Source of the DNA: Phycisphaerae bacterium
GTDB lineage: Bacteria > Planctomycetota > Phycisphaerae > UBA1845
Direction: 5' to 3'
DNA: 64,000 bases
Assembly: GCA_029260075.1 (NCBI GenBank)
Contig: JAJDDY010000018.1
Coordinates: 1-64,000, forward strand
The notes beneath the pieces are model-generated. The model did no database searches and was not told where the DNA came from. It was given only the letters and a program-made list of their open reading frames with translations. The position numbers were made by a program, and so were the translations under genes. This document shows, piece after piece, positions 1-64,000 of the stretch. How positions within the stretch are numbered: the first letter of the stretch is position 1; every line of letters starts with the position of its first letter.

Positions 1-135
1 TCGTTCATGCTCGTTGCTCCTTTGTGTTAGCTGGGCTAGCCTTTCGAAAACGCTTGACGACGCTCGATAAACTAACCCGGGAGCAACGGGCTTTCATCCC
101 CATCTGATCAGACAAACGCAACCCGAAGTCTTGGC

Positions 136-150
136 TGTGACAAAGCACTA
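136..150. repeat. End fragment of the dispersed repeat family
   Basis: TGTGACAAAGCACTA is the terminal motif of the dispersed element seen complete at 15451-15642 and 37338-37512. It lies against the 3' end of the moaB-like gene. The usual GC-rich core is not recognisable to its left, so only the end is claimed. Confidence 0.4.
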
Positions 151-654
151 ATGACCCGCGAGCAGCGCGACGACGTGGCCTAGCTGCGGGAGAATTAGCT
201 TCTCCATGCCGAGCCGCACCGCGCCGGTCGATCCGGGTAACGAGAACACCACTGTCGCGTTGCATATTCCTGCCGACGCTCGGGAGAGCATGGCGGCGGC
301 ACCGATTTGTTCATACGACAGCACGCGAAACAACTCACCGAAACCATCGAGCCGCTTTTCGTAGAGACCATCAAGTGCTTCGGACGTCGTGTCGCGCGTC
401 GCGACGCCCGTGCCGCCGGTGAGGATGACGGCCTGACACTGCGCGTCTCTGCAAAGTTCAGCCACGCGCGCTCGAACGGTTTCGGGCTCATCAGGCAGGA
501 TGGTGTAGGCGCACACTTTTTGGCCTGAGTTAGCAAGGAGATTCTTAATGGCCAATCCGCTGTGGTCGGTGTCGGACCTCCGCGAGTCGCTCACCGTAAG
601 TATCGCGCAACGAACAGACTCCGTACGCTTGGCGACATGGTCGGCGTCGGGCAT
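148..654 (-). CDS. moaB: MoaB/MogA-family molybdopterin biosynthesis protein
   Basis: A 168-residue cytosolic protein of the MoaB/MogA family, which binds molybdopterin and adenylylates it before molybdenum insertion. The family features are visible: the N-terminal strand CAILTVSDSR, the substrate-loop motif LTGGTG near the middle, and FSLPGSTGAV followed by a C-terminal LPQLGHVVALL helix. The length is that of stand-alone MoaB. The start is placed at the ATG giving MPDADHV; the frame stays open for 35 more codons upstream, but these look nothing like the family. No other molybdenum-cofactor gene is in the window, so the pathway context cannot be checked here. Choosing moaB over mogA is uncertain. 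Confidence 0.88.
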   Translation of the reverse strand: MPDADHVAKRTESVRCAILTVSDSRRSDTDHSGLAIKNLLANSGQKVCAYTILPDEPETVRARVAELCRDAQCQAVILTGGTGVATRDTTSEALDGLYEKRLDGFGELFRVLSYEQIGAAAMLSRASAGICNATVVFSLPGSTGAVRLGMEKLILPQLGHVVALLAGH

Positions 655-1016
655 GTTTTGAACTCCAGGGCTGGCAAGGAACCAGCAGGACAAACGCTCG
701 CGACGTCGGTTGTGAACTACCGCCGACCGGTTAATCAACGGCGTGTTCACGGGCCGCACGAACAGGCTCCATCCTACCGCGATAGACTGGCAACGGCCAT
801 TGTGCTAGCGCTCTGTCACACTTCGAATGAAGGGTGTACCGAGCCGCGTCCATAAGGAATCGGACGATTGAAGTCCGCGCGCGACAGCTTAAGAACGCTC
901 CCTCACGGTCGCGGCTCAGTTCAGATCGGATCGGCACGGTTCAGATCGGATCGGACGAACCCGTCAGTTGCGTCGCGACAGAGCACTTTGAGATCGACCA
1001 TACGCGGTGTGCGAAA
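655..1016. other. Intergenic region with one dispersed repeat
   Basis: Between the 5' end of the moaB-like gene and the 3' end of the release-factor-like gene, both on the minus strand. Its centre is filled by the repeat at 804-987. The remaining sequence should hold the moaB promoter, but no convincing promoter motif was seen. Confidence 0.5.
804..987. repeat. Dispersed palindromic repeat, near-complete copy
   Basis: The left end reads GCGCTCTGTCACA and the right end TCGCGACAGAGCACT, imperfect inverted copies of each other. Between them are CGAATGAAGGGTGTACCGAG, CTCCCTCACGGTCGCGGCTC and a short tandem of GATCGGATCGG. The same order of blocks occurs at 15451-15642. No open reading frame of its own. 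It looks like a miniature, non-coding mobile element or a REP-like element. Confidence 0.7.
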
Positions 1017-1565
1017 CTATTTCAAAGGTTTCAACCCCTGAGCGGTGCGAAGGTCGTGGACACGTTGCCACACCTTGCGATGTTTGCGAAAAAAAGCGAT
1101 GAGACGTGCCGTCGATATCCCCAGCAGCTTGGCTGTGTCCCGGACGCGCAACTCGCAGGCGCTCAGCACGTCAAGCACCTCACTGATCACCGTCGCGAAA
1201 CACTGATCGTGGCGCCCGACCTTGATCGATCCATCCGGTGCGATGTAGGACGATAGCGATTCGCTACGCACGTAGGAATCGCGATCCACCGGACAGCGAA
1301 CCTGCAGCGCAATCGCGACGCGGATACGCCGAAGGGCGCGGGATTTGTTGACGTGCTGCGACCGGTCTTCCGACGCCGTAACGAGAAGACCCGTGGGTCG
1401 GTGGCGCAGCCGAACGGCGGAGCTGGTCTTGTTGCGTTTCTGTCCACCTGGACCACTAGCCCGATAACAATCTACGTCGCATTGTGCGAGCAACCGTGGA
1501 TCGTCAAGCGCGAGATAGCCACCGCCCGCGATCGTCGGCTGGGCAGATTTGGGTTCTGTCGACAC
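1017..1565 (-). CDS. Peptide chain release factor-like GGQ protein (ArfB-like)
   Basis: A 182-residue protein with the class I release-factor catalytic domain. The peptidyl-tRNA hydrolysis motif GPGGQ lies near residue 40 in the context YRASGPGGQKRNKTSSAVRL, followed by the typical HxPTGL and QHVNKSRALRRI strands. It lacks the stop-codon recognition domain of RF1/RF2, so it is of the ArfB/YaeJ type, proteins that rescue stalled ribosomes. About 60 C-terminal residues form a helical extension containing an HTH-like VRDTAKLLGISTARLIAF and a basic end (KHRKVW...GLKPLK); a basic tail is what ArfB inserts into the mRNA channel. Start is GTG, with GGAG eight bases upstream. Ribosome rescue is an inference from the family. 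Confidence 0.8.
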   Translation of the reverse strand: MSTEPKSAQPTIAGGGYLALDDPRLLAQCDVDCYRASGPGGQKRNKTSSAVRLRHRPTGLLVTASEDRSQHVNKSRALRRIRVAIALQVRCPVDRDSYVRSESLSSYIAPDGSIKVGRHDQCFATVISEVLDVLSACELRVRDTAKLLGISTARLIAFFRKHRKVWQRVHDLRTAQGLKPLK

Positions 1566-1901
1566 GTTAGGAACTCCGTCCTACTTGGAAGGCACTCACT
1601 AGCTCGAACTGGGTTCGCGTAGCGTATGCGGAACCGGAAAAAAAGTCGCAAAATGTCGCAATAGGCGCCTCACGAGACGGAACGACAATGCCCTCTCAAG
1701 GCACGCCAACAACATCGGGAATTGGACGCGAAAACGTAAGTTCGTATGCATCAGGGATAGCACCGTCCCAGCAGTTCGCAATCGCCCCTATCGGACCCTA
1801 CCAAGCGCCTCGATTTGAAAGTCTCACCGACGGGAAACCGATAATCTTCGAGCGAACCAACATCATCATCAGCCGGACATATTCCGGCATAGGAGACGAC
1901 C
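1566..1901. other. Divergent intergenic region
   Basis: Lies between the minus-strand GGQ gene and the plus-strand FG-GAP gene, so it should hold promoters for both. It contains an AT-rich run near 1635-1660 and AGGAG at about 1890 that serves the downstream ATG. No repeat element or further gene was recognised. Confidence 0.4.
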
Positions 1902-3872
1902 ATGAAAGCCGTCATAATTAGACGACTTGCGGGTACCATCGCCGTTGCGGCGGTCGTTCTCGGTTGCGACGCCGCCGTGGATCTAATCGGCGGGGGCTCA
2001 TCGAGCGGCTTGATCGACCTCGGTGGACAATTCACAAACGACGACCTCTCGCCGGGGGGAACGGGTGGAACGCTCGGTAGCACTGTCGAAGGTGCTGACG
2101 ACGTCGAGCTGCCCGCCGAACTCACCCGAAGCTTCTTCACGGCGTTCCAAATCGACCCGGTCTCAGAAGACACCGCCGGTCCGAAGTTCGTGGTTAGCGG
2201 AGACATAGACCAAGACGGTTTGCTCGACCTGGTCAGCGCGTGGAATCAGTCTCAACCCGTGCAGCTCCACCTCCAGCGCCGCGACCCGCAAGGAACGATC
2301 TCCTTCCGAACGATCACCATCGCAGGTACCGCACCCATCGCCGTTGTGGCCGGGCTGGAACTTGGCCAGATCAACAACGACGGTTGGCTGGACATTGTCG
2401 TGCTCGTCAAAGCCACGGGCGTCGGGGGGTTCTGTCCGACGAATCCGCCGAGTCAGGTCAGTCGCCTGGAAGGCGAGATCGTGGTCATGTTCAATCCTGC
2501 GAGCGCCAACTTGATCCCAGACGGCGACCGCTGGACGGAAATGATTCTGAGCAACTCGTTCGTGAGCGAACGATGGATCCACAACCAGTACCCCGGTATC
2601 GAGTTCAAAGACTTCGAGGAATCCAAGACGCAACCAGAATGGTCGGGATTCACGGCGCTGCTCGTCGAAGACATCGACGGTCAACCCGGAGATGACATCG
2701 TCGTTGCACTTAACCCGGCCGGCTGCAAAGAATTGGGACAGGAACCGCCGACCAATACGATCGACCTCTGGCTCAATCCTGGGCCGGGACTCGCGGGCAC
2801 GTCCTCCGCCTGGGGTGTGCCCATCCCAGAGCTCGTGGGCAGCGGTCCGGTGACCATCGCGGCAGACGCGCCGCAGGTCAAAGACCTCGCAGCGCTCGAC
2901 GTGGACAGTGACGGTGACCTCGACATCGTAGCCACTTGGACGAACGCGATCAGCCAGAACATCGTGTGGTTACGCAACCCGCTGATTCCGAATCAGACCG
3001 GAGGCCCGGGCGGAGTCGCGGAGCTTACGCGTGGGTTCCGCGACGGATTCGATTTCTGCGTGGGCGGCAACACCGACACCGGACCCTGTCCGAACGGTGA
3101 CCAAGATTGCTTGGGCACAGCCGACGGAGCCTGCATGGCCGGCGTGTGCGTCGGGGGCAACAGCAGTGGGAGCAACTGCCAGAGCGCCGGCGATTGCGCC
3201 GGCACACCCAACGGCGTGTGTACACCCGACGGGTGGCGGTTCTTTGCTCTGGGCTGGGAAACCCGACCTATTGGAACCGTTGATACCGGTGCCGACATCA
3301 TGACACTGGGCGACGTCGACCTCGACGGTTCGGTTGACGTCGTGGTGCGGTCGAGCATTGGGCAGGTCGTGCAATGGTTCCGTCAACCCAATGCCCTTGT
3401 GGTCGCTCCGGAATTCCCGCCGAACGATCCGACGCCCGATCGCTTCAACTTCCCCTGGCAGGTGTTCACGCTCACGGAATTTGACGGTCAGGAACCGATG
3501 GCGATCTCGCTCGGCGACGTCACCGGCAACGGCCAACTGGAACTTATTCTGTCCGTGGAAGGCGGCGTGTTCTGGTACGACAGCAGCGTAGCCGAGTCGG
3601 TATTTGATCCGTGGTTCCCGAACGCCATCATCCAAGACACCGTGCCGGACACGGGCAACGTGACCTCCGCCGCAGCGGGCAGCGCGCCCGGATCAGGCGT
3701 CGGCGTGAACGCCGTTGACGTCAACACGTCCATCAACTCGTTGCTGATTGTCGACCTGGACGGTGACGGCCGACAGGACATTGTCGGCACGCTTGACCGA
3801 AGATCGGGCGCGGGTCTCAGCGATGACAGGTTGGTCTGGTACCGCAATACGCGCACTGACGATGCACCGTAA
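1902..3872 (+). CDS. FG-GAP/VCBS-repeat lipoprotein
   Basis: A 656-residue exported protein. The N-terminus has two arginines, a hydrophobic stretch and a lipobox-like VVLGC with the cysteine at residue 22, so it is probably a lipoprotein. It contains about seven FG-GAP-like calcium-binding loops of the type DxDxDGxxD, for example DIDQDGLLDLV, DVDSDGDLDIV, DVDLDGSVDVV and DLDGDGRQDIV, expected to fold into an integrin-alpha-like beta propeller. Between two of the blades is a cysteine-rich insert (around residues 380-445) resembling the cysteine modules of the secreted proteins at 48-64 kb. Ligand unknown. AGGAG precedes the ATG. It converges on the FtsB-like gene, with only 35 bases between the two ends. 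Confidence 0.8.
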   Translation: MKAVIIRRLAGTIAVAAVVLGCDAAVDLIGGGSSSGLIDLGGQFTNDDLSPGGTGGTLGSTVEGADDVELPAELTRSFFTAFQIDPVSEDTAGPKFVVSGDIDQDGLLDLVSAWNQSQPVQLHLQRRDPQGTISFRTITIAGTAPIAVVAGLELGQINNDGWLDIVVLVKATGVGGFCPTNPPSQVSRLEGEIVVMFNPASANLIPDGDRWTEMILSNSFVSERWIHNQYPGIEFKDFEESKTQPEWSGFTALLVEDIDGQPGDDIVVALNPAGCKELGQEPPTNTIDLWLNPGPGLAGTSSAWGVPIPELVGSGPVTIAADAPQVKDLAALDVDSDGDLDIVATWTNAISQNIVWLRNPLIPNQTGGPGGVAELTRGFRDGFDFCVGGNTDTGPCPNGDQDCLGTADGACMAGVCVGGNSSGSNCQSAGDCAGTPNGVCTPDGWRFFALGWETRPIGTVDTGADIMTLGDVDLDGSVDVVVRSSIGQVVQWFRQPNALVVAPEFPPNDPTPDRFNFPWQVFTLTEFDGQEPMAISLGDVTGNGQLELILSVEGGVFWYDSSVAESVFDPWFPNAIIQDTVPDTGNVTSAAAGSAPGSGVGVNAVDVNTSINSLLIVDLDGDGRQDIVGTLDRRSGAGLSDDRLVWYRNTRTDDAP

Positions 3873-3907
3873 CGCCCACAGGAATTGCGCGCCCGCGTCG
3901 TGATTGT

Positions 3908-4561
3908 CTATGGGGGTGATTCGCCTTCTGTCTTCGTGAACGGTTGCGCCGACAGCCAGATCGCCGACAGCATCAGCGCTAACGACATGACCATCACGAT
4001 CGGCCGGGTGGCTTCGTCGCAGAAAACCGCGTCGTAGTTCAGGACCGGTAGTTTCGCCAGCAGCGGCCGCAAGATCTCAGGCGGTCGGATCGGCGTCGAT
4101 GTGAACGTCTCGCGCGACGGCGAATACTGATGGCCAGCCGCGACGACCACTTCGTCTGTCCCCGGTTCCCGGTACCCCAAGTCTCGTTTCGCCAACCGTA
4201 CAAGCACGGCCGGGTCAGACTGAAGCGCGCGGAGCGCACGACGCTGCTGATTCACAACGAGTTGCAGCGTCTGCAGCCGATGAAGCTCCACCTGCTCCGA
4301 CGCCTTCAACAGTTCGTAGGATCTCCACTCTGGCAGAATGACGGCAGGTGCAAACGTCGCCACGCCCATGAACATCAACAACCATGCCACCGGCGTCGGT
4401 CCCGAACGACGCGCTGCCCCCCGATCGCGACCGGAGGGCGATGCGACATCGGAAACCCCCGTATGCTGTTGATCGTCGAAACGTCGCCCGGATTCGAGAT
4501 GGATGCGCCGCCCGCTCCCCGGCGACCTACTGGCGAATGGTGGAGTGAGCTGTCGCGCCAT
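3908..4561 (-). CDS. FtsB/DivIC-like septum formation initiator family protein
   Basis: A 217-residue protein directly downstream of enolase; the ATG follows the eno stop by three bases, so the two are co-transcribed. After a non-conserved, polar N-terminus of about 55 residues there is one membrane segment (VAWLLMFMGVATFAPAVILP), then a probable coiled coil (YELLKASEQVELHRLQTLQLVVNQQ cut here as two heptad stretches), and the LAKRDLGYREPGTDEVVV motif typical of FtsB/DivIC proteins. A second membrane segment lies near the C-terminus (IVMVMSLALMLSAIWLSA), which is unusual for the family. The eno-ftsB order is also known from proteobacteria. A division role is inferred. Confidence 0.62.
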   Translation of the reverse strand: MARQLTPPFASRSPGSGRRIHLESGRRFDDQQHTGVSDVASPSGRDRGAARRSGPTPVAWLLMFMGVATFAPAVILPEWRSYELLKASEQVELHRLQTLQLVVNQQRRALRALQSDPAVLVRLAKRDLGYREPGTDEVVVAAGHQYSPSRETFTSTPIRPPEILRPLLAKLPVLNYDAVFCDEATRPIVMVMSLALMLSAIWLSAQPFTKTEGESPP

Positions 4562-4564
4562 TGA

Positions 4565-6417
<1,853 letters not shown>

Positions 6418-7353
6418 ATGGCGACGATCCTTGAATCCGAAGATGTCCGTGTCGAATTCGGCCCATTGGTGGCGGTTCGGGACATATCGTTTTCGCTGGA
6501 TGGCGGTGACCTTCTCGGGCTCGTGGGTCCAAACGGAGCCGGGAAGACGACCCTGTTGCGGGTTCTCGCAGGCCTCCACGCCCCGACGAGCGGGCAGGCA
6601 AGAATTCTCGGGAAACCCGTCCTGGGCGAACACGAAGTCGTTCGCCACCACGTGGGGTTCGCACCCGACGCTCCCCCTGCCTACGAAGAGCTGACCATCG
6701 AGCACTTTCTCCGTTTCATCGGCCGGGCGTACGAGCTCGATCGCAACCTGGCCGAAGAACGTATCGATTTCTGGCTTGAACAGCTCTGGCTAACGGACAA
6801 GCGGAGTAGTCTGATTAAGGAACTCTCGCGGGGCATGCGCCAACGTGTCACCCTTGCCCGCACGTTCCTGCCGCAACCGCACGTCATTCTCCTCGACGAG
6901 CCACTCTCCGGCCTCGACCCCGCCGGTCGAATCGAACTGCGACGAATCCTCGGGATGTTGCGCAACCAGGGTTGTGCGATGATCCTGTCTTCCCACATTC
7001 TCGCAGACCTGGAAGACGTAGCCACACACATAGCGATCATCGCCGAGGGAAGCGTCGTCCGATGGGATCGTTCCGAGGACCTGCACCACGATGACGAGGA
7101 CCGCCACCGGTACCGGGTCACCACGCTGGATGGTTTCGACAAACACGAAAAAATCTTCGGCGCCATTGACGGTGTATCGAACCTCAAGACCATCGCCACA
7201 ACGTGCGAATTTGAATATGCCGCCGGCGACGACCAAGCAGTCGCACTACTACGCAAACTAATCGAGCAAAATGTTCCCGTGGTTTCTTTCGTTATCGTTC
7301 GTCAATCCCTCGAAGAAGTTTACCTTCGAGCGGGCGTCAAACAGGTGGACTAA
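6418..7353 (+). CDS. ABC transporter ATP-binding protein
   Basis: A 311-residue ABC ATPase of the ABC-2 exporter (NatA/CcmA-like) class. It shows Walker A GPNGAGKTT near residue 40, the signature LSRGMRQRVTLAR, Walker B VILLDEP followed by LSGLDP, and the H-loop SSHILADLED. A C-terminal domain of about 90 residues follows the nucleotide-binding domain. ATG is chosen; a TTG codon directly before it would add one residue. Its stop overlaps the ATG of the permease gene by one base, so the two are translationally coupled. The substrate cannot be read from the sequence. Confidence 0.93.
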   Translation: MATILESEDVRVEFGPLVAVRDISFSLDGGDLLGLVGPNGAGKTTLLRVLAGLHAPTSGQARILGKPVLGEHEVVRHHVGFAPDAPPAYEELTIEHFLRFIGRAYELDRNLAEERIDFWLEQLWLTDKRSSLIKELSRGMRQRVTLARTFLPQPHVILLDEPLSGLDPAGRIELRRILGMLRNQGCAMILSSHILADLEDVATHIAIIAEGSVVRWDRSEDLHHDDEDRHRYRVTTLDGFDKHEKIFGAIDGVSNLKTIATTCEFEYAAGDDQAVALLRKLIEQNVPVVSFVIVRQSLEEVYLRAGVKQVD

Positions 7354-8903
7354 TGTCGGAACGACTCCAACTTCCTACTGCGATGTGGCGCGTTCAATAC
7401 ACGCTGCTTGGCGGACACCGCCGCATGCTCGCCGTCGTGATCGTGTCGGCCACCGTGCTCCTTATGGGTATCCTCGGGCTTCGGCGCATACTCAGCGACA
7501 CCCCGTTCCCGGGGGTCGGGAAAATGATTTGCGTCGGATTGTCAGTGATCCAATGTCTTGTCATTGTTATGGGCGGTTGCAACGCCATCTACCGAGCCAT
7601 GTTGCGCGACTACGACAGCAAAATGATCGAGTCGCACCGCCTCACACCTATGTCGAACCTCACCGTCCCTCTGGGCTACCTGTTCGGATCCACGTTGCAG
7701 GTGACCACGATGTTCTTGCTCATCGTAGGCGCGGGCGCGATTGTCAGCGACGTAGCATCACTCTCCGTCGCCGATTGGCTCATTGGGAATTTCTTCATGT
7801 ACACTGGCGCGGTCACGATGTGGTCGGCCGCGGTGTTCTTGGGCCTCCGTCAGACCAAACCGTTCAACGCGGTACCGGTCGCGCTCGGAATCGCCATGCT
7901 GTCCGCCGCGATCGCACCTGTCCCCGCCGCCGGTTTGCTCTTGAATGTCTACCCGATTCTTCTGGGCATGTTCATCCTAACGAGCGCCTACAACATACCC
8001 AACGAAGCCGTCGTGGGTATCACCGTTGTAAACATCATCTTCGGGCTCTACTGGCTCTTCGCGGCGGCCGTAAAGTATCGCCGGCCCGACCTGCCCGCAC
8101 TAACCACCATCCGAGGCTTGTTTCTTGTGTTCATGGTCGTGGCGCTGGGTACGCTTGGTATCATGGCGTATGAGAACATCACGACAACAACAAAATCGTT
8201 GCATGAGTTTTACAGCGGCGACGTTCTTCGCAACCAATGGATCGTGACGCTTCTGGGATCAATCCTGCTGGCAGCCGTGCCCGTTGCCGGCGTCGCGAAG
8301 TGTCGCGTCTTGGCGGCACGCGGTGCGAAGATGCGTAGCCGGGGGGATCTTGTAGCGCCAATCGTTGTGGCCATACTCGCCACCGCAATCATTTGCGTTG
8401 TAATGAGCCTACTCGGCAGCCGGCTGGTTCAACGAATTCTTCCAGAGCCGACGATCCCCACAGGGTTCGCAGCTACGCTGCAGAATTCCTGGCTCCTGAC
8501 TGGGGCGACCTGCTTGCTCGCACTGATAACGCTATGCCGTGTGTTCGAAATCGGCTATGCGATGATGAAGTCGCCCAAGCTGCTCGTCACGCTGCTCCTG
8601 ATGCTCGGCTGGGCCGCTCCGCCGTTCGTCGATGGAATTCGAACGGTGTACGTCGAAGAGGCTACCGGAAGACCGGCCGAAATTAGTTGGCTCTTCGGCT
8701 GCTCGCCGGGAGGGACCATCTACGCCGCGTGGTCGGACGAATCGATCGTTGTGTGGCCGGGTATGTTGGTGCAATTGTGCTTAGCCGTGATCCTAACGAT
8801 CGTGGCGCGATACGCGCGGCGGTCGATGAAACGCGTCGCCGAACGTACAGAGGGAACGAACCCGGCGCCATCCGCGCTGCAGGACGACGGTCGTGGACAA
8901 TAG
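7353..8903 (+). CDS. ABC transporter permease
   Basis: A 516-residue polytopic membrane protein with about twelve hydrophobic segments, for example MLAVVIVSATVLLMGILGL, FLLIVGAGAIVSD and GLFLVFMVVALGTLGIMAY. It starts inside the stop codon of the preceding ATPase gene and is evidently its membrane partner. The N-terminal part around RAMLRDYDSKMIESHRLTPM resembles the cytoplasmic coupling region of ABC-2 permeases, where the protein contacts the ATPase. About twice the usual ABC-2 permease length, so it may represent two fused halves. Substrate unknown. Confidence 0.82.
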   Translation: MSERLQLPTAMWRVQYTLLGGHRRMLAVVIVSATVLLMGILGLRRILSDTPFPGVGKMICVGLSVIQCLVIVMGGCNAIYRAMLRDYDSKMIESHRLTPMSNLTVPLGYLFGSTLQVTTMFLLIVGAGAIVSDVASLSVADWLIGNFFMYTGAVTMWSAAVFLGLRQTKPFNAVPVALGIAMLSAAIAPVPAAGLLLNVYPILLGMFILTSAYNIPNEAVVGITVVNIIFGLYWLFAAAVKYRRPDLPALTTIRGLFLVFMVVALGTLGIMAYENITTTTKSLHEFYSGDVLRNQWIVTLLGSILLAAVPVAGVAKCRVLAARGAKMRSRGDLVAPIVVAILATAIICVVMSLLGSRLVQRILPEPTIPTGFAATLQNSWLLTGATCLLALITLCRVFEIGYAMMKSPKLLVTLLLMLGWAAPPFVDGIRTVYVEEATGRPAEISWLFGCSPGGTIYAAWSDESIVVWPGMLVQLCLAVILTIVARYARRSMKRVAERTEGTNPAPSALQDDGRGQ

Positions 8904-8926
8904 CTTGGCCCGATGGCTGATGCTCC

Positions 8927-8985
8927 GTCACGACTCAAGTGGCGGGGTCCTCCGATCCGATCCGAGCCGCGACCGTGAGGGAATG
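8927..8985. repeat. Dispersed repeat, left-half fragment
   Basis: GCTCCGTCACGACTCAAGTG followed by a GATCCGATCC stretch and GAGCCGCGACCGTGAGGGAA. The same order is found at the left of the copy at 19872-20025. The right half does not follow directly. Confidence 0.55.
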
Positions 8986-9383
8986 AACAATGCCAACTCG
9001 AACATCAACGTGTGAAACAACGCTACTGGTGCGTCATAGCTCAATCTACGAGTTTGCGATGGCATCAGATCCGTGGGCGCCAGCGTGCGGACCGGTCCCA
9101 CCGCTAGCGCGGCGGGCTCTGACCGGCCTGCCTGGCTCCGGTGGTGCGGGAGGCGACAACCTGACGACTAAGGTGTGACCGATCACTGAGTACGCTGCAA
9201 TAAGCCGGTCCAGCCGACGACAAAATTTCACAAATCGCGCCTCGCTGGCGAGCCTGGGCGAGGCGCTTGTCCACTGATACCGTTGCGGGTACCTTGACCG
9301 GTCGTTCACTGGACGCTGGCGCGTCTTGGGGGCGTGAATAAGGAGCGTTGCGAACCGAACGGCGATCGCAAGGGAGCGGTTGT

Positions 9384-9442
9384 TCGCTTCGGACAAGGAC
9401 CGCTTCCTTACGGGCGCGGCTAGGAATGACCCTTGTTACACA
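9384..9442. repeat. Dispersed repeat, right-half fragment
   Basis: ACCGCTTCCTTACGGGCGCG followed by GCTAGG and a degenerate right end. This block matches the right half of the copies at 19872-20025 and 37338-37512. Confidence 0.45.
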
Positions 9443-9622
9443 CCCTCAGGGACTTGCCCGCGAAGATCTCGGAATTTGACTGAAAGCGCGAACGAGATCG
9501 ACAGAATGCGCGTAATGCTTGCTGTTTATGTCTACAGGTCGGACGGATCGCACCCGCGTGCGTCCGGACTCTGTGATGCCGTTGACCGCGTACGTTTCGG
9601 GAAGGCAACCAGGTAACTCCAA

Positions 9623-10372
9623 ATGCCCATTGCACGCGAGGGACTCCGAGAGATCGCTGCCGCCACCCTGTTGCTCGGCGCGTGCGCGACACTGGGCGTT
9701 TGGCTGTTCTGGCCTCTTGCGATTCCATTTGTGTTGGTTTGGCTGTGGGTGCTGGCGTTCTTTCGCGACCCGCGCCGTGAGCGAGCCTACGCCCCGGGTG
9801 ATCTTTGCTCGCCGGCAGATGGAACGGTCACTGAGATTACGGAGTTGGAGCACTACGACGCCATCGGCGGTCCGGCGGTTCGGATCGGCATGTTTCTCAG
9901 TATTTTCAACGTTCACATCAACCGAATGCCGTGCACCGGCCGCGTGCGGTCGCTCTATTATCGAGAAGGCGAATACCTCGACGCGAGGCATCCGGAGTCG
10001 GGACGCCGTAACGAATCCAACACGCTCACCATCGACCCCGACGCGTCGATGCCGGGACCGATCGACGTACGGCAGGTGGCGGGAAAGGTCGCTCGGCGCA
10101 TCATCTGTCACGCCGAAGCGAATCAGCACATGCCCATCGGATACCGTTTCGGTATGATCAAGTTCGGCTCGCGTACCGAGTTGACTATCCCACGACTCGA
10201 TACGACTGAAATCTGCGTGAAGGTGGGTGACAAGACGCGGGCGGGTTTGACCATCTTGGCACATCAAGAGGTCAAGGACAGCGCCGAGGACTACGGTGCA
10301 TCAGAGTCGAACACGCAGACGAACGGCAAGACACGACGTCGCAGAGGACCGCGAGCCGCCCTTCGCCCGTAA
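9623..10372 (+). CDS. psd: Phosphatidylserine decarboxylase (short, Psd-B type)
   Basis: A 249-residue membrane-associated proenzyme that decarboxylates phosphatidylserine to phosphatidylethanolamine. The start has two closely spaced hydrophobic helices (residues 12-45), followed by FFRDPRRERAYAPGD and CSPADGTVTEI, both typical. The self-cleavage site that creates the pyruvoyl group is within GMIKFGSRTELTIP, with the serine at residue 183. MFLSIFNVHINRMPCTGRV is the conserved histidine-containing core. About 35 C-terminal residues beyond the cleavage chain end are polar and basic. It is followed at 98 bases by pssA, which makes its substrate. Confidence 0.94.
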   Translation: MPIAREGLREIAAATLLLGACATLGVWLFWPLAIPFVLVWLWVLAFFRDPRRERAYAPGDLCSPADGTVTEITELEHYDAIGGPAVRIGMFLSIFNVHINRMPCTGRVRSLYYREGEYLDARHPESGRRNESNTLTIDPDASMPGPIDVRQVAGKVARRIICHAEANQHMPIGYRFGMIKFGSRTELTIPRLDTTEICVKVGDKTRAGLTILAHQEVKDSAEDYGASESNTQTNGKTRRRRGPRAALRP

Positions 10373-10470
10373 GCGTTTGTGCTAGATGCGTCGGCACGTG
10401 CTGTCGACCGTACATCGTGACGGCATGACTCCGGTGACGGTGTCGTTTTACGTTACTCCGGTATGAGACC

Positions 10471-11412
10471 ATGATCGCCGAACCCGCCGATAGCCACGAC
10501 CCGTCGCAACGACGACGCCTGAGATCCCTGGCCTTCATTCCATCTATGCTAACACTGGCCAATCTGCTGTGTGGTTTCGCCGCAATCCACTTCGCCCTCC
10601 GCGCGATGTACGACTTCGGCGCCGGTGTCAAACCGGAAGACATCCTGACCCTACAGCAGCCATTCTTGGAACGAATGCTTCCGTCCTTCCTGTCGATCGG
10701 CGCGGGACTCGTCATCGTCGGTATGGTGTTCGATGTGTTCGACGGCCTCGTGGCACGCGTCACGCACAGCACGACAAACTTCGGCGGACAGTTGGACTCG
10801 CTCGCCGACGTGGTAAGTTTCGGCGTCGCACCAGCCACGCTGTTGGTAGCGTTGATGACGCAAGAATTGGCTCACGACGCCATCCTCCCGTCACCGATCA
10901 GCGAACATTTTCTTGGTCGGGCGACGTGGGTGTCCGCAGCCATCTACGTCGCGTTCACCGCCGTTCGACTCGCGCGATTCAACGTCGAGCACGCGGAGGC
11001 GGACCACGATTTCAGAACGTTTCGGGGCCTACCCAGCCCCGGCGCCGCCGCCGTTATGGTCGCCCTGATTATTCTTCACGATCAGGTCACCGGATCGATG
11101 CGGCATGCACTGGTCTATGCGTTGCCAGCGGTCAGCATGGTCTTGGGGTTCCTCATGGTCAGCCGCTTCCCCTACCGACGATTCCATCGCGCGTACTTGT
11201 TGGGCCGCAAACCGTTCAGCCAGTTCGTCTGGATTGTGGCCGTTTTCGCCGTCTTCTGGTCAAACAAAGCGCCGACATTAGCCGTGCTCGTGTTGTGGTA
11301 CGCCATTAGCGGTCCGGTTTTTCATCTGACCCGGCGATGGCGAGAACCAAGTCCGACGCCGGCCAAGGTAGCTGCCGAGACCAAGCAGGTTACGGTCGAT
11401 CGACCGAGATGA
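10471..11412 (+). CDS. pssA: CDP-diacylglycerol--serine O-phosphatidyltransferase
   Basis: A 313-residue integral membrane enzyme that condenses CDP-diacylglycerol with serine. The CDP-alcohol phosphatidyltransferase signature DGxxARxxxxxxxxGxxxDxxxD is complete: DGLVAR, then G, then DSLAD, ending at VSFGVAPATLL. About eight membrane segments are visible. Compared with small family members there is a loop of about 30 residues (AGVKPEDILTLQQPFLERM) before the catalytic helix and a polar C-terminal tail. The start ATG overlaps the stop of a three-codon reading frame (ATG AGA CCA TGA); there is no strong Shine-Dalgarno sequence. It pairs with psd upstream to make phosphatidylethanolamine. Confidence 0.93.
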   Translation: MIAEPADSHDPSQRRRLRSLAFIPSMLTLANLLCGFAAIHFALRAMYDFGAGVKPEDILTLQQPFLERMLPSFLSIGAGLVIVGMVFDVFDGLVARVTHSTTNFGGQLDSLADVVSFGVAPATLLVALMTQELAHDAILPSPISEHFLGRATWVSAAIYVAFTAVRLARFNVEHAEADHDFRTFRGLPSPGAAAVMVALIILHDQVTGSMRHALVYALPAVSMVLGFLMVSRFPYRRFHRAYLLGRKPFSQFVWIVAVFAVFWSNKAPTLAVLVLWYAISGPVFHLTRRWREPSPTPAKVAAETKQVTVDRPR

Positions 11413-11550
11413 TGGGCTTACGGCGAGCGCGCAAAGAAAACGACTAGACTACCCCATTGGACAATTGAATCCTTGCTAACGTTCTTGGTTCGTCGAGCAA
11501 ACCACCTCGATCCGTCCGCAGTTAGGGACGACGAAAGGAGACCAACCATC

Positions 11551-11592
11551 ATGGCAACAGCACCCATCACAACCACCGGAGTATTTCCGTGA
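11551..11592 (+). CDS. 13-codon leader ORF overlapping gltX
   Basis: Reads MATAPITTTGVFP and stops with a TGA that overlaps the gltX GTG start (GTGA). It has a better ribosome binding site (GAAAGGAG, ten bases before its ATG) than gltX itself. No glutamate codons, so classical attenuation by glutamyl-tRNA is not suggested; six of 13 codons are alanine or threonine. It could promote gltX translation by coupling. Existence as a translated peptide is an inference from the start, the ribosome binding site and the overlap. Confidence 0.45.
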   Translation: MATAPITTTGVFP

Positions 11593-13199
11593 CCTCATCA
11601 ACTGACCGGCCCGTGCGCCTTCGGTTCGCACCGTCGCCCACCGGATACCTTCACATCGGCGGTGCCCGTACGGTGTTGTTCAACTTTCTCCTGGCGCGCA
11701 AGCTCGGCGGAACCCTCGTCCTGCGCATCGAAGACACGGATCGCTCACGGCATGTCGAAGACTCGGTGGGCAAAATCACCGAAGACCTGCGATGGCTTGG
11801 GCTTCCCTGGGATGAGGGTCCGAACGTCGGCGGCGACAACGGTCCATACTTCCAAAGCGAGCGACTCGATCGGTATAACAAGTACATCGAGAAACTACTC
11901 AAATCGGGCGACGCCTATTACGCCCTGGAATCGACGGAACAACTGACGGCCATGCGCCATGCCGCCGAGCGCGACAAGGGTGGATTTCGTTACCCCCGAC
12001 CCGACCCGCTGCCCACGATCGAACAGGGCTTGGCCGCACGCGCGGCCGGTGACAAGGTCGTCGTTCGATTCAAGATGCCCGCCGCACCGATCACTGTTGT
12101 TGACGACATCCTCGGCGATGTGACCATCCCCGCTGATCAGCAGGAAGATTTCGTCATTCAAAAAAACGACGGGTTCCCCACGTACCACCTCGCGTGCGTA
12201 GTCGACGACGAGCTGATGGGCATCACGCACGTCCTTCGCGGACAAGAGCACCTGATGAACACGCCAAAGCACGTAGCCATACAACGTGCTCTTGGTTTCG
12301 CCACGCCGCGCTACGCCCACTTGCCCATCATCTTCAACATGAACGGATCGAAGATGAGCAAGCGTGATAAGGAAAAGGCCATCAAACGCGGCGAAACGCC
12401 GCCGGAGATCGAGGTCCACGATTTTCGAGCGGCGGGGTACCTGCCGGAAGCCATCGTCAACTTCATCGCCCTGCTCGGCTGGAACCCCGGCGACAACCGA
12501 GAACGGTTCAGCCTCGACGAACTCGTCTCGTTGTTCAGCGTGGACCGAATCGGCAAAGCCAACGCCAAATTCGATCGCGAAAAACTCATCGCCTTCAACA
12601 CGGATTGGGCGGTGCGCGTCTCCGACGATCGCCGGTTGGAAGCGTTCAAAGACTATCTACGTCTATTGGAAGGACGCGGTTTGGACGAGGTGGGTGTCCA
12701 ACGAAGCGCGGACGGCTCGGCGACTGCGGACACGCCGCCGGGTTCGTCATCGTCGACCGGGCTCGTCTTCCAACCCACGGGTCAGCCGCCTTCCGACGAC
12801 GACCTCCGCTGGATTCTGCTAGCCTGTGCCGGTTTCCGCACGTTCCCACAGGTTATGGACAAAGTACGTTTTCTGTTCACGCCGGACGAGGAAATCGCTT
12901 ACGCACCCAAGGCGATCAAGAAAGTTCTGGCCAAGAACGAAGGCGCCGGTTATGCGATGCTTGAACTCCTTCTGCCCAAGCTCGAAGCGCTTACCGAGTG
13001 GACGGCAGAGGTCATTGAAAACATGATCAAGCAGACGTGCGAAGAGCAAGACTCGAAAATGGGGAACGTCGCCCAGCCGCTCCGCGTGGCCATCACCGGA
13101 TCGACCATCAGCCCGGCGATTCACGAGAGCATGAGCGCGCTGCGTCAACCACATACGACCGCGCGGATACAACAATGTCTAGCCGCCCGCGAGCAGTAG
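11589..13199 (+). CDS. gltX: Glutamyl-tRNA synthetase
   Basis: A 536-residue class I aminoacyl-tRNA synthetase charging tRNA-Glu. The ATP-binding HIGH motif is in FAPSPTGYLHIGGARTVLFN and the KMSKS motif appears as GSKMSKRDK. The C-terminal anticodon-binding helical domain is present and complete. The protein is some 40-60 residues longer than typical GltX; the extra length lies in a Ser/Thr/Asp-rich linker (RSADGSATADTPPGSSSSTG) after the catalytic domain. The GTG start is supported by CCGGAG seven bases upstream and by the family start RLRFAPSPTG. A 13-codon ORF overlaps this start. Confidence 0.97.
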   Translation: MTSSTDRPVRLRFAPSPTGYLHIGGARTVLFNFLLARKLGGTLVLRIEDTDRSRHVEDSVGKITEDLRWLGLPWDEGPNVGGDNGPYFQSERLDRYNKYIEKLLKSGDAYYALESTEQLTAMRHAAERDKGGFRYPRPDPLPTIEQGLAARAAGDKVVVRFKMPAAPITVVDDILGDVTIPADQQEDFVIQKNDGFPTYHLACVVDDELMGITHVLRGQEHLMNTPKHVAIQRALGFATPRYAHLPIIFNMNGSKMSKRDKEKAIKRGETPPEIEVHDFRAAGYLPEAIVNFIALLGWNPGDNRERFSLDELVSLFSVDRIGKANAKFDREKLIAFNTDWAVRVSDDRRLEAFKDYLRLLEGRGLDEVGVQRSADGSATADTPPGSSSSTGLVFQPTGQPPSDDDLRWILLACAGFRTFPQVMDKVRFLFTPDEEIAYAPKAIKKVLAKNEGAGYAMLELLLPKLEALTEWTAEVIENMIKQTCEEQDSKMGNVAQPLRVAITGSTISPAIHESMSALRQPHTTARIQQCLAAREQ

Positions 13200-13227
13200 T
13201 CCAACACACCGACGATGCCCCGTCCGC

Positions 13228-13890
13228 CTATGCCTGTAAATTGGGCGCGGCGCTGTCCATCGTGTGCTCGCGTCGTGCGAGCGCGGACACTGTGGGACGG
13301 ACGCTTTCCGACGACGCAGCCAACTTCGGCGTTGCGCCACCACTCGACATGCGCACCAACACGGGCGTGGTCATGCCGATTCGTGATTGGGCATTACGAA
13401 TCAACCGAAACAGTTCGCCCATGGCGCGATTCGGCGCACATCGGTCTGAGCGAGGAACACCGCTACGACAGTGATCGATGAAGCGGATTTCGTGGTACCA
13501 GCTACTGGCGATGGACTCAATATCAGCAGCCGTCGACAGATCATCAAGATAGCCATACCCAACCGTTCGCCAGCCGGGCACAACTTGGCGGAGCATTTCT
13601 ATTTGCGAAAGAATCAGCGGATGAAGCAGCGCCCGCGGAGTTGGCGAGAAACGAACCGTCACCGGACTCTGGCCGAACCGAACAATCACTTCGGTCCACC
13701 ACTCGTCGTCAAGCCAAGGCGCGACGAGCCCCTCGGCGTCGGTGGCTTCGATGGCCAAGTCAACGGGGCGTGCGGTCAAGTTCGCAGGCAACACGCCGCC
13801 ACCATCCTGCGACAACACAATGTGAACCGGATCCCGCGGCGCCGCACGTAGCGTGCGACCTCGGACATCACGACCTTGCAATATGCTCAT
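13228..13890 (-). CDS. Hypothetical protein, 220 residues
   Basis: Not recognised. The frame encodes a plausible soluble protein with no signal peptide or membrane segment. Notable stretches are PWLDDEWWTEVIVRFGQSPV, ALLHPLILSQIEMLRQVVPG and SIASSWYHEIRFIDHCRSG. The ATG giving MSILQGRDV was chosen; upstream codons in frame look non-coding. It converges on gltX, leaving 28 bases between the stop codons. The amino-acid composition is normal for a coding frame, while opposite-strand frames over the same bases are arginine- and histidine-rich. Moderate confidence that it is a gene. Confidence 0.5.
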   Translation of the reverse strand: MSILQGRDVRGRTLRAAPRDPVHIVLSQDGGGVLPANLTARPVDLAIEATDAEGLVAPWLDDEWWTEVIVRFGQSPVTVRFSPTPRALLHPLILSQIEMLRQVVPGWRTVGYGYLDDLSTAADIESIASSWYHEIRFIDHCRSGVPRSDRCAPNRAMGELFRLIRNAQSRIGMTTPVLVRMSSGGATPKLAASSESVRPTVSALARREHTMDSAAPNLQA

Positions 13891-14523
13891 CCCGATGCGA
13901 CTCCATTCGCCTATTCGCCCGCTTCGACCGGCCGGGCATAACTGCCTTATCGGATCGAGACGCGTCAATTCTTCACGCCCCGCTGCTCCATGTGCCGCCA
14001 CGACGGGGTCTCACGACATAGCCCACACCCTCCGCTCCGACCGGCCGGGTAACTCGCGTCGTTTCCAGCAAGGTTCTTCCATTCTTGGCGTGCCATGCCC
14101 AAGCCGAAGGCGCGGGCATGCCTCGACCCATCCAGCACATGGCCGCGCTGCGCTTGGCCAGGGCAACCAACAACCATGCCCCCAGACGCACGGGGGAACC
14201 CGAACGACAGTGTGTTCGCACCAGGCGACACATCTTTCGACACGTCCACGGCTGAGCAACATCAACGGAAACCGCTAGCGTATGCCCGGCATCGCACGTC
14301 CTATAATGCATGGCATGGAGAGTCTCATCGCTGACAAACGTATGATCCAGGTTCCTCGCGAGCCTGCAACGTGCGATGCATCAGCGGCCGTAGGAGTAAC
14401 GAAGCGTAACTCGCAGACCCACGAGGGCACCGGGCACGGACCACGAGGAATACAAACGCAGCGATGAGCGTTAAGATACGAAACCCGGAGATGACGTTTG
14501 TTCCACTACAGGAGAATCTGACG
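13891..14523. other. Intergenic region upstream of the candidate selenoprotein gene
   Basis: Divergent region between the hypothetical gene (minus) and the redoxin gene (plus). Several overlapping frames exist on the minus strand (13965-14311), but none shows a recognisable protein. TATAATGCATGG at about 14302 resembles a -10 box on the plus strand, roughly 220 bases before the redoxin ATG; no matching -35 was convincing. Confidence 0.35.
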
Positions 14524-15450
14524 ATGACGTATTGGCTACTCGTACCCCTAATGTTCGCCCCGACGCCGCTTCCAGACGATGTGGTCACCGTGACCGCGCG
14601 TGTTGAGCCCGACGGGGGAAACCAATCGATCGTCCTCGACATCAAGTACAAAGACGGATGGAACGCCAAAGGCGCTGGTGTCCCCGCGCCAATTCTACAG
14701 ATCGACGTGCCCCCTTCCGTCAAGCTCAACGGGAAGGTCCTCAAGACGCAAAAGGCACTAAGTCGCAACAACTACCTGCAAGCACCTTTCGAACGGCTCC
14801 TCGAAGAGCTGCCCGCCCGCATCGGGTTCAGAACCAGCAATAGACTCGGGGCCGATGAGCGAATCGGGCTCAACATCATCACGTACGTTACGGACGGCGG
14901 CGCCCGCAACGCCCGGTTCGTCCGTCGCCGATTGGAGTTGGCGCCGACCGCAGGGTCCGAAGCCACGACCGTCTCGGCGAAGTCGTCGAAATGGGGAAAG
15001 GAAGACCTGCTGCAAATCGGTGATACTGCTGATGCGTTCACGCTTCCTCGGGCGGACAAGTCGACTGTATCGCTCGAACAATTCCGCGGAAAGAAGAACG
15101 TCATCGTCACAACGTATCGCGCGTTTTGGTGACCGTATTGCGCAACGCAACTGGTTCAGTTGCAAGGTATGTACGACGAATTCACCAAGCTCGATACGGT
15201 CGTGGTCGCCATCTCTCAGGAAGACAAGACCCTCAAAACACATGCGCAGTTCCTGACGAAGTTCGGTGATGGTCCCCCGTTCGACATTGTGGCCGACCTC
15301 AAGCGTAAGAAAACGAAACGCTACGACCGCACGACGGCGTACCTCATCGACAAAGAGGGTGTGGTTCGGCAGGTTTTCCCGATGCTCATCAGCGCACGCC
15401 CCTCTTGGAAAGCGATACTCGGTGAGGTCGAGCTCTTGGCTGTCGAATAA
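14524..15450 (+). CDS. Candidate selenoprotein: redoxin (AhpC/TSA-like) with in-frame TGA
   Basis: Read through the TGA at 15130-15132, this is a 308-residue protein with selenocysteine at position 203. Residues 1-15 are hydrophobic, suggesting export. Residues 20-160 resemble the N-terminal domain of thiol:disulfide interchange proteins (VTARVEPDGG...KYKDGWNAKG). Residues 175-308 are a thioredoxin-fold redoxin domain: GDTADAFTLPRADKSTVSLEQF, then VIVTTYRAFW-U-PYCATQLVQLQ, then VVVAISQED and PFDIVADLKRK, with TAYLIDKEGVV. The TGA occupies the first cysteine position of W-C-P-Y-C, giving a UxxC redox motif. The part after the stop cannot fold alone and has no ribosome binding site. ATG 14524 is preceded by AGGAG at nine bases. 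Alternatives: a nonsense mutation or a sequencing error for TGC/TGT. Confidence 0.75.
15133..15175 (+). promoter_or_regulatory. Candidate bacterial SECIS element
   Basis: GCAACTG (15147-15153) and CAGTTGC (15157-15163) form a perfect seven-pair stem closed by the three-base loop GTT. The loop begins 21 bases after the TGA and has G as its first base. Published bacterial SECIS models ask for a small apical loop with G in one of its first two positions, 16-37 bases after the UGA. A lower helix CGTA (15134-15137) with TACG (15172-15175) may extend the structure. It lies wholly inside the coding sequence, as expected for bacteria. Confidence 0.68.
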
Positions 15451-15642
15451 TGCTTTGTCACACATCGAATGAAGGGTTTACCGAGCCGCGCCCGTACGGA
15501 AGCGGACGATTCAAAGCCGGTGTCGACAGATTGGAAACACTCCCTCACGGTCGCGGCTCGGATCGGACAGCTTGAGAACACTCCCTCACGATCGCGGCTC
15601 GGATCGGACCAACCCGTAACTTGAGTTGTGACAAAGCGCTAG
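15451..15642. repeat. Dispersed palindromic repeat, complete copy
   Basis: Begins directly after the redoxin stop codon with TGCTTTGTCACACATCGAAT and ends TTGAGTTGTGACAAAGCGCT, so the ends are inverted copies of about 12 bases. The core has CCGAGCCGCGCCCGT and CACGGTCGCGGCTCGG in opposite orientation. A 32-base block beginning ACACTCCCTCACG is duplicated in tandem (15537-15568 and 15578-15609). Confidence 0.75.
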
Positions 15643-15979
15643 GCGCTACGGTGCCAAGTTGGACGCGCTTCCAAGCGAACGTTTGAAATGCCAGCGGCAA
15701 TTGGGACCTTGATGGGTCGGATGGGATGTTGATCGGTCGGCCGACTATGCCCCAAGCTCGTATCAATTGTACGACCTGTCCGCCGATTCCGAAATCGTGC
15801 GGGCGGGCCCTGCTTCTATCCAGACTACCGTGTAGGGCAGCCAGCCTGTTGAAGAAAAACGGTCTTCAATCGCGTCGCAGCGCCCCCGCCCCTCACAATG
15901 AACTGCGTCCCCGTCACCACGGCAGGTTCGCCAATGGATCACCGGCTGTTTGCCGGTGCCACACTTCTTGAAAAGGCTT
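15643..15979. other. Intergenic region between converging genes
   Basis: Right of the repeat and left of the minus-strand secreted-protein gene. It ends in the palindrome at 15936-15970. A plus-strand frame near 15757-15833 reads DYAPSSYQLYDLSADSEIV, reminiscent of a decayed coding end, but it is too short to name. Confidence 0.35.
15936..15970 (-). repeat. Palindromic repeat behind a stop codon (possible terminator)
   Basis: GGATCACCGGCTGTTTGCCG then GTGCCACACTTCTTG. CACCGGC/GCCGGTG form a stem. It starts nine bases beyond the stop of the minus-strand gene ending at 15980. Related copies at 20139-20170 and 38350-38380 also stand directly behind stop codons, which suggests a role in mRNA 3' ends. 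There is no long T tract. Confidence 0.6.
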
Positions 15980-17281
15980 CTACGGCAGACACGGGAAGGC
16001 GACCGGCTCAAACGGATATGGGTTCCCGGAAAAAGCCGAGAGCACATGAACGGCGTCGACAACCGTAACGCGGTGGTCGAGCGTAGCCGGTGCAATGTCC
16101 ACGCGTGTCTTGAAGGGCGCCGACTGAACACTCGCGAATGCATCCAGAATCGCTACGGCGTCGGTCACGACGTCGACGCTGCCGTCGGCTGACTCCCAGA
16201 ATTGCCATGTGCTATTGAACGAGCTGACGGTATCCCCCCAACGGCTAGTAAGCATGGTCGAGGTAGTAATCAGGTTCGGCGGAACAGCGTCATCGAAAAC
16301 ATCCACAGTGTAGACGCTATCCGGAACGATGTTTCGGCCATATACCTCGACAATCCCGAACGATCCAAAATCCGCCACGTGCGGTTCGCACTGCAAAGGC
16401 GCCGCGGAAAAATCTGCGAACCCTGGAACGCCCGAACCCGGCTTGCCGCTGTTCGTGCTCACGTCTCGCGGCGCCCCGACCCACATGCTGCGACCGTTGT
16501 GAATATCGAACGGCGGCTGCAGGTCGCTAAGCGTAACCCGAATCGACGTGAGCTGACCCGGCGCTCCGGCGGTCGTCGCGAGGTACCGGTTGGTTGGGGC
16601 TAGACGATCGGCGCTGGGCGCGATCGTGATGCGGGCGGAAGTGAGAACCAATGGTTGGATGAGTAATCCAGCGTCGTCAGCCATATTACTCTGCGGTAAG
16701 AACCCTACGGTGAACGTACCCTCGGCATCGCTCGGTACGGCGAGTACGACGGTAGCACCGTAGGTCGCAAGACCGGGGTCGATTACGCCTCCGCTTAGCA
16801 CCACATCCCCGAACCGAAGGTCCAAGGTGACGAAATCCGACCCGAAGAAGGAATTTAGACCGAAGAAGACGCCATCGGGGCGGTTGGTGTCAAGAAAACC
16901 CGGGCCGCATCGAGGGACAACGCTGAAGTCTGACCGGCATTCAGCGGCGGGATGCACTATCGCCTGGCAAAACGCGTCGTTCGAGCACGCGGGAGTGGAC
17001 GGTGTCAGTACACCCTGAAGCCCGCTCGAATAGCCCGTCGAGTCGATTTCGCCTAGCCACGACCTGAGCAAGGGCAACCCATTCTGATCAGCATCCCAAT
17101 CCGACAGCCTGATTTCTAGAAACACGATCCGCCCCGCTTGTACCGTGATTTCGTTGCCGACAATGACGTGAGGACCGTCGGCATCGACAGGAACCAATGC
17201 CATCTCGGCGCCAGATAGTGCTGCCGTCGTAGTTCCTAAGGTGACCGCAGCCGTGAAAAGTAAGCTCCATCTGAACAACAT
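15980..17281 (-). CDS. Secreted protein with C-terminal dockerin-like repeats
   Basis: A 433-residue exported protein. A signal peptide (FRWSLLFTAAVTLGTTTAALSGAE) starts at the chosen ATG, which has AAGGAG upstream; 20 extra in-frame codons before it look non-coding. The middle is a beta-rich domain of unknown fold with a few cysteines (CSNDAFCQAIVHPAAEC). The C-terminus has two helical dockerin-like segments, VDVVTDAVAILDAFASV and VTVVDAVHVLSAF, each preceded by short Asp-containing loops, as in the type-I dockerin-like ends common in planctomycete secreted proteins. No cohesin scaffold is known for it. Confidence 0.72.
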   Translation of the reverse strand: MLFRWSLLFTAAVTLGTTTAALSGAEMALVPVDADGPHVIVGNEITVQAGRIVFLEIRLSDWDADQNGLPLLRSWLGEIDSTGYSSGLQGVLTPSTPACSNDAFCQAIVHPAAECRSDFSVVPRCGPGFLDTNRPDGVFFGLNSFFGSDFVTLDLRFGDVVLSGGVIDPGLATYGATVVLAVPSDAEGTFTVGFLPQSNMADDAGLLIQPLVLTSARITIAPSADRLAPTNRYLATTAGAPGQLTSIRVTLSDLQPPFDIHNGRSMWVGAPRDVSTNSGKPGSGVPGFADFSAAPLQCEPHVADFGSFGIVEVYGRNIVPDSVYTVDVFDDAVPPNLITTSTMLTSRWGDTVSSFNSTWQFWESADGSVDVVTDAVAILDAFASVQSAPFKTRVDIAPATLDHRVTVVDAVHVLSAFSGNPYPFEPVAFPCLP

Positions 17282-17819
17282 GATCGTAGCTCCTTCCGAT
17301 TTGGGCCCTCGAACCAAGAAACGTCGCCAAACAGTTAACACGGGTACACCGGATCAATATTCCCACATTCTTCCGATATTCGGAGAATTTTTCTCTGGGC
17401 GCCCGAGTACCCCTCTTTTACCATCTTCCTGCGGAAGCGCCATCAAATAGGAGCACTGGGGCCACGTCGCCAACTCTTGAGCGCCGAAATGATCTACGCT
17501 CCTCCCGAAAGTATCATGCACCCGAACGCCTGAAAGTCGATCGCGGCCGCTAGACAACGCTCCCTCACGGTCGCGGCTCGGATCGGATCGGACGATCCGG
17601 TCACTCAAGTCGGTACAGCGCGTTGGAGAAGGCGCGATTGCGAATCATGGAGTGATCGTTTGGGGACCGGTCGCGGGTCGGTCGAGCAGGAGTGGGGTCT
17701 GAAAGTGAGCGACTGGACCGTCGTGTACGCAGCCCATCCAAGAATCGGCCCGGCAAACTGAACTGAACTTCAACGTGCTGGTATGCGACGACGTGAACCG
17801 CACATCGGTCGTCGATACG
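17282..17819. other. Intergenic region with a repeat fragment
   Basis: Between two minus-strand genes. It contains the promoter side of the secreted-protein gene and the repeat fragment at 17505-17628. The rest (17630-17819) holds no recognisable gene. Confidence 0.4.
17505..17628. repeat. Dispersed repeat, right-half copy
   Basis: Contains AACGCTCCCTCACGGTCGCG and GCTCGGATCGGATCGGAC, then CACTCAAGTCGGTACAGCGC, a degenerate form of the usual right end. The left half is unrecognisable. Confidence 0.5.
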
Positions 17820-19799
17820 TTACGGCTTGTATCGACTACCCTGATCCCTCTCGTCGCGCTTGAGCGCGCCGCGGTAGTCGGGCGTGGTCTTGCGGAACTC
17901 CTCCATTCCGGGCGGTCCTTCAAACGCCAGTTCGACCTTCCATTTCGGATCCTGGCCGTCGCATAGGCGCTCGAGGTATGGCAGCAGGTGATCGTAGGAC
18001 ATCTGCTGAAACCTGATCGGTAGGTTCTTCCACAGTCGGGCCTTGTAGAGAGGTGCCACCGTGGGCTGCGTCATGTAGGATTCGATTTCGTCCCGGATCA
18101 CGATGGGAATGTCCTGCAACTTTCGGCGTTCGTTGATGTCCACTTTGGTGTCAATCTGCCAAATTTCGAAGGCTTTTTGTGCACGAGACACAGAAACGTT
18201 CCCCGCATTCGTTAGACCAAGCGCATACTGCTTGAGGGCCCGTCGGACGAAACCCCTGATGTACGGACCGGCTTCGCGATACGTCTGAAGCGATGCCTGT
18301 ATTTCCGTCGTCACGAATTCGTCGAGCGTTTGCAGATACCGCTCCTGCACGCGCCCGTCGGGATGCGGATTGTGCTCGCGAAGCCACGCATAGTATTTCT
18401 CTGCAAGCGCTCGGTTGGCTTCCCCTCCTTCGAGCAATAGCAGGTGGATCCACGTGTGCATCGCCGTAACGAAGCCGGACATGAACACCGGTCCGGGTGT
18501 ACCCTCCTTGTAGTCGGGATGATCGGAGAACAGATCGGCCCCGACTTTGATGTATGCATCGAACAGCGCCGGAATGAACCGCGTGTCGGGCGTCATCTCG
18601 ATGTACGACAAGAAGGCGTCGTCGAAGTTAGGCCACAGAATGACCCGCCCCTTAAGAATGATTTGTCGGAGCACGATCAGTACGAAGCGGGCGTTATTAA
18701 GCTGATCGTTGACGCTTTGGTTCTGAAACCCGCGGCTCATCTTATTGCCCAAGCTGGACCAATAGAGCGCGTGGGAATAGGCGTTGCGCCAGTCGAGCGG
18801 GCCATAGCGATCCGCCATCATTTCGTACATGAACTCGGGATCGAGCTTCAGGCGATGTCGCAGGACGTCAGAGCGAATGGCTGCGAGTAGCGTCTGTACT
18901 GACTCCTGACGACGCTTGTCGGTCAGAAGCGCCAGGCGCCGGACGTCTATGTCTTCAGGATCGGCGGCGTGCTCCACAACGTCGGAGATCTGCAACTCCG
19001 GTCGGATTCGCTCGGCGACAAACTCCAAGAGCACCTCGTCCGGCGTCAAGCCCAAGGCCTTGAGGTCCGCCGCGACGGCCGCCACTTCCGACGCGCCTCC
19101 GATGAGTTTTTGCAAATCTTGCGGGGCGTCGACGATCTTCTTGAACCACGCGAAGTATTCGTCATCGTTGAGCGTGACCGGTGGCGCCCCGAGCACACGT
19201 TCCATGTCTACCGCAAGCGCACGCTTATAGTTGAGGTGTTCGTCGTCAAGGAAGTCGGCGATTTTGTGCCAATAAATCCATGAGAGATCCTTGTAGAGCA
19301 TCACCGCCCGCGGGTTGTAGACAATGCCCTTGTCGCGAAGAATGGTGATGCCATTTTTCACCCATCGCCACCGCTCCTCAGGCGAGTACTTGGAGACGGA
19401 AATGTTGTACGCCATGTTCCACGACGCATTCGACCAGACACCCGGAAACCGAGGGGCCAAGGCGCACACGGTTTCGTGCAGCTGAAGCGCCTCGTAGAAC
19501 TTGCCCTCGTCTTGCAATCGCTGAGCGCGGATGGCGGCCCAGTCTATGGCCAAGGCACGAAACGTGCCCAGCTTGCCGAGCAGAGCGATATCCGGCGGCA
19601 GACCTTTGATCGTCGACGGATCGACCACCAACTGATGTTCCTTCCTCAGTTCGTTGATTCGGCCGAGTAAGCCCCCCGCCCCGGCAAGACACACTACCGC
19701 AATCGCCACGCCAACAATCTGCACATTCGACTCGCGCCGCCGGGCTGAACGACGTGCGGCCATGTGCTGCGGAAGTTGAAATTTAGCCAATTGCGGCAT
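17820..19799 (-). CDS. Membrane-anchored helical (TPR-like) protein at the end of the SPFH-ABC operon
   Basis: A 659-residue protein with one membrane segment near residues 25-45 (IVGVAIAVVCLAGAGGLLG) after a basic N-terminus, so most of it is outside the membrane. The body is helical, with TPR-like pairs such as LQDEGKFYEALQLHETVCAL and RFPGVWSNASWNMAYN. The remainder carries many aromatic and charged residues and no enzyme motif I recognise. ATG was chosen; a GTG three codons earlier is possible. It follows the ABC permease gene after a gap of about 380 bases containing a repeat, so it may be a separate unit in the same gene group. Confidence 0.65.
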   Translation of the reverse strand: MPQLAKFQLPQHMAARRSARRRESNVQIVGVAIAVVCLAGAGGLLGRINELRKEHQLVVDPSTIKGLPPDIALLGKLGTFRALAIDWAAIRAQRLQDEGKFYEALQLHETVCALAPRFPGVWSNASWNMAYNISVSKYSPEERWRWVKNGITILRDKGIVYNPRAVMLYKDLSWIYWHKIADFLDDEHLNYKRALAVDMERVLGAPPVTLNDDEYFAWFKKIVDAPQDLQKLIGGASEVAAVAADLKALGLTPDEVLLEFVAERIRPELQISDVVEHAADPEDIDVRRLALLTDKRRQESVQTLLAAIRSDVLRHRLKLDPEFMYEMMADRYGPLDWRNAYSHALYWSSLGNKMSRGFQNQSVNDQLNNARFVLIVLRQIILKGRVILWPNFDDAFLSYIEMTPDTRFIPALFDAYIKVGADLFSDHPDYKEGTPGPVFMSGFVTAMHTWIHLLLLEGGEANRALAEKYYAWLREHNPHPDGRVQERYLQTLDEFVTTEIQASLQTYREAGPYIRGFVRRALKQYALGLTNAGNVSVSRAQKAFEIWQIDTKVDINERRKLQDIPIVIRDEIESYMTQPTVAPLYKARLWKNLPIRFQQMSYDHLLPYLERLCDGQDPKWKVELAFEGPPGMEEFRKTTPDYRGALKRDERDQGSRYKP

Positions 19800-19871
19800 A
19801 CCACTCACTCAACGTCGTAAGGCGCTCTGTCGATGGCGCCAAGAAAACTGTTCTGCTTCTTTTTGTACCGC

Positions 19872-20025
19872 TAATGCTCCGTCACGACTCAAATGACGGG
19901 TTCGTCCGACCCGAGCCGCGACCGTGAGGGAGCGCTCTTAATCTATTAGGCCGGATTCCAATCGTCCGCTTCCTCACGGGCGCGGCTCGGTAAACCCGTC
20001 ATTCGATCTGTGACAGCGCACCAGA
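19872..20025. repeat. Dispersed palindromic repeat, complete copy
   Basis: Begins AATGCTCCGTCACGACTCAA, has GAGCCGCGACCGTGAGGGAG in the left core and CTTCCTCACGGGCGCGGCTC in the right core, and ends ATTCGATCTGTGACAGCGCA. The two cores are near-inverted copies. Together with the palindrome at 20139-20170 it fills the space between the helical-protein gene and the permease gene. Confidence 0.7.
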
Positions 20026-20138
20026 CTCGGTCAGCAATCCATTGCCGAGTTGCGTGGGACATTGCTCTAGCCGTGGACTACTCAAGTCCAGCATCGATTC
20101 GAGTCCCCCACCTCTCGAGAGATGGGCCACCCAACATT

Positions 20139-20170
20139 GGATCGCCGGCTGGAAGCCGGTGCCACACTTG
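20139..20170 (-). repeat. Palindromic repeat behind a stop codon (possible terminator)
   Basis: GGATCGCCGGCTGGAAGCCG followed by GTGCCACACTTG. GCCGGCT/AGCCGGT make a stem around GGA. It lies 12 bases beyond the stop of the ABC permease gene (minus strand), the same placement as the copies at 15936 and 38350. Confidence 0.6.
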
Positions 20171-20182
20171 TTCACTAGGGCG

Positions 20183-21589
20183 CTACACCGAAATCTCCGC
20201 CACCTCACGACGATGGAACAACAGGATGGCCACACCCAACACAATGGACGTCTTCACGAACACCAACCAGAACATGCCATCCAGAACCCATACGAGGCTG
20301 ACGTTTCGGCCGTTTACAAAATCTTCGATCGCGTTGTAGTAACCGAAATCGGGAATCACCTTGTGCAAGGCGTCATACAACATCAACATCGACTGAGCGA
20401 AAAAGTTGTTCAACGACGAAAACATGCCAGCGAATTCGTCGTTCGTGGTGTCCATGGCCTCGAGAATAAACGCACGCGTGCCCGCCAACACATACACCGT
20501 AAGCGATGCGAGGCAAGCGACCGGGAAGGAAAAAACGGCTGTCATCAGAATCGCTACGGCCGCCAGGAACATCAACTTACACATGATCAACGTCAACAGG
20601 CGAAGCAGGTTGCCCTCGAACGACCCGACGACAAAAAGAACCTCGACCTCGCTCGACTTTCGAAATTCGATCACGCTCTTGTATTGCGGCTCACCCTCGA
20701 ACGGGTTCTTGTTGGAAAAATAGACGGCCAGCGTATGATCGTCAGCCACAGCGTCCGCAGGCACGGCGACCGAGTGGAAACGCCCGATCACATGACGCAC
20801 CGGTACCCGGTACACAGGCGTCCCCTTCATGCTATCGCCCACTTGCCACTCCGCGCGAAACACCTCGTCGGGCGGATACGCAGAGACATCCGTCTTGTAC
20901 CGAATTTGAATCTCGCTACCTTTGGACCGATTGCAAAGCACGTTGGAGAACTCAAAAACACGCAACTCACTCGGACCGACGACGCGCCATTGGGCCTCGT
21001 ACTTCTTCGTGAGGCTGCGTTGAATGTCCTTCGCGTTGAAGTCTGTGTAATCGTCGTACATCCCTTCCTCCAGGTTTCGCTCAAACTCAGCCTTAGCCGG
21101 GACGCGAAAGTCTGGCGGCGTACACTTCAGCGCATGCCTCGCCACAAGTACTTCGTTGTTCAATTTGAACTCGTCGAAGCGATCGTCGATGGGCGGGTGT
21201 GTGCTCTTGATGTAGTGAACCATGCCGTAGATCGTCAACCCGGAACCGAGCAGGAACACCCCGTCGAGCATGACGATCCCCAGCCACTTCCCGATGACAT
21301 ACTGCCAGCGGGCGACCGGTTTGGTCATGACGAGGAAAATTTGGCGATGAACAAATTCGTCGGCCACGCTTCGCGAGAGGAAGATGGTAAGAAGCCCGAG
21401 GAGCAACCCGGTGGCGTTCAACCCAAACGACATGAAGCTTTGCACGGCTCCGGACTGCGAGCCGTCACCAACGACCGAGAACGGCAACCCGAACACGATC
21501 AGACCAATCAGCGCCACCATGACGAGGGCGACCTTCATGCGAACACCCTCTGCGAACATGTGGCGTGCTATGGTCCAGACGGTGCTCAA
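20183..21589 (-). CDS. ABC-2 type transporter permease
   Basis: A 468-residue membrane protein with about six membrane segments and a large extracytoplasmic loop (roughly residues 100-300) between the first and second halves. The TTG start overlaps the stop of the ATPase gene (TTGA). It is preferred to the later ATG because its TIARHMFAEGVR aligns with TIARNTFVETIR at the start of the divergent paralogue at 27522. Both proteins end in RREV-type tails. It pairs with the ATPase encoded just upstream. Substrate unknown. It lies downstream of three SPFH-protein genes in one transcription direction. Confidence 0.85.
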   Translation of the reverse strand: MSTVWTIARHMFAEGVRMKVALVMVALIGLIVFGLPFSVVGDGSQSGAVQSFMSFGLNATGLLLGLLTIFLSRSVADEFVHRQIFLVMTKPVARWQYVIGKWLGIVMLDGVFLLGSGLTIYGMVHYIKSTHPPIDDRFDEFKLNNEVLVARHALKCTPPDFRVPAKAEFERNLEEGMYDDYTDFNAKDIQRSLTKKYEAQWRVVGPSELRVFEFSNVLCNRSKGSEIQIRYKTDVSAYPPDEVFRAEWQVGDSMKGTPVYRVPVRHVIGRFHSVAVPADAVADDHTLAVYFSNKNPFEGEPQYKSVIEFRKSSEVEVLFVVGSFEGNLLRLLTLIMCKLMFLAAVAILMTAVFSFPVACLASLTVYVLAGTRAFILEAMDTTNDEFAGMFSSLNNFFAQSMLMLYDALHKVIPDFGYYNAIEDFVNGRNVSLVWVLDGMFWLVFVKTSIVLGVAILLFHRREVAEISV

Positions 21590-22824
21590 GGTTTCGGGTC
21601 AACCTTTTGTTCGGCGGAAGACGAGTCGAGCAACTCGTCGATGACGGTCGCGTCGGCGCTTCCGGAGTATTCTGAAGACCCGGTGTCGCTCGGCGCGGGC
21701 GTGACCGCGTCTAATCTTGACGGTGGAAGTTCGTCTTCAGCTCCGTCGACCGACTGCGTCTCGTCTATACCCATTAGGGCATCGAGCACTTCACGCTCCG
21801 GCTGCGGCTCGGCGACCGTCGGCGCGACGGGCTCGGGAAGCGGCGCCGCCGTCGATGCTGAAATTAAGTCTTCGACAACGGCATCCGTGGTCGACACCGT
21901 TGCTTTCTTGAGGAAGTCGGGCATGACCCCACCGGCGCGCGCGCCGGACGTGGCGATGTTGGCGTCATGGGCTTCACGCACGATCTGGAGGAAGAAATCT
22001 TCGAGCCGCATCCGCGGGTGCGTGACCTGAGCAATGTCCTTGCGTTCCAGTCGTCGAACGAGCTCGGCCACTTGCTCAATGGTGGCGGCTGAAACGGCCG
22101 GCATGCTGATCTGCGTCACGTCGGTTTCGCTGAGCAACGAGCCGATCTCACCGGCCGCGCGCTGCCGCCCGCCATAGAGAATGGTCACGCGATCAGACAC
22201 GTCCTCGACGTCGGAAAGTATATGACTCGAGAGTAGTATGGTTTTGCCTTTGCGCGCCAGCTCTTGAATGACATCTTTGATTTGCCGGGCACCGATCGGG
22301 TCGAGACCGGAGGTGGGCTCGTCGAGAATGAGAAACTCCGGATCGTTAATCAGCGCTTGCGCCAGTCCGATACGCCGCGCCATGCCCTTGCTGTATTCAC
22401 CAAGGGGACGCTTGGCTTCGTGGCGCAGACCGACCATGTCCAAAAGATGCTCGGTCCGTTCGCGCCGCACCCTTGCCGGGAGACGAAACAAACGTCCGTA
22501 AAAATCAAGCGTTTCGTGGGCGACAAGAAAACGGTAGAGGTACGATTCTTCGGGGAGGAAACCGATCCGCGCTTTGACGGACACATCAGTCGGGGGCTTG
22601 CCGAAGACGGATATCCGTCCGCGCGTCGGGTATAGCAAACCCAGGAGCATTTTGATGGCTGTGGTCTTGCCCGACCCGTTGGGTCCGAGCAGTCCGAACA
22701 CCTCACCCGGTCGGATTTCCAGATCGAGATCCTTAACCGCCTCGACATGAGGCCGGCGCCAGAAATCCAGAAAGGTCTTGCATAGTCCTGCTGTTTGAAC
22801 AACGGGCAGCGTACGCTGAGCCAT
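21586..22824 (-). CDS. ABC transporter ATP-binding protein with long C-terminal extension
   Basis: A 412-residue ABC ATPase. Walker A is GPNGSGKTTAIK, the signature is YSKGMARRIGLAQAL and Walker B is FLILDEPTSGLDP, with SSHILSDVEDVSDR as the H-loop. The nucleotide-binding domain occupies the first 240 residues. The last 130 or so are Pro/Glu/Asp/Ser-rich and probably disordered, beyond what such subunits normally need. It is the partner of the permease gene that overlaps its end, and it sits 127 bases downstream of the SPFH gene ending at 22952. Confidence 0.92.
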   Translation of the reverse strand: MAQRTLPVVQTAGLCKTFLDFWRRPHVEAVKDLDLEIRPGEVFGLLGPNGSGKTTAIKMLLGLLYPTRGRISVFGKPPTDVSVKARIGFLPEESYLYRFLVAHETLDFYGRLFRLPARVRRERTEHLLDMVGLRHEAKRPLGEYSKGMARRIGLAQALINDPEFLILDEPTSGLDPIGARQIKDVIQELARKGKTILLSSHILSDVEDVSDRVTILYGGRQRAAGEIGSLLSETDVTQISMPAVSAATIEQVAELVRRLERKDIAQVTHPRMRLEDFFLQIVREAHDANIATSGARAGGVMPDFLKKATVSTTDAVVEDLISASTAAPLPEPVAPTVAEPQPEREVLDALMGIDETQSVDGAEDELPPSRLDAVTPAPSDTGSSEYSGSADATVIDELLDSSSAEQKVDPKP

Positions 22825-22951
22825 GGGTTCTTCTCAAAATTGACGGCGGCCGATCTGCACGAGGGCAGCGACCGTCGGCCGCAACGCCCACCCCAGTCGT
22901 CTCAAGTCCACACCGACGATTCGACGACAGGCCGCAACTACTCAACCGACG

Positions 22952-24241
22952 CTAATCAAACTCCGGACCAAGCGCCTTCCACTTCTTCGGACCCGCGCGT
23001 TCCGCGTGCTCGCCCGCAAGGCGGCGCATCTCCCGCGCCCGCGTCTGCCTCGGGTCGAGCGGCAAACGCAACCGGATTTCCTTGAGCCCCGCCGGAAGGA
23101 GCAGCTTGGTTACGCCCGGGCTATCAAAAATGCTCTGCCGGGTCGCCTCCCAAAGACGAGTGATCAACATCTTGGGATTGCGCTTGTACTCGGGTATCAA
23201 CCCCTCGTATCGCTCAACGTCGCTTCGCATCCGCGTCACCACGCCAACGCGATAGGCACCGGCCTCCTTGATTCGCTTGCCCGCTCGTCCTTCCGCACGA
23301 TCTTCGATCAAGTCGTCAACGCGCGCATGCAAAGCAGTTAGCTCTGCGTCGGGACCGCCATGGGCATCGATTTCGTCGAGCAATGCAATCAACTCCGGGT
23401 AGACGCTACCCGCCGTCGCATTGAGAACGGCCGTGCGTCGTTGCTCCGCGATGCGAACACTTTGCTGTTTGACGTTTTCGGCGCGCTGCGTACCGTTGAA
23501 CGCACCGCGTACCGGGATTGGCGGCGTCGGCTCGTACATCTCGATAAAGGTCACGCCGAGCCCACTGTCGATGGCAGCCAGCCTCCGGTTCACGCGCCGT
23601 TTCATCTCTTCCTGAACGTAGTCAATGCGTGTGCGAATCAATTCCTCAGCCGTGAGCTCAGTCGCCAGGGTCACGCCGACGGTCTCGACGTAGGTCTTGA
23701 TGATCTCCTGCGCCGATTCGATCCGGTCGCCACCGATCGTCGAAACAAACGCCCCGACGTCGTCGAATTTGTAGGTCACCTTCCACTTCGTGTGGACCAG
23801 ACCGGCGTCGGCTGTGAGGAGCGCTCCATCCAGCGTGGGATGCAACCCATCGACGATGTTACGTGTGAGGAAATCAATGGGCTTGTTGAGCTCGTCCGTG
23901 CGGCGCGCAAAGCTGTGACTCTCCACCGTAAATTCGTTGCTCTGGCGCGTGGGAAGTGGGACGACTTCGTCGATGGGGAACGGCAAGGCAAGCAACACGC
24001 CCGGCTTGCTGACCACACGACTCAGCCCGCCCATCCGCATCACCAGCGCTTCTTGATGCGGCTCAATGCACTGAACGTTTGAGAACAAGTAGAGCACGAC
24101 GAGTATGGCCATGATGCCCTTGAGCACGCCGAAGCTCGAGCGCAGCGCCTCGGACAGCGACTGATTGGCCGCGTCGAGCGGTTCCTCCATCGGCGTAGCG
24201 GCGTGCGTGTCGAATTGGTCGTTCGATTCAGTCATCAACAT
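22952..24241 (-). CDS. SPFH/Band 7 protein, HflK-like
   Basis: A 429-residue membrane protein with one N-terminal membrane segment (GIMAILVVLYLFSNVQC, about residues 45-62) and an SPFH domain beginning IEPHQEALVMRMGGLSRVVS. RPGVLLALPFPIDEV-type sequence (here KPGVLLALPFPIDEV) is the family hallmark. A coiled-coil region follows (EQRRTAVLNATAGSVYPELI). HflK/HflC proteins form oligomeric cages around membrane proteases such as FtsH. The ATG directly abuts the stop of the HflC-like gene upstream, so the two are co-translated. It has diverged from classical HflK and the N-terminal Gly-rich region is missing. Confidence 0.82.
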   Translation of the reverse strand: MLMTESNDQFDTHAATPMEEPLDAANQSLSEALRSSFGVLKGIMAILVVLYLFSNVQCIEPHQEALVMRMGGLSRVVSKPGVLLALPFPIDEVVPLPTRQSNEFTVESHSFARRTDELNKPIDFLTRNIVDGLHPTLDGALLTADAGLVHTKWKVTYKFDDVGAFVSTIGGDRIESAQEIIKTYVETVGVTLATELTAEELIRTRIDYVQEEMKRRVNRRLAAIDSGLGVTFIEMYEPTPPIPVRGAFNGTQRAENVKQQSVRIAEQRRTAVLNATAGSVYPELIALLDEIDAHGGPDAELTALHARVDDLIEDRAEGRAGKRIKEAGAYRVGVVTRMRSDVERYEGLIPEYKRNPKMLITRLWEATRQSIFDSPGVTKLLLPAGLKEIRLRLPLDPRQTRAREMRRLAGEHAERAGPKKWKALGPEFD

Positions 24242-25165
24242 TCAATCCGAGGGTAGCACGCCGTCAAGTACGGGGACACGATCACGAACTTCGCTATCGA
24301 AGACATCAAACGGCGACTCCGTCGTGTTCCAAATGATCGTGGATCGCGACCGCAACGCTTCCTTCACGGTTCGCAACCGATCGAGCAAGATGCGAAGATT
24401 GGGGTATTTGTCGAACTTCTTGTAGTACTCGCTGACGATTTTCTCAGCGTCGGTTTCGATGCGTTTTACGATCCGATCGACCTCGGCCATGATGCGTGTT
24501 TCCGCCGCACTCGCCTCAGCGATGATGTCCGCCGCCCGCGCCCGCCCTTCGGCCACGTAGCGCGCCGCCTTGGCGTCCTCATGTGCTTTCATACTCTCGA
24601 AAACCGCTGACGTCACGGACTTGGGTAGACCCAATCGTTTGATCCCGAAGTCGACCACTTCGATCCCATATTCCTCAAGAGCGTCTTTGGCGACCGCATC
24701 GCGAATCTCGGCTTCGATCTGACGGACCCTCCGGGTCTTCGGGTCGGTCGAAACGAAATGGCTGAACTCATGCGTACCGGTTACCGCATGCTTGTGCGTG
24801 ACCACGGTAGTACGCAACTTGCGTTCACCGTCTTCCACGCCGCCGGGGAAATTCGTATGGAACTTGGTGGGGTCGGTCACTTTCCATAGCGTGAATGTGG
24901 TCAGGAGTATGTTCTTCCCATCCACCGTTCGCGTTTCTTCCGTGCGGTCCTCAAGAATATTGATCCGCTTGTCATAGATGACCATGTCTTGAATGGGACG
25001 AGGCCACTTGATACCCAAGCCCGGATCGGTGATCACGTTTTGGCCCGGATTGCCGAGCGTGGTCTTGATCGCTACCTCCGTGAACCGAACCTGGTACGTA
25101 CACATGTACAGCACAAGCACGATCGCAAGGAAGACGGCCGCCAGTAAGGTTCCAATGTTCTTCAT
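24242..25165 (-). CDS. hflC: SPFH/Band 7 protein, HflC-like
   Basis: A 307-residue protein with an N-terminal signal-anchor (TLLAAVFLAIVLVLYMC) and an SPFH domain: VRFTEVAIKTTLGNPGQNVI, GLGIKWPRPIQDMVIYDKRI, and the typical HflC segment YGIEVVDFGIKRLGLPKSVT followed by AARYVAEGRARAADIIAEA. ATG 25165 is chosen because GAGG stands six bases before it; a TTG five codons earlier is also in frame. It is the middle of three consecutive SPFH genes. It probably forms a complex with one or both neighbouring HflK-like proteins. Confidence 0.85.
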   Translation of the reverse strand: MKNIGTLLAAVFLAIVLVLYMCTYQVRFTEVAIKTTLGNPGQNVITDPGLGIKWPRPIQDMVIYDKRINILEDRTEETRTVDGKNILLTTFTLWKVTDPTKFHTNFPGGVEDGERKLRTTVVTHKHAVTGTHEFSHFVSTDPKTRRVRQIEAEIRDAVAKDALEEYGIEVVDFGIKRLGLPKSVTSAVFESMKAHEDAKAARYVAEGRARAADIIAEASAAETRIMAEVDRIVKRIETDAEKIVSEYYKKFDKYPNLRILLDRLRTVKEALRSRSTIIWNTTESPFDVFDSEVRDRVPVLDGVLPSD

Positions 25166-25184
25166 GTAGACCTCAATCAATCAT

Positions 25185-27335
25185 CTATTTTCTTTGCTTC
25201 ACGAGTTCGTTCTCAACACTTTGATCAAGCACTTGGTCCAGTCCCGCTTCGTGAGCCACGTCGTAGTCGATGATCACATTCGACGCATCGCCAACGACCA
25301 GGAATTTGCGAACGTCCGACAATCCCGTGAACGATTCCAACCTTCTTCGCTCCTCGTAAAGTTCAGGAGCGGCGAGATAGGCTGCAAGCTGCGTCTCGAA
25401 GGTAAACGCCTTTCCCGCAGCCTCACTGACTTGCTTGCTCGCACGGGCGTTGGCGTCGGCGATGAGTGCGGCCACAACACCGCTCGCGGGGGCGATTTCC
25501 GCGTCCGGATCACCAACGACGAGATCGTGAATTCGCTGCTGAAGTTTCGCGCGTCTTGGATCGCCCTGTGGGACAGCCTCGCGCGCCACGATCGCCGCGT
25601 CGAGCGCCCGCGCACGCGTTTCGGTTCCGGCCACAGAAGTGAGCAAACTGCGGGCCTTACCCTCCGCGGTATGAATTGCGGCCGATCGACCGATCTCCGA
25701 CGCGACCACGGACTGAAACTTCTGAGCGACGCCGGACTGTGAGGGGGGATGAGCGCCACGCACACCAGCGAACACAATCTCTACGCCCAGGTCTCGCTCG
25801 TCGTAGCGACGCTGAATGGATTTCTTGAACTTGTTGTTGAATACCTGACGCCCCGGGCCCATCAGCACATCGATGTCCACGCTCGACGCATAGTCGGAAA
25901 GCTCCTGATACGCGATGACCTGCATCAACTTCTCGGGTTCGCGATATTTGTAGAGATACTTTTCGATGTCTTTGATCCGATACTCGATCGGAACCGCAAC
26001 CTTAAGCAGGCTGACCACATCGCTCTTCGTGCCCTCGGCTGCCCCACCGTCGCTGTCGCTGGTCGGCGCCGACGTAGCGTCCATCCCGGTCCGCGGCGCT
26101 GCGACGATCAACATGGCTTCGGCGACGAATTCATGCGCCTCGGTCCAAAGCACGGCCGCTTCCGCGTGATCGTTGTCCTCGCCATCCTCATCGTCGTGTG
26201 CATGGGCGGTCTCGCCGATCACCAACTCGCCGATGCGCCGAACTGGAACCCGCTGTATGACGTCGATGGGGTAGGGTAATTTGAGGTGAACGCCGGGGCC
26301 CTGAACGTCACCGGAAACACGACCGAACCGCTCCACGATCACCTGTTCGTCCGGCGCGACGATCACGACGCTCGTAAGCAATAACACGACCGCGCACGCG
26401 GTCAGCATGATCGGAAACAACCACCGCTGCAGAAGTTGATAGAACCAGGTCGAACTGATCTGGAACCCGAATTGATAATTCATCGCGTCGGCGATGGACT
26501 TCGCGAAACCACCCGGTTCGCCGATCATTCCCAAGATACGGCTATCGAAGGACGGACGTGGCACCTCGCCGGGCAGACGTGGTCGGTACAGGTCGAACAC
26601 GAAATTGAGCGCGAACTCCAACCCGAGGGCCACAAGCGCGATGCGCAGTACGTAGGCACCAAGGGGCTCGGCCCAGGAAAATGACGATGCCGCCATCAAC
26701 GAGGCGGCCACGGCGAGGCAGCCCAAAGCGCTCCCGGCCATGCACACGGCCCCGGCGCGAATCAGACCCCACTGTGGCAGACGCGCCACGGCAAGTGCGT
26801 ATCGAGCATAGAGGTAGAACAGGAAGCCAAGCCCTACCGAAAACCACATGATGATCGTGGGCTGGGGCGTACGCGCTAAGCCATCGTCGGCAAATGCGGA
26901 GTCCAGCGACCATCCCCACCCGAAGAAATGACCGCCGAGCAACACCACGGATAGCAGCACCGTAGTGAGCGGGAGCATCTTCTTGACCATCCATTGAAGT
27001 CGAATCTGCTCGATCAGCAGCGATTCGTCGTCAAGTTCGAAAATGGCCTGGTTGGTACCCGCGGCGCGCGATCGCTGAAGCTCCTCGGTCTCCAGTACCT
27101 CTTGACCTACGCGCCGAATCTGATTGAGCATCAGGAAGAGCACGAGCCAAATCGGCAGACCGACGAGCAGGAAGCGGGCCAAGGCAGCAAGCAGGTCCGA
27201 GCCATCGCCCCAGAGCGACAGCAGGCCCGCCAGACTCGCACCCACCACGTGCAACAAGCATCCTAGGATGGCTACATGTTGAGCGCGACGGTCACTGGCT
27301 GGTCTGTCTGGTGTCATAAGGCGGTTTCCGTCCAT
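25185..27335 (-). CDS. SPFH/Band 7 protein with a seven-helix N-terminal membrane domain (HflK-like)
   Basis: A 716-residue protein. Residues 1-325 hold about seven membrane segments (for example AILGCLLHVVGASLAGLLSL and LTACAVVLLLTSVVIVAPDE), far more than the single anchor of normal HflK. The SPFH domain starts near residue 328 with DEQVIVERFGRVSGDVQGPG and HLKLPYPIDVIQRVPV. A His/Asp/Glu-rich insert (HAHDDEDGEDNDHAEA) interrupts it near residue 375. KARSLLTSVAGTETRARALD begins the coiled coil. It is the first gene of the SPFH-ABC operon. A second in-frame ATG six codons downstream is an equally good start. Confidence 0.82.
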   Translation of the reverse strand: MDGNRLMTPDRPASDRRAQHVAILGCLLHVVGASLAGLLSLWGDGSDLLAALARFLLVGLPIWLVLFLMLNQIRRVGQEVLETEELQRSRAAGTNQAIFELDDESLLIEQIRLQWMVKKMLPLTTVLLSVVLLGGHFFGWGWSLDSAFADDGLARTPQPTIIMWFSVGLGFLFYLYARYALAVARLPQWGLIRAGAVCMAGSALGCLAVAASLMAASSFSWAEPLGAYVLRIALVALGLEFALNFVFDLYRPRLPGEVPRPSFDSRILGMIGEPGGFAKSIADAMNYQFGFQISSTWFYQLLQRWLFPIMLTACAVVLLLTSVVIVAPDEQVIVERFGRVSGDVQGPGVHLKLPYPIDVIQRVPVRRIGELVIGETAHAHDDEDGEDNDHAEAAVLWTEAHEFVAEAMLIVAAPRTGMDATSAPTSDSDGGAAEGTKSDVVSLLKVAVPIEYRIKDIEKYLYKYREPEKLMQVIAYQELSDYASSVDIDVLMGPGRQVFNNKFKKSIQRRYDERDLGVEIVFAGVRGAHPPSQSGVAQKFQSVVASEIGRSAAIHTAEGKARSLLTSVAGTETRARALDAAIVAREAVPQGDPRRAKLQQRIHDLVVGDPDAEIAPASGVVAALIADANARASKQVSEAAGKAFTFETQLAAYLAAPELYEERRRLESFTGLSDVRKFLVVGDASNVIIDYDVAHEAGLDQVLDQSVENELVKQRK

Positions 27336-27521
27336 CGGGGCTCAGATACGAACCTCGCCGCATTTCATGCGTATCGTTTGAAGGGCCCACCGGGCACCAT
27401 TCGCGGTTTGCCACAGCGGGCGGCGAGCTTACAATAATCCGGCGGTGCTGCCAACGGGTGAAACACCGCCGCCAAAACGCCAAGCCTAGGGCGGAAGTTT
27501 AGGGAAACGGTCTCGGATTTC

Positions 27522-28499
27522 ATGATCCAGTGTTTGTACACGATAGCTCGCAACACGTTCGTCGAAACCATTCGCCAGCCGATCTACGGGGTCATTTTGC
27601 TCGCCACCGCCGTCATGCTGGTCCTTAATGTGTCCCTGGCCGCCTTCACGCTGGGCGATGACGGCAAGATTTTGCTGGACCTCGGTCTCTCTACGTTGCT
27701 GATGAGCGGTTTGTTCTTATCCGTATTCAGCGCCGCCGGTGTCCTCAGCCGCGAGATCGATAACAAGACGGTACTGACGGTCGTATCCAAACCGGTGAGT
27801 CGAACGGTGTTCGTGCTCGGCAAGTTCGCCGGCCTGCTCGTCGCCGCTGTCTTGGCCTTCTACCTGACGTCGCTCATCTTCATCCTTTCCGTCAGACACG
27901 GCGTCTTGGAAAACTCCTCCGACCCTTGGGACTACCCCGTCATTCTGCTCGGCATGGGCGCCCTGTGTACGTCGCTGGTCGTCGGGGGTTTTTGCAACTT
28001 CTTCTACCGATCCGGGTTTCTCACCACGGTGCTCGCCACCGTGACACCACTCATGACGCTCGCGGTGCTGGTGATCGGCAAATTCAACGAGCATTGGGAT
28101 GTAATCCCATTCGGCAGCAACTACGTCGGTGGACAGATCATCATCGCGACCTTCCTCGTACTGCTTGCGGTAATCACCACGACGGCCGTGGCGGTGGCTG
28201 CCTCTACGCGGTTCGGCCAACTGGCCACGTTGGTAATCTGCACGATGTTCCTTTGCGTGGGGATTACGTCGGACTACGCCTTCGGGCAATACGAGGAGTC
28301 GTCGACGCTGGCGTCGGCGGTATACCACTTCGTCCCGAATCTCGGGCCGTTCTGGGTGATCGACGGACTCCAAGCGGCGACGGAACAGAGCGTAGTTACT
28401 GGCAAATATCTTCTGTTGGTTACGGGCTATGCTGCACTAATCACTACGGGCGTCCTTGGCCTCGCCGTCGCCATGTTTCAACGACGGGAGGTCGGCTGA
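27522..28499 (+). CDS. ABC-2 type transporter permease, divergent paralogue
   Basis: A 325-residue membrane protein with six membrane segments, for example VILLATAVMLVLNVSLAAFTL, FAGLLVAAVLAFYLTSLIFI and YAALITTGVLGLAVAMF. EIDNKTVLTVVSKPVSRTVF is the coupling helix region typical of ABC-2 permeases and matches DEFVHRQIFLVMTKPVARWQ of the permease at 20183. It is transcribed away from the SPFH operon across a 186-base region and has no ATPase gene next to it on its own strand. It may share the ATPase of that operon. Confidence 0.82.
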   Translation: MIQCLYTIARNTFVETIRQPIYGVILLATAVMLVLNVSLAAFTLGDDGKILLDLGLSTLLMSGLFLSVFSAAGVLSREIDNKTVLTVVSKPVSRTVFVLGKFAGLLVAAVLAFYLTSLIFILSVRHGVLENSSDPWDYPVILLGMGALCTSLVVGGFCNFFYRSGFLTTVLATVTPLMTLAVLVIGKFNEHWDVIPFGSNYVGGQIIIATFLVLLAVITTTAVAVAASTRFGQLATLVICTMFLCVGITSDYAFGQYEESSTLASAVYHFVPNLGPFWVIDGLQAATEQSVVTGKYLLLVTGYAALITTGVLGLAVAMFQRREVG

Positions 28500-28558
28500 C
28501 GCCCGATAGACCCGCCCTTTCCGGATAAGCAGATTCAAGAATTCACGGAGACCATATT

Positions 28559-30061
28559 ATGAATCGCAATCGTCGCTGGCCCGCTTTCGCTTTGACCGCT
28601 GCTGCAGTCCTGTCCGCGTCGTCCGTCGTCGCCGCGCCGTTGTTGACGTTTGAAATCACCCTCGACCCGAAGTTTCAGAAAAGGCCCTATTCGGGTCGGG
28701 TCTATGTAGTCCTGACCACGGCCCCGACGCGCGAGCCCCGCATGCACCTCGGGAACTGGATGCACGCGCCTCAGGTGTTTTCCCGTGACGTGTCCGGCCT
28801 GCAACCCGGCGTAGCGGTGTCCCTCGGCGCCGACGCCTTGGCCTACCCCTTCGCGCTCAAGGACCTTCCGGCTGGAGAATACCGCATCCAGGGTATCGCA
28901 CGGCGCAATCTAGACAGCCCGCTTCCGGGCCGCAGCGCGGGCGACCTGATCAGTGCCGTACACAAAGTTCACATCGCCCCGGAATCCGACGCCGTCATCT
29001 CTTTGCACCTGAATCGAATGGTCGAGCCGAATCCGTTCGTGGAAACGGAGTCGATCAAGCTCGCCGAGATGACGAGCGTGGCGCTGTCCAAGTTTCATGG
29101 CCGCGATGTAAAGATTCGCGCCGGTGTCGCCCTTCCCGAAGGCTGGAAAGACGAGCCAGCCAGGAAGTATCCTGTCCTCTATATGATCCCCGGGTTCTCG
29201 GGCGATCATCAGATGATCCGGATGTTCCAGCGTCTCAACAATACAGGGCAACCGGGTGCCGGTGTCATTCTGGTTGTGCCGGACCCCAGTTGCTTCCGCG
29301 GCCACAGTGTGTTTGCCGATTCCGAGAACAACGGGCCTTGGGGATGGGCATTGCTTCACGAGCTGATTCCGGAAATCGAGCGCCGATTCCATGGGACGGA
29401 GTCGGGTGATCATCGCTACGTTATGGGTGTGTCGTCCGGCGGTTGGAGTAGTCTTTGGTTGCAGATTACCTATCCGGAGTCGTTCAATGGCTGTTGGTCA
29501 CACACACCGGACCCGGTCGACTTCCGTGATTTTCAAGGTATCAATCTCTATGAAAACGACGCCAACATGTACACAGACGGGAACGGGGTTCGTCGACCGG
29601 TCATCCAACGCGCCGGGCAAACGCTCATGTATTACGAAGACTTCATCCGAATGGAACATGCGATGGGTCCGGGCGGTCAGATCCACTCGTTTGAAGCGGT
29701 GTTCAGTCAGCGAAGCATGGGGGGCATTCCCGTCCCGATGTTCGACCCGAGGACCGGGCGCGTGAACACGCGCGTCGCACGCACGTGGGAACCCTTCGAC
29801 ATTCGCCTCGTTCTAGAGGAAAACTGGGACGAGCTCGGTCCAAAACTCGTGGACAAGCTTCACATCTACGGCGGTCGGCTCGACGCATTCTTGCTAGACG
29901 GGGCTGTTGATCTACTGAAAGAATCACTCACAAAGCTCGGCAGCAATGCGGAAATCATGGTGATCGAAGACATGGGGCACGGACTATACCAACCGGCCAT
30001 AAAGACGATGTTCGAAACCATTCGCACGAACTTCGACCGTGAGCATGGTGACGGCGGCTGA
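28559..30061 (+). CDS. Secreted esterase of the putative-esterase (esterase D/enterochelin esterase-like) family
   Basis: A 500-residue exported alpha/beta hydrolase. A signal peptide (AFALTAAAVLSASSVVAAP) follows an ATG with CGGAGA upstream. Residues 25-140 form a beta domain, and the catalytic domain follows. The nucleophile elbow is MGVSSGGW with serine 292. The likely acid is in GGRLDAFLLDGAV and the histidine is in EDMGHGLYQ, in the right order for a triad. YPVLYMIPGFSGDHQMIRM carries the oxyanion loop. The substrate is unknown; relatives act on carbohydrate esters or siderophores. The stop is 15 bases from the convergent glycosyltransferase gene. Confidence 0.85.
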   Translation: MNRNRRWPAFALTAAAVLSASSVVAAPLLTFEITLDPKFQKRPYSGRVYVVLTTAPTREPRMHLGNWMHAPQVFSRDVSGLQPGVAVSLGADALAYPFALKDLPAGEYRIQGIARRNLDSPLPGRSAGDLISAVHKVHIAPESDAVISLHLNRMVEPNPFVETESIKLAEMTSVALSKFHGRDVKIRAGVALPEGWKDEPARKYPVLYMIPGFSGDHQMIRMFQRLNNTGQPGAGVILVVPDPSCFRGHSVFADSENNGPWGWALLHELIPEIERRFHGTESGDHRYVMGVSSGGWSSLWLQITYPESFNGCWSHTPDPVDFRDFQGINLYENDANMYTDGNGVRRPVIQRAGQTLMYYEDFIRMEHAMGPGGQIHSFEAVFSQRSMGGIPVPMFDPRTGRVNTRVARTWEPFDIRLVLEENWDELGPKLVDKLHIYGGRLDAFLLDGAVDLLKESLTKLGSNAEIMVIEDMGHGLYQPAIKTMFETIRTNFDREHGDGG

Positions 30062-30076
30062 GTCAGTACGGCGAAA

Positions 30077-31777
30077 CTACCGTTCCTCGAGCGTCGCGAT
30101 CCATCCCATATCAGCAGCAGGTTTGCCACTTGCGTGTGGTTTGAAACGCCGCACAAGCACGCGGACGGACTCACCATACCGCGACTGCCCCACCCGTGTG
30201 CTATGCACGAACACATCTCCGTCCTCAAGTTCATTGATCCAGGGGTCGGGATTCGACAGAAGTTCTTCGTGCTTGGCTGCGAAGACCAACATCTCGTCGG
30301 GAAAGTGCCACACCAGGCACGGTAACACGCCCGCGCGAACATCATTGATCACCGCCCGCTTCGCTCCCTTCAAGAACGGGGCTACTCGAACCGTCTTGTC
30401 GAACTTCCGGCGGTATCGCGCCACGCGCTGCGTTCCTGAGAAGACGAATAGTACGGACATCATTCCTAGCAGAACGACGCGGCCATATCCAGGTACAATT
30501 CGAGCCGCCATAACCGGTAGGAACGCAAGAAACGGGCAAACCATGGACAAATACCTCGGGGCCATGGCATGTAGCGGGCTCTGATACGTCAGGTATAGCG
30601 CGATGTTGGTACCGGCGGTGGCCACCAGAAAGAAGAGCACGTACAGTTCCCACTTGTCCGTCCGGGTCTCCACACGTCGACTACGTCGAAAACGCCGCAC
30701 AACCATCGGCACCAGCGACGCCAACACCGCCAGCACGGTCGCACCCAAAGCGATATTGCGGGCGGCGGGTCGCGCGGCACGATCCAAGCCATTGATGTCG
30801 AACCCGAACGACATATACTGCGTCGTCACTCGGTCGAGGCGCTTTTGGAACTGCTCAGGACCGCGCGGGTTCCTTGACACCTGCAAACGGGCACGCGGAA
30901 TCGATTCGTGAAAGCGTGGATGGAGCGTAACAAATACGACGCAGCCGGCAAGAAGACAACCCCACACCGTGATCAGGCGCCTACGCTCCCACCGCATCAG
31001 TCGCCACGCCACCAACAAGGCGCCAGCAAGACCGATCAAGCCAAAGTGAAAGTGCGTTAGCAAGCCCGCCGATGTGATCGCAACCAAGACGACATACGGT
31101 CGCCTGCCCCTGGGCGCTTCGGCATTGGTATGTCGCAACAGCTGAGCAACGAACAAGATTGTCCAGAGCGCCAAAAGATCGTAGTGACGCGCCTCGAGCG
31201 TGCTCCCGATGACCGCCGGACTCACACACCACAGTAGCGCCACAATGCCTGCAGCGACCGAATCTCGAAGCACAGTTCGGGCCAAGAAGAACAACGCCAC
31301 GCACGCAATCGTGACGACGAGAACGTTGAGCGCCGGTCCCGTCCACGTGTGTACGCCGAACATCAACGACCACAAATTGAGCAACCAGAAATACAGTGGA
31401 GGGTGGATATCGCCTGCGGCCAGGGAATCGTTGATCTGACCGAAGCACACACCTTCGTGCGGCTGGAGCAGTTGTTTCCATTCCCGCGCCTCGACCCAAG
31501 TGCCATACGGCGCGCGACGCTCGTGATTTGCTGCGCCGTACTCATCCTTGTTGCATGACGCCAACAGATAGGAAATAGCCTCGTCATGGTAGATTAACCA
31601 CTTCGCTGATACGGCCGACACCCGCAACGCGCCGCCCACTGCGATGGCCAACAGCAAGAGTATCCATGCGGCGCGCGACACGCGTACCGGCGCTGCGCTC
31701 TTGGGAGAGGAATCGATTCGTTCGACGGGATCCGCACTGCGGCCCGCGGTGCGCGATTGTCTTCTTCGCCTAGTCAT
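30077..31777 (-). CDS. GT-C type membrane glycosyltransferase (ArnT/PMT-like), copy 1
   Basis: A 566-residue polytopic protein with about eleven membrane segments. The first extracytoplasmic loop holds the acidic pair expected for lipid-phosphate-sugar-dependent GT-C enzymes (WLIYHDEAISYLLASCNK), followed by QINDSLAAGDIHPPLYFWLL, a typical HPPLYF motif. RHYDLLALWTILFVAQLLR is characteristic of the dolichyl-phosphate-mannose-mannosyltransferase-like group. It is a tandem paralogue of the gene at 31810, with 32 bases between them. Donor and acceptor are unknown. The last 40 residues after the final membrane segments are soluble and extracytoplasmic. Confidence 0.8.
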   Translation of the reverse strand: MTRRRRQSRTAGRSADPVERIDSSPKSAAPVRVSRAAWILLLLAIAVGGALRVSAVSAKWLIYHDEAISYLLASCNKDEYGAANHERRAPYGTWVEAREWKQLLQPHEGVCFGQINDSLAAGDIHPPLYFWLLNLWSLMFGVHTWTGPALNVLVVTIACVALFFLARTVLRDSVAAGIVALLWCVSPAVIGSTLEARHYDLLALWTILFVAQLLRHTNAEAPRGRRPYVVLVAITSAGLLTHFHFGLIGLAGALLVAWRLMRWERRRLITVWGCLLAGCVVFVTLHPRFHESIPRARLQVSRNPRGPEQFQKRLDRVTTQYMSFGFDINGLDRAARPAARNIALGATVLAVLASLVPMVVRRFRRSRRVETRTDKWELYVLFFLVATAGTNIALYLTYQSPLHAMAPRYLSMVCPFLAFLPVMAARIVPGYGRVVLLGMMSVLFVFSGTQRVARYRRKFDKTVRVAPFLKGAKRAVINDVRAGVLPCLVWHFPDEMLVFAAKHEELLSNPDPWINELEDGDVFVHSTRVGQSRYGESVRVLVRRFKPHASGKPAADMGWIATLEER

Positions 31778-31809
31778 GGTCTATACAATGGTTCGACACG
31801 TCTGACGGA

Positions 31810-33504
31810 TCAATGCCGGCCCCCTACTTCCTGAAGAAGCTCCGCTCGAGTCGATCCCCACAGTGGTTGTCTGACTACTTCGCGCCGGTACCTTGGCGAC
31901 CACACATTGGCGATGCTGGGCTGCGCCCACCGACGCCGCGTCCAGTCACTGAGGTACAGAGCGTTGGATCGAACGACGCCAACTTCTTCAGGATGTTTGA
32001 GCAGGTAATTCGGATCCGCAGCCAATATCATAGCTTCATCTGGAAGGTGCCAAATAATTCGTGGGAAAATGTCTCGGCGCACGTCGTCGACAACGATACG
32101 CTCGACCGTTGCGAGCAGGGGCTGAGGATTCCAAAGTGTACGGTGCAGTTCGCGATAGCCGCCCACGTATTGCACACCATCAAACATTACCCAACCCGCT
32201 ACACCGATCAAGAATACGACGCCCAACCGGCCGGTTCGGCGCGCAAACAACACCGGCACGAACGCGAGGAACGGCCAGACGGTACATGGGTACTTCGCCT
32301 GCATCGCGTGCCGCGGACTGATGAACATGAGATAAAGAAATATGTTGGTAGCAGCCGTCCATAACAAGAAATAGAGAATCTGCAGATCCCCCAAGTGCGT
32401 GGTAAGCCAAATCGTAGCGTCGCGGCGCCGGGCAAGCCATGAATGAACCAGAATGGTTAGAAGAAGACACCCGACGCCCACCATAATCACGTTTGTGACC
32501 TTTCCGTTCCGAGCGGTCCGCACGTCCGCATAATCATGGAAGAAGCCAGCATACCGCGCCAACACCGTATCGATACGATAACCCAGTTCCCTCCCGTCCG
32601 GCATCAACGCTTGCCTCCCGCTAGTACCGCGCCGGATAACATTGTAGCATCTCGGAAATAACGCCGGCAACGCCAAGCAACCCAATCCGATCACAAGACA
32701 AACCGAAAGATCACGTCGGCGATGGCCCCGTTCCGATCGGGGACACAACAACAGGAACACCAAGCACCCCACGACGACGGGGGCGAAATGAAAGTGCGTT
32801 AACATCCCAGCGGCCGCCGTCGCGGCGAGAAGAACATACCGCCCTCGCCCGATCGGTCCCGAGCGATCTCGTAGGGCTATGACTTGCCAGACCAGCAGTA
32901 TGGTACACAGTGCGAGTAGTTCATACGGCCGCGCCTCAAGTGCAGACGGTATGACGGTCGGACTGAAACTCCACAACAACGCCACAACCGCAGCCAACAC
33001 TGAGTTTCGCAATACACAGCGCGCGAGACCAAACAGCGCAAGCGTTGATAGGAACGCGATCGGCACGTTGATCAGAGGGCCACTCCAAACCTCCACACCC
33101 AATGCGAGCACACCTATGTGCAGAAACCAGAAGTACAACGGCGGGTGTTTGTCATTACCGGCCAAGTCGCGACTAATCGTGGCGAGGCAGAAGTTCCGCT
33201 CAGCTCTGAAGAACCGCTTCCATTCGGCCACGGGAACCCAAGTGCCGTACGGAGATGCCCTGTCGCGCACCATACGAGCGTAACTTCCCTGATGGCCGGT
33301 AGCGGCCAGATATGAGATACCCTCATCCCGCTGAATCACTCGCTTGCCATTAATGGCCAGAAGACGAAGTGACGCGCCTCCAATGAGGGCGACGCCAAGA
33401 ATCAGCACCGTCCAAACGCGCGCGCGGACGAGGAATGCCGGCCACGAACGAGATGGCGTCGCCGAACTCGCCGCTCCACGCGTCCGGTCTTTCGGCGCGG
33501 TCAC
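31810..33504 (-). CDS. GT-C type membrane glycosyltransferase (ArnT/PMT-like), copy 2
   Basis: A 564-residue tandem paralogue of the downstream gene, with the same landmarks: RVIQRDEGISYLAATGHQGS, then DLAGNDKHPPLYFWFLHIGV, then ALEARPYELLALCTILLVWQ. The GTG start overlaps the dapB stop (GTGA), so translation is coupled to dapB, an unexpected partner. The C-terminal domain with PDEAMILAADPNYLLKHPEE corresponds to PDEMLVFAAKHEELLSNPDP in copy 1. The two copies have diverged widely elsewhere, so the duplication is old. Confidence 0.8.
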   Translation of the reverse strand: MTAPKDRTRGAASSATPSRSWPAFLVRARVWTVLILGVALIGGASLRLLAINGKRVIQRDEGISYLAATGHQGSYARMVRDRASPYGTWVPVAEWKRFFRAERNFCLATISRDLAGNDKHPPLYFWFLHIGVLALGVEVWSGPLINVPIAFLSTLALFGLARCVLRNSVLAAVVALLWSFSPTVIPSALEARPYELLALCTILLVWQVIALRDRSGPIGRGRYVLLAATAAAGMLTHFHFAPVVVGCLVFLLLCPRSERGHRRRDLSVCLVIGLGCLALPALFPRCYNVIRRGTSGRQALMPDGRELGYRIDTVLARYAGFFHDYADVRTARNGKVTNVIMVGVGCLLLTILVHSWLARRRDATIWLTTHLGDLQILYFLLWTAATNIFLYLMFISPRHAMQAKYPCTVWPFLAFVPVLFARRTGRLGVVFLIGVAGWVMFDGVQYVGGYRELHRTLWNPQPLLATVERIVVDDVRRDIFPRIIWHLPDEAMILAADPNYLLKHPEEVGVVRSNALYLSDWTRRRWAQPSIANVWSPRYRREVVRQPLWGSTRAELLQEVGGRH

Positions 33505-34295
33505 GCGTTATCCCCGGACTCACCTAAGACGTCGGCCATGGCGTACAGGCCCGGAAGTCGATCAATCACCCAACTCGCCGCCCGTAGCGCGCCCGCGGCG
33601 AATGTCTTACGTGAATGGGCCGTGTGGCGCAGGGTAATGGTTTCACCCGGTCCAGAAAAATGGACTTCGTGTTGACCGACGACCTCTCCCATTCGAACCG
33701 AGTGTATTCCGATTTGCCCTGCGACGCGCGGACCCGAGTCACACGACCGACCCAACACGTTGCATTGCGCGCCGGCTACGCCCCGCGCATCGGCGATCGC
33801 GCCGGCCAGTACATAGGCCGTACCGCTCGGGGCGTCGACCTTATGTCGGTGGTGCGTCTCGACGATTTCCACGTCGTACGCGTCGCCAAGCTGTTGCGTA
33901 ATCTTGCGGAGGGCGCTCAACACCGCCTGAATGCCGACGCCACAGTTCGGAGCGCGAACGATCGGGATAGATTTGGCCGTGTCCTCGATCCGTACCAGCT
34001 GCTCGGCACTATGGCCTGTCGCCCCGATGATCATGGGAACGCGGTGCGCGGCGCACACTTCAAGCCACACCATCGTTCCATTCGCGTCGGTGAAGTCGAT
34101 CAAGACGTCGGCGGTATCGTGGAGCGAATCGACCACGGCCACGTCAGCCTCACCAACGCGAACGGTCGAGCCCGCGGCCGCTGCACTCGGCAGGGCCAGC
34201 GCCGCCGCGATGATGAAGCGATCGTCGCGCGCCGCGCAGTCGAGAACGCATCGCCCCATACGGCCGGTAGCGCCGGCGACGGCCAATCGGATCAT
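33501..34295 (-). CDS. dapB: 4-hydroxy-tetrahydrodipicolinate reductase
   Basis: A 264-residue enzyme of the lysine/diaminopimelate pathway. The nucleotide-binding motif [13 protein letters not shown] is at the N-terminus, and the catalytic signature [18 protein letters not shown] is intact, with the histidine pair and the lysine. [16 protein letters not shown] and [12 protein letters not shown] match the family. The ATG overlaps the thrC stop (ATGA), and its own stop overlaps the start of the glycosyltransferase gene (GTGA). Diaminopimelate is also a peptidoglycan precursor, which gives a loose link to envelope functions in the same operon. Confidence 0.96.
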
Positions 34296-35845
34296 CCCTC
34301 GCCCCCCCGGTCGTGCGCGCATCCTTCGCCACCCCTCTTGCGCCCGTTGGCCCTAGCGCGCACGCTTGTGCGTGACTCCCTTCTCGCAACGCCCCGTTCA
34401 TTGAGATACGCGGCAATGGCGTCAATGTCGGCGGGCATTTGTACCGCCGGGTTGGCCAGGTGACGTGCCAGATCATTGGCACCGACTTGGTGATGGCTAG
34501 TGTGCGAATCCTCATCACTTGAATCCGTTCCCGCTCCTCGCCCTCCGGAACCCTTGGTGTGATAGTTCACCGTCGCATCAGGATCCTTGAGGCCATGGCC
34601 GGTCAAGATACAGACGACCGTCTCGGACGACCCGATCACACCTTCATCAAGAAGCACGCGCAGACCGGCCACGGAGGCACCGCTGGCTGGTTCGCACCCG
34701 AATCCGAATCGACCAACCAACGCCTTGCCTTCGAGAATGCAGTCGTCGGAAACGGCACGCACAACGCCGTTCATTACATCCAGACTTCGCAACGCCTTGA
34801 CCAAGTTGACCGGTCGGCCGATTTCGATCGCGCTCGCCACTGTATGCGCGCGCCGACCCTGCTCGTCCCACTGCCCGAAGTACGAATCGATCTTGCTGCG
34901 ATCAACGCGACCATCGCGAAACCGTATCCCATGCTCGTTGTACAGATCGAACAATGCGCTGGCGCCGTCGGCGTTGATCACGGCTAGGCGGGGTATGCGA
35001 TCGACCAAGCCCAGCTCGTACAGTTCCATGAACGCCTTGCCAAACGCGCTGGCGTTGCCCAAGTTGCCGCCGGGTACGACGATCCAATCGGGCACTGACC
35101 AACCCAGACCCTCCAGGACGCGATACATGATTGTCTTTTGGCCTTCGAGACGAAAAGGGTTGACGGAGTTGGCCAGGTACAAGTCGAGACCATCCGAGGA
35201 TTGCTGGACCAGTCGCATACACGCGTCGAAGTCGCCGTCTATTTGAATCGTCGTAGCCCCATAGTCCAGCGCTTGGGCGAGCTTACCCTTGGCGATTTTG
35301 CCCCCACCGACAAACACAACGGCCTCTATTGGTTGACCGGTCCGCGTAGACGTCAAGCCAGCCAACATCGCAAGCGACGCGCTGGTATTGCCGGTCGACG
35401 CACATGCGACGCGCGATCGATTCAGGCGGCGGGCCATGGTGAAAGCAGCCACCATGCCGTTGTCTTTGAAGCTACCGCTCGGATTGAAGCCTTCGTATTG
35501 CAGGAAGAGGTGGCCGGCGTCGACACCGATCTCGCGCGCGAGCAAGTCGGCTTGTTGGAGCGTGGTGCGCCCTTCGCCGACCGTCACGAGATCGTCGACG
35601 TCCGCGAAGGGCAGAAGGTCTCGAAACCGCCACACGCCACTCGCGTCGTGCGTACCGGCGGGCCCGCCGCTCGCGCCACGACGAGCGTCGAAGAACGAAA
35701 GCGAGTCGGGTGTGCAGGCACGCGACCAGTCATAACGGACGTCGACTAACGATGCGCACGACGGACAGGCGTACCGCACCTCATCCACGCCGAACGTCTG
35801 ACCGCAGTCGCCGTCAATACATTGTTGGTACGCAAGATCAGCCAT
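34292..35845 (-). CDS. thrC: Threonine synthase
   Basis: A 517-residue PLP enzyme making threonine from O-phosphohomoserine. The N-terminus has a zinc-ribbon-like motif with four cysteines ([10 protein letters not shown] and [16 protein letters not shown]), as in the long class of threonine synthases. The PLP-binding lysine is in [28 protein letters not shown] and [17 protein letters not shown] are the phosphate-binding loops. The C-terminus has a low-complexity part after [10 protein letters not shown] and ends in an arginine-rich tail ([20 protein letters not shown]) encoded by a dispersed repeat. The ATG giving [13 protein letters not shown] fits the family; 16 codons upstream do not. Confidence 0.95.
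34365..34390. repeat. Short dispersed repeat inside the 3' end of thrC
   Basis: CTTGTGCGTGACTCCCTTCT then CGCAAC. It matches the unit GCTCGTGCGTGAATCCTTTC at 42327-42449 and 43063-43120 with a few changes. On the minus strand it encodes ARRESRTS, close to ARKDSRTS in the glycosyltransferase at 42377. Confidence 0.55.
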
Positions 35846-36195
35846 CGAACCCATGTTCGGCGGTTCGGTTGCCGGACGCAACCGAAATGCCAAAGATCAT
35901 TCCGCATACACGTGACCAGAATCGGTGGCACGCCCAGGGTCGGGCCGGTTGCATCCGCCATTCCCCACCATTTTCGCGGATGGCGCCCGCCCTACCCGTG
36001 CGGTTCGGGGAGACCAGCGGAAGTCTCGCGATTTCTGTGCATTTGACCTGACTCCCGGGCCAGCCTGCACGCGCCCTGCGACGTTCGCCCCTGGCCAACG
36101 TCCGAGAAGCCCGGCCAACTCAACTGACATTCGTGTTCGTTCGATAGAGCGTACATGGTCCCGGCCTCCCCGGCGAAACGAAGGCGGAAGTTCTC
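35846..36195. other. Divergent intergenic region
   Basis: Between thrC (minus) and the SprA-related gene (plus). CATCCGC (35952-35958) and GCGGATG (35976-35982) could form a seven-pair stem with a 17-base loop. No promoter or gene was recognised. Confidence 0.4.
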
Positions 36196-37098
36196 ATGAT
36201 CGGATCCGTTTCGAGCAACAGCATACTCTCTGCGGCGTTCGGCTTCGGCGCGGCGCCCAAGATCGGCGGCTCGCCGAAGAATTTTCCGGGGCAGATTAAC
36301 TCCGCTTCCGGTCAGTTCGGTGGTCAGGACCACGAGCAACCCGTCGACAAGGTGGAGCTATCCGACGCGGCGCAACGACTCGCTGCGATCGCCGAACAGG
36401 TCAACGGATCCACAAGCCTCAACTCGAGTGCGAACGCAGGAAGAATTCAAGGCGGCACCAACGGCTCAAGCACGAAGCCACAAGCGTCCGGACCATCGCA
36501 ATCGAATGGAACGGGAACCTTGGCTCCGGAGGACGAAGCTCAGGTCCGCAAGCTGCGCGAGCAGGACGCGGAGGTTCGTCGTCACGAGCAAGCCCATAAA
36601 GCTTCCGCCGGCCAGTACGCTTCGGGCGGACCGAGCTTCAAATTCGAGACCGGACCCGACGGACGCCAGTACGCCGTGTCGGGCGAGGTTCAAATCGACG
36701 CGTCACCGGTCAACGGTGACCCGCAGGCTACCGTAAGAAAAATGCAGCAGGTGCGCCGCGCTGCACTTGCACCGGGCAGCCCGTCGTCGCAGGATCGCGC
36801 CGTAGCGGCACAGGCCGCGCAGACGGAACAACAAGCACGGACGGAGGCGTCCCAGAAGACTCGCGATACGCAAGGAACGGTATCCGGCGGATCGTCTAGC
36901 GCGACGGTGGTGGGAGGCGCACAAACTGCCGACGCTACCGGCGGTCCGACAGCGGCCACAACGGATCAACCCGTCGGATTCGGCAGCAATCTCGGCGGCG
37001 AATCCTCCCGAGCATACGCCTCACAGGCTGCGGCGCTGACCCTTGCCAGCGGGAGCCCGAACCAGGGAAGTCGCTCGCTCCTCGATCTGATCGCATAG
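36196..37098 (+). CDS. SprA-related family protein with HExxH motif
   Basis: A 300-residue protein. The conserved core, about residues 118-215, reads [20 protein letters not shown], then [40 protein letters not shown] and [20 protein letters not shown]. This is the pattern of the SprA-related family of putative metalloproteases. HEQAH at residues 130-134 fits HExxH. Flanking regions are Ser/Gly/Gln/Ala-rich and probably unstructured. No classical signal peptide. Proteolytic activity is not demonstrated for the family as far as I know, so function is open. Confidence 0.78.
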
Positions 37099-37662
37099 TC
37101 CGAGTTTAGAAACGCGGCGACATATCTGACTGCACGCGATTGCAGCCACGGCCTAACCCCAGTGATGATGCGTATTTATTGCCTGGAGCAGTCGTATCCA
37201 ACGCGCGATCTAGTCAATAGCCGCACGTGTGACCGTGCTTTGCGGGGTGCATGACACTCTTGGCGGCATGCGAATCATCGACGAACCTGTGCGCGATTCA
37301 GTCCGCGCCGTAGTTTCTGTCAAAGCCCGAAGCGCAGGCTAGTGCGTCGTCACGCTTGCTTTTGCGGGCATGCCCGAATTGACGGCGACCACCAAACCGA
37401 GCCGCGACCGTGAGGGAGTGTGTTCAGGCATTCGCCACCGGCTTTCGAACGTCCGCTTCGTTACGGGCGCGGCTCGGTAAACCCTTCAATCGATGTGTGA
37501 CAAAGCACTAGCGGATCCTAACACGCTTGATGGACCACCCAAGATCCGGCGCTGGCGCTTCGGCCTCTGAAAGCTGCCCGCCGACGGTGTTACGCACCCT
37601 GGCCGCCGCACCACGAACGATCACGATAGCCAACACCGGCCAGTGTGGTATAATGCCGCGCG
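37099..37662. other. Intergenic region with a complete dispersed repeat
   Basis: Between the SprA-related gene and the SRAP gene. The right half contains the repeat at 37338-37512. TATAAT at about 37650, 13 bases before the SRAP ATG, resembles a -10 box, which would imply a very short leader. Confidence 0.4.
37338..37512. repeat. Dispersed palindromic repeat, complete copy
   Basis: Begins GCTAGTGCGTCGTCACGCTT and ends TCGATGTGTGACAAAGCACT followed by AGC. Cores are CCGAGCCGCGACCGTGAGGG and TTACGGGCGCGGCTCGGTAA, in inverted orientation. It is the same element as at 15451, reversed. Confidence 0.7.
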
Positions 37663-38337
37663 ATGTGCGGACGATTCACGTTAATCAAAACCGGTGAAGT
37701 TGTGGCTGAACTCTTCGAGTTGGCCGACACGCCGGACCTGTCGCCGCGGTACAACATCGCCCCAACCCAGCCCGTAGCCGCCGTGGTGTGCGACGCACCG
37801 TCGGCGCCGCGCCGCCTTGTCAACCTGCGCTGGGGACTCATTCCCACATGGGCCAAAGATCCGACAGTCGGATCGCCCATGATCAACGCCCGTGCGGATA
37901 CCATCGCCACCAAACCGTCCTTTCGCAGCGCGTTTAAGAAAAGACGCTGCCTCATCGTCGCGGACGGGTTCTACGAATGGCAGAAAGTGAACGGTGGCAA
38001 ACAGCCGCAATACATCACGATGTCTGATCGCGATCCGTTCGCATTCGCCGGGCTTTGGGAACATTGGCGTGGAAGCGACGGGCAGGACATTTACTCGTGC
38101 ACGATTATCACGACTGAGCCCAACGAGCTGATGAAGCCACTGCACGACCGCATGCCCGTCATCCTACCGCGCGACGCCTACGCGTCGTGGCTTGATCCTA
38201 ACAACACGTCGGCGTCCGATCTGCAATCGTTACTATGTGCGCATGCCGCTGAGGACATGTGCGCGCACCCGGTAAGCTTGCGCGTCAACAATCCCGCGCA
38301 CGATGTCGCCGCCTGTGTTCAACCGGTCGAGGCTTAG
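37663..38337 (+). CDS. yedK: SOS response-associated peptidase (SRAP; YedK/HMCES family)
   Basis: A 224-residue SRAP protein, a family that covalently traps abasic sites in single-stranded DNA. The protein starts MCGRFTL, so removal of the methionine exposes the catalytic cysteine 2. RYNIAPTQPVAAVV, RWGLIPTWAKDP, the conserved NARADT and the region PLHDRMPVIL, with its active-site histidine, are all present. The length is normal. No LexA-type box was recognised upstream. It is followed by a palindromic repeat and stands alone. Confidence 0.95.
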   Translation: MCGRFTLIKTGEVVAELFELADTPDLSPRYNIAPTQPVAAVVCDAPSAPRRLVNLRWGLIPTWAKDPTVGSPMINARADTIATKPSFRSAFKKRRCLIVADGFYEWQKVNGGKQPQYITMSDRDPFAFAGLWEHWRGSDGQDIYSCTIITTEPNELMKPLHDRMPVILPRDAYASWLDPNNTSASDLQSLLCAHAAEDMCAHPVSLRVNNPAHDVAACVQPVEA

Positions 38338-38349
38338 CGCCGGTTGAAC

Positions 38350-38380
38350 AAGTGTGGCACCGGATTCCAGCCGGTGATCC
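38350..38380 (+). repeat. Palindromic repeat behind a stop codon (possible terminator)
   Basis: AAGTGTGGCACCGGATTCCA then GCCGGTGATCC, the reverse complement of the copies at 15936 and 20139. It starts 12 bases after the SRAP stop codon. Its orientation relative to the upstream gene is the same in all three cases. Confidence 0.6.
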
Positions 38381-38569
38381 GTTGACGATTTCTCCCTCTT
38401 GATGCAGACGCCGTACGTTATTACGTGCGGGTTCGCGGTGACGAGCTTGAATATCATCATTGTTCGACAGTCTGCTAATGCCGTTGCCAGAACGGTTGTC
38501 TTACTTTCTTGCCCCCTTGCCACGGGTGGAGAGAGGGGGGGCCGTCGGTCAGGAAGTCACCTCCCCCAG

Positions 38570-38590
38570 CCCCTCCTTATGAAGGAGGGG
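38570..38590. other. Perfect nine-pair hairpin
   Basis: CCCCTCCTT and AAGGAGGGG are exact inverted copies around ATG. GC-rich with a three-base loop; it could act in transcription termination or be a dispersed hairpin. Confidence 0.6.
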
Positions 38591-38639
38591 AGCAAGATGT
38601 AGCACGACCTTTTTTGGAAACGGCACGAGGAAAAGCTTT

Positions 38640-38760
38640 CGGAGCCGTGACTGTATGGAAGCGGTCCGTCTGCGAGACGAAAGACCGCTCCCTCACGGTC
38701 GCGGCTCGGTTCGGTTCGGTTCGGTTCGATTCGATTCGAGTCGCGGCTCGGTTCAAAACG
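38640..38760. repeat. Degenerate dispersed repeat with a TCGGT microsatellite
   Basis: TGTATGGAAGCGGTCCGTCT, then CTCCCTCACGGTCGCGGCTC, then about four GGTTC units and two GATTC units (38705-38740), then CGCGGCTCGG again. The pentamer tandem seems to have grown out of the CGGCTCGGTTCGG part of the element. Confidence 0.55.
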
Positions 38761-38923
38761 ATCCTTCTCATGCACGCTCTCAGTGCACCAATCCTATCGA
38801 ACGAACCACTCTTGTTGCGCAGGAGTCCGACGTATAGACTAAAACAGCGATGCGGGTGTGGCTGGTTCCGTCAATCGCGATCGTAGGCGACATCGGGTCT
38901 TGGCGAAGTTGGGTTAGAAATCT

Positions 38924-40657
38924 ATGTCGTTGTCCACCGACCGCTACCGAGCCCGGATCGTCCGACCGACGCTCACGGCGTGCCTATTCTGCGCCGCATT
39001 CGCAGGGGTTAACCTCGGGCAGGCCGCACCACCATCGCCCAACGCCACCGCTTGGTTCACCGAAGTCACGCACGAGCTCAAGCTTGATTTCAAGCACGAG
39101 AACGGAGGACGCGGCAAGCAATACCTTCCCGAAATCATGGCGGGCGGTGTGGCGTTGTTCGATGCGGACAACGATGGCGACTTAGATATCTACTTAACCA
39201 ACGGCCACCGAGGCTTTCCGAAGATCGAAGAGCCCGGCGCGGAGCAGAACCGCTTCTATCGGCAAGGCGCTGATGGTCGTTTCGAAGATGTGACAAAAAC
39301 GTCGGGGTTGGGCGATCGAGGATACGGTATGGGCGTGGCCACCGGCGACTTCGACAACGATGGCGACGTCGATGTATACGTCACCAATTTGGGAACCGAC
39401 CGCCTGTATCGAAACCGCGGCGACGGGACATTTGAGGACATCACGTCAAGCGCCGGCGCCGGTGTGGACGGCTGGTCCGCGTCGGCGTGTTTTTTTGACT
39501 ACGATCGCGACAGCTTCCTCGACATCTACGTCTCACGCTATGTACGATGGAGTGCTGAACACACCTGCTACAGCCCGGACGGTCGGGAAACATTTTGCGG
39601 CCCACGTTCCTTCAATCCTGCCGCCGACGTCCTCCTCCACAACAACGGCAACGCCACGTTTACCGACGTCAGCGAGTCCGCCGGGATTTCCAAGACCAAA
39701 GCGGCGGGGCTCGGCGTAGTATGTGAAGACCTCAACGGCGACGGATGGGCCGATGTATACGTAGCCAACGACGCCTACGCCAACTGTTTTTGGACGAACC
39801 AGCACGATGGCACGTTCGTCGACGACGCGATCATGACGGGTTCGGCGTACGACCTGAACGGCCGTCCCGAAGCGGGTATGGGTGTCGTGGCCGGCGATCT
39901 TGATCGAGACGGCGATACGGATTTGTTCATGACCCACCTGACCGGCGAGACGAACACTCTGTACAAGAACCTCGGCGGTACCATGGGGTTCGACGACGCA
40001 ACGAGCGTGGTCGGACTGGCTACGTCGAGCGTTCGGTACACCGGTTTCGGAACGGCTGCGCTCGATGCAGAACTGGACGGCGATCTGGACTTGGTCGTGG
40101 GCAACGGGCGCGTATCGCGAAACAATCGCATCGACGGCGCTCGCCCCGCTACGCCGTGGGACGTGTTCGCGGAGCCCAATTTGTTCTACACGAATAATGG
40201 GAGCGGAAGATTTGCCCTCGAATGCGGATCTGCGCTCCCGTTTTGCGCACCCGTGGAAATCACGCGCGGTCTCGCCACGGGCGACCTCGACGCCGACGGT
40301 GATATCGACCTTGTGGTGACCAACCTCCGTGGGCCGGCGCGCGTCTACCGAAACACGGCCCCACGCCGTGGGTCGTGGTTGATGGTGCGGGCGATAGATC
40401 CTCGATTGCATCGAGACGCGATCGGAGCCCGGATTACACTGGTCCTTGACTCGCAGCGACTCGTGCGAACAATCACCAGGGCATTCAGCTATCTATCAAG
40501 CAGCGATCCCCGGGCGCACTTCGGGGTTCCCGCTGGCGGCAAGCCACTGCGTATCGAGGTTGACTGGCCCGACGGATTACGAGAGTATTTCCCTGCGCCC
40601 AAGCTTAATGCGCTAGTCAACCTTACGCGTGGAACTGGAAAACAGCATGATCAATAG
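38924..40657 (+). CDS. CRTAC1-family protein (FG-GAP repeats plus ASPIC/UnbV domain)
   Basis: A 577-residue exported protein, with a probable signal sequence ending near FAGVNLGQAAPPSP. The body has repeated calcium loops, for example DADNDGDLDIYLTN, DFDNDGDVDVYVTN, DLNGDGWADVYVAND and DLDRDGDTDLFMTH, forming a beta propeller. The end carries the ASPIC/UnbV domain: GARITLVLDSQRLVRTITR and IEVDWPDGLREYF. Such proteins are common in planctomycetes and their ligands are unknown. The 3' end overlaps the start of the TPR gene, so the two form a unit. Confidence 0.9.
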   Translation: MSLSTDRYRARIVRPTLTACLFCAAFAGVNLGQAAPPSPNATAWFTEVTHELKLDFKHENGGRGKQYLPEIMAGGVALFDADNDGDLDIYLTNGHRGFPKIEEPGAEQNRFYRQGADGRFEDVTKTSGLGDRGYGMGVATGDFDNDGDVDVYVTNLGTDRLYRNRGDGTFEDITSSAGAGVDGWSASACFFDYDRDSFLDIYVSRYVRWSAEHTCYSPDGRETFCGPRSFNPAADVLLHNNGNATFTDVSESAGISKTKAAGLGVVCEDLNGDGWADVYVANDAYANCFWTNQHDGTFVDDAIMTGSAYDLNGRPEAGMGVVAGDLDRDGDTDLFMTHLTGETNTLYKNLGGTMGFDDATSVVGLATSSVRYTGFGTAALDAELDGDLDLVVGNGRVSRNNRIDGARPATPWDVFAEPNLFYTNNGSGRFALECGSALPFCAPVEITRGLATGDLDADGDIDLVVTNLRGPARVYRNTAPRRGSWLMVRAIDPRLHRDAIGARITLVLDSQRLVRTITRAFSYLSSSDPRAHFGVPAGGKPLRIEVDWPDGLREYFPAPKLNALVNLTRGTGKQHDQ

Positions 40658-42245
40658 AACGGAAAACGAGATGGTAGACGCAACGCCGACACGAAACGCC
40701 TCGCGACCACGACGAAGTCTCTCTTGTGTCGTGGCGCTTGTGGCGTTCGCTGTCATTACTGCGGATCATGCGCAGCCGGCTCGAGCCGATGGCATCGGGG
40801 CGGCACGAGGGGTTGCCATGCAACTCACCGCAATCGTTCTTGCGCAAACGGAAAAGGCAGCGCCGTCACAACCGGAACAGCGCACCACGATATCGCGAGT
40901 CCGGCCAAGACCGAAACCAATCACCGGCCCTGTATTTATTCCTGATCCGACGACGAAAGATATGCAACCGCTGGTTAAGGAGGCGATCGAAAAAGCTCGA
41001 AAATCCGTGCTGGACCAGCCGACCAAGTCGTCGGCGTGGACCGGTCTGGGTGCCACGTGCGACGCCCACGGTTTGTACGACTGCGCGGAGTTTGCGTACG
41101 CACGAGCGTTCGAGCTGGATCCCTCAGATTATCGAAACCCATACCTTCAAGCCGTAGTGCTCGATGTCACCGGTCGAGAGCCAAAGAAGGCGCTCGAACT
41201 CTATGAACGAGCCTACGCCCTCGCCCCGCCATACCCGCCCATCCTCTGGCGCTGGGCTAAGGCGTTGGAGCGATCGGGACGCGCCGACAAAGCGCTTGAG
41301 TTGTACTTTCAGTCTACGGAACTCGGGCAACCGCTGGCGATCGGACACCGTAGCGCCGGTCAACTGCTAATGTCCGCAGCGCGACACGCCGAGGCGGAAC
41401 TCCATCTCAAGCAATCGCTGGCGATCGCGCCGGGAGACGGTGCCACGCACGCCGCACTAGCTCAACTCTACCGCCGCATGAACAAGCGTAAGTTGTCCAA
41501 ACTGCACGCCGCCAAGGCCAAGGAATTCGAACCGGTTGTTGATGTCCCCGACCCCCTTCGAGACAAGATGAGATCCTTGGCGGTCGATTCAGCCACGCTG
41601 ATGTTCCGCGCGAAAAACGCGATCGGTGCCGGCGACTTCGCCAGCGCGACGCCGCTCTTTGAGCTTTGCGAACGCGCCCTGCCAAACGACTCCAAGATTC
41701 AGGTATACTTGGCCACCTGTTACCGCGCAACCGATCGCCCCGATAAAGCCATAACGCACGCGAAGCGAGCGCTGACATTGAATCCGGACAACCTCTCTGC
41801 CATTTTGGAGTTGGCCGCCGCCAGCGCGATCAAAGGCGAAATCGACAACGCGACGAAGTACTACGAGCACGCACAACGGCTCAATCCGAACAACGTTCGT
41901 ATCGACACGTGGATGGCCGACGTGTTCATCAAAGCCAGTTACAACAACCTCGGAATACTCGCCATGGAGCGCGGCCAACGCAAAGGGGAGGTTGGGGCAC
42001 ACGCCCATTGGATGTGGGGCGTGGCGCTCACCGAAAACGACGACACGTATGAAGCGATCGAGCACTTCAAGAAAGCGATCGAAGCCAACGCCAACTTCAC
42101 CAACGCGTATTACTCGTTGGGGTTGGCGTACGAATCACTGGACCGACTCGACGATGCCATTGAGCAATACAAGCTAGCGGGCGCCTTGGATCGAAACCAC
42201 TTGGCCGCGCAACGCCTCGACATGTTGGGCATCGAGGTGCCGTAG
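40647..42245 (+). CDS. Exported TPR-repeat protein
   Basis: A 532-residue protein with a hydrophobic N-terminal segment (LSCVVALVAFAVITAD) ending at an ARA-like cleavage site. It contains about eight TPR units, for example AWTGLGATCDAHGLYDCAEF, ATHAALAQLYRRMNKRKLS and AYYSLGLAYESLDRLDDAIE. The ATG at 40647 overlaps the CRTAC1 stop by eleven bases; ATG 40671 is an alternative, with GGAAAACGAG before it. FG-GAP/CRTAC1 and TPR proteins are often neighbours in this phylum, and the pair may act as a surface complex, which is inference. Confidence 0.82.
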   Translation: MINRTENEMVDATPTRNASRPRRSLSCVVALVAFAVITADHAQPARADGIGAARGVAMQLTAIVLAQTEKAAPSQPEQRTTISRVRPRPKPITGPVFIPDPTTKDMQPLVKEAIEKARKSVLDQPTKSSAWTGLGATCDAHGLYDCAEFAYARAFELDPSDYRNPYLQAVVLDVTGREPKKALELYERAYALAPPYPPILWRWAKALERSGRADKALELYFQSTELGQPLAIGHRSAGQLLMSAARHAEAELHLKQSLAIAPGDGATHAALAQLYRRMNKRKLSKLHAAKAKEFEPVVDVPDPLRDKMRSLAVDSATLMFRAKNAIGAGDFASATPLFELCERALPNDSKIQVYLATCYRATDRPDKAITHAKRALTLNPDNLSAILELAAASAIKGEIDNATKYYEHAQRLNPNNVRIDTWMADVFIKASYNNLGILAMERGQRKGEVGAHAHWMWGVALTENDDTYEAIEHFKKAIEANANFTNAYYSLGLAYESLDRLDDAIEQYKLAGALDRNHLAAQRLDMLGIEVP

Positions 42246-42326
42246 GATGTCGTTGAGGGGGTTTGTTCGGCCGGCGCTCCGGTCAGTCAAACGCCGCTAG
42301 CGCGTGAATCCACTCGTGCGTGAACC

Positions 42327-42449
42327 GCTCGTGCGCGAATCCTTTCTCGCACGTACTTGTTGCGTAGTGGCCAATGTCATCGACGGACGCTCGTGCGTGA
42401 ATCCTTTCTCGCACGTACTTGTTGCGTAGTGGCCAATGTCATCGACGGA
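42327..42449. repeat. Two tandem 61-base direct repeats
   Basis: Copies at 42327-42387 and 42389-42449 differ at one position (GCGCGAATCC against GCGTGAATCC). Each begins GCTCGTGCG(C/T)GAATCC and ends GTCATCGACGGA. Shorter variants precede them (42302-42326). The glycosyltransferase gene ends inside the first copy. The unit GTGCGTGAATCCTTTCTCGC recurs at 43063-43120. Confidence 0.85.
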
Positions 42450-43978
42450 ACGGGCGTTGACCCTGCCGGATTCGAACGCTGCTGAACTCCGGTAACGACG
42501 AACTCGAATTGTCGAAGCACCTCGTCCCAGCGGTGGTGCTGGACCACGAACCGCCGGCCGGCGAGTCCAACTGCCCGCCGCACGTCGGGCGATCGCAAGA
42601 GCTTGATGACCGCATCCGAGAATGCGACCTCGCCATCCGCCACGAGATAGTCTTCGCCATGACGCGCCCCAATCCCCGTCGCCGCCTGAGCGGATAGGAC
42701 CACTGGCTTCGTGGCGGCCATGGCTTCCAGCACCTTGTTTTGCAGACCGCGTGCGATTCGAAGCGGCGCAACGCTGACATCCAAGCCCGCCAATTCAGCG
42801 CCCACATCGTCGACCTCGCCAACGACCTCAACGCCCGGTACGAAACCCAAACGCCGAACGGAACGCGACGGGCTCCGTCCGATGATCCGAAAAATCGCCT
42901 GCGGCGACGCCGCGCGGATGGTTGGCCAACACGTGGAGACGAACCAACGGCAAGCGTCGACATTGGGTCGGTAGTTCATTACCCCGATGAATCCGATGAT
43001 CGGTTGCCCGGACGTCATAACGCCAATGTGCGAGCGATCTCCCGCACCCTCGCCGTACAAGCTGGTGCGTGAATCCTTTCCCTCACCTGACGAGCTGGTG
43101 TGTGAATCCTTTCTCGCACCTTCCTTCGCAACCGACGAATCGTGCGGGACCGTATCAACGCACTGACCACCCCGCGGCTCAGAACCTGTGTGAGAATCCT
43201 GCCGAGCCGCGCCCGTCAGGAGGCGACCGGGCTCGCGCGTGAACGTCGCTTCCTCACGGGCGCGGCTCGGTTCGTTGCGAACCGTCTGATGCGTCTTCTC
43301 ACCCACGTCCTCAGAAGTCTCGGCCAACACTCGCTCCGGACTAACCAACAATCGATCACCAAGCAACACACCATTCCCGACAACGTGTACCTTTCCAGTG
43401 CCAACATGTGGCACCAACGGACGGCCTTCGGCTTCCGTGATCACCATCGCCGCGTCGAGTTGGTTGGCCCAATACCTTTCGCGTTCAAAAAGCTGCCGCC
43501 CTTCCATCTCATAGAGCCGGCGCAACGGCCAGCGTGACTTGGCTGCGTAGTCCAACCACTTCTGACTGTCGAGATCGCAGAAATCGAGGACGCGCCGGTC
43601 GGCTGCAACCTCCTGCGTGTAGGCGGCCATCCCGGAAGAAAACGCCACGGCCACATCGAACTTGATCGACTCCGACCAACGGTGAAGGGCCAGGGTCATC
43701 GCTGTATGGCGATAGTACGATTCCGTCAACGTCTTTCCACGCAGAAGGCCAAGTAACCCACGAATTCGAGCGCGAAGCCGGCCGATCGGAATCGCAACGA
43801 CATCTTCGCACCGGCGGCGCAGCGGCTCGACGAAGCGCAATTCGTCGGACGAATCGACAAAACACGCACACCAAACCCGATGCCGACTCGCAAGATGATC
43901 AAGCTGACGGAACGAACGGATCTTGTCCCCTTTGTTCGGCGGAAACGGTATGCGATGGGCCAGATAGAGAATATTCAA
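42377..43978 (-). CDS. Glycosyltransferase family 4-like protein of the XrtA/PEP-CTERM sugar transferase group (TIGR03087-like) with repeat-derived insert
   Basis: A 533-residue enzyme. The N-terminal half begins NILYLAHRIPFPPNKGDKIR and has RVLDFCDLDSQKWLDYA and RYWANQLDAAMVITEAEG, matching the exosortase-associated sugar transferases. The C-terminal half starts IIGFIGVMNYRPNVDACRWF and has RGLQNKVLEAMAATKPVVLS, the GT4 donor site. Between them, residues 219-322 replace the usual short linker. This stretch is built from dispersed repeats (EEATFTREPGRLLTGAARQ, ARKDSHTSSSGEG, GKDSRTSLYGEG). The C-terminal ARKDSRTSVRR is from the same short repeat. TTG start, just after the FemAB-like stop. Confidence 0.85.
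   Translation of the reverse strand: MNILYLAHRIPFPPNKGDKIRSFRQLDHLASRHRVWCACFVDSSDELRFVEPLRRRCEDVVAIPIGRLRARIRGLLGLLRGKTLTESYYRHTAMTLALHRWSESIKFDVAVAFSSGMAAYTQEVAADRRVLDFCDLDSQKWLDYAAKSRWPLRRLYEMEGRQLFERERYWANQLDAAMVITEAEGRPLVPHVGTGKVHVVGNGVLLGDRLLVSPERVLAETSEDVGEKTHQTVRNEPSRAREEATFTREPGRLLTGAARQDSHTGSEPRGGQCVDTVPHDSSVAKEGARKDSHTSSSGEGKDSRTSLYGEGAGDRSHIGVMTSGQPIIGFIGVMNYRPNVDACRWFVSTCWPTIRAASPQAIFRIIGRSPSRSVRRLGFVPGVEVVGEVDDVGAELAGLDVSVAPLRIARGLQNKVLEAMAATKPVVLSAQAATGIGARHGEDYLVADGEVAFSDAVIKLLRSPDVRRAVGLAGRRFVVQHHRWDEVLRQFEFVVTGVQQRSNPAGSTPVPSMTLATTQQVRARKDSRTSVRR
43063..43120. repeat. Two short repeat units inside the glycosyltransferase gene
   Basis: GGTGCGTGAATCCTTTCCCT (from 43063) and GGTGTGTGAATCCTTTCTCG (from 43097). 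On the minus strand they encode GKDSRTS and ARKDSHTS. A third, weaker unit (TGTGTGAGAATCCT) lies at 43187-43200. Confidence 0.75.
43201..43275. repeat. Dispersed palindromic repeat core inside a coding sequence
   Basis: CCGAGCCGCGCCCGT (43202-43216) and ACGGGCGCGGCTCGG (43256-43270) are perfect 15-base inverted copies. This is the same core as in the intergenic copies. Here it is translated in frame as NEPSRAREEATFTREP and GRLLTGAARQ. Confidence 0.8.
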
Positions 43979-43982
43979 CGTG

Positions 43983-45077
43983 CTATCCCGGTATGTGTTT
44001 CGAAATCTCTGCCCCGAGGATGCGCGTTACGGACAACGGGAGGTATCGCCAAATCCGTCGCCCGAGTCGAAACTTGGGGTTGTTGGGTGAAAGATCGGGC
44101 GCCGCGTCGGCAGTCAACAAGCAACGTTGATAACTAAGCGGAGTGGGCGCGAACCCGTGGAATCGCTTGAAGTCGAACGAGCCCGTATTGTCTCGCCGCG
44201 ACCGGCCGAAATCGAACACACGATAACCACTCGCCACCGCGCGTTCCATCAACGTCAGATAGATGAAATTCGCGGCGCTGTAGTGCCTCGCGTCGTCGGT
44301 CGTGCCAATAAAATAGGGTATGATTCGATCGCGATGCATGAGCGAGACCAACCCGGCGATGGGTCGACCTTCACGCCGCACGATCGACACCCAAGCGCGC
44401 TCGGGCATCTCATCGACCAACGCCTCGAAGAAACGAAACGGGTAAGCCAGCGACCCGAGTCTTCTCATACTGATCGAATAGAGTCGCCACACTTCGTGCA
44501 GGTGCTGGGCACCGAAATCAACTTCGAGCTTGAACTTGTTCCTTGCGTTGCGCGCCGCCGCACGCGCCTTGCGCGGCAACCACCCAAGCACATCTTCCAC
44601 ACGATCGGGCAGCGTGCGGCGAAAGTTGACGTATCGATCCACGATCGGAAGTCCGGGAATGACGGCCTGTTCGCTGCGAAGGTCAATCCATCGACAACGT
44701 CGATCGCGCGCCGCAACACGCGCGGCGTCGAAAAGTTGCTCACGGGCTTCGACATCGTCCGCGACAATCCCCCCACCCACGGCGTACGGCACGCTCACGA
44801 GCATCGGGCCACCGATGCGGCTTCGAACGAAGAACGTCGGCAAGACACCCGCCACGCGTTCGCCGCGCCGGGCCACAAAGTATAAGGGCTCATGTTTGAA
44901 CGCAGAGGCCACCGCGTCGCGCCATCCCAACGTATGAAAAACCGTCCCGGAGTCTTGAGCCTGAACGTAGGACGTCCACGCGCAATGGTCCACGGGGTCA
45001 AGCGCACGAGTCAAACACGGCGACATCGATGGCGCCTGAATGAATGGTGGAGCAACGAGGACAGCCGAACTAGACAT
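43983..45077 (-). CDS. FemAB-like protein of the PEP-CTERM/exosortase group (TIGR03019-like)
   Basis: A 364-residue soluble protein with two GNAT-like halves. Family stretches are FHTLGWRDAVASAFKHEPLY, VSVPYAVGGGIVADD, GWLPRKARAAARNARNK and HYSAANFIYLTLMERAVASG, then YRVFDFGRSRRDNTGSFDFK. Homologues accompany exosortase-associated polysaccharide clusters, and FemAB proteins use aminoacyl donors, so it may modify an exopolysaccharide or its carrier. The ATG overlaps the CapK-like stop by eight bases, and the glycosyltransferase follows five bases after its stop, so the three genes are one operon. Confidence 0.85.
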   Translation of the reverse strand: MSSSAVLVAPPFIQAPSMSPCLTRALDPVDHCAWTSYVQAQDSGTVFHTLGWRDAVASAFKHEPLYFVARRGERVAGVLPTFFVRSRIGGPMLVSVPYAVGGGIVADDVEAREQLFDAARVAARDRRCRWIDLRSEQAVIPGLPIVDRYVNFRRTLPDRVEDVLGWLPRKARAAARNARNKFKLEVDFGAQHLHEVWRLYSISMRRLGSLAYPFRFFEALVDEMPERAWVSIVRREGRPIAGLVSLMHRDRIIPYFIGTTDDARHYSAANFIYLTLMERAVASGYRVFDFGRSRRDNTGSFDFKRFHGFAPTPLSYQRCLLTADAAPDLSPNNPKFRLGRRIWRYLPLSVTRILGAEISKHIPG

Positions 45078-46530
45078 GCGACAATGTCTCCACACAGGAA
45101 GTCACACACGGACGCTTAACCCGAGACTCGACGTAGCGGTACTTGCCGGATGCGGTCGACGCGATGAAATCGACGAAGCGGACGCGCAGATCGACCTCGT
45201 TTCCGATCGCGCGGCGAACATGTTCCGTGACGTTCTCCTCGGAGAGAGACCCGCAATCGTCGTCGGCCACGATCTCCACGGTGACGGCGTATCGTTCGTC
45301 TTGTACGACGTGAAACTGGCGCACGCCCGGCATTTCGCGCAGCGGATAGATTATGGAGAGCGCGTGCTTGACCGTTCCATCGGGCAAGTAAAGGAAATCG
45401 GTCGTGCGGCCAAGCACAATGTCCATCAATCCGAGACCGCGACCGCACGCACAGCGCCCGTGCTTCAGGCGACCCACGTCACCGGTTCGATAGCGGATCA
45501 TTGGCATGGCGTACGCATCGAGATGCGTAACGACAATCTCGCCCGTTTCGCCGACCGGGAGCACGCCGCCCTGCTCGTCGAGTACTTCGACGATCACATT
45601 TTCGGATGTGATGTGCATCGATCCCTCGGGACACTCATGCGCTATGAACCCGGCTTCTCGGCTTCCGTATCCGTTGGCGACCGGCGCGCCAAAGTACGCT
45701 GCGATCGTTTCACGTTGATGCGGATGGCAAACTTCGCCGGTTACAAACACAGCGCGGAGCGCGGTAAGGTCGATGGCACGGCCGCGTGCGTGATCCGCGA
45801 GAAGTGCGATGCTGCTGGGATATCCGAACAAGCACGCCGGTCGGAATCGATCCCACTCATCGAGGTACCGGTCCATTGTCGCGGCGGACATGTCGAACGC
45901 GTTGACCAGGCGTTGATTGAAGCAGGAATCACGCCACCGCTTAAGCCGGTCCGTACGCAAGTTTTCCGTGGGCGAGCCCCAAAGATACAACTCCCGATCG
46001 CCCATCTCGACGCCGAACCATCGGTGCGTACGAATGCGCGCGGCTTGGTCGTACGCCTGACGGCGGCGGTCGAAGAAAAACGCCAGCGGCTCGCCGGTCG
46101 ATCCGCCGGTGTGCGACGAGAAAACACCATGGGGCGCATTGCGCCAGATCATTTCTTCCGCCGACTCACGGATGTCCTGTTTGGTCAGTGGCGGGATGGA
46201 CGACAGGGCCGCACCGGGATCGTCCATTGCGGGGTCGACGCCGGCTCGGCGCAATCGATCGCGATAGAACGACGTGTTCATTGTCGCATGATGAAAGAGC
46301 GCCGAGAGTTTCGTTCGCTGTAGCTCCGCGAGATCAGTTGGCGCTAACCACTGCGACGAATCAAGAATCCGCGCACACCGAAACGTGTCGCGCCCAAGCA
46401 GACGCTCGTGTATCGGGCATACGAGATAGCGTGAAACGAACGAATTCAAAGACACCACCGAACAATGGGGATGGAGCCAAACCGTAGGCGCCGCGCGCAC
46501 GGTCGCCGCTACGGACGGCGGCAGACGCAT
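45070..46530 (-). CDS. CapK/phenylacetate-CoA ligase-like adenylate-forming enzyme
   Basis: A 486-residue member of the ANL superfamily related to CapK and phenylacetate-CoA ligase. The ATP-binding loop is SSHTGGSTGEPLAFFFD, and the adenylation motifs YGSREAGFIAHECPEG and MIRYRTGDVGRLKHGRCACG are intact. The first 60 residues are not conserved. CapK-like proteins are frequent in exosortase-associated polysaccharide clusters, where the substrate is unknown. It is the first gene of a three-gene operon with the FemAB-like protein and the sugar transferase. Confidence 0.88.
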   Translation of the reverse strand: MRLPPSVAATVRAAPTVWLHPHCSVVSLNSFVSRYLVCPIHERLLGRDTFRCARILDSSQWLAPTDLAELQRTKLSALFHHATMNTSFYRDRLRRAGVDPAMDDPGAALSSIPPLTKQDIRESAEEMIWRNAPHGVFSSHTGGSTGEPLAFFFDRRRQAYDQAARIRTHRWFGVEMGDRELYLWGSPTENLRTDRLKRWRDSCFNQRLVNAFDMSAATMDRYLDEWDRFRPACLFGYPSSIALLADHARGRAIDLTALRAVFVTGEVCHPHQRETIAAYFGAPVANGYGSREAGFIAHECPEGSMHITSENVIVEVLDEQGGVLPVGETGEIVVTHLDAYAMPMIRYRTGDVGRLKHGRCACGRGLGLMDIVLGRTTDFLYLPDGTVKHALSIIYPLREMPGVRQFHVVQDERYAVTVEIVADDDCGSLSEENVTEHVRRAIGNEVDLRVRFVDFIASTASGKYRYVESRVKRPCVTSCVETLSHV

Positions 46531-46724
46531 GTTTATCGGCTATCGAGGGGTGACGGATTCGTTGGCGAACGCGGACCGAGGCCCTAGAAACGCGATCAAA
46601 GGCGAGGCGGGACGGATTCGGGGTGGTAAGGTTCGCTCATACAGGATCGAACACGACAATGGGGGATACGCGGTGGGTGAGCGCTGCTCGCACTGAGCGT
46701 GACGTAGAGAGGCAGGAAAAACGT

Positions 46725-47348
46725 TCAGTCGCGTCGACGCCTACGTACCAGCGCGACGCAGCCCGCAAGAAGCAGTGCGACGCTCGAGGGCTCGGGGACC
46801 GCCGCGACGTTGTCGATGACCAACTCCTGACCGCCGATCGTGAAACGCTGGATCTGGTGGAGCTCATCTGTGGTCAGCGTCAATCGGCCGTCCGCCACGG
46901 TCACGAAAATACCGTTCGAAATGGACGACGGGACATCCGAGAGGTCGTCGACCTGAATGATCGTTTCCGAGTTGACGCCGAAATTGACGCGGCCGCCGAA
47001 GTCAATGAAATCGAGCGAGACGTTGGTAACGTCGCTGGACAAATCGCTGAAATCGAACTGCGCGCTGATGCTTCTCAGTTCGAGCGGTGTGGTATCGAAC
47101 TGGTCGGCGTATTGGCCACCAACCTCTGCCTTGCCGAATCCGACGAAGCCCGGGACCAGGAAATCCCGGATCACCATTCGAATACCGTCTTGGGTCAATA
47201 CCGTGTCGCCGGACGAGTCGCCAAAATCGCCGCCGAATTTCATGCCCGGCGGGAGGGACTCGAAGTCAACAACCGCGCCCTCGCAGGGCATGGCCACCGC
47301 AGCGAGAAACCCAGCGAGGCAAACGCCGAACCCCAATCGTGATCCCAT
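46725..47348 (-). CDS. PEP-CTERM sorting domain protein
   Basis: A 207-residue exported protein. It has a signal peptide (LGFGVCLAGFLAAVAMPCEGA), a beta-rich domain starting VVDFESLPPGMKFGGDFGD, and the C-terminal tripartite sorting signal AAVPEPSSVALLLAGCVALV followed by RRRRRD. That signal is recognised by an exosortase in the inner membrane, usually with attachment of exopolysaccharide. The ATG is supported by GGGG at a good distance; a TTG six codons upstream is also in frame. It is next to the CapK-FemAB-glycosyltransferase operon, but 194 bases away. Confidence 0.92.
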   Translation of the reverse strand: MGSRLGFGVCLAGFLAAVAMPCEGAVVDFESLPPGMKFGGDFGDSSGDTVLTQDGIRMVIRDFLVPGFVGFGKAEVGGQYADQFDTTPLELRSISAQFDFSDLSSDVTNVSLDFIDFGGRVNFGVNSETIIQVDDLSDVPSSISNGIFVTVADGRLTLTTDELHQIQRFTIGGQELVIDNVAAVPEPSSVALLLAGCVALVRRRRRD

Positions 47349-48279
47349 GATCCAATCCCCCGTCAATCTAACCCGGCGCGACGCGCCCGTGCGTTATGCG
47401 TAGTCCATTGTTCCCGATTGGACGCTCATCAAAACCAGGGGACACCATAGCCGAGCGAGGACGAAACCCACTGGTCTGGCACCCTGTGCTCCGCGAAGTC
47501 GCACAGCGCTCCCTACCGAGTACGATAATGAAGTCACCCGGCAAAATCAACCACCTGACCGGAAAAGCCAGGCAAATGTCACTGGAGATGGGGGCGGCAC
47601 GACTGTTTTCGGACGACGCCGGCCCGACGCGATCGAGCGGTCGACCGGCCATGTCCATCACTACAGCGCGGTAGTGGATGATTCCAGATTATTATTTGCG
47701 CCAGGATAAGCCAATTGGCGCCCAGATCACGCGTAGTCAGATGTCCGGGCGCATGCGCGGGCATGCTTCGCGTCGCCGCTAGGTCCGAGAAGCGGTACGT
47801 GGAGGCATGCACGTTTCTGCGAACCGGCGAAGTTGACGGGTTGCGGCTTGGTGCGGCGCCCGTCGGTAAGCCGACCGCCAGATGTTCTCCGACGGATTCG
47901 TCCCGTGGCGATCGGTTGCGTTGGGCTTGTGCCCGCACAATTGGCGGGTGGATTTGCCTTTGCGGTCCGAGCGAGCATAGCCTCCCATGGGGAACCGGTG
48001 CTGGCGTGGATGCACAGGCGTGCCTTTGCGGCCTGGGAACGACGCGAGACGTCCGATAGCTCGCTTGTGAATACCGTTGTATTTGCACGATTGAGCGGAT
48101 AGACTCTATGCGGCGTTACCAATGGGGAGAGAAACGATCGGCGACATATCGTCTATCATCGGTGCGAGGGTCAAACGGGAATTCAGGTCTGGTGCCTGTT
48201 GACGTGCGCGGTCTCCATCGCGCGCTGGTTGCTGCCCAAACACGGGCGCCGGCGCGTCGGCCGCTAAGGGGTTGTAGCA
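47349..48279. other. Long intergenic region (931 bases), no gene recognised
   Basis: Between the PEP-CTERM gene (minus) and the first of the plus-strand mosaic proteins. Frames near 47715-48102 give cysteine- and arginine-rich products without family resemblance. No copy of the dispersed repeat is visible. Both flanking genes need promoters here. Confidence 0.4.
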
Positions 48280-50061
48280 ATGCAGAGTAATACCGTTCGT
48301 CAGACGAAACGAGAATCCATGGTTGCGCTAGGAGTGCATCACAAGCCGGCTTGGGTGATGGCCCTAGGTGCCGTCGCCGTCGTCATGGCGTCGGGCCAAA
48401 CCACGCACGCGCAGTGCGGTGCGGGAGGAAACTTCTCGGGACCATGCGTTCGGCTGGAGTGGCGACCCGCCACGCAGTCCGCGGTAGTTGGCCAGACCGT
48501 TGAGCTCGGACTGTACGCGGTTTCGATCAACGGTTTCGATCAACCCATGCAGGAACTGGACGCTGTCTTCGATTGGGACCCTGCGATGCTGGAGGTTCTG
48601 GGCAACAAGACGTGCATCGGCGGTGTCGACGACGGAAAGCTCTGCACAAACGGGCTCGAATGCGATAGCCTGTTTTGCGCCGGTGCATGCACTGCCGGGG
48701 CTACAGCAGCCACACCGTTCTTCTGCCCTGCGGACGCTGCGGCGGGAACACCGGACAGCTACAACTGGACGCAGTCGGCGTTTCCCAATGACAGTCTCAA
48801 TGCAAGGACCAACGCCGATTGCGGTCCGGATTCCTTTTGCGCTACGTACTCCGGTCTCCCGTTTAACGACGGCGATGCGTTTTACCAATCATTGAAACAG
48901 CTGTTTTGTGGCGGGGTTCCCTGCCCGAGCGCCCCGGCGACGCCCGCCGGATTGCTCGTGACTACGGTTCGCTTTAAGGCGCTTGCTGGTGGCACGACGC
49001 AGATCGCGTTGCCCGCGCAGTCCGACTGCAAGTCGATTCAGATGTACTGTGGCAATGGCGATCGCACGGCGTCGACATGCAATTCTGATGCCGACTGCCC
49101 CGAACTGCGTTTGTGCAGTCCGCTTACGGGAGACCCGGATATCGAATGCACGTTGGACAGCCAGTGCCCTTCAGGGAGTTGTCCCCCGAAATGTACCGCG
49201 TGCTCTGAGTCCTTTTGCTGCACCTTGGATTCAAGCTGCTCGATCTGCTCGTTCGAGGATACACGAGTGCTCGGAGGCACAACGGCTGGCAACGATGTGA
49301 CCGGTCCGATCGGTCCTCCAGCGGTGGTGCAGATCTCCGACTGTATCCCGCCCACGGTGACTGCCGCTGCTGCTCGATACATTTCCGTCACGCCGGCGCC
49401 GGGTACAAATCCGGTCGCCTTTCGCGTGACCAGTTCCGAGATCGGCATGGAGTGCGTAAATACGTACTCAGTGCCGGGTGGATTCTTGCCGAAATCGCCG
49501 CTTCCTGGCGGTGCACCCGTAGTGCCCACTTATCAAACACCCGCCACCTGGGGCACCTTCCTGATCCGCGGAGCCGATCTCGTTGCGAATCGGTTGATCA
49601 CGATTCAGGCAGATTGCAATCCGACGAATCCCGGAACGAACCTGTCCAGCCCTGTGACGGCGACCACATGGGCATGGGCCGACGTAGACGATAGCGGCGG
49701 CGTGGACATCATTGACATCACCAAAGCGCTCGATGCATTTCGAAGCCTGTTCAACGCATTCCCAGTACCATGCACAACGAATCAAGATTGCGTCGCAATC
49801 GGCCCATTGCGGACATGTAACGTAGCTGCAGGTCAGTGCATTCAGTGTCTTTCCGACGCTGACTGCGTGAATGCACCGCCACATCGAAGGTGCGACGCAC
49901 AGGCACAGCTTTGCGTGCGCGTTCAGCGCGAAAACGCCGACTTTGTCGGTTCGGGGGGATGCACGCCGGACGGGGGTCCGGTGGACATTCTAGACGTGAC
50001 GGCTGCGGTTGATGCCTTCCGCGGCCTGGGCGATCCATGTACTCAGGTCTGTGTACCGTAG
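48280..50061 (+). CDS. Secreted cysteine-rich protein with dockerin-like ends
   Basis: A 593-residue protein. A signal peptide (AWVMALGAVAVVMASGQTTHA) is followed by a cohesin-like beta domain (VRLEWRPATQSAVVGQTVEL, LDAVFDWDPAMLEVLG). Into it are inserted cysteine motifs of the CxxDxDC and CxxDxQC kind (for example CNSDADCPELRLC and CTLDSQCPSGSC). Later come a dockerin-like loop DVDDSGGVDIIDITKALDAF, a further cysteine motif (CTTNQDCVAIG) and a second loop GGPVDILDVTAAVDAFRGLG. The dockerin pair is therefore split by a cysteine module. It is the first of six similar genes on this strand. The upstream ATG is used; AAGGGG lies before it. Confidence 0.75.
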   Translation: MQSNTVRQTKRESMVALGVHHKPAWVMALGAVAVVMASGQTTHAQCGAGGNFSGPCVRLEWRPATQSAVVGQTVELGLYAVSINGFDQPMQELDAVFDWDPAMLEVLGNKTCIGGVDDGKLCTNGLECDSLFCAGACTAGATAATPFFCPADAAAGTPDSYNWTQSAFPNDSLNARTNADCGPDSFCATYSGLPFNDGDAFYQSLKQLFCGGVPCPSAPATPAGLLVTTVRFKALAGGTTQIALPAQSDCKSIQMYCGNGDRTASTCNSDADCPELRLCSPLTGDPDIECTLDSQCPSGSCPPKCTACSESFCCTLDSSCSICSFEDTRVLGGTTAGNDVTGPIGPPAVVQISDCIPPTVTAAAARYISVTPAPGTNPVAFRVTSSEIGMECVNTYSVPGGFLPKSPLPGGAPVVPTYQTPATWGTFLIRGADLVANRLITIQADCNPTNPGTNLSSPVTATTWAWADVDDSGGVDIIDITKALDAFRSLFNAFPVPCTTNQDCVAIGPLRTCNVAAGQCIQCLSDADCVNAPPHRRCDAQAQLCVRVQRENADFVGSGGCTPDGGPVDILDVTAAVDAFRGLGDPCTQVCVP

Positions 50062-50176
50062 CGTAGCTAGGCAGCCTGAGACGTATGATTGCTCGTGCGG
50101 GCAACATTGCGGGGAAGTAACCGATGATGGTCGGTCCGTTCAAGGGCCGTGCCATCACAGCACCGAGGGGAGCACT

Positions 50177-53100
50177 ATGAAGAGTGTCGTATGGGCTTTG
50201 TGTCTCGTCGCCATGTTGGCGATGCCTGCGGCTGGCGCCGATTTCTCAATCGTGCCGGTTGGGCCCGCGACTATTGCGCCTGGGCAAACCGTAAGGGTCG
50301 AAGTGTTCCTTGCCGGGATCACTTTGCCCGAACGACTGCGGCTATACCAAGCCAGGCTACAAATTGTTCCCCAAGCCGGTTCGTTCGGCACGCTGACCCT
50401 GGAAGATCCAACTACGCCGGACCCCGGTAACCTGAGCATTTTTGTCGACCAAACGCGCGCCAATTGGGTATTTGCACCGGTGGCCGGGCCAGTGTTCGGG
50501 GCCGCCACGCCCGACCTGCTCAGAATCGGGGCGACGATTCTGAATCCCTCTGAATCAGTCGAAGTGGTTTCCCCGGCATACTGCGGCACATTCGTTTTCA
50601 TTGCCTCCGCCGATGCCGTAGGAACCTTTTCGGTTGATTTCCTGTTGGTAGACCCAACCAACCCCGGCAACGACCAAACCGTGTTGCGTACAGACACGGA
50701 CCTTGCCATAGCGTTCACAACCTCTTCGCTCCTGGTTACGGTTGCGGACATCGTGGTCAACGATGACTGCATTGACGCCATCCCTGCCGGCGACGGCGTG
50801 ACGGCGTTCACAACGGCAAACGCCACAGCGGTGGGTCCAGACCTTACCGTCGCCTGCGACGAGGGCAACGGGGTCGCGATCAATCAAGACGTTTGGTACG
50901 AGCACATCGCCTCTTGTACGGGAACGCTTGCGGTCAGTACATGCAACGACGCGACCTTCAACACGCGATTGGCTGTGTACGGTGGCGGCGCCGCAACATG
51001 CACCTGCCCAACAGGCAACACGAACTTACTTGCGTGCAACGACGACAATACAGCCTGCACCATTGGTACATCCATCGTTTCGCTGCCGGTAACCGCCGGC
51101 GGCTGTTACTCCATCCGGGTCGGCGGCGTCGGCTTGGCGGAGGGAACTGGAAACTTGAATATTACCTGCCTGCCCGATCTCTGTGCAGACGCGCTGCGGA
51201 TAGCGCCGGCGTCCACGGTGCGTGGTCAAACGACCAACACAGCCGTTAACGATAACGTCGGGCCTGATTGCGGATCGGGACCGGTGGGCGCGCCGGGCGT
51301 CTGGTACTCGGTTTTGGGCACGGGGAACGTGATGCGGGCGTCGCTTCGATTCGACGCATCCTTCGATTCACGACTCACCGTATACCAGGGAGGCTGCGGC
51401 GCGCTGACGTGCGTGGGCGACAACGACCGAATCGGCAACGGCGGCGAAGCGGTGAGTTGGTGTTCGGTCGCCGGCGTGGAGTACCGCATACTTGTTCACG
51501 GCGCTGGAGGTGCAAGCGGCACGTTCACGCTCGATACGTCGGATACAAGCTGCAACGACAACAACGCGTGTACGAACGATTCATGCAATGCCGGTACTTG
51601 TTCCAACGTGGCAAACTTCGATACGACCACTTCGTGCTGCGCTCCTTCAACCGGAGGGCTCGCGGTGATCGACGACGGCAACGCATGCACGAACGACACA
51701 TGCAACAGTGGTACCGGTGTCGTGAGTCATACATCGGTACCGAACGGGCTCAATGCGGCTTGCGAAGACTTCAATCCCTGCACACGCGACATCTGCCAGG
51801 CCGGATCGTGTGCTCAGATTGACATCAACGGTCTCTCGTGCCTGATCGACGCGGATTGCGATGGTGATAGCATTTGCGGCGTCAGCGGACTTTGTGAATG
51901 CGTCGGCGCTACGCTACAACTTGTGGCCTCGCCGAGCACACTTCCCGTCGCGGGCTGCTTCGGTCTCGGCGACGTCATTACGGTTCGCGTCGAATTGGGA
52001 CCGCAGGAGGCAACGACAGTTGCCGCCGACGCGATCATCGGCGCCCAGTTCTTCCTAGCCTACAACCCCGCATCGCTGGCGATTATCAGTGTACTACCCG
52101 GATCGAACGTGGATCCGACATCGCCCTTCTCCGTCGAACTGCAGGAAGTAGTCGATCCGGGGCTTGGCCTGCTCGACTATCTGGTAACCGTACCATTCGG
52201 CAACGCAGGCACGCGCGCACCGGGAACGCTCGCGGTGATCACCTTTCAGGCGGTTGCCGAATGTAGCGGCGACCTTCGTTTTCGAGCCGGCCCCAATGCG
52301 GCCGAAAGCCTCCTGACGACGGTTGGCGGCGGCGAAGTCGTGCCGATCTTGGTCACACCGAGTCCTATCCTGGTAGACGCCACCGGCCCGACACTGTCGT
52401 CATGCTTTGCCAACGTCGTCACGAGTCCCGACTCCGGCTTGCTCACGGCGATCGTCACTTGGCCTGACTTGGTGGCAACGGACACTTGTGATCCGGGATC
52501 GCGGACGGCCATTTGCAGTCCACCAAGTGGAACGGCGTTTACACCGGGAACCACCACGGTTACCTGCGCGGTCACGGATTCGTGCGGTTTGCAGGACACG
52601 TGCATTTTCGATGTGACGGTGATTCCGCAACAGGTCACGATGAATGTCGAGTTGGGTCCGACTATGAATGCGGGACCGTTTGACCGGTGCGTTACATTTG
52701 AAGTATGGGACTGCGCCGCACCCGGCGGACCGCTTAGCGCAACGGTTGACCAAACGCTTACGTTCAGCAGTGGTATGGCGTCCAACGTCACGGTCCAGAT
52801 TCCGGGTGGCAACTGGGGTTGCCTCATGGCGCAGGACACCGAGCATACGCTTCGCAGTACGGCCACTGACTTTTCCACACTGGACGGTTTCCAATACACC
52901 GCATCATTCACCGGGACACGAAGCGCCGGCGGACATTGGTTGGTCGGTGGCGACTTGAACGGTGACGGATTGGTCGACATTCGAGATTTCGGCGTCTTCT
53001 TCCCGTTCTTCCTGACTCAGGCGAACAATCAGCGAACCTGTAGTCTGGGATCACCGGATGCCAACATCAATGGCGACGGCGTCGTGGATCTTCTGGACCT

Positions 53101-53386
53101 CGTCTTTTTGTCCGGAAACAGTCTGCTAAGCAGCGAGCCGGCGTGCTGCGGTTTGGCGATTGCAGCCACGGATCAAGCGGAGCCGCTGATGTCCATCACC
53201 GTTCGCGAGCTTCACGCTATGGGATTGGGACATATGGCTGCGGCCGACGTCAATCATGACGGGGTTCTCGACCAACAAGATATGATCGCCCTCATAGACG
53301 GCTCGGCGACAGTCGACGACGCGAGCGTCGTTCGCGAGTCAGTGATCAAGCAGCGCGGCGCGAAAGGCCGGCACGGACAGAAGTAG
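50177..53386 (+). CDS. Large secreted mosaic protein (cohesin-like, PPC-like, Cys-rich, HYR, dockerin-like)
   Basis: A 1069-residue exported protein. GAGGGGAG precedes the ATG, and the signal peptide is VVWALCLVAMLAMPAAGA. Domains in order: a first cohesin-like beta domain (to about residue 190); two PPC-like domains (NQDVWYEHIASCTGTLAVST and APGVWYSVLGTGNVMRASLR); a cysteine-rich stretch (CNDNNACTNDSCNAGTC and similar); a second cohesin-like domain (IIGAQFFLAYNPASLAIISV); an HYR domain (PPSGTAFTPGTTTVTCAVTD); a small beta domain (VTMNVELGPTMNAGPFDRC); a dockerin pair (DLNGDGLVDIRDFGVFFPFF and DANINGDGVVDLLDLVFLSG); a third EF loop (DVNHDGVLDQQDMIALIDG); and a basic tail. Confidence 0.82.
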   Translation: MKSVVWALCLVAMLAMPAAGADFSIVPVGPATIAPGQTVRVEVFLAGITLPERLRLYQARLQIVPQAGSFGTLTLEDPTTPDPGNLSIFVDQTRANWVFAPVAGPVFGAATPDLLRIGATILNPSESVEVVSPAYCGTFVFIASADAVGTFSVDFLLVDPTNPGNDQTVLRTDTDLAIAFTTSSLLVTVADIVVNDDCIDAIPAGDGVTAFTTANATAVGPDLTVACDEGNGVAINQDVWYEHIASCTGTLAVSTCNDATFNTRLAVYGGGAATCTCPTGNTNLLACNDDNTACTIGTSIVSLPVTAGGCYSIRVGGVGLAEGTGNLNITCLPDLCADALRIAPASTVRGQTTNTAVNDNVGPDCGSGPVGAPGVWYSVLGTGNVMRASLRFDASFDSRLTVYQGGCGALTCVGDNDRIGNGGEAVSWCSVAGVEYRILVHGAGGASGTFTLDTSDTSCNDNNACTNDSCNAGTCSNVANFDTTTSCCAPSTGGLAVIDDGNACTNDTCNSGTGVVSHTSVPNGLNAACEDFNPCTRDICQAGSCAQIDINGLSCLIDADCDGDSICGVSGLCECVGATLQLVASPSTLPVAGCFGLGDVITVRVELGPQEATTVAADAIIGAQFFLAYNPASLAIISVLPGSNVDPTSPFSVELQEVVDPGLGLLDYLVTVPFGNAGTRAPGTLAVITFQAVAECSGDLRFRAGPNAAESLLTTVGGGEVVPILVTPSPILVDATGPTLSSCFANVVTSPDSGLLTAIVTWPDLVATDTCDPGSRTAICSPPSGTAFTPGTTTVTCAVTDSCGLQDTCIFDVTVIPQQVTMNVELGPTMNAGPFDRCVTFEVWDCAAPGGPLSATVDQTLTFSSGMASNVTVQIPGGNWGCLMAQDTEHTLRSTATDFSTLDGFQYTASFTGTRSAGGHWLVGGDLNGDGLVDIRDFGVFFPFFLTQANNQRTCSLGSPDANINGDGVVDLLDLVFLSGNSLLSSEPACCGLAIAATDQAEPLMSITVRELHAMGLGHMAAADVNHDGVLDQQDMIALIDGSATVDDASVVRESVIKQRGAKGRHGQK

Positions 53387-53420
53387 ACGCCACTGCGAGC
53401 TGGATATCTGCCGCAGTAGG

Positions 53421-53459
53421 AACGGCCGCGTGCTTCGAGTCTGGCGGTGTACGGCCGTT
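53421..53459 (+). terminator. Possible transcription terminator hairpin
   Basis: AACGGCCG and CGGCCGTT are exact inverted copies separated by 23 bases, 34 bases after the stop of the gene ending at 53386. There is no T tract, so this is a weak call. Confidence 0.3.
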
Positions 53460-53902
53460 GTGGCCGTGTGCCCGATAGTTCGCTCGATTTCGCACTGCAA
53501 AGAAGCATTTGAAGTCGTATTTCGATCAGAACGCCTGATTGAATCCTGTGATATTTTTTGGTACAGTGAGGGTCGCATCCTGGTATGCGTCGCAAGTCGC
53601 TGGACCGCAATCGGAATTTCTTGAACACGGCTTCGTTTCGACGCGATGTCGAATGTTCCGCGCGTTGCCGATAGCGCAGCGTCGCCGTCACGGCCTCTGG
53701 GGGGTCCTCAGCGATGGTAGTCGGTTCGGCGAATTGATTGACCTGATACGGTCGCGTTGGTTTTTTTCGCCGAAGCACGTTGGCGTGCGCCATACGGTAT
53801 GAATCTGATGGATGGGGAGGAAGTCCACCTATTGAATTGAATCGGTGACGATGCGTTCACAGTCGTGAAGCGACCATCGCGCCGCGCGGGTTGATGCGCC
53901 AA

Positions 53903-53922
53903 GATTCACCGATCGGTGAATC
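53903..53922. promoter_or_regulatory. Perfect 20-base palindrome, operator-like
   Basis: GATTCACCGATCGGTGAATC equals its own reverse complement over all 20 bases. It stands about 190 bases upstream of the 1520-residue PKD-repeat protein gene. The size and dyad symmetry suit a dimeric regulator; there is no loop, so an RNA hairpin is less likely. Confidence 0.45.
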
Positions 53923-54112
53923 ACGTACGCTGGCGCGCGGATCGCGCTGCCCGGTTATGGGAACGTCGCCTCTAATCCGCATTCGAATGCGGCGAAAATT
54001 TGGCTGATTGGTAAACTGACCCCCGGTCGGGGTCGGCCTACAATGGGACACCATTAGGAAAGAAGCGGGCCGCCCAGCGCCCCGTCATACAAGAGCACTA
54101 GGAGTCTTGGAA

Positions 54113-57100
54113 ATGAGTGGACGATTGACGAACGCGACAACGCTAACCGCCATGGCGATCATGGCGTGCGTAACGGGGCCGGTTCTGGCCATTGACGATT
54201 TGAGTTTGAATGTCGACGCCGGATCCGTGTGTGTCTCGACCGGGCAAACCGTAACGGTGACCCTGGACGTGGCGAACCTCTCGGCGGCCGTGAACGGTGT
54301 TCAGGTGCTGTTGCAGTATGACAACACGCTGATGACGCTGATTGACATTGTGCCGACAGACCTCGGACTGGCGCCACCAGCCGCCGGATGGGCGGAGATC
54401 TCTCAGACGGATTCCTTTGGTTCCGTCGACTGGTCGGCTGTCATTAACGGCGGATCCATCGGCATCAACCATACCATCGCGACGCTGACGTTTACGGCGA
54501 TTGCCAACGGTACGGCCGGCGTAACGTTTCGTGCCGATGCACCACCGATCATTACCAAGCTCACACGCGCTAGCAACAGCACGACTATTCTTCCCACCGT
54601 GTTCGACTCCGGCGGCGTCTTCATCGGTCCCCCGGTCTGCACGCTCACGGGCGAGAACGCGGTATGTGATGGCACATCAGCACACGTGGTCACAGTCCCT
54701 GATGCGGGCATAGGCGCCACGTACGCTTGGACGGTAACGGGCGGTACGATCGACAGCGGTCAGGGAACCACGTCGATCAGCTATACGGCCGTCAATCCGA
54801 CGACGGTAACCATAGACGTCATTGTTACCGACCCCAACGGCTGCACAAGCAGTTGTCAAAAAATCGTCACCGTCAACGCCAATCCTGATTGCACGATCAC
54901 CGCGGCGGCCTCGGTCTGCGCTAACTCTTCGGGCAACCCGGCCACGGTTCCGAACGCCGGCGTCGGAGCTACCTACGTTTGGACGGTAACAGGTGGTTCT
55001 ATCGACAGCGGTCAGGGTACGGATACGCTGGCGTTCTCTGCTGGTGTGGGTCCGAACGTCACCGTCGATGTGACCGTGACCGACGCCAACGGTTGCGTGA
55101 GCAGTTGCCAGAACATCATTGCCGTCGCTGCACCGGACTGCACCATAACAGCGGCCAACGCCGTGTGCGACGGATCGACCGGCAACGCCGTGACCGTTCC
55201 CGACGCCGGTGTGGGTGCGACCTATACCTGGACGATAACGGGCGGAACGATTGAGGGTCTTCCCCCGTTCGGTAGTGCCATCACCTACACGGCTGGGGCC
55301 GGTTTGAACGTGACCATTGATGTCACCGTGGTTGGTGGTGCCGGCTGCCAGAGCAGTTGTCAAAAAATCGTAGCGGTCGATGCTAATCCCGACGCGACGA
55401 TCACGACGGCCGCCGCCGTGTGCGACGGCTCAGCGGGCAACGCGGCGTCCGTTCTTGATGCCGGTGTCGGCGCTACCTATTCCTGGACGGTTACGGGCGG
55501 AACCATTGCGGGCCTGCCCCCGTTCGGCAGTTCCATCACTTACACGGCCGGTGCCGGTCCGACCGTAACGATCGACGTGATCGTCACCGATGCGAACGCC
55601 TGTTCTAGCAGTTCTCAATCTATCGTGACCGTAAGCGCGAATCCCAACGCGGCGATCACGACAGCCGCCGCCGTGTGCGACGGCTCGACGCTTAACGCGG
55701 CGTCCGTGGTCGATGCCGGACTTGGTGCTACGTATGCCTGGACGGTTACGGGTGGAACGATTGACGGTATTCCGCCTTTCGGTAGTGCGATCACCTACAC
55801 GGCCGGCGTCGGACCCACTGTGACCATCGACGTCACCGTCACTGACGGTAGCGGTTGTGTGAGTTCTTCGCAGACTGTGGTAACAGTCAATGTGAACCCG
55901 AACGCAGCGATCACGGGTGCCAACCAGGTATGCGACGGCTCGACACTCAACGCTGCGTCCGTGGTCGACGCCGGAATTGGCGCTACCTATGCGTGGACCG
56001 TGACGGGTGGAACGATTGACGGTATTCCGCCTTTCGGCAATGCCATCACGTACACGGCCACAAGCCCAACGAGCGTGACGATTGATGTCACCGTGACCGA
56101 CGGCAACGGCTGCGTGAGCAACGGTCAGTCGATCGTGACGGTCAATGCCAATCCGGCGTGTACGATCACCGGCGCTGCCGCCGTATGCGACAGTTCTACA
56201 GGAAACATCGCGTCGACCACCGACCTTGGTGTGGGCACGACATATGCATGGACGGTGACGGGCGGTACGCTCACCAGCGGTCAGAACACCGCATCGATCA
56301 CGTATACAGCAGGATCGGGAATCAATGTGGTCCTCGACCTAACGGTGACCGAAGCCAGCGGATGCGTTAGCGTCTGCCAGAGCATCATCACCATCAACCC
56401 GAATCCGAACGCTGCGATCACTTCCGCAGCGGCTGTTTGTGACGGTACGACCGGAAACGCCGCCTCCGTCGCAAACGCCGGCGTGGGTGCGACGTATGCA
56501 TGGACGGTAACGGGTGGAACGATTGAAGATATCCCACCGTTCACTTCCTCAATTACCTATACGGCTGGTGCCGGACCGACGGTCACGATCGACGTGACCG
56601 TGACGGACGCCAACGGCTGTGTCAGCACGTCGCAAAACGTCGTGACCGTCAACCCGAATCCCAATGCGACGATCACCACATCGACCGCGGTGTGTGACGG
56701 TACGATTGGAAACGCGGCGTCTGTCCTGGACGCCGGCGTGGGTTCGACTTATGCATGGACGGTAACCGGTGGAACGATTGAAGACATCCCGCCGTTCACC
56801 AACGCCATCACGTACACGGCTGGCGTCGGACCGACCGTAACCATTGACGTAACCGTGACCGATCCGAACGGCTGTGTCAGCACTTCGCAGAACATTGTGA
56901 CGGTCAACGCGAATCCCGACGCCACGATCACAGCCTCGGCTGCGGTGTGTGACGGTACGGCTGGCAACGCCGCGTCCGTCCCGGACGCCGGAGTGGGTGC
57001 GACTTATACGTGGACCGTAACCGGTGGCACGATTAATGACATCCCGCCGTTCACGAGCGCCATCACGTACACAGCAGGCGCCGGACCTACGGTTACGATC

Positions 57101-58675
57101 GACGTAACCGTTACAGATGGCAACGGCTGCGTAAGCAGTTCGCAGCTCGTTGTGAGCGTCAACGCCAACCCGACATGCATTATCACCGCCGACGCGGCGG
57201 TGTGTGCCGGTACGAGCGGACTCAATGCGACGGCATCGGACGCAGGTATCGGCGCGACGTATGTCTGGAGTGTTACGGGCGGCACGCTCGACGCCGGCCA
57301 GGGTACGACGGCGATTTCATATACCGCTGGGGTCGGAGCCACGGTCACGTTGGACGTCACGATGACGGATGCGAACGGCTGTGTCAGCTCTTGCCAAACG
57401 ATCGTGACCGTGAATGCGAATCCTGACTGCACGATCTCCGCGAACAACCTCGCTTGCGAAGGCTCGACCGGCAACGTGGCCTCCGTGCCGAACGCAGGTT
57501 TGGGTGCGACCTACCTGTGGACAATTACGGGGGGTGCGCTCAACAGTGGACAGGGCACGACAGCGATCAGTTACACGGCTGGTTTCGGAACGAGCTTGAC
57601 GATTTCGGTCACGGTCACCGACGCCAACGGCTGTGTGAGCACATGTCAGAAGATCGTCACGGTTGACGCGCCGGACTGCACGATTTCGGGTGCGAATTCG
57701 GTTTGCTTCCAGTCGGTCGGTAACTTCGCGACGGTACCGGATTCCGGTGTCGGTTCCACGTATGCGTGGACTGTGACGGGCGGTACGCTTTCGACCGGTC
57801 AAGGCACAAACTCGATCACGTACAGCGCCGGTGCGGGTGCGACGGTGACGCTCGACATCACGGTCACCAATCCCAACGGTTGTGTTCGAAGCTGCCAGAA
57901 AATCGTAACCATCATCCAGCCAAGTCTGGATGTGACGTTGCAACTTGAGGCGGTTTCAAGCGTGGTCACGCGTGCCGTCACGTTCGTGATCACCGACTGC
58001 GGTGGCACGACCGATACGCGCACCTTGCCCGTAACGACCAACCTTTCCGGTGTGGGGAACGTGATCGTTCCGAACGTCAGCCCGAACGCCAACTGGGTCA
58101 GCGTGAAGGAAGGTCATACGCTGAGCAAGCTGGCGTCCGTTCTGTTCGGTACGTGCAGTGTAGCAACGATCAACCTGACCGCCGGCAACCTTCTGCTGGC
58201 TGGCGACTTCCAGTCTGGAGTCGTCGTGCAAGATAACCTGTGCGACATTACGGACTTCTCGATTCTGGCGAGTCGTTGGAACACGGCCATCGATCCGAAC
58301 CTCACCGACGGTGCGGATGCGACCGGTGACGGTACTCAGGACACCGCAGACTTCACTGCGATCCAAGTCAACTTCTTCGTCCAAGGCGAAGCCGTCAATG
58401 CGTGCCCCGCTGCCCTTGACTCCGGTGGATTGACACCTGTCGGTGGCGGCGTGGTCGTGCGTAACCCGGTTCGAACGATCGCCAAGGCGAGCGTGCGTGT
58501 CGAGAACCTGTCGCTGGTCAATGCGTCCGCTGCGGACCTGACCGGAGACGGAGTTGTGGACGCTCAAGACATCCGAGCGTTCGCGCGGCGCAACGGCTTG
58601 GAACTGATACCTGAATTCGATCGGCGATTGACCAAGCTCGAAGGGCGAGCCGGACGGGGTAAGAGGCGCCGTTAA
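54113..58675 (+). CDS. Giant secreted protein with 13 tandem PKD-like repeats
   Basis: A 1520-residue exported protein; the ATG is preceded by GGAG at eight bases. A signal peptide (TALTATAIMACVTGPVLA-type) is followed by a cohesin-like domain (residues 25-170) that is paralogous to that of the protein at 60158. Residues about 176-1270 are 13 tandem repeats of 83-85 residues, each with VCDG...GATYAWTVTGGTI...ITYTAG...VTIDVTVTDANGC. After these come a beta domain (LDVTLQLEAVSSVVTRAVTF), a dockerin-like pair (DNLCDITDFSILASRWNTAI, DATGDGTQDTADFTAIQVNF), a third loop (DLTGDGVVDAQDIRAFARRN) and a basic tail ending GRGKRRR. It is probably cell-surface and elongated. Function unknown. Confidence 0.85.
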   Translation: MSGRLTNATTLTAMAIMACVTGPVLAIDDLSLNVDAGSVCVSTGQTVTVTLDVANLSAAVNGVQVLLQYDNTLMTLIDIVPTDLGLAPPAAGWAEISQTDSFGSVDWSAVINGGSIGINHTIATLTFTAIANGTAGVTFRADAPPIITKLTRASNSTTILPTVFDSGGVFIGPPVCTLTGENAVCDGTSAHVVTVPDAGIGATYAWTVTGGTIDSGQGTTSISYTAVNPTTVTIDVIVTDPNGCTSSCQKIVTVNANPDCTITAAASVCANSSGNPATVPNAGVGATYVWTVTGGSIDSGQGTDTLAFSAGVGPNVTVDVTVTDANGCVSSCQNIIAVAAPDCTITAANAVCDGSTGNAVTVPDAGVGATYTWTITGGTIEGLPPFGSAITYTAGAGLNVTIDVTVVGGAGCQSSCQKIVAVDANPDATITTAAAVCDGSAGNAASVLDAGVGATYSWTVTGGTIAGLPPFGSSITYTAGAGPTVTIDVIVTDANACSSSSQSIVTVSANPNAAITTAAAVCDGSTLNAASVVDAGLGATYAWTVTGGTIDGIPPFGSAITYTAGVGPTVTIDVTVTDGSGCVSSSQTVVTVNVNPNAAITGANQVCDGSTLNAASVVDAGIGATYAWTVTGGTIDGIPPFGNAITYTATSPTSVTIDVTVTDGNGCVSNGQSIVTVNANPACTITGAAAVCDSSTGNIASTTDLGVGTTYAWTVTGGTLTSGQNTASITYTAGSGINVVLDLTVTEASGCVSVCQSIITINPNPNAAITSAAAVCDGTTGNAASVANAGVGATYAWTVTGGTIEDIPPFTSSITYTAGAGPTVTIDVTVTDANGCVSTSQNVVTVNPNPNATITTSTAVCDGTIGNAASVLDAGVGSTYAWTVTGGTIEDIPPFTNAITYTAGVGPTVTIDVTVTDPNGCVSTSQNIVTVNANPDATITASAAVCDGTAGNAASVPDAGVGATYTWTVTGGTINDIPPFTSAITYTAGAGPTVTIDVTVTDGNGCVSSSQLVVSVNANPTCIITADAAVCAGTSGLNATASDAGIGATYVWSVTGGTLDAGQGTTAISYTAGVGATVTLDVTMTDANGCVSSCQTIVTVNANPDCTISANNLACEGSTGNVASVPNAGLGATYLWTITGGALNSGQGTTAISYTAGFGTSLTISVTVTDANGCVSTCQKIVTVDAPDCTISGANSVCFQSVGNFATVPDSGVGSTYAWTVTGGTLSTGQGTNSITYSAGAGATVTLDITVTNPNGCVRSCQKIVTIIQPSLDVTLQLEAVSSVVTRAVTFVITDCGGTTDTRTLPVTTNLSGVGNVIVPNVSPNANWVSVKEGHTLSKLASVLFGTCSVATINLTAGNLLLAGDFQSGVVVQDNLCDITDFSILASRWNTAIDPNLTDGADATGDGTQDTADFTAIQVNFFVQGEAVNACPAALDSGGLTPVGGGVVVRNPVRTIAKASVRVENLSLVNASAADLTGDGVVDAQDIRAFARRNGLELIPEFDRRLTKLEGRAGRGKRRR
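54638..57919 (+). repeat. 13 tandem repeats of about 252 bases (PKD-like modules)
   Basis: Each unit encodes about 84 residues with a fixed cysteine pair (AVC and NGC). Units 1-3, 7 and 11-13 carry a second pair, C at position 1 and SxCQ near the end. Units 4-6 and 8-10 replace both with A and S (or G). An IPPF/LPPF variant loop occurs in units 3-6 and 8-10, and an SGQGT-type loop in the others. Confidence 0.9.
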
Positions 58676-58698
58676 CGAAGATGATCATGCGTGGATGA

Positions 58699-58716
58699 CC
58701 GGCGCTTCGGCGTCGG
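58699..58716 (+). terminator. Hairpin with UUCG tetraloop, probable terminator
   Basis: CCGGCGC-TTCG-GCGTCGG: seven pairs (one G-T) closing a C(UUCG)G tetraloop, one of the most stable RNA loops. It lies 23 bases after the stop of the 1520-residue protein gene. No T run follows, so termination might rely on the stem alone or the hairpin may protect the 3' end. Confidence 0.5.
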
Positions 58717-58835
58717 CCGTTCACGCGGAGTTGATCGGTCGGGCAATTTGGTCCGGCCTGTCAGGAGGGCGAAACCGCCGATGGAGATCGGAACGGTTGT
58801 CGTGATTGTCGGGTTCGTTTGGGGGGGCATGGTCG

Positions 58836-60092
58836 ATGGGACTTCGTCCGATCGTGATCATAGCGATGATGGCCTGCTTCGGGTGTCTCACCGCGCCGTC
58901 GACATCGGCTGCGGTGGACCTGATACTCGTGGCGTCGCCAACCGTGGTGCCCGCCGGGGTGATCGTGGACGTTGACGTCCGCGCGGTACTCGGTAACGGA
59001 CCTGACATTACGTTTTCGTCTGTCGACGTGGTACTGAGCTGGAACGCCGATGAGCTCGAATTGATCGATGCCATCGACCCCGGGGATCATCCCTGGTTGA
59101 TCAAAGGGTTCCTTCCCGACAGTGGTCTGGATGGGCTTAACGATACGTTTGCCGACGGCAACGCTTACTATCAGGCGGCGTCGTTTGCTGTAGCGACGGC
59201 GACGACCAGTGGTCTTGGCATTGTCACACTGCGGTTTCGAGCGCTTATGGACACGAACTTGACGAACATCATCATCGAGCCGGAGCTTGGATCGCTTCCG
59301 ACGCGCACCACAGTATTCGGAACGGACGCGCCGAATCAGGACGTTACCGGAACGCTCGGAAGCGTGGGCGTCACGGTTCGTTCGGAAGCGTCGTTGTCCG
59401 TGGCGGATACGCAGATTGTCGCGGGAAGACTTGGAGAGTTGGTCGTATCGGGCGCAATCGTCGGGCGCGACTCCTACGGCTTGCAGATGATTCTGGAACT
59501 CGTTCCGCGTTCGGGAAGCACGGGTGTAGTTCAGTTTACGCCCGCGATCTCTCCGGTTGATGTGGATATCAGTTTGGCGGGTGATCCGTGGGCCGGTGCG
59601 GGTACTTTCGGACCGCTCGACACGGATTCGACCTCGAATGTGCTGACCAACGGGGCCGGACTCGACAATGGCACGTTCATTGCGGCGCCAGTCACTTTCT
59701 CCGGTCCGATGGTCGCCTTTCCGATTGAGGCGGCGGGCGATTCCCTGGGTGTTTGGGACATTCAGATGTGCCAAGGATCATGTGACGGATCCGATCCGAC
59801 TTCGGGATCAGTCTGGTTCAAGAGCGTGGAGAAAGAACCACTGCTGCTCACGTCGCAGCGCCAGGGTGTCCTCACGGTGGTGGACCTGGGCGACAGCGAC
59901 GCGGACGGGACGATTGCGCTGGGCGACTTCGTGAGGTTTCAGACGTGTTTTACCGGCAATGTGGGTCCGATCTCACCGCCGGCGTATGCGCCCGACGTCT
60001 CCTGCAATGTCCACGATTTCGATGACGACGGCGACGTGGACAGCGATGATTATCGAGCGTACCAACTTGAATTGATAGGCCCCCAACCGTAG
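58836..60092 (+). CDS. Secreted protein with two cohesin-like domains and a dockerin-like end
   Basis: A 418-residue exported protein. The ATG giving MGLRPIVIIAMMACFGC has a GGGGGGG run nearby; a TTG ten codons upstream is less likely. Domain 1 (VDLILVASPTVVPAGVIVDV, SSVDVVLSWNADELELIDAI) is cohesin-like. Domain 2 (YGLQMILELVPRSGSTGVVQ, GDPWAGAGTFGPLDTDS) is clearly paralogous to the N-terminal domain of the protein at 62855. The C-terminus has EF-hand-like loops, DLGDSDADGTIALGDFVRFQ and DFDDDGDVDSDDYRAYQLEL, as in dockerin-like planctomycete proteins. It is one of the smaller members of the mosaic series. Confidence 0.8.
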   Translation: MGLRPIVIIAMMACFGCLTAPSTSAAVDLILVASPTVVPAGVIVDVDVRAVLGNGPDITFSSVDVVLSWNADELELIDAIDPGDHPWLIKGFLPDSGLDGLNDTFADGNAYYQAASFAVATATTSGLGIVTLRFRALMDTNLTNIIIEPELGSLPTRTTVFGTDAPNQDVTGTLGSVGVTVRSEASLSVADTQIVAGRLGELVVSGAIVGRDSYGLQMILELVPRSGSTGVVQFTPAISPVDVDISLAGDPWAGAGTFGPLDTDSTSNVLTNGAGLDNGTFIAAPVTFSGPMVAFPIEAAGDSLGVWDIQMCQGSCDGSDPTSGSVWFKSVEKEPLLLTSQRQGVLTVVDLGDSDADGTIALGDFVRFQTCFTGNVGPISPPAYAPDVSCNVHDFDDDGDVDSDDYRAYQLELIGPQP

Positions 60093-60157
60093 GACGACGA
60101 ATTGCGGAGGCGGGCTTGAACAACGTGGTAGCAGCAACGCGGAAAGAGGCGGAATCA

Positions 60158-62785
60158 ATGGGACGACGCATGGGAAACAGAACGATCATCGCTCTGGCTC
60201 TGATGCTCTTGGGCTTTGGGGCAGGGGCGGTGCCGGCGCTCGCCATCAACGACCTGGTGCTGAACGTAGCCCCCGGTTCAGATTTCGTTCAGCCGGGCGA
60301 CACGGTCACAGTAACACTCGACGCGCTAAACCTTTCGGGTGGCATCAACGGCGTTCAGGTGATGCTTGCCTATGACCCGTTGCTGATGACACTGGTCAAC
60401 ATCGCCCCGACGAACCTTGGGTTGTTCCCACCCAACGCCGGGTGGGTCGAAGTGCATCAGTCCGATACAGCCGGCGACATCCTCTACGCCGTCTCGATCA
60501 ACGGCGGTCAAATCGTCGCCAACCACACTGTGGCGACACTTACGTTTACGGTAATCGCGGAAGGCGTGACATCGGTCACGTTCCGTCCGGATCAGCCACC
60601 GCTGTTCACAAAATTCACGTTCGCTTCCGACAATACGTCGGCCGTACCCAACAAATTCGATTCCACGTTCATCACGTCCGCCTGCGACGACGGCCTGTTT
60701 TGCAACGGCTTGGAGTTCTTCAGCGGCGCCGCGTGCGTGGCTGGCAGCAACCCATGCAACGATTTCGTCGCCTGCACGGACGACTCGTGCGACGACGTGT
60801 TGGACGTATGCACGAACGCGACGAACGACGCCAACTGCGACGATACGCTGTTCTGCAATGGCGCGGAAACGTGCGACGCGATCAACGACTGTCAGCCCGG
60901 TATCGACCCGTGCAACGACGCCGTCGCGTGTACGGATGATTCCTGCGACGACGTGCTCGACGTCTGTACAAACGCCCCGAACGACCTCAACTGCGACGAT
61001 ACGCTGTTTTGCAACGGCTCGGAAACGTGTGATGCAATCAACGATTGTCAGCCCGGAACCAGCCCGTGCGATGACCTTGTCGGCTGCACGAACGACTCCT
61101 GCGACGACCTGCTGGACGTGTGTACCAACACGCCGATCGACGCCAACTGTGCGGACGACGGGTTGTTCTGCAACGGCATGGAAGTGTGCGACGCGGTCAA
61201 CGACTGCGTATCCAACGGCGATCCCTGCCTCGCGGGTACGTTCTGTAACGAAACCACGAACATTTGTGATCAATGTTCCATTGATGCGGATTGTACCGAC
61301 TTGGTGCCTTGTACGGACGACACATGCGTCGGCGGAAGCTGCGTTTTCACACCCAACAATCTCAACTGCGATGACGGACTGTTTTGCAATGGGGCGGAAG
61401 TGTGCGACGCCGTCAATGATTGCCAAGCAGGGACGGATCCTTGCGTCGACGCCGTGGCGTGTACGGTCGACACATGTGACGATGTGCTAGACACTTGCAC
61501 GAACGCGCCCAACGACTCGCTTTGCGACGACACGCTGTTTTGCACTGGCGTCGAAACGTGCGACGCCATCAACGGTTGCCTTCCCGGTACGACTCCGTGC
61601 GACGATGCGGTGGCGTGTACCGACGACGTGTGCGACGACCTCTTGGATTCCTGCACAAACACCGCCAACGATGCCAACTGCGACGACCTGTTGTTCTGCA
61701 CGGGCATCGAAACGTGTGACGCCATCAACGGATGCCTGGCCGGTACCAACCCGTGCAGCGACGGGGTGGTTTGTACCGACGACCTGTGCGACGAGGTGGC
61801 TGACACCTGCGCCAGCATCGTCAACGACGCCAACTGTGACGACGGCGCGTTCTGCAACGGGATGGAAACCTGTGACGCCATCAGCGACTGTCAACCAGGG
61901 ACCGATCCCTGCCAAGACAACGTCGGCTGCACGGTGGATAGCTGCGACGAAATTCTCAACGTGTGCACCAATGCCCCCAACGATGCGCTTTGCGACGACC
62001 TCCTGTTTTGCACGGGCGTGGAAGTATGCGACGTTATCAACGACTGCCAATTGGGTACCGATCCGTGTGCCCCGCTCTTCTGCGACGAGACGGGTAGCGT
62101 CTGTTTAGCGCCGCTTCAGATCACGAACGTCGAGATTTTCTACTCGGGTCGATTCCTCGACGCCGCCCATGCTCAGGTGGCCGTGTTGACCGTGGGGTCG
62201 GTGGCGACGTTGGCGAACATCACGAACTATACGAACGGCATTACGGGCATTCGCGTGACGTTCAACCAACTCGTGAACTTCGCCACAACACCGGACGCGG
62301 CGTTCGGTCTTGAGTGGACCACGGGCACGGGGACGATATTCTCCCCCGTCACCGCAGTCGCGGGCGACATTACGGCGAGCGCGATCGACGGTGGCGGATT
62401 CAGTATTGTCGACATTGTTCTCGCGGACGATTTTGCGCGCAAGCGATGGTTAAAGGTTACGGTCGATTCGACGCAGATTACGACAACCGGCGTTAACCTG
62501 GACGGCGAACTCTCAGGTAACCCCGCCCTACTGCCCAGCGGTGACGGCACGCCCGGCGGCAACGCCATATTCATCGTCGGCAACATGCCCGGCGACGTGG
62601 GCACCGATCGGCGTACCACGCTTGGCGATGTCGGGCAGATTCGCATTCAGGTCAATCCGTTCGTTATCACGGCGATCACGAACGCGTTCGATGTAAACAA
62701 AGATGGCCGCGTTTTGCTTAGTGACGTTGGGGCAAGTCGACTTGAGGTCAACCCCTTTATCACGCTTCCGCTGATCGCACCATGA
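60158..62785 (+). CDS. Secreted protein with cohesin-like domain and nine 8-cysteine repeats
   Basis: An 875-residue exported protein. The ATG follows AAAGAGG, and a signal peptide (RTIIALALMLLGFGAGAVPALA) is visible. Residues 25-175 are a cohesin-like domain paralogous to that at 54113 (INGVQVMLAYDPLLMTLVNI). Nine repeats of about 51 residues follow, each with the skeleton CDD..FC....ETC......C....PC....AC..D.C...... C, very Asp-rich and probably calcium-binding. After a beta domain (LQITNVEIFYSGRFLDAAHA) the protein ends in a dockerin-like pair (GDVGTDRRTTLGDVGQIRIQ and DVNKDGRVLLSDVGASRLEV). Unit 4 is longer and includes a variant C-rich insert also seen in the next gene. Confidence 0.82.
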   Translation: MGRRMGNRTIIALALMLLGFGAGAVPALAINDLVLNVAPGSDFVQPGDTVTVTLDALNLSGGINGVQVMLAYDPLLMTLVNIAPTNLGLFPPNAGWVEVHQSDTAGDILYAVSINGGQIVANHTVATLTFTVIAEGVTSVTFRPDQPPLFTKFTFASDNTSAVPNKFDSTFITSACDDGLFCNGLEFFSGAACVAGSNPCNDFVACTDDSCDDVLDVCTNATNDANCDDTLFCNGAETCDAINDCQPGIDPCNDAVACTDDSCDDVLDVCTNAPNDLNCDDTLFCNGSETCDAINDCQPGTSPCDDLVGCTNDSCDDLLDVCTNTPIDANCADDGLFCNGMEVCDAVNDCVSNGDPCLAGTFCNETTNICDQCSIDADCTDLVPCTDDTCVGGSCVFTPNNLNCDDGLFCNGAEVCDAVNDCQAGTDPCVDAVACTVDTCDDVLDTCTNAPNDSLCDDTLFCTGVETCDAINGCLPGTTPCDDAVACTDDVCDDLLDSCTNTANDANCDDLLFCTGIETCDAINGCLAGTNPCSDGVVCTDDLCDEVADTCASIVNDANCDDGAFCNGMETCDAISDCQPGTDPCQDNVGCTVDSCDEILNVCTNAPNDALCDDLLFCTGVEVCDVINDCQLGTDPCAPLFCDETGSVCLAPLQITNVEIFYSGRFLDAAHAQVAVLTVGSVATLANITNYTNGITGIRVTFNQLVNFATTPDAAFGLEWTTGTGTIFSPVTAVAGDITASAIDGGGFSIVDIVLADDFARKRWLKVTVDSTQITTTGVNLDGELSGNPALLPSGDGTPGGNAIFIVGNMPGDVGTDRRTTLGDVGQIRIQVNPFVITAITNAFDVNKDGRVLLSDVGASRLEVNPFITLPLIAP
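60688..62100 (+). repeat. Nine tandem cysteine-rich repeats of about 155 bases
   Basis: Units begin CDDGLFCNG or CDDTLFCNG and end CTNxxND. Units 5 to 9 use FCTG in part, and unit 4 has an extra CxxDxDC segment. All contain the eight spaced cysteines except the first, where ETC is replaced by EFFSGAAC. Confidence 0.85.
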
Positions 62786-62854
62786 TGGAGCGTGGGCTTC
62801 TTGACCAATGTTTCGTGGGTCATCACATGAGTATGGCGTCTAACGAGGTACACG

Positions 62855-64000
62855 ATGTGGCGTAGGTTACTTACATTCAGTCTGCTTACAACGTGGTTGG
62901 CAAGCAGTTCGCTGGCGGCGGATCTGTCGATCGCCAACGTTACGCTGCCTCCGGGTACGACGACGAATGTCGTGGTGTCCGGCGGCGTTGCGGCGGAAGC
63001 GACGTTCGGCGTGACGATTCTCGTCGAGCTGGTGCCCCGCGCGGGCGCCATCGGTACGGTCGAATTCACAACCGCCACCGGACCGGGCAACGTCGATGTC
63101 ATGCAGGTCGGTGATCCTTGGCCTGGCGCCGGTACATTCACCCCGTTGGATACTGATTCAAGCGGTTCGACCCTTCTGAACGGATCGGTCGACGACAACG
63201 GAACATTCGTGGCGGGCGCGGTCACATTCACCGGCGCCTTGACTCAATTCCCTGTCGTCGCCAGCGTCGGTGCGGTCGGCGTGTGGGACATCTTGCTCTC
63301 GACCTCGGCCGGCAGCAGTAGTTGGGAGGGCTTGGCCACCACACTTACGAGCGGAACCGTCACGGTGTTTCAGGGCGAGTGTACGATCGATGCGAACTGT
63401 AATGATCTGATCGGATGTACGGACGATACCTGCGTCGCTGCGACGTGCATCTTTACGCCGAACAACCTCAACTGCGCTAGTGACGGCGTGTTTTGCAACG
63501 GACCGGAGATTTGTAACGCTACGCTGGACTGCGTCTCGTCCGGCGATCCTTGTTCGGTGGGCACGTTTTGCAACGAAGCCCTGAGCGTGTGCGACGCATG
63601 CATCATCGACACCGACTGCAACGACAATGTGGCGTGTACGGACGACACGTGCGTAGCCGGTAGTTGCGTGTTCACTCCGAATGATCTCAACTGCCCGGAT
63701 AATGGCCTGTTCTGCGACGGGTTGGAATCGTGCGACGCCGTTCAGAATTGCGTGTCTTCGGGAACGCCCTGCCTAGCCGGTGAAGTTTGTGATGAGGCGA
63801 GCGGCACGTGTACTGGGTGTACACTGGACGTGGAATGCGACGACGGCAATCCATGCACGGACAACATCTGCAACGTCGGAAGTTGCACCAACCCCAACAA
63901 CATCGCCCCGTGTGACGACGGACTGTTCTGCACGCTCACCGACGTGTGCTCTGCCGGTTCCTGCGTGGGGTCGGGTGACGCATGCTTGGGGCAAGTGTGC
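62855..64000 (+). CDS. Secreted mosaic protein, truncated by the window edge
   Basis: 382 codons are visible, with no stop before the edge. The ATG is preceded by GAGG at six bases. The signal peptide reads MWRRLLTFSLLTTWLASSSL followed by AADLS. The N-terminal beta domain (TFGVTILVELVPRAGAIGTV and GDPWPGAGTFTPLDTDSSGS) is a paralogue of domain 2 of the protein at 58836. From residue about 170, cysteine-rich units of the same kind as in the preceding gene follow (CIIDTDCNDNVACTDDTC, then CPDNGLFCDGLESC). So it combines a domain from one neighbour with repeats from the other. The end is unknown. Confidence 0.85.
   Translation, partial: MWRRLLTFSLLTTWLASSSLAADLSIANVTLPPGTTTNVVVSGGVAAEATFGVTILVELVPRAGAIGTVEFTTATGPGNVDVMQVGDPWPGAGTFTPLDTDSSGSTLLNGSVDDNGTFVAGAVTFTGALTQFPVVASVGAVGVWDILLSTSAGSSSWEGLATTLTSGTVTVFQGECTIDANCNDLIGCTDDTCVAATCIFTPNNLNCASDGVFCNGPEICNATLDCVSSGDPCSVGTFCNEALSVCDACIIDTDCNDNVACTDDTCVAGSCVFTPNDLNCPDNGLFCDGLESCDAVQNCVSSGTPCLAGEVCDEASGTCTGCTLDVECDDGNPCTDNICNVGSCTNPNNIAPCDDGLFCTLTDVCSAGSCVGSGDACLGQVC

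Follow-up and report, generated by a model that had tools for sequence, protein, structure and literature searches.

Repeats of two families read in frame in the linker of a planctomycete glycosyltransferase, and related transposases within host enzyme genes

Introduction

The stp1 glycosyltransferase gene of a Phycisphaerae bacterium (assembly GCA_029260075.1) encodes about 100 residues between its two domains that are missing from its measured homologues. What is this extra sequence, and where did it come from? A preliminary description had proposed that a dispersed repeat was inserted in frame into the glycosyltransferase linker. We addressed the question in the window, by which we mean the whole stretch of DNA analyzed (64,000 nucleotides, positions 1 to 64,000 of contig JAJDDY010000018.1), and in the source genome and its relatives. 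The linkers of homologues, the genome-wide repeat counts and a predicted disordered loop all agree with the proposal.

Results

The host gene occupies positions 42377-43978 on the minus strand and encodes a 533-aa protein. Its product matched TIGR03087 (stp1), an XrtA/PEP-CTERM glycosyltransferase family, with about 392.4-392.6 bits against a cut-off of 316.65, and in a search of 40 genomes, source genome included, it was the sole match above the cut-off in the source genome. The profile aligned as two segments (1-205 and 222-394) that are 354 bases apart in a single open frame. AlphaFold2, supplied with 35 sequences, predicted a two-Rossmann (GT-B type) fold with a mean pLDDT of 80.7 (at least 90 at 362 of 533 residues), and the top Foldseek matches of the model were two-domain GT-B glycosyltransferases, for example GlgM, MshA and PimB'. 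The neighboring FemAB-like gene (43983-45095, TIGR03019) likewise belongs to the XrtA/PEP-CTERM system. Near these XrtA-associated genes, a small protein encoded at 46725-47366 on the minus strand has a C-terminal sequence, VPEPSSVALLLAGCVALVRRRRRD, that looks by eye like a PEP-CTERM sorting signal.

To measure the linker we ran the two halves of the protein separately in tblastn. From residue 206 to residue 324 the stp1 product has 117 linker residues, compared with 9-65 (median 15) in its homologues, where 98 of 108 measured loci had 20 or fewer. The 109 homologue loci comprised 29 from relatives' genomes and 80 from a second collection of genome contigs; one, L262, had the second half only and could not be measured, and five were the same contig present in both collections, so that about 103 measured loci are distinct. 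The proposed borders of the insert, residues 219-322 (43013-43324, minus strand, about 102 residues), were right to within the alignment. Distant homologues carrying an insert of about 100 residues but lacking the repeat were looked for, and a linker of 100 residues or more was seen at none of the 108 measured loci. In the AlphaFold2 model, pLDDT fell below 50 at residues 220-313 and 517-530; since the first of these segments lies between confident domains, the insert is predicted to be a disordered interdomain loop.

The longer homologue linkers, five of Sphingomonas type (50-54 residues) and one from Thermoguttaceae (65 residues), indicate that the site tolerates added length, as had been suggested. 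The nearest empty sites, those with a short linker, sit in other genera than the source genome, and none of the same genus was present in the genomes searched; we therefore infer movement into the site. Two other homologues drew our attention. The glycosyltransferase at L018 (G020) has a smaller insert, RGTGVPPVTTGA, just upstream of the conserved HIIGNG of stp1, which by its look belongs to another repeat family. At L266:3001-5327 the match to a proteobacterial homologue spans about twice the usual length, and the linker is normal.

Two kinds of repeat, which we call E1 and E2, were recognized in the insert. The E2 element (43202-43270, no strand assigned, as for the other E2 pairs below) consists of two head-to-head copies with CCGA feet. 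Its inverted arms, 43202-43227 and 43245-43270, are 26 nt long and 92% complementary, with the outer 15 positions perfect; the whole is 69 nt (23 codons), is read as PSRAREEATFTREPGRLLTGAAR, and folds with RNA parameters into a predicted hairpin of -57.5 kcal/mol. E1 is represented by two plus-strand copies, each a GCT foot plus hairpin, at 43061-43088 (34.0 bits with the E1 covariance model) and, 33 nt away, at 43094-43121 (46.4 bits). A 33-nt direct repeat at 43047 and 43080 is 85% identical. Both repeats noticed earlier, the 15-base inverted one and the second one, are thus real, but they do not form one family: they belong to two unrelated families with different transposases.

E2 (GTCGCTYCCTSACGGKCGCGGCTCGG) occurred at 598 places in the source genome with a 26-nt pattern (up to 3 mismatches) and at 821 places with a looser 22-nt pattern (up to 1 mismatch); the reversed pattern gave 0 in both cases. 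Allowing up to 3 mismatches, the window held 16 copies. Twelve of these formed six head-to-head (-,+) pairs whose members are 43-55 nt apart, compared with 0.019 such pairs expected under random placement. All six pairs folded to single long hairpins (-31 to -57.5 kcal/mol, RNA parameters), that of stp1 being the most stable. The pair at 15481-15561 has the same architecture as the stp1 pair, and the others lie at 839-919, 19911-19990, 37397-37477 and 38640-38709. Because the pairs are head to head at a fixed distance and each makes one long hairpin, their layout is that of a REPIN. Five of the six pairs have CCGA at the left end and five have its reverse complement on the right, both being present in the stp1 pair; E2 therefore has the 5' CnGA foot and hairpin that define repeats of class 3. 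In a phylum sample of 199 genomes, any E2 was found in seven and at least 30 copies in three (the source genome G000, 821; G147, 294; G264, 67).

E1 (GTGCGTGAATCCTTTCTCGCAC) was found at 256 places in the source genome (up to 3 mismatches; reversed-pattern control, 0) and, with up to 2 mismatches, in 11 of the 51 genomes of the family, source genome included. It is a 22-nt hairpin with an 8-pair stem that follows a GCT foot, and 64 distinct copies from outside the window gave the consensus GCTGGTGCGTGAATCCTTTCTCGCACC. Its stem has a few compensatory changes and its covariation is modest, 25 of 500 shuffles being as high. A covariance model built from those 64 non-window copies only identified five sites in the window at E <0.01: the two of the insert, a further two a short way downstream, and one at 34364. 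Of the downstream plus-strand copies, that at 42389-42416, 3' of the insert, gives about the last ten residues of the stp1 product (RARKDSRTS) before the stop, and that at 42327-42354 is intergenic and forms a 62-nt tandem unit with it. The E1 foot, GCT(G), differs from the conserved GT[AG]G foot of TnpA-REP REPs, and for this reason we term E1 REP-like rather than a GTAG REP.

As to where E1 is placed, we looked at 157 of the 256 copies, in 75 stretches around E1 matches and transposase hits, and found 124 candidate frames with at least 40 residues on each side. Of twelve long frames picked by hand, ten were scanned with Pfam; three contained a family, and E1 lay upstream of the family in each. 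E1 as a coding family was therefore not supported. Within this set of 157 copies and ten scanned frames, the stp1 pair were the only E1 copies placed inside a conserved gene, and E1 copies seem to be mostly intergenic. A five-copy E1 array with an exact 43-nt period was seen at L043:1520-1713 (G000:C52). Near E1 copies at L037, L062, L066 and elsewhere there are also hairpins that share the GAATCC centre of E1 on different stems (for example GCGGGAATCCCTTCCCGC and TGCCGTGAATCCTTTCTCGGCA), which look as if stems had diversified around one loop.

Recognizable repeat does not fill the insert. By eye, up to three more hairpins could be drawn and the insert read as a pure E1 array; this was rejected, as the covariance model gave the candidate decayed copies at 43138-43165, 43026-43051 and 43184-43209 only 5.0, 6.8 and 1.7 bits (E 0.5-10), below significance. 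Repeat was limited to residues ~237-259 and ~286-307, and none was recognizable in linker residues ~207-236, 260-285 and 308-323 (candidate decayed copies <9 bits), so the idea that the insert is made of repeats stands for part of its length. One could suppose from these unassigned segments, and from the longer linkers of the Sphingomonas-type and Thermoguttaceae homologues, that the insert is an old, selected low-complexity spacer whose likeness to repeats arose by copying of coding DNA or by convergence. We consider this very unlikely: E1 and E2 occur in hundreds of copies elsewhere, with hairpin feet and pairing, and the insert fits their consensus at the DNA level.

In the host frame the insert contains no stop, as the preliminary description had it, and the other five frames contain 2-6 stops. 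The probability of 102 open codons at the base composition of the insert is 0.038, which is not negligible and, together with an assembly of 93 contigs, leaves some room for stp1 being a pseudogene or an assembly chimera with an accidentally open frame. This reading is nevertheless extremely unlikely. Both halves of the protein together exceed the family cut-off in what is the only such copy in the genome, and the product keeps every one of the 34 columns found invariant among its 34 aligned homologues, as well as 24 of the 25 columns conserved in at least 90% of them. In addition, in-frame insertions of a similar kind are seen again in other genomes, including one that is a single contig (G357, below). 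Five of six frames are open through the E1 and E2 cores, so that a loop insertion of suitable length can be read through, and selection would remove the rest. In stp1 the spacing of the E1 copies (33 nt) and the length of the REPIN (69 nt) are both multiples of three. The claim that the element can generate protein sequence accordingly holds for the reading frame, from which protein would presumably be made.

We then considered the transposases of the source genome, which has six matches to Y1_Tnp (PF01797). One, at L037, is a REP-associated transposase (RAYT; 26.6 bits) that matched the E. coli TnpA-REP structure 4er8 with an E value of 1.3e-6. E1 copies flank it, one lying 42 nt upstream of the presumed ATG and another 85 nt beyond the stop codon, and seven E1 copies lie within about 2 kb. 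With REPs flanking a RAYT, this is the layout of a REPtron.

Two other matches lie in frame within other genes. At L042:1649-5614 (G000:C54, plus strand) a RAYT (Y1_Tnp 25.8 bits) is embedded in a 1322-aa frame with the domains of alaS, the only alaS found in the source genome, whose three alaS matches are pieces of this one frame. At L041:1320-3716 (G000:C88, plus strand) a RAYT of another kind (25.7 bits) lies in the 799-aa frame of the only purH found; the purH profile (511 positions) breaks into 1-262 and 263-511 around a stretch of 711 nt, and apart from these pieces purH matched just once, weakly and over 51 positions, in a 1299-aa frame. The Y1_Tnp cut-off in the genome search was 23 bits, and hmmscan at E 1e-4 listed no Y1_Tnp for either locus; the L042 RAYT is also backed by BLAST similarity to other RAYTs. 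GTGFQPV / HRLEAGA coding repeats flank the purH RAYT and look by eye like a third repeat family.

Such arrangements were found in other genomes as well. Y1_Tnp matched in 49 of the 51 genomes of the family, with at least ten matches in frames of 923-1583 aa. Twenty cases were fetched, with frame lengths of 469-1583 aa in twelve and 320-366 aa in eight, and 14 were scanned with Pfam. Host domains stood on both sides of the RAYT in alaS (G046, G017, G011), leuS (G048), valS (G019) and an MmeI-like methyltransferase (G016). The RAYT was in frame before or after recognized host domains of mutS (G062), N6_N4 methyltransferases (G051, G006), an MmeI-like methyltransferase (G059) and, in G022, a purH running off the contig end. 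Y1_Tnp stood alone in the remaining three. Further alaS-embedded RAYTs were found in G013, G050 and G015, making seven of the 51 family genomes, source genome included, with a RAYT in alaS (49 had an alaS match, several incomplete); five sit at profile position ~253-267 and two at ~378-380. Among 294 genomes of the phylum, 39 had a relative of the alaS RAYT. In the single-contig genome G357 an alaS-type RAYT is bordered by Eco57I and DUF7008 domains, the frame being 1614 aa long, and in G264 one lies inside valS. The loci at which Y1_Tnp is in frame in or beside methyltransferase, leuS, valS, mutS and purH domains of other planctomycete genomes are L140-L143, L146, L148, L149, L151, L300 and L301.

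A general artefact of GC-rich frames was considered and rejected as the source of in-frame transposases: for DDE_Tnp_1 in the same 51 genomes no frame exceeded 788 aa among the matches listed, a comparison of listed matches with those of Y1_Tnp and not of rates. In three of the seven alaS cases (G000, G011, G017) there was no in-frame ATG, GTG or TTG in the 44 codons before the RAYT, so translation there probably yields the transposase joined to the synthetase or to a piece of it.

The in-frame RAYTs of alaS type are accompanied by E2. In all nine frames compared by hand (seven alaS, one valS and one methyltransferase), the host frame contained E2, with up to 4 mismatches, both before and after the RAYT; at L042 three copies precede it and one follows. 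The purH frame, with its different RAYT, had no E2 at this threshold. Each of the three genomes with at least 30 E2 copies contains a relative of the alaS RAYT. The link is not exclusive, however, as 22 of the 27 RAYT-holding genomes among the 199 were without E2 by the 22-nt pattern, and there the RAYTs must work with different repeats or without any. Several alaS sites of other genomes have further in-frame peptides (SRDREGA, SRDRKGA and similar) that come from the same repeats. In the source genome each family is associated with its own transposase, E2 with a class-3-like TnpA-Y1 (RAYT-like) and E1 with a TnpA-REP relative.

We say class-3-like for the following reason. All five RAYTs at the first alaS site carry NHVH, W[TA]RHG and Y----Q, the general class 3 TnpA-Y1 signature, but none fits the table consensus YV[VI][AENY]EQ, the corresponding sequences being YVMESQ, YVMESQ, YVVEAQ, YVEEDQ and YVTEGQ. 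A comparison of the alaS RAYT with solved structures gave no match at E 0.01.

A tree was made of 38 rows, after five of the 43 sequences had been removed because they were duplicate, partial or distant. In it the five first-site alaS RAYTs grouped together with support of 88/98 and in 90% of 200 bootstrap trees; the support is below the program mark of 95, the bootstrap was unsettled, and a label shuffle did as well in 73 of 500 trials. Over all ten pairs of these five, pN/pS was 0.21-0.34 and pS 0.67-0.81, and the part of alaS upstream of the RAYT gave a pN/pS of 0.11-0.25. As synonymous sites are near saturation, either the alaS insertion is old or copies have been exchanged. To judge from these ratios, the alaS RAYT protein is constrained by purifying selection, with its catalytic motifs kept across five genera.

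Could the stp1 insertion itself be beneficial, its hairpins regulating the mRNA or its loop altering the enzyme? Selection on the alaS-embedded RAYTs and the very stable hairpin predicted for the stp1 E2 pair speak for benefit. Nothing specific to stp1 does, however, and as the insert is common to none of the measured relatives it leaves no record of maintenance. We therefore regard benefit as very improbable.

Discussion

Taken together, the data make it very probable that the extra ~100 residues of stp1 are translated mobile DNA: an E2 REPIN and at least two E1 REP-like copies that settled in an interdomain loop. Most likely, a transposase would act at the hairpin foot, nicking and joining the folded single strand, and the survivors would be those insertions that fall in a loop, have a length that is a multiple of three and contain no stop, and are thus tolerated. 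We infer transposition by the E1- and E2-linked enzymes, an order of insertion, and a stp1 product that is made and active. In vitro, TnpA-REP cleaves and joins REPs as folded single strands (PMC8266576, from its excerpted text), the enzymes there being others than those of E1 and E2.

Insertion of REPs or REPINs in frame into a loose loop is a kind of event already known from Rickettsia palindromic elements and Opitutus REPs. The former, described by Ogata et al., are reportedly palindromic repeats of about 150 bp that lie in frame in many unrelated genes. Excerpts of PMC10969869 and PMC3733652 cite such in-frame elements and mention no association with RAYTs, whereas E1 and E2 each occur with one. 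GTAG/CGTC REPs and REP pairs are described in frame in conserved genes, including repair genes and tRNA synthetases, and loops are suggested as places where they are tolerated (Di Nocera et al. 2013, PMC3733652, in part). E1 and E2 in stp1 resemble these in position but belong to other repeat families, and a whole in-frame transposase is not mentioned in that part of the paper. REPINs, as defined in the portion of Bertels and Rainey (2011, PMC3116915) at hand, are two head-to-head REPs and a spacer that make one hairpin and are tied to a RAYT; E2 shares the head-to-head layout, the single hairpin and the tie. Most REPINs of that portion lie outside genes (overlap with genes is given for only 14 of the most abundant 16-mers), whereas the stp1 E2 pair is intragenic.

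In the class 3 TnpA-Y1 systems, also among the closest known, the foot of the repeats is CnGA (Quentin et al. 2018, PMC6006769, here and below from excerpts). The likeness lies in the NHVH, W[TA] and Y----Q motifs of the alaS RAYTs, the CCGA start of E2, the occurrence in Planctomycetes and the hundreds of repeat copies in one genome. The difference lies in the table consensus (drawn from 14 proteins), which matched none of the five alaS RAYTs, and in the position of the element, here in frame inside host genes. According to the excerpts, REPs also lie in frame within tnpA-REP genes of subclass 2.4. What is new is a complete RAYT in frame within single-copy essential genes, kept across genera. 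We found no description of a RAYT in frame inside a tRNA synthetase in the open-licence literature, outside which most subscription papers lie.

On balance we lean toward a joint reading of these observations, in which RAYT transposons of Planctomycetota have become translated parts of host proteins. E2 and a class-3-like RAYT would form a cassette set in frame in loops of essential enzymes (alaS, valS). Where it has no start codon of its own, the cassette would have its transposase made through translation of the host enzyme, and it could be lost only through exact in-frame excision; the stp1 REPIN would be its non-autonomous form. With its catalytic motifs kept over five genera, the alaS RAYT may have been domesticated as a domain of alanyl-tRNA synthetase, or it may be a parasite that its host gene protects.

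For stp1 alone, the meaning is modest: it is a new example of a known process. Whole transposases read through essential genes and selected across genera would be an unusual survival route for a mobile element and, if so, both its expression and its protection would come from the host enzyme. The RAYT within a host gene offers a clear test of how selfish DNA turns into protein. In-frame RAYTs may also account for some of the 'unexpectedly long' transposase proteins discarded in a family survey and, if the fusion enzymes are made whole, they would amount to domain-insertion experiments made by nature in tRNA synthetases, purH and methyltransferases.
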